33,303 nucleotides of DNA from Haloarcula marismortui ATCC 43049 (GTDB lineage Archaea; Halobacteriota; Halobacteria; Halobacteriales; Haloarculaceae): positions 1 to 33,303 of the forward strand of contig NC_006389.1 of assembly GCF_000011085.1 (NCBI RefSeq), in the 5' to 3' direction. Both the position numbers and the translations under genes were made by a program. Each line of letters starts with the position of its first letter. Positions within the stretch are counted from its first letter, which is position 1. Under the pieces are notes generated by a model. It made no database searches. It was not told the DNA's origin and saw only the letters and a list, made by a program, of their open reading frames with translations. Below are positions 1-33,303 of this stretch, piece after piece.

Positions 1-144
1 CCAATTCCTTGATGCCGAACTATGTGACACCGTAGCCGCCCGAACTGAGGCACTTCGAGAACTGGCACTGGCTGGGCTGACGGTGCAGCCACGCCCTTGC
101 AGGCCGAGCAACAACACATCGTAGCGACGGACTGGGCGAGCTAG
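1..144 (+). pseudogene. Broken paralogue of the small gene at 29167-29430 (3' part)
   Basis: Reading from base 2, the translation contains LDAEL, LRELALAGLTVQP and then runs out of frame. It aligns over its length with the C-terminal third of the intact 87-residue protein at 29167-29430 (LDAVL, LRELALAGLTLQP). A single missing base near position 95, in the stretch corresponding to CAGCCGACGCCC, shifts the frame. Restoring it gives a tail matching QAEHQHVVATA and a stop at 142-144. The copy is clearly diverged rather than a recent duplication. If the molecule is circular, the remnant begins at the far end of the window, just after the stop at 33286. It has no start codon or promoter that I can see. 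Confidence 0.75.
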
Positions 145-166
145 CATCGAAAGAGGCGACAATGGA

Positions 167-817
167 CTACTCTTGACCAACGGAATCTACACCTTCGCTA
201 TCGATGTCGTACTTTTTTCCGAGAATATAGTAGGTAATCCCTGTCATTATTGCCCCTGAGCTGAGACCCCCGATTATAGTAAGCGCTCTGCTTGGCGAGA
301 TGATTAGAATCCCGACGGCTGAAGAAAACGAAATAAGGCCAACTATGAGGAAGTTGTAGGTATACCGGAGTTTGTCCGCTTTCACAGACAGGACGCGGTT
401 GTTTTTCTCGATGTTCTTTGCCAAGTTCTTCGATACGATGCCAGGGTATGCCTCAGGGCTGACATCCCCCTCGGTCAACCCATCCGTAAGGTGGGTTCCT
501 GGGCCGTATCCAACCTCTACATTGAGGATACTGACCGCAGCGAATACCAACGAGACAAGCAACGAAATCACGCCGAGAGCGAAGAACATCAATACGGCTG
601 GCGAAAACGTTACTGCTGGATTCTCGCCTTGAGCAATAAGCGAGAGTCCGGTTAGAAGGACCCCGAGTATAATCCCGATCAGGCGAGCAGCTCGCCACGC
701 GTTCGTATCGACGTTAGAAAGCGCACTCAGTTGGCTTTCAACCATTCGGTCGTACTTTTCTGACAAGTGCAGGTGCGGATTCTGTTCGTCGTCCTCGGAA
801 GAATCATCCTTCGACAT
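167..817 (-). CDS. Four-helix membrane protein, third gene of an unknown operon
   Basis: 216 residues. An acidic N-terminus (about 1-40) is followed by two hydrophobic helices (about 44-62 and 72-99), a soluble helical linker rich in Lys and Asn (about 100-150), and two more helices (about 154-174 and 178-199) with an acidic tail. It is therefore very likely an integral membrane protein with both termini on the same side. The start lies 6 bases after the stop of the gene upstream, so it is translated as the last gene of a three-gene leftward operon. I do not recognise the family. The arrangement of a small membrane protein behind two soluble partners is reminiscent of membrane effectors in defence operons such as SLATT or Pycsar PycTM proteins, but no family-specific motif is visible. 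That comparison is inference only. Confidence 0.8.
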   Translation of the reverse strand: MSKDDSSEDDEQNPHLHLSEKYDRMVESQLSALSNVDTNAWRAARLIGIILGVLLTGLSLIAQGENPAVTFSPAVLMFFALGVISLLVSLVFAAVSILNVEVGYGPGTHLTDGLTEGDVSPEAYPGIVSKNLAKNIEKNNRVLSVKADKLRYTYNFLIVGLISFSSAVGILIISPSRALTIIGGLSSGAIMTGITYYILGKKYDIDSEGVDSVGQE

Positions 818-823
818 AGCCGT

Positions 824-1963
824 TCAGAATTCCCCGATCGTGGGTTGTGTATAATCTTCTGAATCTGTGGCACCCACCGACTCGGTGGGCTCGGTCAGTT
901 TATCCAGATCGCCCCGCTCAAGCTCGACTTCGTTCTCGCAGTGCCAGCCCGCGAACAACATTGCTAGGTCAGAAAATTCGCCACCACGGACAACGACATC
1001 TTTGTACTCTCGCCGCTTTTCACTAAGATTGCGGAACTGAATTCTGTACCGGGAGTCCGTGAGCTTCTCAGCCGTCTCGACGACACAGAGGTAGTCCAGT
1101 GTATCATTGACCCAGGCTGAATTGACTGAGCCGTTGGGAATGTAGGAGTCGTTGAGTTTGTCTGCCAGGGAGCCCGCCTCAATTTCGAAGGTGAGTGTCT
1201 GGTCTGGATCTTCACGCCGCCATTCGATTTGCTGACTATCGTTGAGCTGATCGTAGAACACTCGATCCCACATGTGGCAGGCAAGATAGAGACTTGGTGG
1301 CTGTTTATTGCAGAGTACGCCGGTTGCTTTGTGCCGATCAAAGTCCGATATCGAGATCTGGATACTAGCTAACTCTCCATCTGTAGACACACGAGGACTC
1401 ATCCTGGCGTGGGTGGGCAGTGACTTGTCCCGGAAATTCTCTCCGACCAGCGACATCCGCTCAAATTTGTATTTCGGTGTCGTGTCTTGGTCGATGAGAC
1501 TGAACTCCAGTGGGATGACATTGGGGGCTTGGAGGAACCCGTCGTCAAAAGAATCCAGATGGACACGTGCAGCTTGTGCCTGTTCGCTGGCAATGAGCAG
1601 GCAGACATCGACGGTCTCCGGCGAGATCCCGTCGTACGCAACATCGCCCGTGTCAACGGCAGTGAGCGGGACTAACCGTTCCCGAAAATCCTGAGCATCA
1701 CTGTCGATCTCTTGGATCACATCAGCGACGATGGCATACTCTGATGTGAGCGACGAAATAAACGTTGGCGCTCGTTCGGCGCCAGTGTCAGTCGTGATGG
1801 GATCGGGAAACCACTGAAAATCAAACGCGCTGGCAACGCTGATATCGCTGAGAAACTGTTCCCAAGCGGCTACGATATCAACAACTTCGTCGTAGGCACG
1901 AAACTCTGCGAAGGCCTGCTCAACACAGCGCTCGTACTGGTTTTGTCCACTCACGCCGGTCAC
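824..1963 (-). CDS. Unknown soluble protein, second gene of the three-gene operon
   Basis: 379 residues, acidic, no membrane segment and no signal peptide. I do not recognise a domain and see no P-loop, zinc ligand cluster or nuclease signature. The N-terminal half (about 1-150) is mainly predicted helix, and the rest looks mixed alpha/beta. Its ATG overlaps the stop of the upstream gene by four bases (ATGA), which implies translational coupling and probably a physical partnership with the 372-residue protein. It ends 6 bases before the membrane-protein gene. The C-terminal 30 residues are low-complexity and acidic. Function is unknown. Confidence 0.8.
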   Translation of the reverse strand: MTGVSGQNQYERCVEQAFAEFRAYDEVVDIVAAWEQFLSDISVASAFDFQWFPDPITTDTGAERAPTFISSLTSEYAIVADVIQEIDSDAQDFRERLVPLTAVDTGDVAYDGISPETVDVCLLIASEQAQAARVHLDSFDDGFLQAPNVIPLEFSLIDQDTTPKYKFERMSLVGENFRDKSLPTHARMSPRVSTDGELASIQISISDFDRHKATGVLCNKQPPSLYLACHMWDRVFYDQLNDSQQIEWRREDPDQTLTFEIEAGSLADKLNDSYIPNGSVNSAWVNDTLDYLCVVETAEKLTDSRYRIQFRNLSEKRREYKDVVVRGGEFSDLAMLFAGWHCENEVELERGDLDKLTEPTESVGATDSEDYTQPTIGEF

Positions 1964-3078
1964 CCTTTGACGAAGTACTCCTCTGGGTCCTTACTGCGAT
2001 TTTGCCCTTCAATGACTTCCCCCTCAAGGAACCCTTGGTTGATTCGATCGCAGATCCGAGACAGAGACTTTCGTGACGCATTGAAGCCAGGAACGATGCT
2101 CACACGCCGGTCCGAGGTGAGAAACACATCCGCGTTCGTACCGTCTTCATAGTCCAGAATCGATGCGTGCATATACGGATTCTTGTGATAGACCGTAATC
2201 GAAGACCGTTTGAGCCCCTCCAAGGCGTTTATCAGCCGGATGTTTTCCTCACGCCCTTTGATCGCTCCTTCTTCGTAGGTAATTTCGATCGTCTCAGCCT
2301 CTCGGGTACCATATTCACGGGCCTTGTCGTTGAATAACTCTCCCTTCTTAGAGAGAAGTGTAGCCAAACTGGGGAGGATCTTTTTGAAATAGATGCTCTG
2401 GTTACCGCTCACGTAGCGAGAGGCCCCTTTTCGGGAGAGCTGGCCACTGAATTTGTGTCTGGACTGCCGGAGCTCGAACTCTATCTTGTCGACGTAGGAG
2501 TTCTGCTGGCTGACTTCTTCGAGATTAAACAGCTCGAAATACCGGCTGTTATCGAAGTATTTGACCTCAGTGTCACCAACAGGTGACTTGGTGACTCCTT
2601 TCGTCACATAGAGATTCCCGTTGATGTCGTCACTCAGCTTGTTCAGGAGCTGCTGAAGTTCATCAGTCGAAAGGAACGAGGTTGAGACAGATGGCGGGAG
2701 TCCTTGGATATATCGCCGGACAGCTTGATTGAAGAACTCACGGTCAGAGACGGCAAAGGCAGTGTATGCGTCTGTGTCTTCGTGACTGAAGACATAGACC
2801 GTACCAGAGAGGAATTTGTAGCCGTCCTCATTGTAGTCCTCACCAGAACCCTGAATCCGCCGTGTAAGACTAAGTTTTAGGAATTCTCCCCTGTCGTCGA
2901 TATCAACAGAGAATCCGGTCGGACTGTTACTGGCGAAAACCGCTTTTGGCTTCTCTTCAGCGATGAACGTAAGCGACCGGACCGGGTTATCCTCCTGCTC
3001 GATTGCCTCATTGGCCCAGGCAAACAGCGTATCTAAGGAGTCGAGGTCGGTGAATTGGTACAGGTTTGTATCTTCCAC
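1960..3078 (-). CDS. Unknown soluble protein, first gene of the three-gene operon
   Basis: 372 residues. The N-terminal ~130 residues alternate short strands and helices. The middle (about 200-260) is rich in Lys and Arg (for example RQSRHKF, LSRKGASR). The C-terminal domain holds SSITVYHKNPYMHASILDYE followed by DVFLTSDRRVSIVPGF. A His in that strand recalls nuclease folds, but no complete catalytic motif is present and I do not assign one. The ATG at 3078 follows a leader of roughly 50 nt downstream of a TATA-like element centred near 3155 that lies inside a dyad. It is the promoter-proximal gene of the operon that continues at 1963 and 817. I do not recognise the family. Confidence 0.8.
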   Translation of the reverse strand: MEDTNLYQFTDLDSLDTLFAWANEAIEQEDNPVRSLTFIAEEKPKAVFASNSPTGFSVDIDDRGEFLKLSLTRRIQGSGEDYNEDGYKFLSGTVYVFSHEDTDAYTAFAVSDREFFNQAVRRYIQGLPPSVSTSFLSTDELQQLLNKLSDDINGNLYVTKGVTKSPVGDTEVKYFDNSRYFELFNLEEVSQQNSYVDKIEFELRQSRHKFSGQLSRKGASRYVSGNQSIYFKKILPSLATLLSKKGELFNDKAREYGTREAETIEITYEEGAIKGREENIRLINALEGLKRSSITVYHKNPYMHASILDYEDGTNADVFLTSDRRVSIVPGFNASRKSLSRICDRINQGFLEGEVIEGQNRSKDPEEYFVKG

Positions 3079-3144
3079 GGTCAGTTCCTCATGTGAATCA
3101 GTGTGATTTGCAGGTTATCTGGCTCGTATTAGTTTTTTGCCTTT

Positions 3145-3167
3145 CAGGTGCATATAATGTGTACCTG
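3145..3167 (-). promoter_or_regulatory. Dyad overlapping the TATA box of the three-gene operon
   Basis: The arms CAGGTGCA and TGTACCTG form an imperfect palindrome separated by seven bases. The centre contains ATTATATG on the minus strand, a good archaeal TATA element. Its distance to the ATG at 3078 (about 75 nt) predicts a leader of about 50 nt. A repressor bound here would block TBP, so the operon is probably regulated rather than constitutive. Which protein binds is not known. Confidence 0.45.
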
Positions 3168-3402
3168 CGTATCAAATTGGGGATAGCGTAGTAAATGTAT
3201 CACTCAGTCAACAGAAACACCATACTCTCTTTGAGTAGTCAATTTCAGTTTCGGGCAAGCTTCGGTATGCTTGGTGGCCGGAAGCACGGATAAAAACAGA
3301 ACCGATACTGACTCTACACTGTTCAGCAAGTGCCCGCTTGTGCGCCTGTTGCTGGTGATTGTTTAGGCGGCCTGTCGTCGAGTCCCTCCTTGGGCTGCAT
3401 GA

Positions 3403-3647
3403 GAGACTATCCGAGGCCAGTAAGCATCAGCAGCGCGAAAACCCCCGGATTCCTTTCGGCACCATTCTATGATTCCTGAAGAGTTGGCGAAGTTGCGATC
3501 CGAAGTCGCTTGGCAGATGCTGACTTGTTCACCTTCAGAAGTAAATCGTGAGACAAACCACTCTGATAGACTCGGTCCGCCCATCTCATCGAGTGAAGAA
3601 CGTGGTCGTCCCCCGCTTATCGCGTCTGAAGCGATATACTTCTATGG
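3403..3647. repeat. Long direct repeat, copy A
   Basis: About 245 bases that recur with scattered substitutions and small indels at 6733-6978. The central ~150 bases are almost identical. Both copies contain an ORF start beginning M(I/T)PEELAKLRSEVAWQ on the plus strand. Several of the differences between copies are silent in that frame (TCA/TCC, AAT/AAC, GAG/GAA), which hints that it was once coding. Neither copy has clear terminal inverted repeats or target duplications. It may be a fragment of a duplicated gene with its upstream region, or a decayed non-autonomous element. Copy A has no convincing full gene. Confidence 0.8.
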
Positions 3648-3778
3648 CAGTGCTGATTATCTCACAAATCTGTACGGCCACTTCTAAATCGATCGTCTGG
3701 ATGCTTTCGTTCATCCATATATAACGTACTGACAAATAATTCGAGCGGGAGAAGAGCTCGTAGAGCCCTGGCTGGTTG

Positions 3779-4057
3779 TTAGCCGTTCAGGATGCTGTGT
3801 GCTTCCGACTGATCGTAGTCGTGTGCTTCCTGAAGATGCTCAAGGAAAGACTGAGGCCCCGTCGTTACCCCTGTCTTGTAGTAGTCGCAGTCTGGGCAGT
3901 CGTATTCGGGTTCGAGGCCAGCTTCCACCTCCGGTGGAACTCGCTCGGTGTCCTCATCATCTGATTGCGTGTCGACGAACTTCAGTTCACTCGAGTCAAT
4001 TCGGTCGCCGTAATTTGCCTCACCCCACTCGAATATTTCTTCTTCGAATTGATCCAT
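3779..4057 (-). CDS. Small C2H2 zinc-finger protein
   Basis: 92 residues, acidic. Near the C-terminus it has C54-x2-C57, then H74-x4-H79 in the context FLEHLQEAH, a single classical C2H2 finger of the kind frequent in haloarchaeal small proteins. The frame stays open back to the stop at 4118-4120 and its translation looks protein-like there, but no ATG, GTG or TTG lies in that stretch, so ATG at 4057 is the only possible start. The gene sits 63 bases after the 242-residue gene at 4121-4849 and is probably cotranscribed with it. DNA, RNA or protein binding are all possible; no target can be inferred. Confidence 0.7.
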   Translation of the reverse strand: MDQFEEEIFEWGEANYGDRIDSSELKFVDTQSDDEDTERVPPEVEAGLEPEYDCPDCDYYKTGVTTGPQSFLEHLQEAHDYDQSEAHSILNG

Positions 4058-4120
4058 CGCCTCATCAGAAGTGTTTGAGACGTTTTCAGAGTAGAAGCGG
4101 ACCCACTCAGAATCCTCTCA

Positions 4121-4849
4121 TTAGATGAATAGATATCGGTCATCGTTGGCTACCCGAGCAAGGCCGAATTTCTCGTGTGCGTGTTGGAGAGCACGACCCT
4201 TGAGATGAAATGCCCACTCTGGAGTTTCAGCTTCTGACCTGCCAACAGGGCCGATGTATACAACAATTATGATTAGCTCTTCAATATATTTGATTGCCTT
4301 GTCCTGTTGGTCATCATCAAATTGCTCCTGGAGGTAGTTGGCAAGATTATCACCGCAATAACAGCGAATCTCTTCGAGACTAGAATGAACGATATCAACA
4401 GCTTCCTGGACAGGTGGGAGTTCAGTACACAGATGAATATCAAATTCGTCGGTAGTCGTTTTCGTAGGGGCCGGGCCAGGCCGTGTCCGCATCAGATCAT
4501 GAATATCGTCGGACCAGTCTACACCTAATTTTTCGCAGAGTGCTATGTATTCGCGGATGTTTTGATTCACACGAAGAATGAGCCTTGTCTGTTCCTTCGC
4601 CAGCTCCAAATTGTGTTGGCGGGCTTTCACCCGCACGTTGTGAATCCGGGATAGGTGCTCTCCGGCAGCACCCAGTATTCTCTCTTTGTCCGTACAAACA
4701 GTCCAGTGAAACCCGCCCTGTTCACTGAGTTCCAACTTAATTGCGTCACGAACGGAGCCCGCTAAAAGGTAGTCTCTGATGTCCAGGCCAGCTCCCTCCC
4801 AAGCTTCCGCGAGGTTGTTCACTGCCCTCGGGAGCGTTTCTTGGATCAT
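4121..4849 (-). CDS. Unknown helical protein
   Basis: 242 residues, largely helical by composition, with no membrane segment. I recognise no domain. It contains scattered Cys residues (for example IRCYCGDN) but no paired CxxC motif. A helical block around residues 60-110 is rich in Arg, Lys and Gln (VKARQHNLELAKEQTRLILR) and could bind nucleic acid or form a coiled coil. It lies upstream of the C2H2 finger gene on the same strand, so the two form a likely two-gene transcription unit. The region upstream (4850-5142) is AT-rich and holds the divergent promoters of this gene and of the plus-strand gene at 5143. Confidence 0.65.
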   Translation of the reverse strand: MIQETLPRAVNNLAEAWEGAGLDIRDYLLAGSVRDAIKLELSEQGGFHWTVCTDKERILGAAGEHLSRIHNVRVKARQHNLELAKEQTRLILRVNQNIREYIALCEKLGVDWSDDIHDLMRTRPGPAPTKTTTDEFDIHLCTELPPVQEAVDIVHSSLEEIRCYCGDNLANYLQEQFDDDQQDKAIKYIEELIIIVVYIGPVGRSEAETPEWAFHLKGRALQHAHEKFGLARVANDDRYLFI

Positions 4850-5142
4850 CCCTTTGTGCCATTGTACTATCGAATAATAAATTTACTGCCGCGGTCTTAA
4901 TATTCCAGAGAGGTGGGACTGGTTTACTAATATCACGAGATAACGCATATTTGGGGTGCCTAAAAGTATTTCTTGATAAACTTGGAACTGAAGTTCAATC
5001 TCTTAAGCAGTCATAACGGCCACTGTTTCTCAAATATGAGACGGCTCGTGACGTTTTTAGTTAACTTTTAAGATGATGTAGTTAGATAAGACGTGTGCAG
5101 GTACACATTCGGGTGTCAACTACCCGCCCGAGGGTATCACTA

Positions 5143-5688
5143 ATGACGGAAAGCCAAACAAATCCGGAGGATGACTCCGATGACGGTGACGCAACGGTAC
5201 AGCTAGGCGCACGTGTTGACAAAGATCTGGCCGAGTTGGTGAAGGGCCTTGTCAAGCACAAGCATGCCAAGATCAGAGGGCCATTGGGTAGGAGCTACGA
5301 AAAGGCGTTAGAATACTACATCGGTGTCCACCTTTTTCAGCATCCTGATGACCTAGAGGTGATTGCCGAGGCGTCTGATATCGAAGACAAGGAAAGAGCG
5401 GTCGAACGTCTGCGGGAAGCCATTGATAATGTCGGTCCTGATCTCACTGGCGTGAAACAAGCACTAGAAGATCCGCAACGAGAGCAAGTGCATCATACGG
5501 AGCAGCCAGCTGGCCGTGGATTATCAGTTCCGCAGGCTGAGACACAAAGTATGGTACTCTCTGAACAGAAGGAGTGGGAGCAGTCGTCGGTACGGCGTTC
5601 TGTCCTCGGCGAGGATATGTCAATGGAGGATGAAACCTTGGATCGTATCGCTGAAAGAGTCGCTGAAAAGTTAGAGAACAGAGACTAA
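5143..5688 (+). CDS. RHH-like DNA-binding protein, plasmid type
   Basis: 181 residues from the ATG at 5143. The frame is open further upstream, but the acidic start MTESQTNPEDDS is typical for haloarchaea. Residues about 20-65 (VQLGARVDKDLAELVKGLVK onward, then YEKALEYYIG) show the strand-helix-helix pattern of ribbon-helix-helix proteins: a hydrophobic beta strand followed by two amphipathic helices. The rest is helical, acidic and low-complexity, ending in a short amphipathic helix (DRIAERVAEKLENRD). Such proteins often act as partition or copy-control factors on haloarchaeal plasmids. No partner ATPase lies next to it, so the role is unproven. Similar modules occur in the genes at 18488 and 23766. 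Confidence 0.6.
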   Translation: MTESQTNPEDDSDDGDATVQLGARVDKDLAELVKGLVKHKHAKIRGPLGRSYEKALEYYIGVHLFQHPDDLEVIAEASDIEDKERAVERLREAIDNVGPDLTGVKQALEDPQREQVHHTEQPAGRGLSVPQAETQSMVLSEQKEWEQSSVRRSVLGEDMSMEDETLDRIAERVAEKLENRD

Positions 5689-6008
5689 CTGCTGCGGGAA
5701 GCCCACTGGTTTCTCTCTTGTCCCTGTTCCCATCTAGTCTCTGACTTCGGCGGGGGTGCTGCTATATCAGAAAAGCTGTAGAGATAGATTACAGAACAGT
5801 AGTGATAAATACACAGGACGAAGTAAAAACGCCGGTAGAGCAGCTCAGGGAGCCTGAATGCTCTCTAAGACTATTGTTGCAACTCGTTTTCTAATAATAT
5901 TACTTCTATATTAGTGTATAAACCAGTCTATTTTTATCATTACAGCATTTAGTGTGTCATGTGGCAGTAGATGATGTCGGCCAGGCGGCAGAAATAGGTG
6001 AATCCCAC

Positions 6009-6350
6009 ATGGAACAACCGAACCAAGCAACCGATGGTGACGAAGAAAGAGAACAGGCATCTGAATCAGATAAGAGTAGCAGGAACCGTCCTCCTCTGTT
6101 CGAGATTGATATTGTAGCATTCGGTCATAAAATTCAGTTCGTACCGAATGTCCATTCTGTGCTTGCGTTCTCAGCAATCTTCGTCGCTGCCGCGCTGATC
6201 TACTCTGAAGTGATTAGCCACGGTGAAGCAACGCCGCTACTTTTCGCTGAGGTGGCCCATTTTGCTGGATGGGTGTACCTCGAACTACCCGAAACGCTCG
6301 TCATTGAGGCTATAGAGAAAGAGGAAGAAGCCGAACGATACGGTATCTGA
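6009..6350 (+). CDS. Small membrane protein
   Basis: 113 residues from the ATG at 6009; a GTG at 5952 would add 19 residues. An acidic hydrophilic N-terminus (about 35 residues) is followed by FEIDIVAFGHKIQFVPN, then a strong hydrophobic helix (SVLAFSAIFVAAALIYSEVI) and a weaker one (LFAEVAHFAGWVYLEL), ending in an acidic tail. It is probably a one- or two-span membrane protein with an exposed acidic head. No family is recognised. It stands alone between the RHH-like gene and repeat copy B. Confidence 0.6.
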   Translation: MEQPNQATDGDEEREQASESDKSSRNRPPLFEIDIVAFGHKIQFVPNVHSVLAFSAIFVAAALIYSEVISHGEATPLLFAEVAHFAGWVYLELPETLVIEAIEKEEEAERYGI

Positions 6351-6568
6351 TAGGAAACACATGGTTTGACATTAGCTGAAGATGAATTGTTTCTTACTGA
6401 GGAAGAAGGGCGCTATTTTATTAGTTGTTCTGGATTTCGGGCCAATTTTTGCACGTCGATCAAACTGAGTAACCAAATCACTGATCTCACCTCACTCTAC
6501 ACCCCCCACGCCGCCACTCCCATCCGTTACGCTCCGTGCCCATTTGTACGCACTCCCGGATATCGGGT

Positions 6569-6685
6569 GTGATCAAGCTATACCAGAACCTGTTCGGTCG
6601 CTACGACGGGTGCCGCCAGCTGCCGATCCCGAACCGTGACCGCGTAGCCTCGCTCGACGAGTACCTGCTCGCACGTCGTCGGTGA
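6569..6685 (+). CDS. Possible 38-residue ORF or gene fragment
   Basis: A GTG start gives a 38-residue product with MIKLYQNLFG, then RQLPIPNRDRVASLDEY, in a locally GC-rich stretch with haloarchaeal codon usage. The frame is open upstream without an earlier good start, so this may be the end of a truncated gene. A hairpin (GGGTG, loop GCA, CACCC) follows directly and repeat copy B begins 48 bases later. Neither function nor family is recognised. Bases 6351-6568 before it hold no gene that I can support. Confidence 0.3.
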   Translation: MIKLYQNLFGRYDGCRQLPIPNRDRVASLDEYLLARRR

Positions 6686-6732
6686 TCGCCCGGGTGGCAC
6701 ACCCGACCATACCCGGTACCCCCGGCTGAATT

Positions 6733-6978
6733 GAGACTGTCCGAGGCCGGTAAGCATCAGCAGCGCGAAAACCGCCGGATTCCTTTCGGCACCATTCTAT
6801 GACTCCTGAAGAGTTGGCGAAGTTGCGATCCGAAGTCGCTTGGCAGATGCTGACTTGTTCCCCTTCAAAAGTAAACCGTGAAACAAACCACACCAGTAGA
6901 GTCGTTCGTCTCACCTCATCGAGTGACGAACGTGGTCGTCCTTCCACTTATCGCGTATGGAGCGATATACTTCTATGG
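6733..6978. repeat. Long direct repeat, copy B
   Basis: Second copy of the ~245 bp repeat found at 3403-3647, in the same orientation. It is followed within 60 bases by the end of the winged-helix gene at 7033-7386 and preceded by the GC-rich fragment at 6569-6685. The two copies bracket a 3.1 kb segment with four genes, so recombination between them could delete or duplicate that segment. Confidence 0.8.
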
Positions 6979-7032
6979 ACGACGAATAATTCTGTAGCTC
7001 CCTCTGCGACACCAGCCGGAACCCCTCAGAAT

Positions 7033-7386
7033 TCAGTCCTTCGGGTCGTCGGTAAGCTCTTCGAGCGACACCGTTTCGCCACGTTCGAATTCGCCCTCGG
7101 CTGCTTCGGCGTCGGCCAGCACCTCGTCGGAGAGTCGCGGTGCGACAAGTGCGGTCCACTCGACCGTGGAGTCCTCGGTGCCTTCGCTTGCGACCAGTTC
7201 GTCGCTCTCCATCTCCCGCAAGCGACACCGAATAATCTCGTTGCCGACCTCGATGTCGAAATGCTTGGCCAGCGCGTCGGCGATCTCGGCGACGGTCAGC
7301 ATCGGTGCCTCTACGGTAGTCTCGTAGTTGAACGCTTTCAGCACGTCTTGCTCGGTCAGCTCTGCTGTATCGTCTGTCGGCGCCAT
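7033..7386 (-). CDS. Winged-helix-like regulator, acidic
   Basis: 117 residues. Residues about 12-75 read as a helix, a helix-turn-helix (LTVAEIADALAKHFDIEVGN, then EIIRCRLREMESDELV) and a short wing (ASEGTEDSTVEWTA), the layout of haloarchaeal winged-helix regulators. The tail is very acidic. The gene is GC-rich compared with its surroundings, and copy B of the long repeat begins just beyond its 3' end. It lies alone, and 7387-7659 upstream holds no gene that I can support. It is likely a transcription regulator, with target unknown. Confidence 0.65.
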   Translation of the reverse strand: MAPTDDTAELTEQDVLKAFNYETTVEAPMLTVAEIADALAKHFDIEVGNEIIRCRLREMESDELVASEGTEDSTVEWTALVAPRLSDEVLADAEAAEGEFERGETVSLEELTDDPKD

Positions 7387-7659
7387 GAGCTACTTTTCTC
7401 CAGCAGCGGTCACTTCGGCTTCGATATGCATCTAGTGCCCACTCGTACGCATTCCTGAACGTTGGCTCACCACACCAGAAAGCGCTTGGTTGCTCTGGAG
7501 GGTAAGCCAGTCGCTGATGGAGTACTGCATCGGCCATGATCAGGATACTCTACAGGGATACACGTTGTCGGGTGATGTTCCATCAAACGACAGGTACCCT
7601 TCGGAGATACGGTATCCTTATCGGTCTATTTGCGGGACAACGATGCGTCGAAAAGATTT

Positions 7660-8523
7660 CTATGAAGACCGATAGCCAATATGCCCTGACCAACCGACCC
7701 GAACAACGACCTTCTCATTGTGTGGCTTGGCCAGTCCGCCGGCGATTATAATTTCATCACCCGGAGCGACCTTCTCGTAGGCATTGGTGCGCCAGAGGGC
7801 AACCTGAATCTGGTCATTATTAAGATCACTCACGTGAATTTCGCGTAATTTAACCTTTTCATCGTCCAGCTGAATATCCTTAATTTCACCAACTCGCTCC
7901 ACTGTCCCCTCCAAATCTACTTTGGGCGTTGTTGAAGTAATTTGATCAATCGCCATCGAATCAAATTTCACTTCAGGCGGTTCCGTGAGAATATCAATCG
8001 AGTCTTGTGAGTGGACGTGTATATTGTGGACACCATTATCTTTAGACAGTTTACCCTCAGCTTGGATCGGATCGCCAATTGAAATGTCTTCCATTGCCCC
8101 CTCAGCGTCGTCCCACAATGGAATTTCAATCCAGTTAAATTCTGAATCGGCCGTCGTGACTACAAACAAACTTGGCGGATTATCTTCGTCAGCCCGGTTT
8201 TCAGCTTTCCATGCATGGCGCTTGTTGAATACAACGCCAGAAACAGCGCGTGTAACGTAATCAGAGGGATCGACAACCTCTGGATTAACCTTCTCAGCGT
8301 CGGTATGTCGCTCATGCTCTATTTTATCGATATCATAAACTCCAGAGTCTGCCGACACTGTTCCGTTCTCAGGAGGTTGTTGGTCACCTCTACCATTTCC
8401 ATGTTCTGTGACAACTTCTCTTTCAGTTGGATCGGCTTGCCTACAGATTGGACACTCTATACCAGTATATTCTCTCCCACATTCTGAGCACCGTATGCCA
8501 CCAGCCCAATCTTCATACGACAT
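7660..8523 (-). CDS. RPA-like single-stranded DNA-binding protein with zinc ribbon
   Basis: 287 residues. The N-terminus has a zinc ribbon (C12-x2-C15 and C24-x2-C27). After an acidic linker come two beta-rich modules: about 90-185 (SGVVFNKRHAWKAENRAD, then FVVTTADSEFNWIEIPLW and DPIQAEGKLS), and about 195-285 (VDLEGTVERVGEIKDIQLDD, then QVALWRTNAYEKVAPGDEII). Both follow the OB-fold pattern seen in archaeal replication protein A families, including the phrase on a duration-type GD(E/P) turn before the last strands. The likely role is binding single-stranded DNA in plasmid replication or repair. A TATA-like run at about 8547-8560 lies the right distance before the ATG for a leaderless transcript. 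Confidence 0.7.
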   Translation of the reverse strand: MSYEDWAGGIRCSECGREYTGIECPICRQADPTEREVVTEHGNGRGDQQPPENGTVSADSGVYDIDKIEHERHTDAEKVNPEVVDPSDYVTRAVSGVVFNKRHAWKAENRADEDNPPSLFVVTTADSEFNWIEIPLWDDAEGAMEDISIGDPIQAEGKLSKDNGVHNIHVHSQDSIDILTEPPEVKFDSMAIDQITSTTPKVDLEGTVERVGEIKDIQLDDEKVKLREIHVSDLNNDQIQVALWRTNAYEKVAPGDEIIIAGGLAKPHNEKVVVRVGWSGHIGYRSS

Positions 8524-8882
8524 GTCTGGGAGATTAATCGATTTTAGTATAAAAAATTAGTTCAATCCATTTGTCAAGTAGATTATTTATACCGAGAATC
8601 GCGGGTGAAAGCCGAAGACTGTAAGCGCATCCTCACTGTCCACTTTGCTGCAAGTGTGGCAAAACCAACCCGGCGATTCTATTCTATTCCGTACAGAATC
8701 GCAAGAAATCTCTCCACCAACAATGTACTACACATGAGTATATCTAGTAAACCAATCCGCTTTGTCGACGGTATCCGGCCCGAATGCCTCCCAACGAGAG
8801 TGATTGCCGATAGAACGATCCCTCATGAAGCAGTGAAACAATCTATCGATACTCGATTCAGCGGAACGGCGGCTTATGGACT
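8524..8882. other. Intergenic stretch with one promoter and no gene
   Basis: The first 80 bases carry the minus-strand promoter of the OB-fold gene (AT-rich run near 8547-8560). The rest has short overlapping ORFs on both strands with no recognisable protein and no consistent codon use. It looks like decayed sequence leading into the broken toxin locus. Confidence 0.5.
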
Positions 8883-8996
8883 TTGAGTGACGTGCTGAAA
8901 GAGGTCCTCGGACGGCAAGACGCCGAATCCGTCCGGGCGTCCAAGACTCTTCTTGACCAGGGCGACGAGATGGCCGACGATCTCGCGCAACTGTGA
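8883..8996 (+). pseudogene. Possible antitoxin C-terminal remnant
   Basis: This reading frame gives a 37-residue tail with VLKEVLGRQDAESVRAS and TLLDQGDEMADDLAQL, ending 7 bases before the start of the PIN-type toxin frame. The translation is haloarchaeal in codon use, but there is no ATG or GTG upstream in frame and the frame is closed by a stop at about 8836. Position and spacing fit the antitoxin gene of a toxin-antitoxin pair that has lost its 5' part. The identity of the antitoxin family is not clear. Confidence 0.4.
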
Positions 8997-9003
8997 GCAC
9001 TGC

Positions 9004-9487
9004 ATGACTGTCGCGGATACACCTGCACTCATCTCACTCGCGTCGGTCGACCTGCTTGATACGTTGCTCACCGAATTCGAGGTCGCTACCACGGAGACAG
9101 TTATCGACGAACTCGATGCAACCAGCCTACGACGATACCCACGGCCATGCCGCACAGACTGTCCTCGACAATACAGCGCAAATCACTGTCAGACACGTCG
9201 ACGGCACGCTTGCCTCATCTCGGATTGACGAGGGCGAAGGGAGTTGTGCGCTTCTGTGCAACGACCTCGACGCAGCGTTCCTGATTACTGATGATCTCCG
9301 CGCGCTGCCCGAGCTCCAGACCGCAGTCGACGCACAGGTCGCGATTTCGCCCATCGTGCTCAAAGCACTGGTAACCCGGCAGGTACTCGATAGACAGACG
9401 GCTCTGGAGAAACTTGACCAGCTCGCCGAACAGCGGTCCTGGCTTGGACAGCCGATCTATCGGCGGGCACAGAAACTATTTGAATGA
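9004..9487 (+). pseudogene. Frameshifted PIN-domain (VapC-like) toxin
   Basis: The frame from ATG 9004 gives MTVADTPALISLASVDLLD and TETVIDELDAT, then breaks. A frame shifted by one base continues YDDTHGHAAQTVL, RIDEGEGSCALLCNDLDA, FLITDDLRAL and ends at 9487. Joined, this is a PIN nuclease of the VapC type: first acidic residue in ADTPALI, second in TVIDEL, and the acidic cluster DEGEG plus LITDD. An extra base in about 9120-9131 explains the shift. PIN toxins are Mg-dependent RNases. This copy should be inactive unless the frame is bypassed. Confidence 0.75.
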
Positions 9488-10015
9488 TACTGGTTCCGGA
9501 TTTGTAACGGAAAGGAACCGCCGGACGTCAACACACATGCGCTGTGGTCGTACATACTTACCAGGCTTGTCTCGCTCTGGGTACCGCCTGTTCCGTCACC
9601 TAGACAGGCTAGCCTATCGAAGCGATGACGCCTGCGTGTCCCCATGACGGCGTCCTTCTTCGAGACGGAGTGGCCTGACGTGTTCATCGCGCCCTCGATG
9701 TTCAGCGTGCTCTCCACGTGGCTCGATGTCCCTTGTACGCAAGATGTGGACTTCGATTCGTGTATCGTCACGTGGGCTCAATGCACATGACTGTGTGCGA
9801 GTGTGGGACTCGTCGACGGCGCTCTCGATATACCCTATATATCAGATTTTCTGTATAGTTCAACACCCCTCTACGCGGGTAGTCGGCGTACGGGCTTCGC
9901 TGCGAGCTCGTGGTCACTCGTCCCCCTTGTGACCTCACTTTCTTCGCTACCTCATGGGGGGTGTGCCCACTATTAATTGCGGTACGGTGCTGAATATGGT
10001 TATGATATCCTAAGA
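9488..10015. other. Stretch without a supported gene
   Basis: Short ORFs on both strands overlap each other and none has recognisable content. The segment contains GC-rich pieces (for example around 9600-9780) that look like decayed coding or element sequence, but I can name no source. It ends with the AT-rich start of the iteron array. Confidence 0.4.
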
Positions 10016-10238
10016 TTAGGACACTTATTAGGACAGGGTGTGTGATAATTAGGACAGTATTTAGGACAGGGGTAGGGTAATTTTACAGCAGGTGTTAGGA
10101 CAGGGTATTATAATATTATGACAGTGTTAGGACAGGGGTGTGGTAGGATTAGGACAAGTATTAGGACAGGGTGGGATAGCGTTAGGGTATCCTATTAGGA
10201 CAGGGTAAAATATAATACCCTAAGATTATAACAGGGGG
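10016..10238 (+). repeat. Array of TTAGGACAGGG iterons
   Basis: Good copies of TTAGGACAGGG or near variants start at 10016, 10028, 10049, 10061, 10095, 10127, 10149, 10161 and 10195, with weaker ones at 10116, 10181 and 10226. All are in the same orientation. Start-to-start distances are about 11-12, 21-22 or 31-34 bases, that is one, two or three helical turns, so the sites face one side of the DNA. The first lies in the palindrome CCTAAGATTAGG, and CCCTAAGATTAT recurs at the end. The TATA-like AAAATATAAT near 10207-10216 sits inside the array, 32 bases or more before the ATG at 10248. The array is thus either an operator, a partition site or a replication iteron cluster bound by the downstream protein. 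Confidence 0.85.
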
Positions 10239-10247
10239 AGTAAGAAG

Positions 10248-10985
10248 ATGGCTGAGAGTGCAGAGCCCGAGTTAAGCATCGAAGATATCGAGTTTCTAAC
10301 TATCGTCAGAGATGTCTCTGACAACCCGGACGAGTATGACGGAACGGAGCTTGGAGAAGCGCCTGCCACGGTGACTGTTATCACGGACAACACATCGCTA
10401 TCGAAGTCCCAGGTGAAGTATCGACTCAACTCAGAGAGTGATGCTGGTAACTCTCGTGGGTTCACTGAAGACCAACTGGGCTACATCGAGAGCTACGGTG
10501 CATCGATGACTGAGAAGGGGTGGGGTCCACGGTCGTGCGAGATCACTGAGAAGGGGCGAGAAGCAGTTGATGGGGTTACGGAAAATTCCACCCTATCGTT
10601 GTCCACATCGGAGGGGGGTAGTCCAGCTGGGGGGTCGACGGAACGTATCGAGGAACTAGCGGAGGATATTGAGCGACTGGACAACCAGTTGGCTGCGATG
10701 GGTACGCGGTTGACTGAGGCGACTGAAGCAATTGAGGAATTCAACGAAGCCGAGTTTGGTGCGGTTGATGACGAAATAGCACACAAATTAGAGGCAGCTC
10801 TGAACGCGATGATTACGTACAACAATATCTTCGAGTACGTGCTTGGTGCTGATGTACGGCCATTCCACCCGGACGAAGATGGAAAGATCGATGCTGAGAT
10901 GGTAGCAGAAGGACGTGAGCAAATCGTTGCAGCGATAAACGCGACATCAGAATCGGACGCAGCGGAGGTACTCAGACGGAAGTGA
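10248..10985 (+). CDS. Winged-helix and coiled-coil protein, probable iteron binder
   Basis: 245 residues. Residues about 10-108 form a winged-helix-type DNA-binding region (IEDIEFLTIVRDV, SLSKSQVKYRLN, CEITEKGREAV, the last a common wHTH end). A low-complexity linker (about 110-130) leads to a heptad-like coiled coil (about 131-168: IEELAEDIERLDNQLAAM onward). A C-terminal helical region (about 175-245) may be an oligomerisation domain. The gene begins ten bases after a dense iteron array, so it most likely binds it and controls itself. The architecture (HTH, coiled coil, helical tail) suits a segregation or copy-control protein. The family name is not recognised. Confidence 0.7.
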   Translation: MAESAEPELSIEDIEFLTIVRDVSDNPDEYDGTELGEAPATVTVITDNTSLSKSQVKYRLNSESDAGNSRGFTEDQLGYIESYGASMTEKGWGPRSCEITEKGREAVDGVTENSTLSLSTSEGGSPAGGSTERIEELAEDIERLDNQLAAMGTRLTEATEAIEEFNEAEFGAVDDEIAHKLEAALNAMITYNNIFEYVLGADVRPFHPDEDGKIDAEMVAEGREQIVAAINATSESDAAEVLRRK

Positions 10986-11065
10986 ATAGAGTTACCCAGT
11001 ACTGAGAGCGCCGTCCAGTCTGAACAAGACAACGACTTCTAGGGATATCCCGACCACCTTCTTAC

Positions 11066-11311
11066 TCAGACAGGGTCTCCCTGCATGAGCTGGACAACCG
11101 CGTAGCCGGCGACGACCAGCACAAGCACGAAAACGTCGGGGGTAACCACCGTCTTCAGCAGGGTTCCGCCGCTGAGTGTCTGCAGTGCCACAACGCAATT
11201 GACCCCGACAATTGCGCTCCATCGGACAGCAGTGAACTCACCGAACCGCTGCAGTATGATGAACGACCCGGCCACGAGAGCCACCAGTAGCGACAGAACA
11301 GCGAAGAACAT
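11066..11311 (-). CDS. Small membrane protein, last gene of the NTPase operon
   Basis: 81 residues, nearly all hydrophobic: helices at about 1-20 (MFFAVLSLLVALVAGSFIIL), 29-45 and 57-75. It is a three-span membrane protein with very short loops and no conserved polar motif that I can see. Its start overlaps the stop of the 69-residue gene by one base, so it is translated as part of the overlapping operon that begins at 14019. No signal-peptidase site is visible. Confidence 0.7.
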   Translation of the reverse strand: MFFAVLSLLVALVAGSFIILQRFGEFTAVRWSAIVGVNCVVALQTLSGGTLLKTVVTPDVFVLVLVVAGYAVVQLMQGDPV

Positions 11312-11520
11312 CAGACTGCCCTCCGGTCGACGCTGGCGTCGGTCTCATCGCCCCAGTAGGTAACCAGCTGCCCGACAGCGAGGCCTGACAGAACGATGCC
11401 CGGCCACAGCAACACCCAATTGCCGGTCGCGAGCAACGCCAACCCAACGACAAGCCCGAAGAGCTTCCGCGGGTGGCCGCGAGCCTCGTCAACCCACGAC
11501 CCCTCTGGAACGACATTCAT
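11311..11520 (-). CDS. Small two-span membrane protein
   Basis: 69 residues: a polar N-terminus (MNVVPEGSWVDEARGHPRK), then two adjacent hydrophobic helices (LFGLVVGLALLATGNWVLL and PGIVLSGLAVGQLVTYWG), then an acidic tail. The N-terminal positive patch before the first helix suggests it lies in the cytoplasm. The ATG overlaps the stop of the 53-residue gene by four bases (ATGA). No family is recognised. Confidence 0.7.
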   Translation of the reverse strand: MNVVPEGSWVDEARGHPRKLFGLVVGLALLATGNWVLLWPGIVLSGLAVGQLVTYWGDETDASVDRRAV

Positions 11521-11678
11521 CCGTCGCCCTCCCTGCCGTCGGTACTAGGGTACCTGACAACCGAGTTCCATACCACCCCGCCGCTTGTTTCCTCATAACG
11601 GAGGTATAGCTTGGTAAGACAAGTCCCGAACATCACACATGGAATGGCCACCAACAGCAGCGCAGTCCGAGATATCAT
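11517..11678 (-). CDS. 53-residue membrane-anchored peptide
   Basis: A short ORF fills the gap between two longer genes with ATGA overlaps at both ends, which is strong evidence that it is real. The product starts MISRTALLLVAIPCVMFGTC, a hydrophobic N-terminal helix, followed by a charged tail with LYLRYEETSGG and RYPSTDGREGDG. It could be a membrane anchor or a signal peptide with a Cys near the end of the hydrophobic stretch. Function is unknown. Confidence 0.65.
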   Translation of the reverse strand: MISRTALLLVAIPCVMFGTCLTKLYLRYEETSGGVVWNSVVRYPSTDGREGDG

Positions 11679-12016
11679 GCGCTACCCTCCCGATTATCGA
11701 CCATCTCTAGGGTCTGCGCAAGACTGTCGCGCATCCCGCTCAAGACCTCGCGCCCGTCGTCGGTGACCGAATACGTCTCCCGTCGCTGGGTTGCCTCCGA
11801 AGACTCAACCAACCCCGCCGACTCCAGATCTGCAAGCGAGCGCCGGACATGGCGGTCACTCACGTCAAGACCCTCCTGTGCGGCCTGTGCGATCAGGCCA
11901 CCCCAGGCGTCGCCGTCGTAATTCGCGACCAACAGCAGGCACGTCTGTGCCGTTGGCGTGAGGTTCTGATACGCCGCCCAGTCCGGCTGGTCGCTGGCAT
12001 CGCTGTCGGCTGTCAT
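11675..12016 (-). CDS. Winged-helix protein in the NTPase operon
   Basis: 113 residues from the ATG at 12016 (MTADSDASDQPDW). The frame is open further up, but this start overlaps the preceding stop by four bases. Residues about 15-90 are a winged helix: LTPTAQTCLLLVANYDGDAW, GLDVSDRHVRRSLADLESAG, LVESSEATQRRETYSVTDDG. The tail is an amphipathic helix (VLSGMRDSLAQTLEMVDN). It is probably the regulator of this operon or of related genes. Its place in the middle of a set of membrane proteins is unusual. Confidence 0.75.
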   Translation of the reverse strand: MTADSDASDQPDWAAYQNLTPTAQTCLLLVANYDGDAWGGLIAQAAQEGLDVSDRHVRRSLADLESAGLVESSEATQRRETYSVTDDGREVLSGMRDSLAQTLEMVDNREGSA

Positions 12017-12276
12017 CGGCTCACCGCCGTTGTGAGCGTGGTCTGTGTTGGTACTGCCAGTGACCGCTCGCCATCGAACAGCCACAGTCGCTCGATAGCA
12101 CTGATTGGGAGCCACTGTTCGACGGTGATCGCCTCGACCCAGCAGCCACCAAGCACCGACATGACGACCGCGACCAGTGCTCGCAGTGTCGCCCGGATCG
12201 CGCCGACGCCAGATGCGAGTGGCACCACCAATATTGCCCGCCCAGCGCGAGCCAGTGAGCGCACATCACTGGCCAT
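12013..12276 (-). CDS. Small membrane protein
   Basis: 87 residues from ATG 12276, chosen because GGAGGT lies six bases upstream and TGATG couples it to the preceding gene. The longer in-frame start at 12366 is less likely. Hydrophobic segments lie at about 14-26 and 32-52 (RALVAVVMSVLGGCWVEAI), with a basic N-terminus (DVRSLARAGR). No family is recognised. It is the third gene of the overlapping operon. Confidence 0.65.
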   Translation of the reverse strand: MASDVRSLARAGRAILVVPLASGVGAIRATLRALVAVVMSVLGGCWVEAITVEQWLPISAIERLWLFDGERSLAVPTQTTLTTAVSR

Positions 12277-12479
12277 CAGTTCCCACCTCCAACAGCGTTC
12301 AGGGGGGTCCCCCCTTCCGTTCCTGTTCCTGATACGCGCGCGTACCCAGCGGACATTTTGGTCCACTCAGGCCGATTGGTGCCGCTCGGCCCGCCAGCCG
12401 GGTCGCCGTCGACGGCTGTCATGAACGTAAAAGGGCGTTCGGTGTCGGTCTCCACCAGTCGCTTCGCTGGGTCACTCAT
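12276..12479 (-). CDS. 67-residue soluble protein following the NTPase
   Basis: The product starts MSDPAKRLVETDTERPFTFM and ends in a Gly- and Thr-rich tail. The ATG lies eight bases inside the end of the NTPase gene and the stop overlaps the next start (TGATG), so translation coupling supports it. No membrane segment or known motif is seen. The flexible composition suggests an adaptor or a structural peptide; that is inference. Confidence 0.55.
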   Translation of the reverse strand: MSDPAKRLVETDTERPFTFMTAVDGDPAGGPSGTNRPEWTKMSAGYARVSGTGTEGGTPLNAVGGGN

Positions 12480-14019
12480 CGGCCTCGACCTCCGTCGTCG
12501 TGCCGGGCCCAGTTCGTCTCGGAATGCGTGCCGCAACGATCTCTGCGTTCGCGTCTGGCTTGAACATGATATCGTAGTGGGTCTGTGTCGTTTTGATCGG
12601 GTTCTCGGGGAACTCGGCGTCGGGATACGGGCTCGATAGCACCTCCAGTGGCTCGGGTTTCTCACCGGAGATGTCGATAATCCCGCGACCAGGCGCGAGC
12701 ACGCGCAGTTCGTGCACGGCGCCGTCGGCTGCGCGGTACTCCTTGAGGATGGTCGGCTGGCCCTCATCGTCAGTCGCCACCTGGAGGTCCTCTACGATCA
12801 TACCGCCATCATCGCTCGTCGGGACATCAACGGCTTCCGGGATCCCGAGCCGGAGCTGGAACTCAGGCGTATCGTGTGGGTAGCCCAGATCTGAGAACTG
12901 AAACTCCGAAAACCGGTTGGCCGTGTAGCACAGTCCAAACCCCTTTGGCCGCTTCGAGAGGAGGTCTTGGTCTTGCTCGATATCGCGGAATGGCTTCGGT
13001 GCTTCAGCCTTGGTCGTCCGGTTGCCACGATCGTGGTTCGAAAGTTCGACCCAGAAGTCGAACTCCTTGAGCCAGTGATTGTGGACGTCCTCTTCGTGAT
13101 GGCCGTAGCCGACCAGCGATAGTCCGGCCGACCGCATCTCCTTCGCGATGTCGGCCATGATCTGGACACACTGGTGAGTCCAGTGGCCGGACTCGCCACC
13201 CGGCGCTGACTCCGGGGCCAGCATCCCGAACTCGTCAATATGGGCGGTCATCCAGTTACGCTCGCCATCGCCGTCGACGCGAACTCCGTCGAAGGTCCGT
13301 GCTGCAAGGAAGCCAAACCACCAGTGTGAGGCTGGCGTGGGGTTTGGCTCGTTCTTGGGGATGAACTCCGGCTGTTGGACCGTCGCATCTGCCGTCGACA
13401 GTGCTTCAACACAGCCCCGGAAGTACGGGTCCGGGAACACGACGTTGTAGGTACCTTTCGGATGGTCCTGCAGTCGTGCAACCAGTTCGTGGACATCCGA
13501 GTAATACCGTACGTCTCGGCAGAGTTCGTCGGGATCTGGATCGTCGCGGTCGACGGTTTCCATCCAGCGGCCGTCAACCTCGACGCCGCTGGGGAGCCAC
13601 AGCGTTGTCCAGTCAGCTAGCCGCCGCCAGTCAGAGCTCTTCTGGCGGCCGTTCCTGACGATGCGCTCGTCGTTGTGTTCCATCTGGTACGTGGCAAACT
13701 GGTCGGCAGCTGTGGATTTGCCTGAGCCCTTCGGCGCTTCGACCATCGTCAGTGATGCACCCGGTGAGTTCACCGTCGACGGGCCATCGGCGGAGTTCTC
13801 GATATGCACGAGAAAGTCCGGGTATACGCCTGACAGTGCCGCGCCCTCGCGTGGGTAGAACGCTTCCGGGTCGAACGCCGGGATATCGAACCGGTTTCGA
13901 ATTTCCTCAGCGTCGGTCGGCCACTTTCCGTGCGGGTCCGCGCCGTGGATGATCTGTGCGCCCTGTATCGTCTTCTCTGTAAACCCGTCCTGTTCGGATT
14001 TCGGGAGGTTCTGAGACAT
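12472..14019 (-). CDS. P-loop NTPase, HerA/FtsK or packaging-ATPase-like
   Basis: 515 residues. Walker A is APKGSGKST (95-103). The Walker B candidate is AHIDEFGML (about 259-267), with the Asp-Glu pair typical of ATP hydrolysis. A following strand, SAGLSLVGYGHHEED (about 297-311), fits the sensor strand of FtsK/HerA/VirB4-type pumps. These ATPases move DNA or protein across membranes or into capsids. Pleolipoviruses and related haloarchaeal elements carry an NTPase of this size, and the downstream small membrane proteins fit that theme, but no spike or large structural protein is present here. It is the first gene of a seven-gene overlapping operon. The exact family assignment is tentative. 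Confidence 0.65.
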   Translation of the reverse strand: MSQNLPKSEQDGFTEKTIQGAQIIHGADPHGKWPTDAEEIRNRFDIPAFDPEAFYPREGAALSGVYPDFLVHIENSADGPSTVNSPGASLTMVEAPKGSGKSTAADQFATYQMEHNDERIVRNGRQKSSDWRRLADWTTLWLPSGVEVDGRWMETVDRDDPDPDELCRDVRYYSDVHELVARLQDHPKGTYNVVFPDPYFRGCVEALSTADATVQQPEFIPKNEPNPTPASHWWFGFLAARTFDGVRVDGDGERNWMTAHIDEFGMLAPESAPGGESGHWTHQCVQIMADIAKEMRSAGLSLVGYGHHEEDVHNHWLKEFDFWVELSNHDRGNRTTKAEAPKPFRDIEQDQDLLSKRPKGFGLCYTANRFSEFQFSDLGYPHDTPEFQLRLGIPEAVDVPTSDDGGMIVEDLQVATDDEGQPTILKEYRAADGAVHELRVLAPGRGIIDISGEKPEPLEVLSSPYPDAEFPENPIKTTQTHYDIMFKPDANAEIVAARIPRRTGPGTTTEVEADE

Positions 14020-14549
14020 ACGTTGTTTACTCCAGTTAGGTGGTCAATTCCGTCTCTGTGCGTTGTCGCCGAAGCCAGCGTTGCGAGGGTGCTCATCGTG
14101 AGAGCCAATACTGTCGTGACCGCCCGTCTCGTCGGCTCCGGTAGCGCCACCGGCCAATCCGTGGCCAGCCGCTTCGAGCGCGTTCACGGCTCAGTCTGGC
14201 TGCCTGTAGCTGCAGAAAGAACACCACTACGCTCGTCGGATGCACTGAGTCTACACCTCGTGCCGCCCTCACACAGGTCAATGCCAGTCTCGGCCACCGC
14301 CTCCGGTCAGTTGCTCCTGTTAACTGGAATGGATGCTCTCGTGTGAGTAGGGCGCCACAGTCAGACTGCGGTCATCCTACGAACACGAAACCGGTGGCAG
14401 ACCACGGACAAATATGGCTGGATTGGTACAGTCTTCTGTCACTCTCTGTATGGTCCTGAAGCAGTCTGGTAAGAGATTGTAAGAGTGAGACACTGGACTG
14501 TAGTGAACAGCGCCGATGCCCTTTTCTCAGCCACTGCTAATCCGTGGGT
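14020..14549. other. Intergenic stretch before the NTPase operon
   Basis: About 530 bases between the divergent NTPase gene and the plus-strand gene at 14550. It must carry both promoters. The half next to the NTPase is GC-rich and has open frames on both strands without recognisable protein. The half next to 14550 is AT-richer (14390-14520). I can support no gene in it. Confidence 0.45.
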
Positions 14550-14936
14550 ATGGCCAATTCAGTAATGCTAGGGCGAAGCGTGGTCCAGCGAGGAAGTGTC
14601 AGCCTGTATCTGAGTATTGACCAGGGCTGGCAGCAGGCCGCCGGCTTGGACGTCGACGATACATGCCGACTGGAGATCGAGGAGGTTGGTGACGCGTCGC
14701 TGACGGTGGCGCTATTCATCGATAAAGACTACGGGACAGTGGCAGACCCACCGGGGCAGTTCGACATCGAGCCAGTGGACATCCAGACCGATCTTCAGTG
14801 GTGTCTGCCCGCCGATATGCGCCACGAGTTCGGCATCTCCGAGGAGTTCACATACAGTGCCGAGTACCACGGCGACGGCGAGATCCACTACGAGCTCACG
14901 TCGCCGACCGTTCGCGACGAGCGACTGCTTGCCTGA
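14550..14936 (+). CDS. Protein with two AbrB/SpoVT-like swapped-hairpin repeats
   Basis: 128 residues from ATG 14550; a GTG at 14544 would add two. Two segments match the pattern of AbrB-type transcription factors, a beta hairpin with a short helix and a Gly-x-x turn: about 10-50 (VQRGSVSLYLSIDQGWQQAA, then GLDVDDTCRLEIEEV), and about 85-120 (LQWCLPADMRHEFGISEEF onward). A tandem pair could form one swapped-hairpin barrel as a monomer. It is likely a DNA-binding regulator. The match is by eye and moderate. The gene stands alone. Confidence 0.45.
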   Translation: MANSVMLGRSVVQRGSVSLYLSIDQGWQQAAGLDVDDTCRLEIEEVGDASLTVALFIDKDYGTVADPPGQFDIEPVDIQTDLQWCLPADMRHEFGISEEFTYSAEYHGDGEIHYELTSPTVRDERLLA

Positions 14937-15043
14937 ACTGGAGTGGCGGTTGCAGTAGGTGTACCCGTGACGGCGGGGCACGTTTCTGTTGAGTGGCCTG
15001 AGACAGTGGCTAAACGCTTATATCCGAGGATAGGCAATTTTTG

Positions 15044-15078
15044 GGTGGAAGGAACACTGTCACACGCTCCTTCCATCC
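15044..15078. promoter_or_regulatory. Inverted repeat in the leader of the zinc-ribbon gene
   Basis: Arms GGTGGAAGGA and TCCTTCCATCC are separated by 14 bases. They lie between a TATA-like element (CTTATATC, about 15017-15024) and the ATG at 15086, so they fall around the transcription start or within the leader. They could be an operator or an RNA hairpin close to the start codon. Confidence 0.4.
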
Positions 15079-15085
15079 CCTTTCC

Positions 15086-15238
15086 ATGTCTGATGACACG
15101 CAGCGTCTCGGCCGGTGCCCAGACTGTGGCGAGCGTATCACAACTCCGTGGCTGCTGGTTGAATACGAGAAAGACGATGGCACGGAGGGCATCTGGGCGG
15201 AGTGTCCGACGTGTGAAGACGTCGTTGCGCCGGAGTAG
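15086..15238 (+). CDS. 50-residue zinc-ribbon protein
   Basis: Product MSDDTQRLGR followed by C11-x2-C14, a beta segment (PWLLVEYEKDDGTEGIWAE) and C40-x2-C43. The four Cys make a compact zinc ribbon, as in many tiny haloarchaeal proteins of unknown role. The start is the ATG at 15086, 60 bases after a TATA-like element; an in-frame ATG at 15041 lies within the inverted repeat and is less likely. It faces the similar zinc-ribbon gene at 15504-15656 tail to tail. Confidence 0.7.
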   Translation: MSDDTQRLGRCPDCGERITTPWLLVEYEKDDGTEGIWAECPTCEDVVAPE

Positions 15239-15287
15239 TTCTGAACTCCTAGACCTGCGTTCTTCTGTCTGAAAGGATCCGAGAAGC

Positions 15288-15333
15288 GACTAACCAACAT
15301 TCGGAACGGTCTGTACGCTGGTGTTGGTTAGTC
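15288..15333. repeat. Long-spaced inverted repeat, site 1 (CTAACCAACA)
   Basis: Arms GACTAACCAACA (15288-15299) and TGTTGGTTAGTC (15322-15333) are perfect 12-base inverted repeats with a 22-base centre. The same arms with the same spacing recur at 29790-29833, while the centres differ. Placement between two convergent genes would also fit a terminator, but site 2 is not in such a place. It is therefore more likely a protein-binding or recombination site. The integrase gene lies 0.8 kb away. Confidence 0.8.
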
Positions 15334-15503
15334 CCAGAGTGTCAGATTTCGAGAGGATCTGGAAGCCGAAACAACAATTGTAGCCGTTGATAGTAGCGTA
15401 CTGGCGTCCATACCGACGGTTGACTGGGTATAATAGGGCCCGTCACGGCTACCTGCGTGCGGTGTCAACGCAGGCCCGGAGTATCGCGCTCACCGCTGCG
15501 GTG

Positions 15504-15656
15504 TTAGAACCATTCAGTATACTCACCACAGTGGCTACACTCGGCACGGGTACGCCACTCGTCCCCGTGCTCGTGATTAGTCGGTGCAACCTTGACTACC
15601 CGAATGTCGATGGAGCCACACTGTGGACATTGCCCCGGAATTTCCGCATTGGCCAC
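15504..15656 (-). CDS. 50-residue zinc-ribbon protein
   Basis: Short gene with GTG start at 15656 and GGAGGT 11 bases before it. The product has C10-x2-C13 (QCPQCGS), a beta stretch (IDIRVVKVAPTNHEHGDEW), and C40-x2-C43 (ECSHCGEYTEWF), a complete zinc ribbon. Length and Cys spacing are nearly the same as in the gene at 15086-15238, and the two are convergent. The ending ECSHCG(E/Y) with an aromatic pair is common in haloarchaeal ribbons. Function is unknown. Confidence 0.7.
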   Translation of the reverse strand: MANAEIPGQCPQCGSIDIRVVKVAPTNHEHGDEWRTRAECSHCGEYTEWF

Positions 15657-15840
15657 GCTGAACCATTACCTCCATGAATTGCTCAGTCGTGAATAGGTAA
15701 TGATAGTTACGCTGCAGAAAAGTGCATTAAGTCTGAAATAAAGTGGTAAGTATAGAGGTTCATGACAGTCACTATCGATTACTGTGGGTATTGGGTTTTT
15801 CAGAGAGTGTGAAATGGCTACGCTGTAACCTGTGTATCTC

Positions 15841-16050
15841 TCATCCGAAGCGACGAGCAAGTTCGTAAGCGACGGTAGCAGGAACAGTGATTGTGAGAAT
15901 CACGAATGCGAGTTCATCGACAGTCGGACCGGACTGCGTGAGCGAACTGTAGAGTATCAAAGCGCCGGTAGCAAGCACCCCGACAACAGTTGATACGTAT
16001 TCTGGGCCTGTCCACTGACTCGGAGGGTCTTCAGGGGGGGATGTGATGAA
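15841..16050 (-). CDS. Small two-span membrane protein, start uncertain
   Basis: The readable part begins around SPPEDPPSQWTGPEYVSTVV and contains two hydrophobic helices (VVGVLATGALILYSSL and ELAFVILTITVPATVAYEL), ending in ARRFG. The frame is open far upstream, but no ATG, GTG or TTG occurs at the expected place, so the given 5' end is only approximate. The gene may have lost its start or use a rare one. It lies 3' of the integrase on the same strand. Confidence 0.45.
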   Translation of the reverse strand, partial: FITSPPEDPPSQWTGPEYVSTVVGVLATGALILYSSLTQSGPTVDELAFVILTITVPATVAYELARRFG

Positions 16051-16168
16051 GCTGTGTTTGTGTGGCGTATAACGTTGTTGCAGTCTCCCTGTCGGTACGA
16101 ATCTCTGCGTACGTGGACTACTGTACTGGCTGTTACGGCCAGAAATAGAGTTGCTGTATCTATAACAG

Positions 16169-17194
16169 CTATTCTGTGTCTGAGATAATCTCGTTCGCCT
16201 CGTCACGAGTCCGTTTCGCGGCCTCCTGAGCGTAGCCTTCGTGGGTTGTCTCGATGGATTTGTGCCGGAGCACGTCCTGTGCCAGTTGCGGGTTCTCGCG
16301 ATAGATCTCCCGTCCCAATCCACGGCGAGCACCGTGTGGCTTCAGCGGGTCTTCGAACTCGTACTCAGACCACTCACACAGGTCTGCCAAGATGTTCCGG
16401 GCCGACTGCGTGGTGATCGACGGCGTGGGATCAAGCGCTTTCGCAGCGTTGTCGAGTCTGGGGAACACGGCCTCATTCTCGTCGGGTTCTCGAAGCTGCT
16501 TCCAGCGCCGAAGCGGGCGAAGTGCATCGTCGAGGATCGGCGCAGACTCTCGGGTACGGTTCTTGCCGAACACCTGCATTGTGCCGGCTTCGAGGTTGAC
16601 GTGTCGCCACCGCAGACCATTCCGTTCTTCATCATCAGAGACAGCAACCAGTTCCGCGCTGCGGGCTCCTGAGTACGCGAGCAAGAAGACGAGTGCTTGG
16701 TCGCGGTAGGCCGCCGTGCGGTCGATGTCGTCGCTCTCGCCGGCCTTGTCGACGCGAGCCGTCGCGGTAGCGCAGATAGCGTCGCGGTCGCGTGTCGTCC
16801 AGTACTGCTGGTCTGTTTCAGTCTCATCGGTCGGGAGCGGCCCTTCGGCGTGGTTGGTCTTGGCCGGATTCGTCGGAATCAGGCCCTCGTAGACAGCCCA
16901 TGTGAGAAACGAGCGGACATACGCGAAGTAGCGGCGGGCGGTCTCCGGTGAGATGTCGTCCCGGTCGTCAGCTCGAGCAAGGTCGCGAGCATACTGTCGG
17001 CAGAGATCGTCGTCGATGTCTTCAGGACTGGAGATACCGTGCTGGTCCCGAGCCCACGTTGCGAACTTTCGCAGCACGCTCGCGACGTTTGTTCGGTAGC
17101 GTCCAGAGTCGATATCTACCAGCCGTTCCTCGATGGCTGCTTCGAGGGCGCCATCCCCGGGAGTAGCGTCGTATGCTGGCGGAAGCCGATCCAT
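16169..17194 (-). CDS. Tyrosine recombinase (XerC/D-type integrase)
   Basis: 341 residues. The N-terminal SAM-like core-binding domain (about 20-115) includes RTNVASVLRKFATWARDQHG and ISPETARRYFAYVRSFLTWA. The catalytic domain (about 130-330) has all expected residues: R178 in YSGARSAEL, K211 in FGKNRTRE, H287-x-x-R290 in KPHGARRG, H311 in VLRHKS and Y321 in THEGY. It breaks and rejoins DNA at short sites through a 3' phosphotyrosine. Haloarchaeal plasmids and proviruses use such enzymes for integration or dimer resolution. No tRNA gene or obvious att core lies next to it, which favours resolution or integration elsewhere. The paired inverted repeats at 15.3 and 29.8 kb are candidate targets. 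Confidence 0.9.
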   Translation of the reverse strand: MDRLPPAYDATPGDGALEAAIEERLVDIDSGRYRTNVASVLRKFATWARDQHGISSPEDIDDDLCRQYARDLARADDRDDISPETARRYFAYVRSFLTWAVYEGLIPTNPAKTNHAEGPLPTDETETDQQYWTTRDRDAICATATARVDKAGESDDIDRTAAYRDQALVFLLAYSGARSAELVAVSDDEERNGLRWRHVNLEAGTMQVFGKNRTRESAPILDDALRPLRRWKQLREPDENEAVFPRLDNAAKALDPTPSITTQSARNILADLCEWSEYEFEDPLKPHGARRGLGREIYRENPQLAQDVLRHKSIETTHEGYAQEAAKRTRDEANEIISDTE

Positions 17195-17496
17195 GCTTCC
17201 CGTACAGCGGCCTCCCGCCTAAAACTGCTGGTGCTTAATAAACTAATACAAACCTATCTACAAAACCAGAATATCCCCGTTTCAGGCACTCTATAGTGCA
17301 GTTATTGGCTTCACCGGTTTTGGTAAAGGATATACTGCTATACGGAATTTTGTATATTTTTTCGAATAGGATTTGGTTCTAGACAGCGTCAGGCAGTATA
17401 GATTAGACATTTGAAAGATTAGTTAATATTCGGAGACGGCTCTACTAAGATGCGGAACTCGTTCAGCACCGTTAGACAGGTGTGCGACAGTAAGAG
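17195..17496. other. AT-rich intergenic stretch upstream of the integrase and AAA+ genes
   Basis: This is a divergent promoter region, AT-rich especially near 17215-17240 and 17340-17430. I see no gene. The last part runs into the repeat at 17497. Confidence 0.5.
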
Positions 17497-17524
17497 TTAA
17501 TCTTAAGACTAAGACTAATGTTAA
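17497..17524 (+). repeat. AT-rich repeat, first copy, before the AAA+ gene
   Basis: The core TTAATCTTAAGACTA is followed by AGACTAATGTTAA, so the motif TAAGACTAA is partly doubled. It lies 12 bases before the ATG at 17537, where TBP/TFB or the ribosome would be affected. Matching copies lie at 18463 and 18797. Confidence 0.7.
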
Positions 17525-17536
17525 ACCACTTGTAAA

Positions 17537-18466
17537 ATGACCGATGCGTTCACTGAGGCGCTTGACGAAACGGAGGGTGCGCAAGCCGCCTACGGGAAAC
17601 AACTCGGGTTTGTTGAACAGCGAACTCCGTTCGCTGCGGAGTCGTTACCTGACACAAGTATCGCCGTTAACGTCAATCAAGACTTACTCAAGGAAGTAGC
17701 CAGCCACATTATCAATCGGGCAGGCCACGTCTCGGTAATTGACAAACGTGGAGCTGGCAAAACCCATTTTCGAGAACTTGTCTACGACGCGCTTCGGGAC
17801 GGGCCTCGAAGCGAGGAATTCGCCATCGCGAGAATCAAAGAAGTCGAGTCAATCACAACGCGACGTTTCTACACTCGACTCTTGGACGAACTCCAACGTT
17901 ACGAATATCTCGATATCCCAGAGTCGTACCCGCACGCGACAGACGAAGTCCGATCCGTCGTCGAAGATGTTGCCGGCCAGTTGGAAAATCAAAATCGCTG
18001 TGGCATCATCCAAGTGGATCAGCTCGAAGATGCCGCTCGTCGAAAGAGCACGTTCGAGCAGCTGCTGGCAGGCTTACAGAGTGTCGGTGACCTTGGTGAG
18101 TCTGAACCAGTGTTCTTGCTGTTCCTATTTGGAACGCCTACCGCTGGAGATCGTATCGATGAGCTTCGGGAAACGCTGTCCTCCAGACTAGTCGCGAAAC
18201 ATCGGTCGCTGGAGCGCTTTGAGTTCGCAGAGACTGACGAACTGATCAGCCGGTGGCTAGCCTGGGCTCGGGACGAAGAGTTCACTGAGGGCTATCCAGC
18301 TGACCCATTCAGTGCCGGTGCGATTCGGAAAGTCGTAGACCGATCCGACGGCACACCCCGAGATGTCCGACAGCAATGCTACCACGGCTTTCGTGGTGGA
18401 GCAGAGCAGTATGCCGATACCGGAAAGGTCCGCATCACCGAAGAGACGTTCGAAAGCTACGTTTAA
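17537..18466 (+). CDS. AAA+ ATPase, Orc/Cdc6- or TniB-like, of a plasmid gene pair
   Basis: 309 residues. Walker A is DKRGAGKTHF (69-78). The Walker B strand is GIIQVDQLED (about 156-165), with VDQ in place of the usual DE, so hydrolysis may be weak or use another residue. A sensor-1-like strand is LLFLFGTPTAGDRI. The C-terminal part (about 230-300) is a helical lid-like domain with DGTPRDVRQQCYHG, resembling the sensor-2 region of Orc/Cdc6 ATPases. There is no recognisable C-terminal winged helix, so it is shorter than real Orc1/Cdc6. It overlaps the second AT-rich repeat at its stop codon and precedes an RHH-like gene. A role in partition or replication control is inferred. Confidence 0.7.
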   Translation: MTDAFTEALDETEGAQAAYGKQLGFVEQRTPFAAESLPDTSIAVNVNQDLLKEVASHIINRAGHVSVIDKRGAGKTHFRELVYDALRDGPRSEEFAIARIKEVESITTRRFYTRLLDELQRYEYLDIPESYPHATDEVRSVVEDVAGQLENQNRCGIIQVDQLEDAARRKSTFEQLLAGLQSVGDLGESEPVFLLFLFGTPTAGDRIDELRETLSSRLVAKHRSLERFEFAETDELISRWLAWARDEEFTEGYPADPFSAGAIRKVVDRSDGTPRDVRQQCYHGFRGGAEQYADTGKVRITEETFESYV

Positions 18467-18484
18467 TATTAAGACTAAGGTTAA
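18463..18484 (+). repeat. AT-rich repeat, second copy, between the paired genes
   Basis: The core TTAATATTAAGACTA is followed by AGGTTAA. It spans the stop of the AAA+ gene and ends three bases before the ATG at 18488. Confidence 0.7.
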
Positions 18485-18487
18485 CTC

Positions 18488-18793
18488 ATGGGAGACAATG
18501 CATTTGGCGACGCACTTGACGACGCTGCAGAGGAACAGACAGCAGATGAGACAGACAGCAGTGACGCGACAGAGAGGTTCATCAAGGCGATGGGTGGCGA
18601 CGGCACGAAATCGAAAACAATCGGCTTCGCTGTTAGTCCCGAAATGAAGTACTTCTACGACGAGCTTCGTGCAAGCAATGATGTTGATGTCGATCCGGGT
18701 GACGAATTCCGCGACCAGTTGGAGCGACTGGCTAACCGGCATCCAGAAGTTGCCGATAAGGCCCGTCGGAAGCTCAAAATAGATACAGAGTAA
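18488..18793 (+). CDS. RHH-like DNA-binding partner of the AAA+ ATPase
   Basis: 101 residues. An acidic N-terminal half (about 1-40, DALDDAAEEQTADETDSSD) is followed by a strand-helix-helix module (KTIGFAVSPEMKYFYDELRA, then DEFRDQLERLANRHPEVADK), the layout of ribbon-helix-helix DNA-binding proteins, with a basic tail (ARRKLKI). It follows the AAA+ gene after 21 bases occupied by the shared repeat. In bacterial par loci a small RHH protein binds centromere repeats and recruits an ATPase. The gene order ATPase, binder, repeats is the same here, although the ATPase is AAA+ and not ParA or ParM. Function is inferred. Confidence 0.65.
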   Translation: MGDNAFGDALDDAAEEQTADETDSSDATERFIKAMGGDGTKSKTIGFAVSPEMKYFYDELRASNDVDVDPGDEFRDQLERLANRHPEVADKARRKLKIDTE

Positions 18794-18796
18794 TTC

Positions 18797-18827
18797 TTAA
18801 TATTAAGATTAGTATTAAGGATAAGAC
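18797..18827 (+). repeat. AT-rich repeat, third copy, after the paired genes
   Basis: The core TTAATATTAAGATTA is followed by GTATTAAGGATAAGAC. It starts three bases after the stop of the RHH-like gene. Its position after the last gene argues against a purely promoter role for the repeat family. Confidence 0.7.
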
Positions 18828-18954
18828 AATACAGAAAATAAACAGCCGTAACGAGCAGTTTTGTCGCCGCCTTCTGACCTTACAGCGGAAGCAGTGGTCT
18901 GTGCTGGACAGGGCAGTAGCCCTTTGATATATCGCGCTGACTGTTGTCTGGCGC

Positions 18955-19170
18955 CTACTGCCGTTGGAGCTGCCAGTTATTTCGAGGTGCTGCGCTGTTC
19001 TTGACACGTACAACACCATCTTTGCGGAGTTGTTCAACCGCGTCATCGAACTCCGCCATTGAGAATTCAATCTCTGCTTGTTCTAGCTGGTCAAGTACGT
19101 ACATCACTGATGCCATTTCGTTTCCTTGGGCTTCCAATATCTTGAGAATCTGCCGTGCTATGTTAGACAT
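18955..19170 (-). CDS. Small winged-helix protein next to the origin
   Basis: 71 residues from ATG 19170 (MSNIARQILKILEAQGNEMA). The HTH is about 18-45 (SVMYVLDQLEQAEIEFSMAE) and the following recognition-type helix and wing are FDDAVEQLRKDGVVRVKN. The frame is open upstream but a start inside the origin region is less likely. It faces away from the origin repeats and could regulate replication. The assignment rests on pattern only. Confidence 0.55.
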   Translation of the reverse strand: MSNIARQILKILEAQGNEMASVMYVLDQLEQAEIEFSMAEFDDAVEQLRKDGVVRVKNSAAPRNNWQLQRQ

Positions 19171-19288
19171 AAGTGAATAGCAATCAGAGGGTAGTAGCTG
19201 TTCGCATATATGTGGTTTATATCGATGATGCAGAGCTTTGTAGTGAGGATAGGGTACATATCTGCTTTCGAATAGTTTGGACAAGACA

Positions 19289-19571
19289 CACACACCAAAT
19301 TTTGAGTAAGAAGATAGAAGACTGCGGGCTATGAGGCCACATTACGGCACCTCGGTAGCTGTTCTTATTCCAAACTAGGTGTGTCTCTCTAGTCTAGTTA
19401 TTCTAGTATGTAGTGTAGCATATGTGTACAGTCCTACTAGATGGACTGAAACAGTCTTAGACGTGTCCTCCCCTGTCACACTTTATCTGTTTCTTACTCC
19501 AAACTAGGTGTGTGTGTCATACAGTTCCTTACTCAAAATCTGGTGTGACTGGGCCAAGTTTTGTGTAAGGC
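19289..19571. other. Probable replication origin with ORB-like repeats
   Basis: Repeats of the form TTCTTACTCCAAACTAGG followed by TGTGTG lie at 19362-19385, 19491-19514 and (as TCCTTACTCAAAATCTGG plus TGTGAC) 19526-19549, all forward. A reverse-oriented copy is at 19289-19312 and a shorter reverse copy at about 19554-19571. Inverted outer copies flank an AT-rich, CTAG-rich centre (about 19385-19490), the usual layout of archaeal origins: origin recognition boxes around an unwinding element, directly upstream of an orc1/cdc6 gene. The box sequence differs from the common haloarchaeal ORB, as expected when each Orc has its own boxes. An additional hairpin CAGTCC/GGACTG lies at 19429-19448. Confidence 0.85.
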
Positions 19572-19668
19572 AGAAGGCTGCTTGTTAGACGCCAGAGTGT
19601 CGCTTAGAGGGCTATTACTCATAACCCGGTCCGAAAGCTTATTTCGTGTCTACTGTTGTCTTTTGATA

Positions 19669-20877
19669 ATGGATAGTGACGATGAATCGGAAGCCGTTCA
19701 TAGCGTCTTTAATACCGTCAGTCAGGAAGGAGGAAAAATTTTTGAGCAGCGAGAGATCCTCCAGATTGACTATGTCCCCAGCGAGAATCGGATTGTCGGT
19801 CGCGACGAGCAAATTGAGAAGGTTGCTGGAGAGATTGGACCAATTGTTGTTGGTCAGCCACCGAACTCTATCATCATCTACGGAAAAACAGGGTGTGGTA
19901 AATCCCTCGTCGCAAAACACGTCTCTAAGATTGCACGAGAAGAGGCTGAAAATCGAGGCGTGAAACTTGCTACTGGATATGTCAACTGCCAGCAGGCAAA
20001 GGGTAACTCTGACGCTCTAAGTAAGTACGGGCGCGCTATCAATCCGCCAGAAAGTGGGGTAAAATTCCCAACCCGAGGAATTTCTGAAAATGAGTATTTT
20101 GAGCGAGTCTGGTCAGTGCTCAACGAGTTTTATGATGCTGCAATCATTGTTCTGGATGAAGTTGACAAACTCAACAACGATGATCTGCTGATGGCGCTTT
20201 CTCGAGCAGGAGAGGACGGAAGCGTTGATGTCCCGATCGGAGTGATTGCGGTATCGAATAAAATCAATTATCGGGACAAAATGAGCGAACGAACAAAGAG
20301 TTCGTTCGGGCACAATGAGTTCATATTTGAACCATACGATGCAGATCAGATTCGAGAGATTTTGCAAAACCGGACTGATGCCTTCGCAGATGGAGTTCTT
20401 GATGACGGTGTAATTCCTCGTGCTGCGGCACTGAGCGCTAAGGAACACGGGGACGCGCGAAAGGCCATGCGTCTTCTTCGGTATGCTGGCGATCAGGCAA
20501 ACAAAGAGAATGCTGAGCGAGTGAAAGAGTCACACCTTACTGATGCACGCGCTTCAGCAGAGGTTGACCGACTTCTTGAACTCATATCAGGACTGCCACC
20601 CCATAGCAAGCACGTCTTACTCGCGCTCGCGAACCTCACTAAGAATCACCCTGACCGAGAATGGTTCCGGACTGTGCGAGTCCGTGAAATATATCTTGAA
20701 GTGTGCGACCGGAGCGGGGCCGACCCTCTTTCGGCTGAGCGAACCCGACAATTACTCAACGAACTCTGCTTCTTAGAAGTCGCAGGGAGTCGGCGAGGGA
20801 CTGGTGAGGGCAAAGGACACTACAGCCAATATACTCTCCTGTGGGACGCAGATATCGTTCTTACCCTCGGTAACTGA
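19669..20877 (+). CDS. cdc6: Orc1/Cdc6 replication initiator
   Basis: 402 residues from ATG 19669. The upstream GCTTATTT at about 19637-19644 lies the right distance for a leaderless transcript, so the longer open frame from 19561 is not used. Walker A is YGKTGCGKSL (71-80) and Walker B is VLDEVDKL (161-168). Sensor 1 follows in GVIAVSNKINYRD and the sensor-2 region is HGDARKAMRLLRYAG. The C-terminal ~110 residues are a winged-helix domain (LLELISGLPPHSKHVLLALA onward). This is the family that binds origin recognition boxes and loads MCM. It lies beside the repeat cluster and should be the plasmid initiator. Nothing is missing compared with the family. Confidence 0.93.
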   Translation: MDSDDESEAVHSVFNTVSQEGGKIFEQREILQIDYVPSENRIVGRDEQIEKVAGEIGPIVVGQPPNSIIIYGKTGCGKSLVAKHVSKIAREEAENRGVKLATGYVNCQQAKGNSDALSKYGRAINPPESGVKFPTRGISENEYFERVWSVLNEFYDAAIIVLDEVDKLNNDDLLMALSRAGEDGSVDVPIGVIAVSNKINYRDKMSERTKSSFGHNEFIFEPYDADQIREILQNRTDAFADGVLDDGVIPRAAALSAKEHGDARKAMRLLRYAGDQANKENAERVKESHLTDARASAEVDRLLELISGLPPHSKHVLLALANLTKNHPDREWFRTVRVREIYLEVCDRSGADPLSAERTRQLLNELCFLEVAGSRRGTGEGKGHYSQYTLLWDADIVLTLGN

Positions 20878-21034
20878 CACATGTCACTGTGGCGAAAACA
20901 GAACTAATGACCTGCCCACCTGATTCAGCGAGGGAGTCCCGCCGTTCGCCGAGGTAGGTGATCAACTCGCAATGGACACTCCAACCTCGGTTTTTGCATC
21001 GGATTCATAGTAGACCGGTACCCGAGGTATCTAT

Positions 21035-21781
21035 ATGAGCTACAGTGATGAGGAACTCCTGACCCACATCCGAGAGCTGGCAGCAGAACTCGGTGAAACA
21101 CCCTCAGTGAATCAAATGAGTGCCGCAGAGGGACGCCCAAGCGGGAGTACATACCGGCACCGGTTTGACTCATGGAGTGACGCCGTCGAGCAGGCGGGGG
21201 TAGAACCAACCGACCAATCAGGTCCATACACCAAGACAGAACTGTTAGAACATATCCGGGCGCTTGCAACCGAGCTAGGTCGGCCACCGACATTGGAAGA
21301 TCTGAATGCGGATGACGATCGCCCGAGTTTCAAGCCATACCGTCGGGTATTCGACACGTGGAATGCCGCGCTTACCGCCGCCGGGTTTGACCCAAATCAC
21401 GCTATGTCACACACGGAGCCAGAGGGGTACTCTGACGCCGAATTGCTCACACATATTCAAGAATTAGCCGAAGAGTTAGGGCGACCGCCGACGCAAGATG
21501 AAATGCATCAGGCCGATGACCGGCCCAGCGAAAGTACGTATAAGCGACGATTCGAGTCCTGGACCAGCGCAATTGAGGAGGCGGGTTTTGACTCGGGTCG
21601 AAAAACTAGCTCATACTCTGAAGCCGAATTACTGGATCTGCTTCGGGACTTAGCTACCGAACTTGGTGAAACGCCGTCAGTGCAGCAGTTGAATGCTGCC
21701 GAGGACTATCCGAGCCGAGCAGTGTACAGGAATCGATTCGGTTCGTGGAGCGCGGCGTTGGAGGCCGCTAATTTGGAGTGA
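21035..21781 (+). CDS. Protein of four homing-endonuclease-associated repeats
   Basis: 248 residues built of four units of about 55-60 residues with the pattern YS-x-x-ELL-x-HIRELA-x-ELG-x-PT, then RPS-x-S-x-Y-x-RF-x-SW, then A-x-x-AGF. The units start near residues 3, 65, 131 and 193 and are separated by short variable linkers. This is the HNH-associated (homing endonuclease-associated) repeat found beside nucleases in haloarchaea, where it is thought to bind DNA helically. No nuclease motif is present here, so the protein may be a stand-alone DNA binder. The start ATG 21035 lies 38 bases after a TATA-poor region. Neighbours give no direct clue. Confidence 0.8.
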   Translation: MSYSDEELLTHIRELAAELGETPSVNQMSAAEGRPSGSTYRHRFDSWSDAVEQAGVEPTDQSGPYTKTELLEHIRALATELGRPPTLEDLNADDDRPSFKPYRRVFDTWNAALTAAGFDPNHAMSHTEPEGYSDAELLTHIQELAEELGRPPTQDEMHQADDRPSESTYKRRFESWTSAIEEAGFDSGRKTSSYSEAELLDLLRDLATELGETPSVQQLNAAEDYPSRAVYRNRFGSWSAALEAANLE

Positions 21782-21980
21782 GTACCAGATAATCTGGTTA
21801 TCATAGTTGAAAACGCTTTATTCTCAAATTCTGAGCTAAACTCTCGCCCCAAGATAGTAGAATCGATTAACCCGAAACCGGACGAATTAACTCGTGGTGG
21901 CCGGACCAGATACGAGCGGAGAATAGCAGCTTGTGAGTCTGAAACCCTCGTTATCATGCTCGATAACTTGACCCGGAGTA

Positions 21981-21988
21981 CTATATAC
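21981..21988 (+). promoter_or_regulatory. TATA box of the archaellin gene
   Basis: CTATATAC lies about 50 bases before the ATG at 22035 with purine-rich GGAGTA just upstream as a BRE-like element. It predicts a leader of about 20-25 nt. Confidence 0.55.
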
Positions 21989-22034
21989 AAGTATGATTTT
22001 CTTCCTATAGGGGCAGATTACCCCACAACACATC

Positions 22035-23426
22035 ATGTTCGAGAAAATCGCTAACGAGAACGAACGCGGGCAGGTCGGGATTGGCACCCTCATCGTGTTC
22101 ATCGCGATGGTGCTAGTCGCGGCCATTGCCGCGGGCGTGCTCATCAACACGGCCGGGTTCCTGCAGTCCAGTGCAGAACAGACCGGTCAGGAATCGAGTG
22201 ATCAAGTAACAAACCAGATTCAGGTCGCATCAAAAGTCGGGATCGTGGGCGGTCAGGGTGCATCTGATACCATTGCGATCCAGTCTCCGTCCGGAAATCA
22301 GTTTGCGATAGAATCTGGGTCTACGGTCACCGCAACTGAAGTCACCGATAATAACGATGACGGATACATTTTAGTTGATTCTCCGCAAGGTAACGAACTT
22401 GCAGTAGATGGTGGAGACCAAATCAGATTGACGAGAGAAAGTGGCTCACAGGTCGAGATTACTAATGAGGACACTGGCGTCTCAATCACTAGCTCTAAGC
22501 TAGACCTGAAAGACGCTAGTGGAAGTGATACGCTAAAATTCGTTCGGACATATGAAGATCCAGTTAATGGTCAACTGCAACTGCAGTCCGTGACTATAGA
22601 CAATACTGGTACTGCAGATAGCACCGACGATGGGGTCTCAGCAACCCTTTCGACTGGTGAAAATACTGAAAAATACATTCCACTTACCGATGGAAGTAGT
22701 AAAGCGATCATCGGGAACGGAGAAACAGTCACGGTGACCTCTGACAGCGATAGCGGTTCAACTCTTAGTGCTGGGGCTGAAACCCTGAGTGTTGACCCTG
22801 GAGACGAGGTGTTGTTTGAAGTCACCGGTGACAGCGAGGTTACCATTACAAATCAAGAAAGTGGGAGTTCCATTTCCTACAATCCCTTGGATGGCAGTAA
22901 CTACCTCAGTGGTACTGCTGGATCTGGCAGCACCCTGAAGCTCTCGGTAAGCGACGACGGGTCTGCTACCAGCCTTGACGTTACCTCCGGACTTACTGGT
23001 CTTACGACCGGAGATTTCGCAACCGGGCCTGGTAACGAGATTCAGCTGGTCAATGAGGATTACAACGCCGGCGGTGGTGGCGTTGGTACGCTCAATATTG
23101 TCGCGATCAAAGGTTCCGGTGCCGACCAAATTAACATGGAAGAGACCACGATCACGACAATCGGTCCGGATGGCACCAATACGCTAACCTACAGCGATGA
23201 CGGTGCCACCGAGGACCAGACCTTCGCTGTCGAATCAATTCAGGATGACGACGACTCACTGCCAGTGATGACTGACTCGGATCGATTCCGAGTCGTTATT
23301 GACCCAGGGACACTCGAAACCGGCGAAACGATGACTCTCGAAGTCACGACGGAGTCCGGTGCAACCACCGAGATTCGGATCAGCGTTCCGAATACCCTGG
23401 CTGGCGAGTCCGCCGTTCAGGTATAA
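22035..23426 (+). CDS. flaA2: Archaellin (archaeal flagellin)
   Basis: 463 residues. A class III signal peptide begins [12 protein letters not shown], with cleavage by the FlaK/PibD peptidase expected after G12, before [20 protein letters not shown]. That hydrophobic helix forms the filament core. The rest is a secreted, acidic, Ser/Thr/Gly-rich beta domain with several Asn-x-Ser/Thr sequons (for example NPLDGSN, NDDG with NTGT) that may be glycosylated. It is a single gene with its own promoter and terminator. No other archaellum gene (flaI, flaJ, chaperones) is nearby, so it depends on chromosomal machinery. From memory, H. marismortui carries an archaellin named flaA2 on pNG100 beside flaB on the chromosome; this gene fits. 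Confidence 0.9.
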
Positions 23427-23445
23427 CACTTCGGGCTACCGATTC

Positions 23446-23474
23446 GACTTTTTGTTTTCTGGTTTTATTTTTCG
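23446..23474 (+). terminator. T-rich terminator after archaellin, then a gap
   Basis: Three T runs (GACTTTTTG, GTTTTCTGG, TTTTATTTTTCG) directly after the stop match archaeal termination at T tracts. The following stretch to 23765 (about 290 bases) has no gene that I can support and separates archaellin from the end of a convergent operon. Confidence 0.65.
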
Positions 23475-23765
23475 CGTACTGTTGTAGCAGTTGTTCTTAG
23501 TCAGTCATGTGTTCTGCTATCTCATCTCTCACCAGTGGCATGACTCCGCAGGGGTGAATGTTGACGTGCTTTCAATTCGCGCTGTACCTACTCTCGACTT
23601 TGACCGCTTTCACTGCTGTCGGTGATTTTGATATTGTTTCCAGTAGTGTCCGTAATATGACTGGTTCTTTCGACCTTCTGGTGCTCGTAGAACGACAGGG
23701 CTGGGGCTAACAGCCGGGCAGATGGCGTGTCCGCTGGCGTGCTGAGAGCGGTTCAGTGTGGATAG

Positions 23766-24896
23766 TCAGTCCGCGACAGTCCCTCCATCAGTCATCGCCG
23801 ACGGCTGCTGGCCGCCACCATAGGAGCCCAGCGTCGTCTCGCCGCTGTCAGCAAGCCTCGAGTCGCCGTCGGCGTTCGCGAAGTGTCGAATCGTCTGTGC
23901 CATGTCGGGGTGGTCGATTTCGAGTTCGGTCAGATTCAGGCGCAGCACCTGTTGTCTGTCTGGTTTGCCAGTCCCGATTCCGAAGTGCTCGGCGGCTGCT
24001 TGCATCACGTCATGCATCGTTGGTCTCGAAATCTCATCGTCGAACACCGCTTCCCGAAGTTCTCGCTCGGGGAGCGTCACGTCCTTTGAGGACGTCGCCA
24101 TTGCGCGGCGGCCGACAGTGTAGATGAGACGGCGCTTCATCTCATCAGTATCCAGCAGTTCGACCGAGCGGCGGCACTCAGCGGGCGTTTCGTCAGGGGC
24201 GATCTCTTCGGCCTGGTCGCGAGAGATCCACAGCTCCTCGTTGTGCGGGTGGCGTTCGTAGTCGAGGCGGTCGATCACGAGGTCGCGGTACTTCTCCAGC
24301 GTTGGGTCGGATGCCTTCGGTCCCTCGGCGGCGATGTTGTGGATGCTCTCGTTCAGGACCTCGTCAGTGAACGACTCGCCGACATCGTGGCAGATGGCGA
24401 TCGTCTTGCGCTGGACGCTGCTGAGACTCTTATCAGAGTCGTCATTGAGCTCGCCCAGCATGGATTCGGCGTCGTCGACGACACGGTCGAGCTTGTCTTC
24501 CACCCGGCGAGATCGGCCGCCATCGCGATAGACGTTCAATGCGCGTGCGAGGGCGACACCATAGTTGTAGTCCGTGTGCTCGTCGACATATGCGCAGAAC
24601 TCCTCTTTGAGTGGCGTCCCGACACGGATGCCGATGCGGGTCGGTTCCTGAGACGACAGATCAGATTTTATTTTTTCGCTGGCGTGGTCCGGAGAGCGGC
24701 CGGCGGCTGAGACGAGGCGGTCGACGAGCGTCTCAACGCGAGCATAGCCGTCCGCGTCAATATATTGCTCCATCGCGAGTTCGGCTTCACGGCCCAGATA
24801 GCCCTCAGCAACCCCGAATCGGGATTCGATGTGGCGACGGAACTGCTCCCACTCGTCTGCGGGAACCATCCAGTCCAGCTTGGAGGTGTCCCGCAT
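23766..24896 (-). CDS. Large RHH-like protein, last gene of the small-protein operon
   Basis: 376 residues from ATG 24896 (MRDTSKLDWMVPADEWEQFR). The frame is open upstream but runs through the hairpin cluster. Two segments resemble DNA-binding helix pairs with a preceding strand: about 8-60 (RHIESRFGVAEGYLGREAEL onward) and about 92-135 (RIGIRVGTPLKEEFCAYVDE, then YGVALARALNVYRD), the second being RHH-like. The middle and C-terminal parts are helical with winged-helix-like pieces (ERELREAVFDDEISRPTMHD). The end is Gly-rich and acidic. It may bind the adjacent hairpins as a replication or copy-control protein; no catalytic Rep motif is seen. Function is inferred from context. Confidence 0.65.
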   Translation of the reverse strand: MRDTSKLDWMVPADEWEQFRRHIESRFGVAEGYLGREAELAMEQYIDADGYARVETLVDRLVSAAGRSPDHASEKIKSDLSSQEPTRIGIRVGTPLKEEFCAYVDEHTDYNYGVALARALNVYRDGGRSRRVEDKLDRVVDDAESMLGELNDDSDKSLSSVQRKTIAICHDVGESFTDEVLNESIHNIAAEGPKASDPTLEKYRDLVIDRLDYERHPHNEELWISRDQAEEIAPDETPAECRRSVELLDTDEMKRRLIYTVGRRAMATSSKDVTLPERELREAVFDDEISRPTMHDVMQAAAEHFGIGTGKPDRQQVLRLNLTELEIDHPDMAQTIRHFANADGDSRLADSGETTLGSYGGGQQPSAMTDGGTVAD

Positions 24897-24922
24897 CAGG
24901 ATTGCACCTCCCGAAGGGCGGA

Positions 24923-25103
24923 CCCGCACCCACACACCATCTCGGTGTGTGCGGGGGGGTTCACACCCACACCACACACACCTTCTTGGTGTGTGGGTGG
25001 GGTGGGGGTGCAGACCCCCACCCCGCCTGCGGTTGCGTCTGCCGACGGACCGCAGTGCGGGTAGACGGCCTGACGGCCGCCTTCGGGGGTCCAGGGGACC
25101 CCC
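24923..25103. repeat. Cluster of GC-rich hairpins
   Basis: Perfect stems: CACACACC with GGTGTGTG at 24931-24951 (loop ATCTC) and again at 24975-24995 (loop TTCTT). GGGGTGGGGGT with ACCCCCACCCC at 24999-25024 (loop GCAG). CTGCGGT with ACCGCAG at 25027-25055. GGGGGTCC with GGACCCCC at 25085-25103 (loop AGG). The first two have the same stem and a five-base loop. The density of stems within 180 bases and their place before the 376-residue gene suggest a structured origin, an attenuator or a transcript boundary. No coding use is likely. Confidence 0.85.
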
Positions 25104-25469
25104 GGGGGACACTCCAGTCCTCCGCACAGCGAAAAAATAAAATTCTGCGTGGGGTGGTCGTTCGTGGACGGTGCTGACCGCATGTCTCTATGCGTACGCT
25201 CTCGTTCGTGATGCTCCATATCCTGTGTAGTGAGCACCCTCCGCCTCTCGACGGCGGCAGATATGGCTAAGGATACCTGCTGCTGGTGGGTAACGCTTAA
25301 GCCATTCTGCCGAGAAGAACCGGTACAGAAAGTGGGTTCGTTCCCAGCGATTCCCGTTGGCGCGGGTTCGAGCTGGGAACGCCGGTCCGTTCTCAGGCAA
25401 GTTGTGTTCTCGTAGTGTCTTCTCTGTCCTGCGACTTGCACATGCGGCGACTTAAAACCGCTAGGAGCG
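25104..25469. other. Gap between small-protein operon and hairpin cluster
   Basis: About 365 bases with overlapping short ORFs on the minus strand, for example near 25188-25400, none recognisable. It may hold a second promoter for the 376-residue gene. AT-rich AAAAAATAAAATT at 25132-25144 could serve as a TATA element or T-rich terminator on the minus strand. Confidence 0.4.
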
Positions 25470-25748
25470 TCAGACATTGGTATCCTCCTCGACAAGACTG
25501 CGAACGACATCGGCGTTTGACCCGCGAGCGATACTGACACGGTCAGTAGCGACATTGACCATCGTCTCGGACGATTCGACAAGCACCCGCGGCGGGGCGT
25601 CGTACTCCTCGTAGGTGTAGCGCTCGCGAACGATCCCAAGCAACGAGCCACCCTCCAGCCGGTCAACCTTCACAGGCGTGCCGACGTCGGCGGTGTCGTC
25701 AGCGCGCGCCCGACGCGTGGCCGGTGCGCCCTGGCTGGCTCTACTCAT
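25470..25748 (-). CDS. Small protein of unknown function
   Basis: 92 residues from ATG 25748, which overlaps the stop of the upstream gene. The N-terminus is basic and flexible (MSRASQGAPATRRARADD). A beta-rich body follows (GTPVKVDRLEGGSLLGIVRE, then PPRVLVESSETMVNVATDR). No motif is recognised. It is the ninth gene of the run that begins at 28021. Confidence 0.6.
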   Translation of the reverse strand: MSRASQGAPATRRARADDTADVGTPVKVDRLEGGSLLGIVRERYTYEEYDAPPRVLVESSETMVNVATDRVSIARGSNADVVRSLVEEDTNV

Positions 25749-25881
25749 CTGTCCCCCCCCGCTTGCGCACTCGCCCGAGCGCATCGAGCAGCACTGCTTC
25801 GGCGTCGGCGTCTGCGTCGTCGGCAACGAGATCGGCGATCTCGATGACACGGTCGACAGTGGCGTTGGGCTCACTCGCCAT
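25741..25881 (-). CDS. 46-residue acidic peptide
   Basis: Short gene with ATG 25881 and stop TAG 25741. It overlaps the next ATG by ATGAGTAG and the preceding gene by 11 bases, so its place in the coupled operon supports it. The product MASEPNATVDRVIEIADLVA continues with an Asp/Ala-rich amphipathic helix and ends VRKRGGTDE. It probably forms one long helix. No function is known. Confidence 0.55.
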   Translation of the reverse strand: MASEPNATVDRVIEIADLVADDADADAEAVLLDALGRVRKRGGTDE

Positions 25882-26083
25882 CGTCGCCCTCTTGGTCGCG
25901 TGGTCGAAGGTGAACGACGACAGTACCCAACTGGATACGGTGCTGGACCTCTGTCACGCGGTAGTGGTCCGTGTCCCAGGTAACGAGCTCGCCCTCGCGG
26001 GGAATCGCAGCACCGTAGTGCTCGATTGTCTTGGTGAAGCTCTCCGGCGTGTCGGGTTTCTCGACGAGTTCGAGGCGGGTCAT
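25871..26083 (-). CDS. Small beta-rich protein
   Basis: 70 residues, MTRLELVEKPDTPESFTKTI, then REGELVTWDTDHYRVTEVQ, QLGTVVVHLRPRD and an acidic tail. The repeated strand-turn pattern suggests a small barrel (SH3- or OB-like). No known family. It overlaps the preceding gene by four bases. Confidence 0.6.
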   Translation of the reverse strand: MTRLELVEKPDTPESFTKTIEHYGAAIPREGELVTWDTDHYRVTEVQHRIQLGTVVVHLRPRDQEGDDGE

Positions 26084-26586
26084 GGCTGCCCTCCGCCGTA
26101 CTCAGACTGGATGTCAGCGAGTCGTGCGGACGCCCGGGTCCGTTCGGTCACCTCGACGATTTCCCAGTGCCAGACGTGATCCTCGGGCACGTCGTCGTCG
26201 ACGTCCCACTCCGGGGACCACCACTCCGTGTCGGGTCGAACCGTGTATCGCGGCCCATGGGGCGTTGCCTCGACAGCGTGGATTTCACCGGGAACGGGCA
26301 CGTCGTCGGTGTCGAAGTCTTGGAAGAGCCCGCCCTCTTTGAGCCGGTATCGATGCCCGTTCTCGTAGCGAACGCCGAAGCCCTGCTGGAGGATTTCGGC
26401 TGCGTTCCCGAGTAACTCCCAGCCGTTGGGAGTCTCGGCGACGGTGCCGACAGCCTCGAAGCGGCGCTCGGTATCTCCGTCAGGGCCGACGACGACTCGG
26501 TGGCACGGACAGAGTCGCGGGTCCGTCGTTTCTGGCTCTGCCATCTGGCGCGTGCAGCGCGGGCACTGGTAGAGGATGGCGGCCAT
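26080..26586 (-). CDS. Zinc-binding protein with beta-rich tail
   Basis: 168 residues. The N-terminus has C8-x2-C11 (QCPRC) and C26-x-C28-H29 (LCPCHR), a zinc-ribbon-like site. The rest is rich in aromatic and acidic residues (GVRYENGHRYRLKEGGLF, RPDTEWWSPEWDVDD, DHVWHWEIVEVTERT) and probably beta. It starts directly after the stop of the previous gene. No enzyme motif is seen. Confidence 0.65.
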   Translation of the reverse strand: MAAILYQCPRCTRQMAEPETTDPRLCPCHRVVVGPDGDTERRFEAVGTVAETPNGWELLGNAAEILQQGFGVRYENGHRYRLKEGGLFQDFDTDDVPVPGEIHAVEATPHGPRYTVRPDTEWWSPEWDVDDDVPEDHVWHWEIVEVTERTRASARLADIQSEYGGGQP

Positions 26587-27087
26587 CTACGGCTCACCTC
26601 CCCGCGTCGCCGACCGAGCGAGTTCGAAGTCGAACTCGAAGCAGCTGCCCAGCCCACACTCCTGACAGTCCGCGATGAATCGGAACCGGCCGGTGGCGAA
26701 CCACTGGACGTTGCCACAGTCCTGGCACTCGAAGGCGACGGCGTGGCCGCGATAGACGGTGAGGTTCCCCTCTCGGTCGAGCTTCTGCACCGGTCTGGTC
26801 GCGCCACCGTGGCGGATCGCCGTCGGCACGTCGGCGCCGATGCGGGCGTCGCCCGGTGACTGCCCGCCGTCGGACATGGCGATGGGCTTCGTCGCGACGG
26901 TCTCGCAGTCAGCTGTCTGAAGCAGGTGCGCCGTCGATGTCTTCACATAGGTCCAGACGCCCTCGCAAGCCAGACACAGCACGTTGAACCGGTCTTGTTG
27001 CTGGAGTCCGCCGTCACAGTCGTCCCGAGGGCAGTCTTCGTGGTCCCAGCACAGCTCCGTGCCGGTCGCTGGCTGCTCACTCTGCAT
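26587..27087 (-). CDS. Protein with two zinc ribbons
   Basis: 166 residues from ATG 27087. The frame is open further up, but this start overlaps the upstream stop as elsewhere in the operon. The first Cys set is C13, C19, C24, C38-x2-C41. The second is a clear ribbon, C121-x2-C124 (ECQDCGN) and C141-x2-C144 (DCQECGL). Between them lies a flexible acidic linker. Such multi-ribbon proteins may bind nucleic acid or act as adaptors; no specific role is known. Confidence 0.65.
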   Translation of the reverse strand: MQSEQPATGTELCWDHEDCPRDDCDGGLQQQDRFNVLCLACEGVWTYVKTSTAHLLQTADCETVATKPIAMSDGGQSPGDARIGADVPTAIRHGGATRPVQKLDREGNLTVYRGHAVAFECQDCGNVQWFATGRFRFIADCQECGLGSCFEFDFELARSATRGGEP

Positions 27088-27205
27088 CGTCGCCCTCCTG
27101 GTCGTCGCCTTCGTCGAGGACGATTCGTTCAAGCCGGGCCAGCCGTTGCTCGATATCGGCGTCCGCGACACACCCGCCGTCGTGGGTGCCGTGGTCGGTG
27201 CTCAT
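27077..27205 (-). CDS. 42-residue acidic peptide
   Basis: ATG 27205 and TGA 27077, overlapping the next gene by 11 bases and the previous one by four. The product MSTDHGTHDGGCVADADIEQ continues with RLARLERIVLDEGDDQ, probably one short coiled helix. It is too short to assign. The operon context is the evidence for it. Confidence 0.5.
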   Translation of the reverse strand: MSTDHGTHDGGCVADADIEQRLARLERIVLDEGDDQEGDDAE

Positions 27206-27519
27206 GCTGACCCTCCCGTGGAGTCTTCGGGCAGCTCAAAGCCGTTCTCGCGGAGGACATCAGCTGGCGAGCGGCCCGACTCATCATGATTCCCGCGTGG
27301 GTCGGGCTCGTCGTTGGCTTTGGCTGCACAGACACTGCAGAGGCCATAGCGCTCGCGGTCGGTCTCATCGGCGACACGGAACACTTCGACGTCGTCGGTG
27401 CCGGCATCACACAGTGGCGTCGGATCCTCTCGGGTAGCCTCGGGGGCTGGGTGGTGGACTTTGCCGTCGTTCCACTGGGATTTGGGCATGACGTAGAACT
27501 CGTCGTCGGTGGGCGTCAT
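27202..27519 (-). CDS. Small protein with a CxxC pair
   Basis: 105 residues. C37 (PLCDAG) and C61-x2-C64 (GLCSVCAAKAN) could hold zinc with a further ligand. The rest is hydrophilic and acidic (DEPDPRGNHDESGRSPADVL). Its start and stop overlap both neighbours by four bases. No family is recognised. Confidence 0.6.
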   Translation of the reverse strand: MTPTDDEFYVMPKSQWNDGKVHHPAPEATREDPTPLCDAGTDDVEVFRVADETDRERYGLCSVCAAKANDEPDPRGNHDESGRSPADVLRENGFELPEDSTGGSA

Positions 27520-27749
27520 CTGACACCTCCGTTGTGGCAGTGATGCGGGCAGACAGTGTTGTCGACCCGGAGGCCGCGGGCGTGGCCGTACTCGGTGCCG
27601 TCACTGACTGTGACCCGGCGTCGGCACTCGGTACACAGCGCTTCGTTGCGAGCGCGTGTGATCGAGACTGTGGAGGGCTCGGGTGGCTGGGCGACCAGAT
27701 GCGGGTGGCCCTGCAGGTAGGCCGGGCGGTTTGGGCGGTGCGTGCTCAT
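27516..27749 (-). CDS. Small Cys/His zinc protein
   Basis: 77 residues. C39-x2-C42 (LCTECRRRV) and C67-x3-C71 (VCPHHCHN) form a probable zinc ribbon. The N-terminus is basic and Pro/His-rich (MSTHRPNRPAYLQGHPH). It is coupled to both neighbours by ATGA overlaps. Confidence 0.6.
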   Translation of the reverse strand: MSTHRPNRPAYLQGHPHLVAQPPEPSTVSITRARNEALCTECRRRVTVSDGTEYGHARGLRVDNTVCPHHCHNGGVR

Positions 27750-28021
27750 TGTGAGCCTCCGCTGACGGCGACCAGCACCTGTCTGGCTTCGCGCGTGCGT
27801 TTGGTGGTGTCAGCTTGGGCTAGGGCGAGTCGGGCTGCGCAGGCGTCTACTCGTGCTTGGCTGTGGCTGCGGTCGTAGCCGGGCCGGGAAAGGACGGTCT
27901 GGCAGTCCTCGATGACAGCGGCGTCGGTGTCGGCTTCGGTGAGGAGTCGTTTCGCGGTTTGGAGGCGACACTCCTGTCGGTCCTGTGCGGTATCGTTTTG
28001 TGGTCTGGTTGTCTCAGTCAT
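27746..28021 (-). CDS. Small helical protein, first gene of the run
   Basis: 91 residues from ATG 28021 (MTETTRPQNDTAQDRQECRL). The product is Gln/Arg/Ala-rich and almost fully helical, with helices CRLQTAKRLLTEADTDAAV and QARVDACAARLALAQADTT. The far longer open frame is an artefact of GC-rich DNA. It is the promoter-proximal gene of the leftward operon. Its promoter lies in the shared 28022-28204 region with the divergent winged-helix gene. Confidence 0.55.
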   Translation of the reverse strand: MTETTRPQNDTAQDRQECRLQTAKRLLTEADTDAAVIEDCQTVLSRPGYDRSHSQARVDACAARLALAQADTTKRTREARQVLVAVSGGSQ

Positions 28022-28170
28022 AATGCCGTGCGCGACCGGGCCAGCGGAGTTACGGCTCCGGTGGTCCATTTTCGTCGAATCTATCTGACCCGGTGAGTCG
28101 CGCATATCTGGATACGTGACGCCCGTTGGACATAATACTTGCGTAGGTGCAATGATTGGTAGACACTTTC

Positions 28171-28176
28171 TATAAG
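28171..28176 (+). promoter_or_regulatory. TATA box of the plus-strand winged-helix gene
   Basis: TATAAG follows CACTTTC and lies 29 bases before the ATG at 28205, so the message should be nearly leaderless. The region 28022-28170 also has to serve the minus-strand operon that starts at 28021, so both could be controlled together. Confidence 0.6.
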
Positions 28177-28204
28177 TATGTACCCTCAGACATGAAACAT
28201 ATTG

Positions 28205-28477
28205 ATGGCTGGCGACAAGCCAGGCCCTGAGCAAGAGGTCAGTGACGAAGAACTCCTTCGCGTGCTTGCTTTGGCCTACAAACCGGCGCTCGGAACCACT
28301 GAAATCGCAGACTGCGTTGATCTTAGCAGACAGGCTATTGATCGACGGATGAAGCAGCTCGAAGAGATACGCCTCGTTGAATCTGGAAAGTTCGGGTCGA
28401 CCAGAGCGTGGTGGTTGACTGACGACGGGAGGCGTCAGGTCTCCGATTCCGAATTGAACGAGCCGTCGAGCCAGTAA
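28205..28477 (+). CDS. Winged-helix protein, convergent pair member 1
   Basis: 90 residues. EVSDEELLRVLALAYKPALG and TTEIADCVDLSRQAIDRRMK form the HTH, then LEEIRLVESGKFGSTRAWWL is the wing with the trademark aromatic pair, and DDGRRQVS follows. It resembles its convergent neighbour at 28435-28677 in layout and in the N-terminal phrase (S/T)D(E/S)ELL. It is likely a regulator of the divergent small-protein operon. The 3' ends of the pair overlap by 43 bases. Confidence 0.75.
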   Translation: MAGDKPGPEQEVSDEELLRVLALAYKPALGTTEIADCVDLSRQAIDRRMKQLEEIRLVESGKFGSTRAWWLTDDGRRQVSDSELNEPSSQ

Positions 28478-28677
28478 ATGTACGGCCCATTCCCGAGCTG
28501 AGATCTTTGAATATCGCCAGAGCCTGCTAACTGACTCATCCGCTGCCGGACCCTCCAAGACGAGAGTCCAACTTGTTCTGCAACCTGCTTGGCAGTGGCA
28601 AACGGTTCGTTGGTACTCATTACGGCCTGAAGCAACTCGGAGTCGGTGACCTTGGGGTCGGGGCCTTTGGTACTCAT
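28435..28677 (-). CDS. Winged-helix protein, convergent pair member 2
   Basis: 80 residues: GPDPKVTDSELLQAVMSTNE, then ATAKQVAEQVGLSSWRVRQR (helix-turn-helix) and MSQLAGSGDIQRSQLGNGPY with the wing ending in YIYWLDG. Its promoter lies in 28678-28840, next to palindromic sites and opposite the rightward gene at 28841. It should be a DNA-binding regulator. The overlap with its neighbour could let the two transcripts interfere. Confidence 0.75.
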   Translation of the reverse strand: MSTKGPDPKVTDSELLQAVMSTNEPFATAKQVAEQVGLSSWRVRQRMSQLAGSGDIQRSQLGNGPYIYWLDGSFNSESET

Positions 28678-28704
28678 CTTCTGTTACCCAATCATTGCGC
28701 CTAG

Positions 28705-28734
28705 ACAATAGTTTTATTGTTGCGGAGACGCAAC
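28705..28734. promoter_or_regulatory. Two adjacent palindromes in a divergent promoter region
   Basis: ACAATA GTTT TATTGT (28705-28720) and GTTGCG GAGA CGCAAC (28719-28734) are perfect inverted repeats side by side. A third, weaker one (CGTGT with ACACG) is at 28771-28788. They lie between the start of the minus-strand winged-helix gene (28677) and the plus-strand gene (28841), so they are likely operators for one or both. Confidence 0.6.
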
Positions 28735-28840
28735 CGTTTGGACAGGAACAGACGCGCCGCTGGGCGATTTCGTGTCTTCGAGAACACGAGTTGCCTACCG
28801 TGGTCACAACACGGCAGGCGCGTCGGTTCCGTCGAGAACC

Positions 28841-29170
28841 ATGAGTAAGTCTGCTTCGCCGACTAGTAAATCTGTCGGCACGACCGAACCGAATCCACAG
28901 GAACGTACCGCCCGCGAACTGCTCACGCAAGGCCGCCCGCTGTTCTTGGGCGTCGACGGCGAAGGCGCGGCCCACTACTGGGACTCGTATGAATTCGCTG
29001 TGGCCGTCGTCGCTCGCGACACCCGCACCGAGAAGGTCAAACTCGCCGACACGCCATATGAAACACTCGTAGGGTGGTGCGAGTACACGCAGGACGAACG
29101 CGGCTGGGCCGTCGGCCCGCACGTCGGCGGCACCATCGTCGACGATCTTGCTCGGAGGCGGAATGCATGA
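28841..29170 (+). CDS. Small protein of unknown function
   Basis: 109 residues from ATG 28841, the first good start after the palindromic promoter region. A Ser/Thr-rich flexible N-terminus (about 25 residues) is followed by ARELLTQGRPLFLGVDGEGA, then YEFAVAVVARDTRTEKVKLA and TPYETLVGWCEYTQDERGW. It looks like a compact alpha/beta protein. It overlaps the next gene by four bases (ATGA). No family is recognised. Confidence 0.65.
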   Translation: MSKSASPTSKSVGTTEPNPQERTARELLTQGRPLFLGVDGEGAAHYWDSYEFAVAVVARDTRTEKVKLADTPYETLVGWCEYTQDERGWAVGPHVGGTIVDDLARRRNA

Positions 29171-29430
29171 GTAAGACCGTGCGCTGTACGGTCGAGAACC
29201 GTCAGCGCGTTCGGCGTGCCGCCCGAGCGCTGCGGGAGACCGCGCCGACCGCCGTAGTCGAGACGACGCCGCCGGTCCGCTCGGAACACGACGCTTGGAC
29301 GCTTGATGCCGTGTTGCGAGAGACCGAGGGCGTTCCGCCGGAAGTGCTCCGAGAGCTCGCGCTGGCCGGGCTGACGCTCCAGCCGACGCCCACGCAGGCT
29401 GAGCATCAACACGTCGTGGCGACGGCCTGA
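29167..29430 (+). CDS. Small helical protein with a broken paralogue at window start
   Basis: 87 residues: MSKTVRCTVENRQRVRRAAR is basic, then DAWTLDAVLRETEGVPPEVL and RELALAGLTLQPTPTQAEHQ. It is helical with a basic N-terminus, possibly nucleic-acid binding. It is coupled to the preceding gene. A decayed copy of the C-terminal part lies at 1-144. Function is unknown. Confidence 0.65.
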   Translation: MSKTVRCTVENRQRVRRAARALRETAPTAVVETTPPVRSEHDAWTLDAVLRETEGVPPEVLRELALAGLTLQPTPTQAEHQHVVATA

Positions 29431-29608
29431 GCGAGACAGCGATACCTCTATCTTTTTGACGACTTGCGTAGCTATTTGACATGGGTTGCGATGGTTTCCG
29501 AGACGACTCCTGACAGCTCGCGACCCCGCGCCGGGGCCTGGTGAGGCAGGTCCCACGACGGCGCGAGTATGTATCTGTGGCTGATGGGTGACTGGTATGT
29601 AAACCCCC

Positions 29609-29777
29609 CTTGTACTTCCGGGAGGTGGCGAGTAGTACGAGAATAAGCGTCTTTGACTGGTCTTGCCCTTGAAGATCGAGATGGGTCCGCTATGTCGTTC
29701 GGGCGCTTGAGTGGCTGTCAGGGCGATACTCTGGCGGCGAGTGATAGGGGGTAATAAAGGTGGCTTGTACTTCCGGG
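29609..29777 (+). repeat. Pair of 14-base direct repeats
   Basis: CTTGTACTTCCGGG occurs exactly at 29609-29622 and 29764-29777, followed in both by a G-rich stretch. The second copy is 12 bases before inverted-repeat site 2. This lies in the 29431-30097 gap, which otherwise has no gene that I can support; its last part holds the promoter of the helicase gene. Confidence 0.65.
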
Positions 29778-29789
29778 GGTGGTAGCTCG

Positions 29790-29833
29790 CTAACCAACAC
29801 TTGGTGGTGATGGCGGTCCAGTGTTGGTTAGTC
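29790..29833. repeat. Long-spaced inverted repeat, site 2 (CTAACCAACA)
   Basis: CTAACCAACACT (29790-29801) and AGTGTTGGTTAG (29820-29831) are perfect inverted repeats; the right arm continues TC as in site 1. Measured over the shared arms the spacing is the same as at 15290-15333, exactly 14,500 bases away, while the central sequences differ. Confidence 0.8.
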
Positions 29834-30097
29834 AGAGGGGTGGTGTAGGACAGTTCAACAGGGTGCTGATTGCAGAACTATTGATGGCGAATTGGCTGGT
29901 CAGTAGGCTTGCCTATTGACAATGGAATGTTCTATCAGTCTACATGGGTCTAATAGCACTGTAAGATGCAGAGTATGGGTTTTGATTAAACGCTTCTGTT
30001 GGTATCGGTTAGTAGCTATCCCTGCATCCGAAAATGTAAGAAATGAACTTGATAACTGCAGTACAAGCTTTATCAATTTCGTTTAGAATTAATTGAC

Positions 30098-32686
30098 ATG
30101 GCATTCAGCGACGACGATCTTCGGACTTATCAACAGCAAGCAGTCAGAGCTATTGCGGAAGCTGATGAAGACTACAAGTCGCTTATTCTCCCAACAGGGG
30201 CAGGAAAAACGAGAGTTGGACTTGCGTATGCTTCTAATATTCTGGATAAAAAGGACTCTGTTGCGTACATTACCCAGACCAATGCTCACGTCGGACAGGT
30301 ACTCTCGGAGTCTGATGCAATCGGTGTTGATGCTGTTCACATCCCCGGTAGATCAGCCGAATCTCAGGGTGATGGAGGGAGCGGGGATCGCGAAATCGAC
30401 ATCCAAGATTATAATATTGGGTTCAAGGTTGGAGTGTTTTCTTACGCGGGATATTTCTTAGGTAGTGAAGTTCCAACTGCTGACACTCTTATTATTGACG
30501 ACGCACATGCCTTTACAAGCGAACATGTCACGCATTCTGCTGTCATCCTCCACCGTGACGACTGGGGGAGGCAGTATGACCGACTGATTGATTTAATAAA
30601 AGATGAAAATCCGATTCTGGAGTCTGAAATTGAATCTCTTCAACAACCGATCCATCGAGGAGGTGGTACTGTTTTAGTGCCACCACCCGACACTACCGAA
30701 GTTGAGCAAGCAATTACGTCGAGCGTAGAATCAATGTCGGAAGCGGACGGGTGGGAGCCGTATCTTCTCCAAAAACGACTCAACGCCTCTCCAGACTTTG
30801 TGAATTGGCCTTGTGTCATCACTGCCAATACAATCTCTTGGAGACCTTTCATCCTGCCCTTCCAATCGTTCGGTCGTAGCCCCAACAGAGATATTGAAGA
30901 ATCCGAACTTGTTGCAATGACCTCTATCAGAGACCCGGAAGAGTTTCTACAGACAAGACTTGGAACTCCCGAATTAGTTACTAAAATCGAACCCCCCGAA
31001 CCAGTCGATGAGATGGGCTCTAGGGTTGTTGTTCCGTATAGAGATCAGTATGATCGCAATCCTCCGTCGGAGGGCCAAATTAACACCATCAACCGGTGGG
31101 CAGACCGATTCGGTTCGGTCCTCGTCTCTGTTGCGTCCCACAATTCAGCTCAAGAGGTAATGAAGCGCCTCCACAAAAAAGACATAAATCCTATAGAATA
31201 CGAATCCGAAATTAGTGTACAGGAGCTTCAGGAACAAGAGGAACCTCGGGCACTTGTACTAGTTAACAAACCTTCTGGGATTGATATTTCCTCTTCAATC
31301 TGTCCTGTTGCTATCCATCTGGACCTGCCTCATTCAACATCTGGTCACGAAGTTGTGGCCGGGGATATTGAGGAGTCGGGGGCCGTGGCTGAAGCAAGCT
31401 TGGCCGTGCGCCTGTCCCAACTTTTAGGACGATTAAATAGATCTGATGAAGATCGGAGTATACACCTCCTCCTCGCCGATGGCCTCCCACTGAGACGAGG
31501 TACTGCTTTTGTTAAATCTTTAGATCCTGCTGTCTTAACTGACCTTCTGATCGGCCGTCGGGGTATTGCACAGGAGTACGAACTGCCGACTGAAACAGGA
31601 CTACTTGACGACGCAGAGGCGTTTCTCAATGGAGATGATTCTCTCCGAAGTAGTTATATAACGGATCCTGAACAGCTTCGAAAGTTGTTTCTTGGTAGTG
31701 ATGTGGAGGGATTCTCTCCAGGAACCATTCAGCAGGTTGAAGCTAATCTATTCGCTGCACGTGGGAACTTTACTAGGGCTGCCAAGCAATTTGAAAGGTT
31801 CTCTCAGAATGCGGAGGAACAGGGGTACCCAGATCATTCATCATTTTATGATTTCCAGTCTATCGTATATGGTTCCGCAGATACTGGATCAACTAGCGGC
31901 ACACTCAACCGTAGTACAGACGCGATTGTTGATGCAGCTCTTGATCGTAACCCCCAAAGTGGGGCTTTAGTTGCTGCCCTCCGACAAATACAATCCAGTG
32001 AAGAGACTGATACACAACAAGCCCGTATTGAGATGCGGGTAAAACAGCAGAAGCGGCAAGCCTTCTACTGTTTCACACGATGGTACGACGAGGCGGATGG
32101 GAATGTTCCCGATAGAGATCATTATACCAGTGTAGACCCATGGAAAGAGTACTGGCGCAGTAGATTTGCGAAAGCAGAGCACTCAGAATTGACCTCGGCA
32201 TATTCGGAAGCGTTTGAGTTACTCGGAACAGATACCCCACAACGAGAGAAGCAAGATAACGATCTTCGAATTCGATGGGAGACAGAAAATGGGGAAGAGT
32301 TTATTTTGGCGGTCGAAATCAAAGGCTGGAACCCGGACACGGTCGACAGTGAACCGGATCTGAAGTCAGATAACATCAGACAGGCACGCACGAATGCCCG
32401 CAAAATCGATGCTGATGCGGCCTTGTTAGCGTCATCACGCTCAGGTCGTACTCGTGACGTTCCAGGATCAGCAGAAACATACGGTGTCCACTGTCTCAAC
32501 GGTGACGCATCTGTCGCGTTTGCTGACATGATGGCAGAACAGTGTGCAATACTCGCCACGGTAGAGCAAAACCAAATCGACCGAAATCAGGTTCCGTTAT
32601 GCGCAAGAAGGATCCAGAAACTTCTGGAGAGCGACGGGAGAATACTTGACGGACAGGAAATTAGGGCACTCATAGATCTGGAGTGA
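30098..32686 (+). CDS. Large SF2 helicase-nuclease fusion
   Basis: 862 residues. A Q-motif-like start is LRTYQQQAVRAIAE (8-21). Motif I is LPTGAGKTRV (31-40) and motif II is LIIDDAHAF (131-139), DDAH instead of DEAH. The second RecA domain ends with a motif VI-like LSQLLGRLNRSDEDR (about residue 440). A helical, repeat-like middle region (about 540-690) follows. The C-terminus has FILAVEIKGWNPD (about 735) and RQARTNARKIDADAALLAS, the E-x-K strand and helix of PD-(D/E)xK nucleases. The gene is monocistronic, leaderless by its TATA element near 30066, and AT-richer than its neighbours. Helicase-nuclease fusions of this kind are typical defence genes, but this exact architecture is not one I can name. 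Role is inferred. Confidence 0.75.
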   Translation: MAFSDDDLRTYQQQAVRAIAEADEDYKSLILPTGAGKTRVGLAYASNILDKKDSVAYITQTNAHVGQVLSESDAIGVDAVHIPGRSAESQGDGGSGDREIDIQDYNIGFKVGVFSYAGYFLGSEVPTADTLIIDDAHAFTSEHVTHSAVILHRDDWGRQYDRLIDLIKDENPILESEIESLQQPIHRGGGTVLVPPPDTTEVEQAITSSVESMSEADGWEPYLLQKRLNASPDFVNWPCVITANTISWRPFILPFQSFGRSPNRDIEESELVAMTSIRDPEEFLQTRLGTPELVTKIEPPEPVDEMGSRVVVPYRDQYDRNPPSEGQINTINRWADRFGSVLVSVASHNSAQEVMKRLHKKDINPIEYESEISVQELQEQEEPRALVLVNKPSGIDISSSICPVAIHLDLPHSTSGHEVVAGDIEESGAVAEASLAVRLSQLLGRLNRSDEDRSIHLLLADGLPLRRGTAFVKSLDPAVLTDLLIGRRGIAQEYELPTETGLLDDAEAFLNGDDSLRSSYITDPEQLRKLFLGSDVEGFSPGTIQQVEANLFAARGNFTRAAKQFERFSQNAEEQGYPDHSSFYDFQSIVYGSADTGSTSGTLNRSTDAIVDAALDRNPQSGALVAALRQIQSSEETDTQQARIEMRVKQQKRQAFYCFTRWYDEADGNVPDRDHYTSVDPWKEYWRSRFAKAEHSELTSAYSEAFELLGTDTPQREKQDNDLRIRWETENGEEFILAVEIKGWNPDTVDSEPDLKSDNIRQARTNARKIDADAALLASSRSGRTRDVPGSAETYGVHCLNGDASVAFADMMAEQCAILATVEQNQIDRNQVPLCARRIQKLLESDGRILDGQEIRALIDLE

Positions 32687-32708
32687 AAGTAGCCCAATAA
32701 AGCATATA

Positions 32709-32924
32709 TCAACTGGAACTAGGTAGAATCATAGAAACATCGTGCACTGTGGCTAACAGAACTTGTCGAACTCCTCTCATCAGTGTGGCTATGATCTCTT
32801 TGAATAGGCACTTCCCGGCCTCGTAATGGTTGGCGTATTGTCTGGGGCCGTAGTGTATCGTTGTTCCTCTGTCTGCCCAACCCACTGGCCAGTCCTTGAC
32901 TAATTTGTGCTCAGTATCTGGCAA
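32709..32924 (-). CDS. Possible small protein, convergent to the helicase
   Basis: 71 residues: MPDTEHKLVKDWPVGWADRG, then YGPRQYANHYEAGKCLFKEI and a hydrophobic tail. The amino-acid content looks protein-like, but no motif, promoter or partner supports it. It might be a fragment of an older element. The stretch 32925-33034 before its start has no gene that I can support. Confidence 0.3.
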   Translation of the reverse strand: MPDTEHKLVKDWPVGWADRGTTIHYGPRQYANHYEAGKCLFKEIIATLMRGVRQVLLATVHDVSMILPSSS

Positions 32925-33034
32925 GCGAAGATTTGGGGAGGTCTCTCCTTGGTGTGATACTGCCTTGACCTGTACTGACTGGACAACGACTTGTCTGAGA
33001 AGTCGTTAGTACAGATATCGATTGGGGGTCGGCT

Positions 33035-33286
33035 TTGGAGACTCAAATACGACGGTCAGTAAATGCGCTCACTGCTCAGAAAATTCTGGGCGAAGTCAGC
33101 AAGCGGTGCAAGCACCAGTGGATGCGCTGGACAAAGGAAGGATTAGAGGCGATACTCCAGCTTCGGCTGGTGAAGTACGCTGATCCAGAGCACTACCAAT
33201 CGTTCCTCGACGAACTGCTCCAGCGATCGACCAAAACAGCAATGAGCTGTGACCTCTCAATTGAGAGCACCAGAGGCAAACTCTAG
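33035..33286 (+). pseudogene. Transposase-like C-terminal fragment
   Basis: The open frame reads NALTAQKILGEVSKRCKHQW, then MRWTKEGLEAILQLRLVKYA, DPEHYQSFLDELL. The pattern (K)R-C-K-x-x-x-MRW-x-x-x-G-x-x-AIL-x-LR resembles the C-terminal end of transposases of the ISKra4 or UPF0236/ISLre2 type. No upstream part is present and the only starts are weak (TTG 33035), so this is a remnant. The paralogue remnant at 1-144 follows in the same frame if the molecule is circular. Confidence 0.4.
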
Positions 33287-33303
33287 ACCGCTTTGCGACG
33301 CGA

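Follow-up and report, generated by a model that had tools for sequence, protein, structure and literature searches.

The Iteron Array and the Adjoining Gene of pNG100

The sequence analyzed (the window, meaning the whole stretch of 33,303 nucleotides) is one complete contig of the nine that make up the 4,274,642-bp genome of Haloarcula marismortui ATCC 43049, and we take it to be plasmid pNG100. The region that contains the array and the gene described below (Table 1) is 99.8% identical to that of the resequenced plasmid pHMA33 (NZ_CP039133). The annotation of pHMA33 splits the winged-helix gene into two ORFs whose frames differ (L002:21863-22598; 140 and 95 aa), which may reflect a sequencing error or a true mutation. 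Plasmid pNG100 is about 33 kbp in size and carries the archaellin gene flaA2 (PMC6528647), and a single orc-associated origin was predicted on it (PMC3528665).

Table 1. Coordinates of the features of pNG100 discussed in the text.
Feature	Position	Strand	Basis and remarks
Conserved G-run / CTATTAAT stretch just 5′ of the array	9915–10000		Near-unchanged in pNYT2
Perfect palindrome TCCTAAGATTAGGA at the 5′ edge of the array	10009–10022		Sequence; direct repeat; present in pNYT2
Iteron array, 13 same-direction sites (core TTAGGACA, full TTAGGACAGGG), 32–34-bp units	10016–10236	+	Sequence, shuffles, autocorrelation
TATA-like element AAAATATAATA of the 245-aa gene (putative promoter)	about 10207–10217	+	Read from the sequence
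Gene for the 245-aa protein	10248–10985	+	ORF confirmed; winged helix about 9–108, coiled-coil helix 130–167, helical C-terminal part 175–244
P-loop ATPase gene (515 aa), convergent, downstream	12472–14019	-	85% identical in pNYT2
Orc1/Cdc6 gene	19561–20877	+	Cdc6_lid and Cdc6_C matches; known replicator side

A previous, sequence-only reading of this DNA had described about a dozen same-direction elements upstream of the 245-aa gene. Thirteen were found, all on the plus strand, of which nine had exact TTAGGACA cores and four were degenerate, and six of the sites were exact copies of TTAGGACAGGG (starting at 10028, 10061, 10095, 10127, 10161, and 10195). The array is beyond what shuffled sequences produced: 15 matches with up to two mismatches occurred in the window, compared to 6.5 expected (0 of 100 shuffles), and the 320-nt leader contained 11 non-overlapping near-copies of one 10-mer, compared to a maximum of six in 200 dinucleotide shuffles. 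Autocorrelation of the leader peaked at 33/34, 66/67, and 99/100 bp (z 13.6; 0 of 300 shuffles). The array consists of about seven units across 220 bp, each with a strong site and a weaker site 11–13 bp upstream of the strong one.

The elements were also thought to be spaced by one, two, or three helical turns. Their regularity was borne out, as a single pitch of 11.1 bp fits all the sites (vector strength 0.92, not reached in any of 2000 random placements), but the 10.5-bp pitch of B-DNA gave a vector strength of 0.09. The description of the array as helically phased therefore needs qualifying: the sites are evenly stepped, do not lie on one face of relaxed B-DNA and would turn slowly around the helix. 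Nor do the elements overlap the TATA box, as had been proposed; the TATA-like element is bracketed by the last two sites (10195–10205 and 10226–10236). A degenerate copy (CCCTAAGATTATAA) of the palindrome found at the 5′ edge of the array lies at its 3′ edge, near 10219. Bacterial promoter and terminator scans are uninformative in archaea, and an Rfam scan of the whole window yielded no match.

The gene for a winged-helix, coiled-coil protein that had been read next to the array was confirmed as an ORF, and the proposed fold is backed by an AlphaFold2 model built from an alignment of 12 sequences (mean pLDDT 70.6, about 80–90 over most of the winged helix; pTM 0.44). The winged helix was modeled with confidence and is followed by a helix of 38 residues; the C-terminal part, likewise helical, was modeled with moderate confidence. 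Its top structural matches were MarR/PadR-type winged helices, including AspA of pNOB8 (4rs8; Z 9.2, rmsd 2.7 over 82 residues) among many others; VIA-align likewise pointed to a generic MarR/PadR winged helix, and Foldseek returned nothing below E 0.04. Such a fold, as modeled, is generic and would assign no function to the protein. No family match was found in Pfam, NCBIfam, or PADLOC, and the weak matches in PHROGs were to the coiled coil only, in line with the earlier statement that no named archaeal system has this arrangement. Searches of PDB sequences with phmmer and profiles found only chance matches to the coiled coil.

Recurrence and Co-divergence of the Gene-Array Pair

Sequence searches of genome contigs with the 245-aa protein and a first search of viral contigs found nothing; the family was identified by profile searches of haloarchaeal genomes and by an alignment-based search of viral contigs, which found the virus-like contig L052. 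The suggested check for the same gene-iteron pair elsewhere thus located it in plasmid pNYT2 of H. taiwanensis and with distant homologs. The pNYT2 homolog is 92% identical to the 245-aa protein, and its array equals that of pNG100 plus exactly one extra 34-bp unit. Between these two Haloarcula plasmids, the strong sites are better conserved (62 of 66 positions) than the spacers (73 of 99; Fisher P = 0.0008), and 97 of the 101 positions just 5′ of the array (9915–10015) are identical. Among 392 genomes, the spelling of this array was found only in pNG100 and pNYT2.

The distant homologs are 28–34% identical to the pNG100 protein, and the regions before their genes contain arrays with spellings of their own; the periods are about 33, 40–45, or 55 bp, and two arrays are irregular. 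The periodicity of the eight array leaders in the first set was matched in 0–1 of 300 shuffles; the repeats of G096, G327, G147, G141, and L052 had periods of 42–45 bp and those of G351 a period of 135 bp, perhaps 3 × 45, and none of 300 shuffles matched any of these six. Five of six further leaders reached a periodicity seen in 0–1 of 300 shuffles, with periods of 42 bp (G422), 40 bp (G475), 55 bp (G494), and 40–41 bp (G452, a very strong array with z 27.8) or an irregular one (G488; 96), and the sixth, G482 (L097), was weaker (8 of 300). The G452 array (L114/L101), which precedes the gene of a 326-aa family member, is very long, at least about 500 bp. In a control set of 81 upstream regions, the median z was 3.7 and the 95th percentile 6.0, and the region with the highest z was that upstream of orc. 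Three weaker cases, G351 (z 5.9), G482 (5.0), and G494 (6.0), are near this 95th percentile.

Four family members (G121, G277, G188, and G110), all on chromosomal contigs, form one clade and have no clear array, with G277 showing a single long-spaced repeat (148 bp). This clade groups beside the array-bearing G147/G141 pair in a tree several of whose deeper forks are weakly supported, and one loss of the array is the simplest reading. The chromosomal member G351 retains a weak array. An element 5′ of the arrays (TATTA..GCGG by eye) is well kept within close pairs; scored across the family, it was not significant (69, compared to a shuffle mean of 66.5 and maximum of 69). Chromosomal relatives of 302–647 aa were also observed in one genus (L048-L050; G382, G328, and G153), with a shorter match in G231; their synteny with an adjoining gene, whose product is J-domain-like by eye, is conserved.

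Comparison of G147 with G141 revealed that the gene for the coupling protein and the stretch 5′ of the array are each 88% identical in DNA, while the family proteins are 55% identical and the array leaders 52%, near unalignable. Because the transfer genes of this pair are so similar while its arrays are unrelated and its proteins have diverged, the protein and the array appear to change together, faster than their flanks. This is as expected of a self-recognition determinant, in which a protein that binds its own array is under pressure to differ from its relatives, and by itself it gives no function for the complex. Given that the pair recurs and co-diverges beside a near-identical transfer gene, the earlier proposal that the adjoining gene encodes the probable array-binding protein is well supported by sequence comparison.

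Genes Associated with the Gene-Array Pair

In most relatives, clusters of conjugation (T4SS) genes were found beside the family gene, a link that the sequence-only reading did not make. At ten loci (G096, G351, G327, G147, G141, G482, G475, G494, G422, and G452), a very large gene for a TraG/TraD-type ATPase adjoins the family gene tail-to-tail, separated from it by 25 to about 770 nt. At three more (G121, G188, and G110), the coupling gene is 3–7 kb away, and no coupling gene was found within the stretch read for G488 and G277. Pfam matches to TraG-D_C, P-loop_TraG, and TrbL/VirB6 were found in the clusters of the relatives, and matches to VirB6/TrbL and VirB4/TraG in that of G141. No relaxase was matched among the proteins scanned. 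A DISARM/BREX defense operon, also considered for these clusters, was dropped after PADLOC and Pfam identified TraG/TraD-, VirB4-, and VirB6-type proteins.

No T4SS or coupling-protein genes were recognized on pNG100, where the 245-aa gene is followed by small convergent ORFs. The 515-aa ATPase encoded further downstream did not align with TraD-like proteins (hhalign); its relative in pHsi55 of H. sinaiiensis (68% identical) is encoded 2.1 kb from a true coupling-protein gene. The block at 11705–15238 of pNG100 is 95–98% identical to pNG200 (G000:C2), and this similarity ends at 11705, near the gene-array cassette. There pNG200 encodes an RHH and coiled-coil protein (L117:10685-11320), with ParA elsewhere on the plasmid. 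Other genes observed on pNG100 include those for a 453-aa protein (23766–25127, minus strand) matching PHROG 29021 of unknown function (4.9e-86), a 248-aa protein (21035–21781) built of HNH_repeat (homing endonuclease associated) units (E 1.2e-82), and a tRNA-Gly (CCC) of 91 nt (29179–29269, minus strand) predicted by ARAGORN.

Of the nine H. marismortui contigs, pNG100 was the only one on which AAA_31/ParA (PF13614) had no match; the chromosomal matches probably include MinD-like proteins, so that their number on the chromosome is not a count of partition systems. G096:C5 was likewise without an AAA_31/ParA match, and on pNYT2, G327:C5, and G147:C7 ParA is encoded elsewhere on the replicon. 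On L052, the gene and array are followed after 190 nt by ParA and a small partner gene; the remaining genes of this contig, read as ORFs by eye, resemble those of tailed viruses, and no coupling or transfer gene was seen in the 16 kb read. Orc/Cdc6 genes are present on pNG100, pNYT2, G096:C5, G327:C5, and G147:C7. Upstream of orc, pNG100 also has a second candidate maintenance pair, an AAA+ ATPase (17537–18466; 309 aa) and a small protein (18488–18793), of which the ATPase is 69–73% identical to counterparts on Natrinema, Natronosalvus, Halomarina, and Haladaptatus plasmids.

Proposed Role and Alternatives

A partition-type role fits best among the readings considered. We give about an even chance to the proposal that an autoregulated protein assembles on a centromere-like array and keeps the element inherited. 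We infer that the 245-aa protein binds the array, dimerizes and represses its own gene: its coiled coil would form dimers, whose winged helices would bind the paired sites and fill the array, and the resulting large nucleoprotein complex would repress the promoter whose TATA-like box lies between the last two sites. The complex would then serve as a centromere-like body that ensures inheritance by positioning, spacing, or tethering plasmid copies, so that segregation of pNG100 could dispense with a ParA-type motor of its own. Where relatives have a conjugation cluster, this complex may be tied to transfer as well, as StbA of R388 links stability with conjugation. The array recurs with the gene and co-diverges with it; segregation is the least certain step of the proposal. 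The conservation of the array between the two Haloarcula plasmids, the lack of an AAA_31/ParA match on pNG100 and G096:C5, and a layout like that of the stbDRs of R388 and of KfrA of RA3 also count in its favor.

The conjugation clusters bear on a rather unlikely alternative, in which the array would belong to a transfer origin and the protein bound there would pass the DNA on to the adjoining coupling ATPase, much as TraM of F, an autoregulated oriT binder, contacts TraD. The TraG/TraD-type genes tail-to-tail with or within a few kb of the family gene, the VirB6/TrbL and VirB4/TraG matches of the G141 cluster, and the palindromic and G-run DNA that immediately precedes several arrays all favor such docking, and every transfer-type locus with a coupling gene in the stretch read has a family gene beside or near it, which also counts against segregation. 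Docking is in turn difficult to reconcile with pNG100, which has no recognizable T4SS genes, and with the lack of a relaxase match in the scanned proteins. Given that the pair of L052 is beside ParA, with no transfer gene seen, a maintenance setting is suggested there, and a chromosomal clade without clear arrays of which at least three of the four members keep the coupling gene suits extrachromosomal maintenance better than a transfer origin. Together these two observations weakly favor segregation over docking. On the simplest reading the clade is not independent evidence, being a single loss, and the closeness to ParA on L052 may be mere clustering because that ParA has its own small partner gene downstream. 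The retention of a weak array by the chromosomal G351 and the other candidate maintenance pair near orc on pNG100 also argue against segregation, and since ParA is encoded elsewhere on the same replicon in several relatives, the pair is not their sole candidate partition system.

The protein might instead act only as an autorepressor whose operator has multiple sites, perhaps with control of adjoining maintenance or transfer genes as well, and have no architectural role. The bracketed TATA-like box, the resemblance of the winged helix to MarR/PadR repressors and the existence of a wider set of haloarchaeal winged-helix, coiled-coil proteins are consistent with this. We consider it unlikely, given that some seven units over 220 bp, and the longer 40-bp-period array of G452, go far beyond what repression needs, that the spacing stays regular although the arrays differ in period and in number of units, and that the protein and its array diverge jointly and at a faster rate than the flanks. 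The sequence-only reading had also raised a second replication-control locus. Iterons bound by a winged-helix initiator are the layout of bacterial Rep/iteron plasmids, and at a GC of 0.42 the leader is rich in AT by haloarchaeal standards, but a second origin or copy-number control is very unlikely: Orc/Cdc6 genes are present on pNG100 and on the other replicons examined in detail, the 245-aa protein has no Rep-family match and some family members are chromosomal.

If the segregation reading holds more widely, the family might, tentatively and with the chances rather against it, represent a new class of haloarchaeal inheritance module found on conjugative plasmids, on integrated elements and on one or more virus-like elements, in which one winged-helix, coiled-coil protein and a fast-changing array, free in spelling and spaced near multiples of 11 bp (about 33, 40–45, and 55), would mark each element with a segregation or incompatibility address of its own, with no NTPase dedicated to the task. 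The arrays would then offer a way to define incompatibility groups of haloarchaeal plasmids, and with their changing spelling and constant regularity they are a model for the joint change of a DNA-binding protein and its sites. A 2016 review described the segregation of DNA in archaea as a “black box,” and the examples that it works through, SegAB and AspA-ParBA, are crenarchaeal (PMC5120986). The present comparison adds a protein family that has no name, together with the cis-sites on which it probably acts, from several families of haloarchaea; no description of this winged-helix, coiled-coil family was found in the openly licensed literature. The H. marismortui strain without pNG100 that already exists provides a simple test bed (PMC6528647).

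Comparison with Known Systems

On pNG100, a repeated array precedes the gene of a predicted autoregulator, which would resemble the centromere of ParABS systems if the protein binds it, but no ParA/AAA_31 NTPase was matched on the replicon; the pair of L052 has ParA downstream. AspA of the Sulfolobus plasmid pNOB8 is a centromere-binding winged helix whose site is upstream of its own gene (PMC5120986). It resembles the pNG100 protein in being an archaeal plasmid protein, with a winged helix that is one of the many MarR/PadR-type fold matches, and differs in that it binds one 23-bp palindrome and then spreads, lacks a counterpart of the C-terminal half of the pNG100 protein and is encoded in an operon with ParB and ParA. 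TraM of F is autoregulated and oligomeric, binds multiple sites at oriT beside its own gene and has the coupling protein as its partner; its DNA-binding fold is different from the winged helix of pNG100. A coupling gene, as expected of a conjugative relaxosome accessory protein, is beside or near the family gene in 13 relatives, unlike pNG100, where neither it nor any other T4SS gene or relaxase was found. The 245-aa protein also had no match to iteron Rep initiators in Pfam or PHROGs.

Autoregulated, iteron-binding maintenance proteins are already known in bacteria. The stbDRs of R388 are 9-bp repeats with an 11-bp pitch around the stb promoter and are needed for stability, and StbA is one protein that acts in both stability and conjugation, with no motor protein needed for stability (PMC3098194). 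With StbA/stbDRs and TraK of RP4, as with the probable binding protein of pNG100, repeats stepped by about 11 bp surround the promoter from which the protein is expressed, and the location beside transfer genes is shared by the relatives. StbA comes with StbB and StbC, however, whereas pNG100 has no recognized T4SS and its protein had no match to the StbA/TraK family in Pfam or NCBIfam. KfrA of the IncU plasmid RA3 is an autoregulator with an N-terminal HTH and a long helical tail that binds five 9-bp direct repeats over its promoter, and its DNA binding is needed for stable maintenance (PMC7783346). It is larger, at 355 aa, with a far longer tail, and acts together with IncC/KorB and KfrC; its Pfam domain did not match the 245-aa protein at E ≤ 0.1.

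Par of the Staphylococcus plasmid pSK1 is a single-protein partition system composed of a wHTH, a coiled coil and a C-terminal region (PMC11500499). Its likeness to the pNG100 system, that is, a winged helix and coiled coil, upstream repeats and no NTPase at the locus, concerns operation and not ancestry. Par has a MerR-type wHTH and DUF536, whereas MarR/PadR-like folds rank first for the pNG100 protein and DUF536 of Pfam was not matched at E ≤ 0.1. Par (8csh) was not among the structural matches listed, an absence that does not speak against a relationship. According to Chan et al. in 2022, Par reportedly has 245 residues and seven centromere repeats. Thus, while sequence and domain comparisons would make it a member of none of these systems, that of pNG100 appears to work like StbA/stbDR, KfrA, and Par of pSK1.

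Follow-up and report, generated by a model that had tools for sequence, protein, structure and literature searches.

The plasmid pNG100 (also deposited as pHMA33) of Haloarcula marismortui ATCC 43049 carries two adjacent genes, for an AAA+ ATPase and a small RHH-like protein, which are preceded, separated and followed by short DNA repeats, and the question raised by this locus is whether the two proteins and their repeats serve the stable inheritance of the plasmid or some other process. The window, i.e. the whole 33-kb stretch of DNA analysed here, is that plasmid. Protein A (309 aa; 17537–18466, + strand) has the Walker A sequence GAGKT and the Walker B sequence VDQ and lacks a winged helix, and protein B (101 aa; 18488–18793, + strand) is a putative array-binding adaptor. 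The original prediction, made from the sequence of the window, offered either a partition locus unlike ParABS and ParMRC or a replication switch.

The 15-base core that was predicted to occur three times, once at each gene boundary (TTAATMTTAAGAYTA), was confirmed on the + strand with 0 mismatches at 17497–17511, 18463–18477 and 18797–18811, and when up to 2 mismatches were allowed, 8 overlapping matches were obtained, all at these three sites (shuffle mean 0.05). Each core is part of a longer array with a strict 6-bp period. Array 1 (17496–17525, + strand; units GTTAAT CTTAAG ACTAAG ACTAAT GTTAAA) consists of five tandem hexamers ending 11 bp 5' of the ATG of protein A, and is proposed to act as both operator and centromere site; array 2 (18462–18485, + strand; TTTAAT ATTAAG ACTAAG GTTAAC) has four tandem hexamers that run across the end of gene A, overlapping its stop codon, and lie just 5' of B; and array 3 (18796–18825, + strand; CTTAAT ATTAAG ATTAGT ATTAAG GATAAG), with five tandem hexamers 3' of B, occupies a convergent gap, a non-promoter position, and is proposed as a centromere site. 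There were no other arrays in the 33-kb window (null mean 0.125 matches), and a scan of the 4.27-Mb H. marismortui genome with a strict 22-bp pattern spanning four units matched the arrays at the pair and nothing else. When 89 distinct arrays were compared, those of the window together with those of relatives, the unit emerged as NYTAAN, most commonly CTTAAG, with 4 to 6 units per array. Relatives likewise have 6-bp-periodic arrays before A and before B, within ~30 bp of the gene starts, and a third block 3' of B is seen in a minority of them.

The survey for the gene pair that had been proposed was run on 391 Halobacteria genomes and revealed strict co-occurrence: the full A family was present in 24 genomes and B in the same 24 of 24, with four further genomes holding B fragments only. 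The gene order A-B was constant in the relatives, mostly with 21–30 nt between the genes (2 nt in the relative G208), and the locus has the layout of a tripartite partition system, with a linked NTPase, a small putative DNA-binding protein and iterated sites. Whole-genome scans with the strict 22-bp pattern covered 16 genomes, ten with the pair and six without; among the matches listed, 37 were found in nine pair-carriers, every one on a pair-bearing contig, and there were zero matches in the six genomes without the pair, compared with 6 matches for a reversed-pattern control in the same 16 genomes. The tenth pair-carrier (G375) had none under the strict pattern, its arrays being present at a relaxed threshold. 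A degraded B (81% identity to the C-terminal part) was observed on a plasmid of Haloarcula sp. CBA1115 (L096, 4975–5210), where the downstream array is still present and a ParA-family gene and a TnpB gene lie nearby. The draft genome G358 has two near-identical A-B pairs with similar arrays, on contigs C35 and C36; these would be awkward for a partition function if they are on separate plasmids, and whether they belong to one replicon or two bears on incompatibility.

Larger plasmids carry further arrays, the nearest a few hundred bases and the farthest ~25 kb away from the pair, with none in the remaining tens of kilobases examined beyond that distance; neither pNG100 nor the 29.8-kb CP031300 has such additional arrays. 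In six annotated regions, the extra arrays were intergenic in 23 of 23 cases (overall intergenic fraction 0.265), all 23 were more than 60 bp from the nearest annotated start, and 17 of the 23 fell between convergent genes, against an expectation of 23% from the share of convergent gaps in the intergenic sequence. Some of the plasmids counted are related and have arrays in common, notably at the divergent gene pair described below, and probabilities derived from these counts are therefore too small. Being intergenic, away from starts and often convergent, the extra arrays look like centromere sites rather than operators, and an operator at the genes together with non-promoter sites elsewhere is the pattern expected of an autoregulated partition adaptor.

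On several plasmids, hexamer arrays were found at both 3' sides of a conserved divergent pair encoding an ArsR-like protein of 158 aa and a protein of 260 aa that had no match in Pfam (L117, 17812–19186; L119, 1124–2498; L118, 27125–28499; L121, 18929–20303), which is possibly an accessory of the array system. A further repeated element (L003–L007, L010–L012, L015 and others; G000:C6, 75650–139782) is the inverted repeat TTAACCAAC-N21-26-GTTGGTTAA, whose spacers are unrelated to one another. It was observed at 10–24 copies per genome, mainly plasmid-borne or clustered, and the reversed control showed no such recurrence. It was considered as a second site of the system and rejected, as it is absent from the window, common on other replicons and unlinked to the pair; it probably represents the sites of some other protein.

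Protein A had been described as an Orc-like AAA+ protein, of which the AAA+ core and an ORC/Cdc6-like predicted fold were upheld. The Pfam family AAA_22 matched 20 of 21 A members (best E 3.7e-12), with the match for the A of the window (P0001) below the Pfam cut-off. In the predicted model (mean pLDDT 67; >80 for most of residues 91–200), A scored Z 12–14 against AAA+ chains by VIA, in which differences under 1 were treated as ties, and it aligned with TnsC (Z 13.9), ORC/Cdc6 (about 13) and MuB (12.7), TnsC and MuB being the top structural neighbours. The protein ends after the lid and matches neither Cdc6_lid nor Cdc6_C, both of which are matched strongly by the neighbouring Orc, and thus does not have the AAA+ core followed by a Cdc6-type winged helix that defines Orc1/Cdc6. 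Nor does it have the deviant Walker A of type I ParA proteins with its signature lysine (KGGxxK[ST]): K, E, R or T precedes xGAGK[TS] across members, so the signature lysine is not conserved, and A had no ParA family match in Pfam or NCBIfam. NCBIfam returned nothing credible and PHROGs no match for A, comparison with the sequences of solved structures gave chance matches only, and a scan of viral contigs found no relative. Protein A thus fits the definition of an AAA+ protein, but not those of ParA and Orc1/Cdc6 proteins.

The degenerate Walker B noted in the original prediction is a consistent property of the plasmid family, in which A keeps Walker A (GAGKT/S), D161 and E164, and in which the residue after D161 is Gln in every plasmid member read (VDQ[LM]ED), compared with Glu (VDE) in the chromosomal paralogues read. 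Protein A consequently does not have the catalytic Glu that follows the Walker B Asp in hydrolysing AAA+ proteins. A Glu-to-Gln change in the Walker B of AAA+ proteins normally leaves ATP binding and removes hydrolysis; MuB and TnsC keep the catalytic Glu. The chromosomal AAA+ family, with ~30% identity to A, was found in many Haloarcula and other genomes, at G000:C8:2564274–2565134 in H. marismortui and at 50-odd other haloarchaeal loci, and no B homologue was found beside the H. marismortui paralogue.

The description of protein B as RHH-like agrees with its sequence pattern and with a predicted strand-helix-helix order, but no homology or fold match confirmed it. The model, of moderate confidence (pLDDT 64), has a loose N-terminus, an extended stretch and helices at 51–62 and 70–84, in the order expected of RHH proteins. 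Neither Foldseek nor VIA matched B to an RHH fold, but this null result is not evidence against one, since a single strand makes a poor query when its dimer partner is missing; an hhalign comparison of B with five known RHH proteins (about 1%) was uninformative. No credible family was obtained in Pfam or NCBIfam, PHROGs matches were at chance level, and matches to the sequences of solved structures were likewise chance only. The two proteins share a similar N-terminal motif (17537–17590 in A and 18488–18540 in B; L037, 1468–1540 and 2442–2560), which is weak in most relatives and clearest in G208 (shuffle p 0.0005), where A has TDALEDDPFGEAIDRAET and B has TDEGEDDPFGDAMDAAES; it is a possible contact surface between A and B.

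A link between B and the arrays comes from G208, in which both have changed. The predicted RHH strand of its B reads KMLSIRV, where other relatives have KTIGIAV or close variants, and the TTAA arrays are missing, with AACGNN units in their place, again at a 6-bp period. One set of these units precedes A; another falls within the start of B and there doubles as coding sequence for a DN-rich stretch. Of the 9 strict AACG matches in the G208 genome, 6 are on the 150-kb pair-bearing contig, two of the six overlapping. The joint change of strand and unit, which is a single evolutionary event, links B to the arrays and is in keeping with an RHH fold for B. Overall, the analysis strongly suggests that B binds the arrays.

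The replication and partition genes around the pair vary. In pNG100, a putative replication origin (19285–19553) lies outside the cassette, with origin-box-like repeats at 19285–19312 (inverted), 19362–19389, 19491–19518 and 19526–19553, and is followed by an Orc1/Cdc6 initiator gene (19669–20877, + strand); an orc/cdc6-adjacent origin was predicted earlier for this plasmid (PMC3528665). Adjoining the orc gene is a gene (21035–21781) for a protein of four homing-endonuclease-associated HNH_repeat units, in which a domain search found no nuclease domain, and the window also holds a plasmid-borne archaellin gene (22035–23426; Pfam Arch_flagellin), pNG100 being included in a study of salt-dependent archaellin regulation (PMC6528647). 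An Orc1/Cdc6 gene was present within a few kb of the pair in about half of the loci examined, in either orientation, the proteins belonging to lineages ~30% identical to each other; no Orc was found in about half of the loci, several of them short contigs, and no Orc1/Cdc6 could be detected on a complete 29.8-kb plasmid that carries the pair. Occurring with different Orc lineages or with none, the pair behaves as a module joined to different replication systems. Among the H. marismortui replicons, pNG100 alone had no ParA-family match (cut-off E 1e-5); six further pair-bearing contigs were without a ParA match, and G371:C21 had only a weak one. Four larger replicons hold both ParA and the pair, which therefore need not be the only partition system, and the association between ParA and the pair was weak across the replicons of five genomes assembled in few contigs (Fisher p 0.048). 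These observations suggest, though they do not prove, that the pair is able to take over the ParA niche.

Our best reading, which we regard as reasonably probable, is that the AAA+/RHH-like pair and its arrays constitute a plasmid partition cassette. The co-occurrence of A and B, the confinement of the arrays, the co-change in G208 and the frequent absence of ParA all agree with the predicted partition locus unlike ParABS or ParMRC, as do the delta-omega-like layout, the fold matches of A to the DNA-binding AAA+ ATPases TnsC and MuB, and the module-like combination of the pair with different Orc lineages or none. The gene pair, the arrays with their distribution and the co-change are direct observations, whereas DNA binding by B, contact between A and B, nucleoid binding by A and partition itself are inferred. 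B, as an RHH-type adaptor, would bind arrays of about four or more tandem 6-bp units; the arrays at the pair, which overlap the start regions of A and B, would mediate autorepression, and array 3 of pNG100 and the extra arrays of larger plasmids would be centromere sites. Protein A, as a TnsC/MuB/ORC-type AAA+ protein, would bind ATP and probably host DNA non-specifically and would stand in for ParA; engaged by B-array complexes, it would let plasmid copies be carried on the nucleoid or travel along it. With Gln in the position of the catalytic Walker B Glu, ATP hydrolysis by A is probably slow or absent; this residue speaks against ATP cycling of the ParA kind and would favour a tether over a fast ratchet. 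More tentatively, with a likelihood that we place a little short of even, the locus may represent a new partition class, in which a TnsC/MuB/ORC-clade AAA+ ATPase with a Walker B Gln replaces ParA, actin or tubulin and is coupled by an RHH adaptor to scattered hexamer-array centromeres.

The arrangement of the arrays also bears on the other explanations. The position of those at the pair, within ~30 bp of the A and B starts, makes autoregulation likely in any case, and would suit an autoregulated transcription regulator or regulon in which B acts as the repressor of genes at the arrays and A as its co-factor; this is unlikely, however, given that none of the 23 extra arrays is near an annotated start, that most lie between convergent genes and that the window's own array 3 likewise falls between convergent genes. 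The same convergent positions, as well as the MPF_T genes on several host plasmids, could instead point to an organiser or insulator of plasmid DNA, with B coating the arrays and A bridging them for compaction, a block to read-through or an aid to conjugation, but this we consider improbable, as the arrays cluster near the pair rather than being spread over the plasmid, and small non-mobilizable plasmids carry the pair with three arrays only.

The predicted structure of A gives rise to two further proposals. Its ORC/Cdc6-like AAA+ fold, and the orc1/cdc6 gene near the pair in about half of the loci, would be consistent with a replication or copy-number switch in which an Orc-like A controls, with B, the firing of the neighbouring origin. 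That part of the original prediction did not hold up well and we judge it rather unlikely: A has no winged helix, extra arrays are found in convergent gaps as far as ~25 kb from the pair, and the Orcs that accompany the pair are divergent, in either orientation, or, on the complete 29.8-kb plasmid, undetectable. The structural resemblance to TnsC and MuB could likewise indicate a target-selection ATPase for transposition, with arrays as element ends or immunity sites, but no DDE transposase gene adjoins the pair in pNG100, the neighbours vary between plasmids, and resident plasmids have several arrays each, grouped close to the pair, making this very improbable. Partition remains our preferred reading of the locus. 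Active partition systems are classed by their NTPase into ParA, actin and tubulin types (PMC9178275), and an AAA+ ATPase in this role would, if true, be a further type beside these. The segregation by haloarchaea of their many plasmids is poorly known, and the conserved Walker B Gln raises the question of whether ATP binding could suffice when hydrolysis is not fast. This small locus is carried by a 33-kb plasmid of a cultured strain and yields direct predictions for binding, localisation and plasmid loss.

Literature searches gave no description of this A-B pair; there is published precedent for an AAA+ protein in the role that ParA has. The haloarchaeal chromosomal paralogue shares motifs and ~30% identity with A over the AAA+ region but differs in its intact VDE Walker B and the lack of a detected B homologue beside it, while archaeal Orc1/Cdc6 proteins share the AAA+ initiator-type fold predicted for A and differ from it in their winged helix, in the Orc1/Cdc6 models that A does not match and in the Walker B Gln of A. 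MuB and TnsC, the best structural neighbours, serve transposition and have neither an RHH partner nor hexamer arrays; MuB binds DNA non-specifically in an ATP-dependent manner and is steered by a site-specific partner (PMC7350765). Among archaeal partition systems, SegAB of Sulfolobus also combines an ATPase with a site-specific adaptor (putative in the present case) and has sites upstream of the genes (PMC5120986), but SegA is ParA-like and the SegB sites are imperfect palindromes rather than hexamer arrays. AspA-ParBA of pNOB8 is similarly an archaeal plasmid system with a DNA-binding adaptor and a site upstream of the adaptor gene (PMC5120986), but has a ParA-type ATPase, a wHTH adaptor, a third protein (ParB) and a 23-bp palindrome. 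The closest known system in logic and layout is delta-omega of pSM19035, which pairs an RHH protein with an ATPase of the ParA type. Its six parS sites, each with 7–10 repeats of seven bases, span the promoters of copS, delta and omega, and full stimulation of the ATPase requires 4 or more contiguous repeats (PMC9499535). Both systems have an ATPase gene with a gene for a small RHH or RHH-like protein, arrays of short non-palindromic repeats over the gene promoters and several sites per plasmid, whereas Delta is a ParA Walker ATPase and A of pNG100 an AAA+ protein, and the pNG100 family has a unit of 6 bp instead of 7, with extra arrays in convergent gaps up to ~25 kb away.
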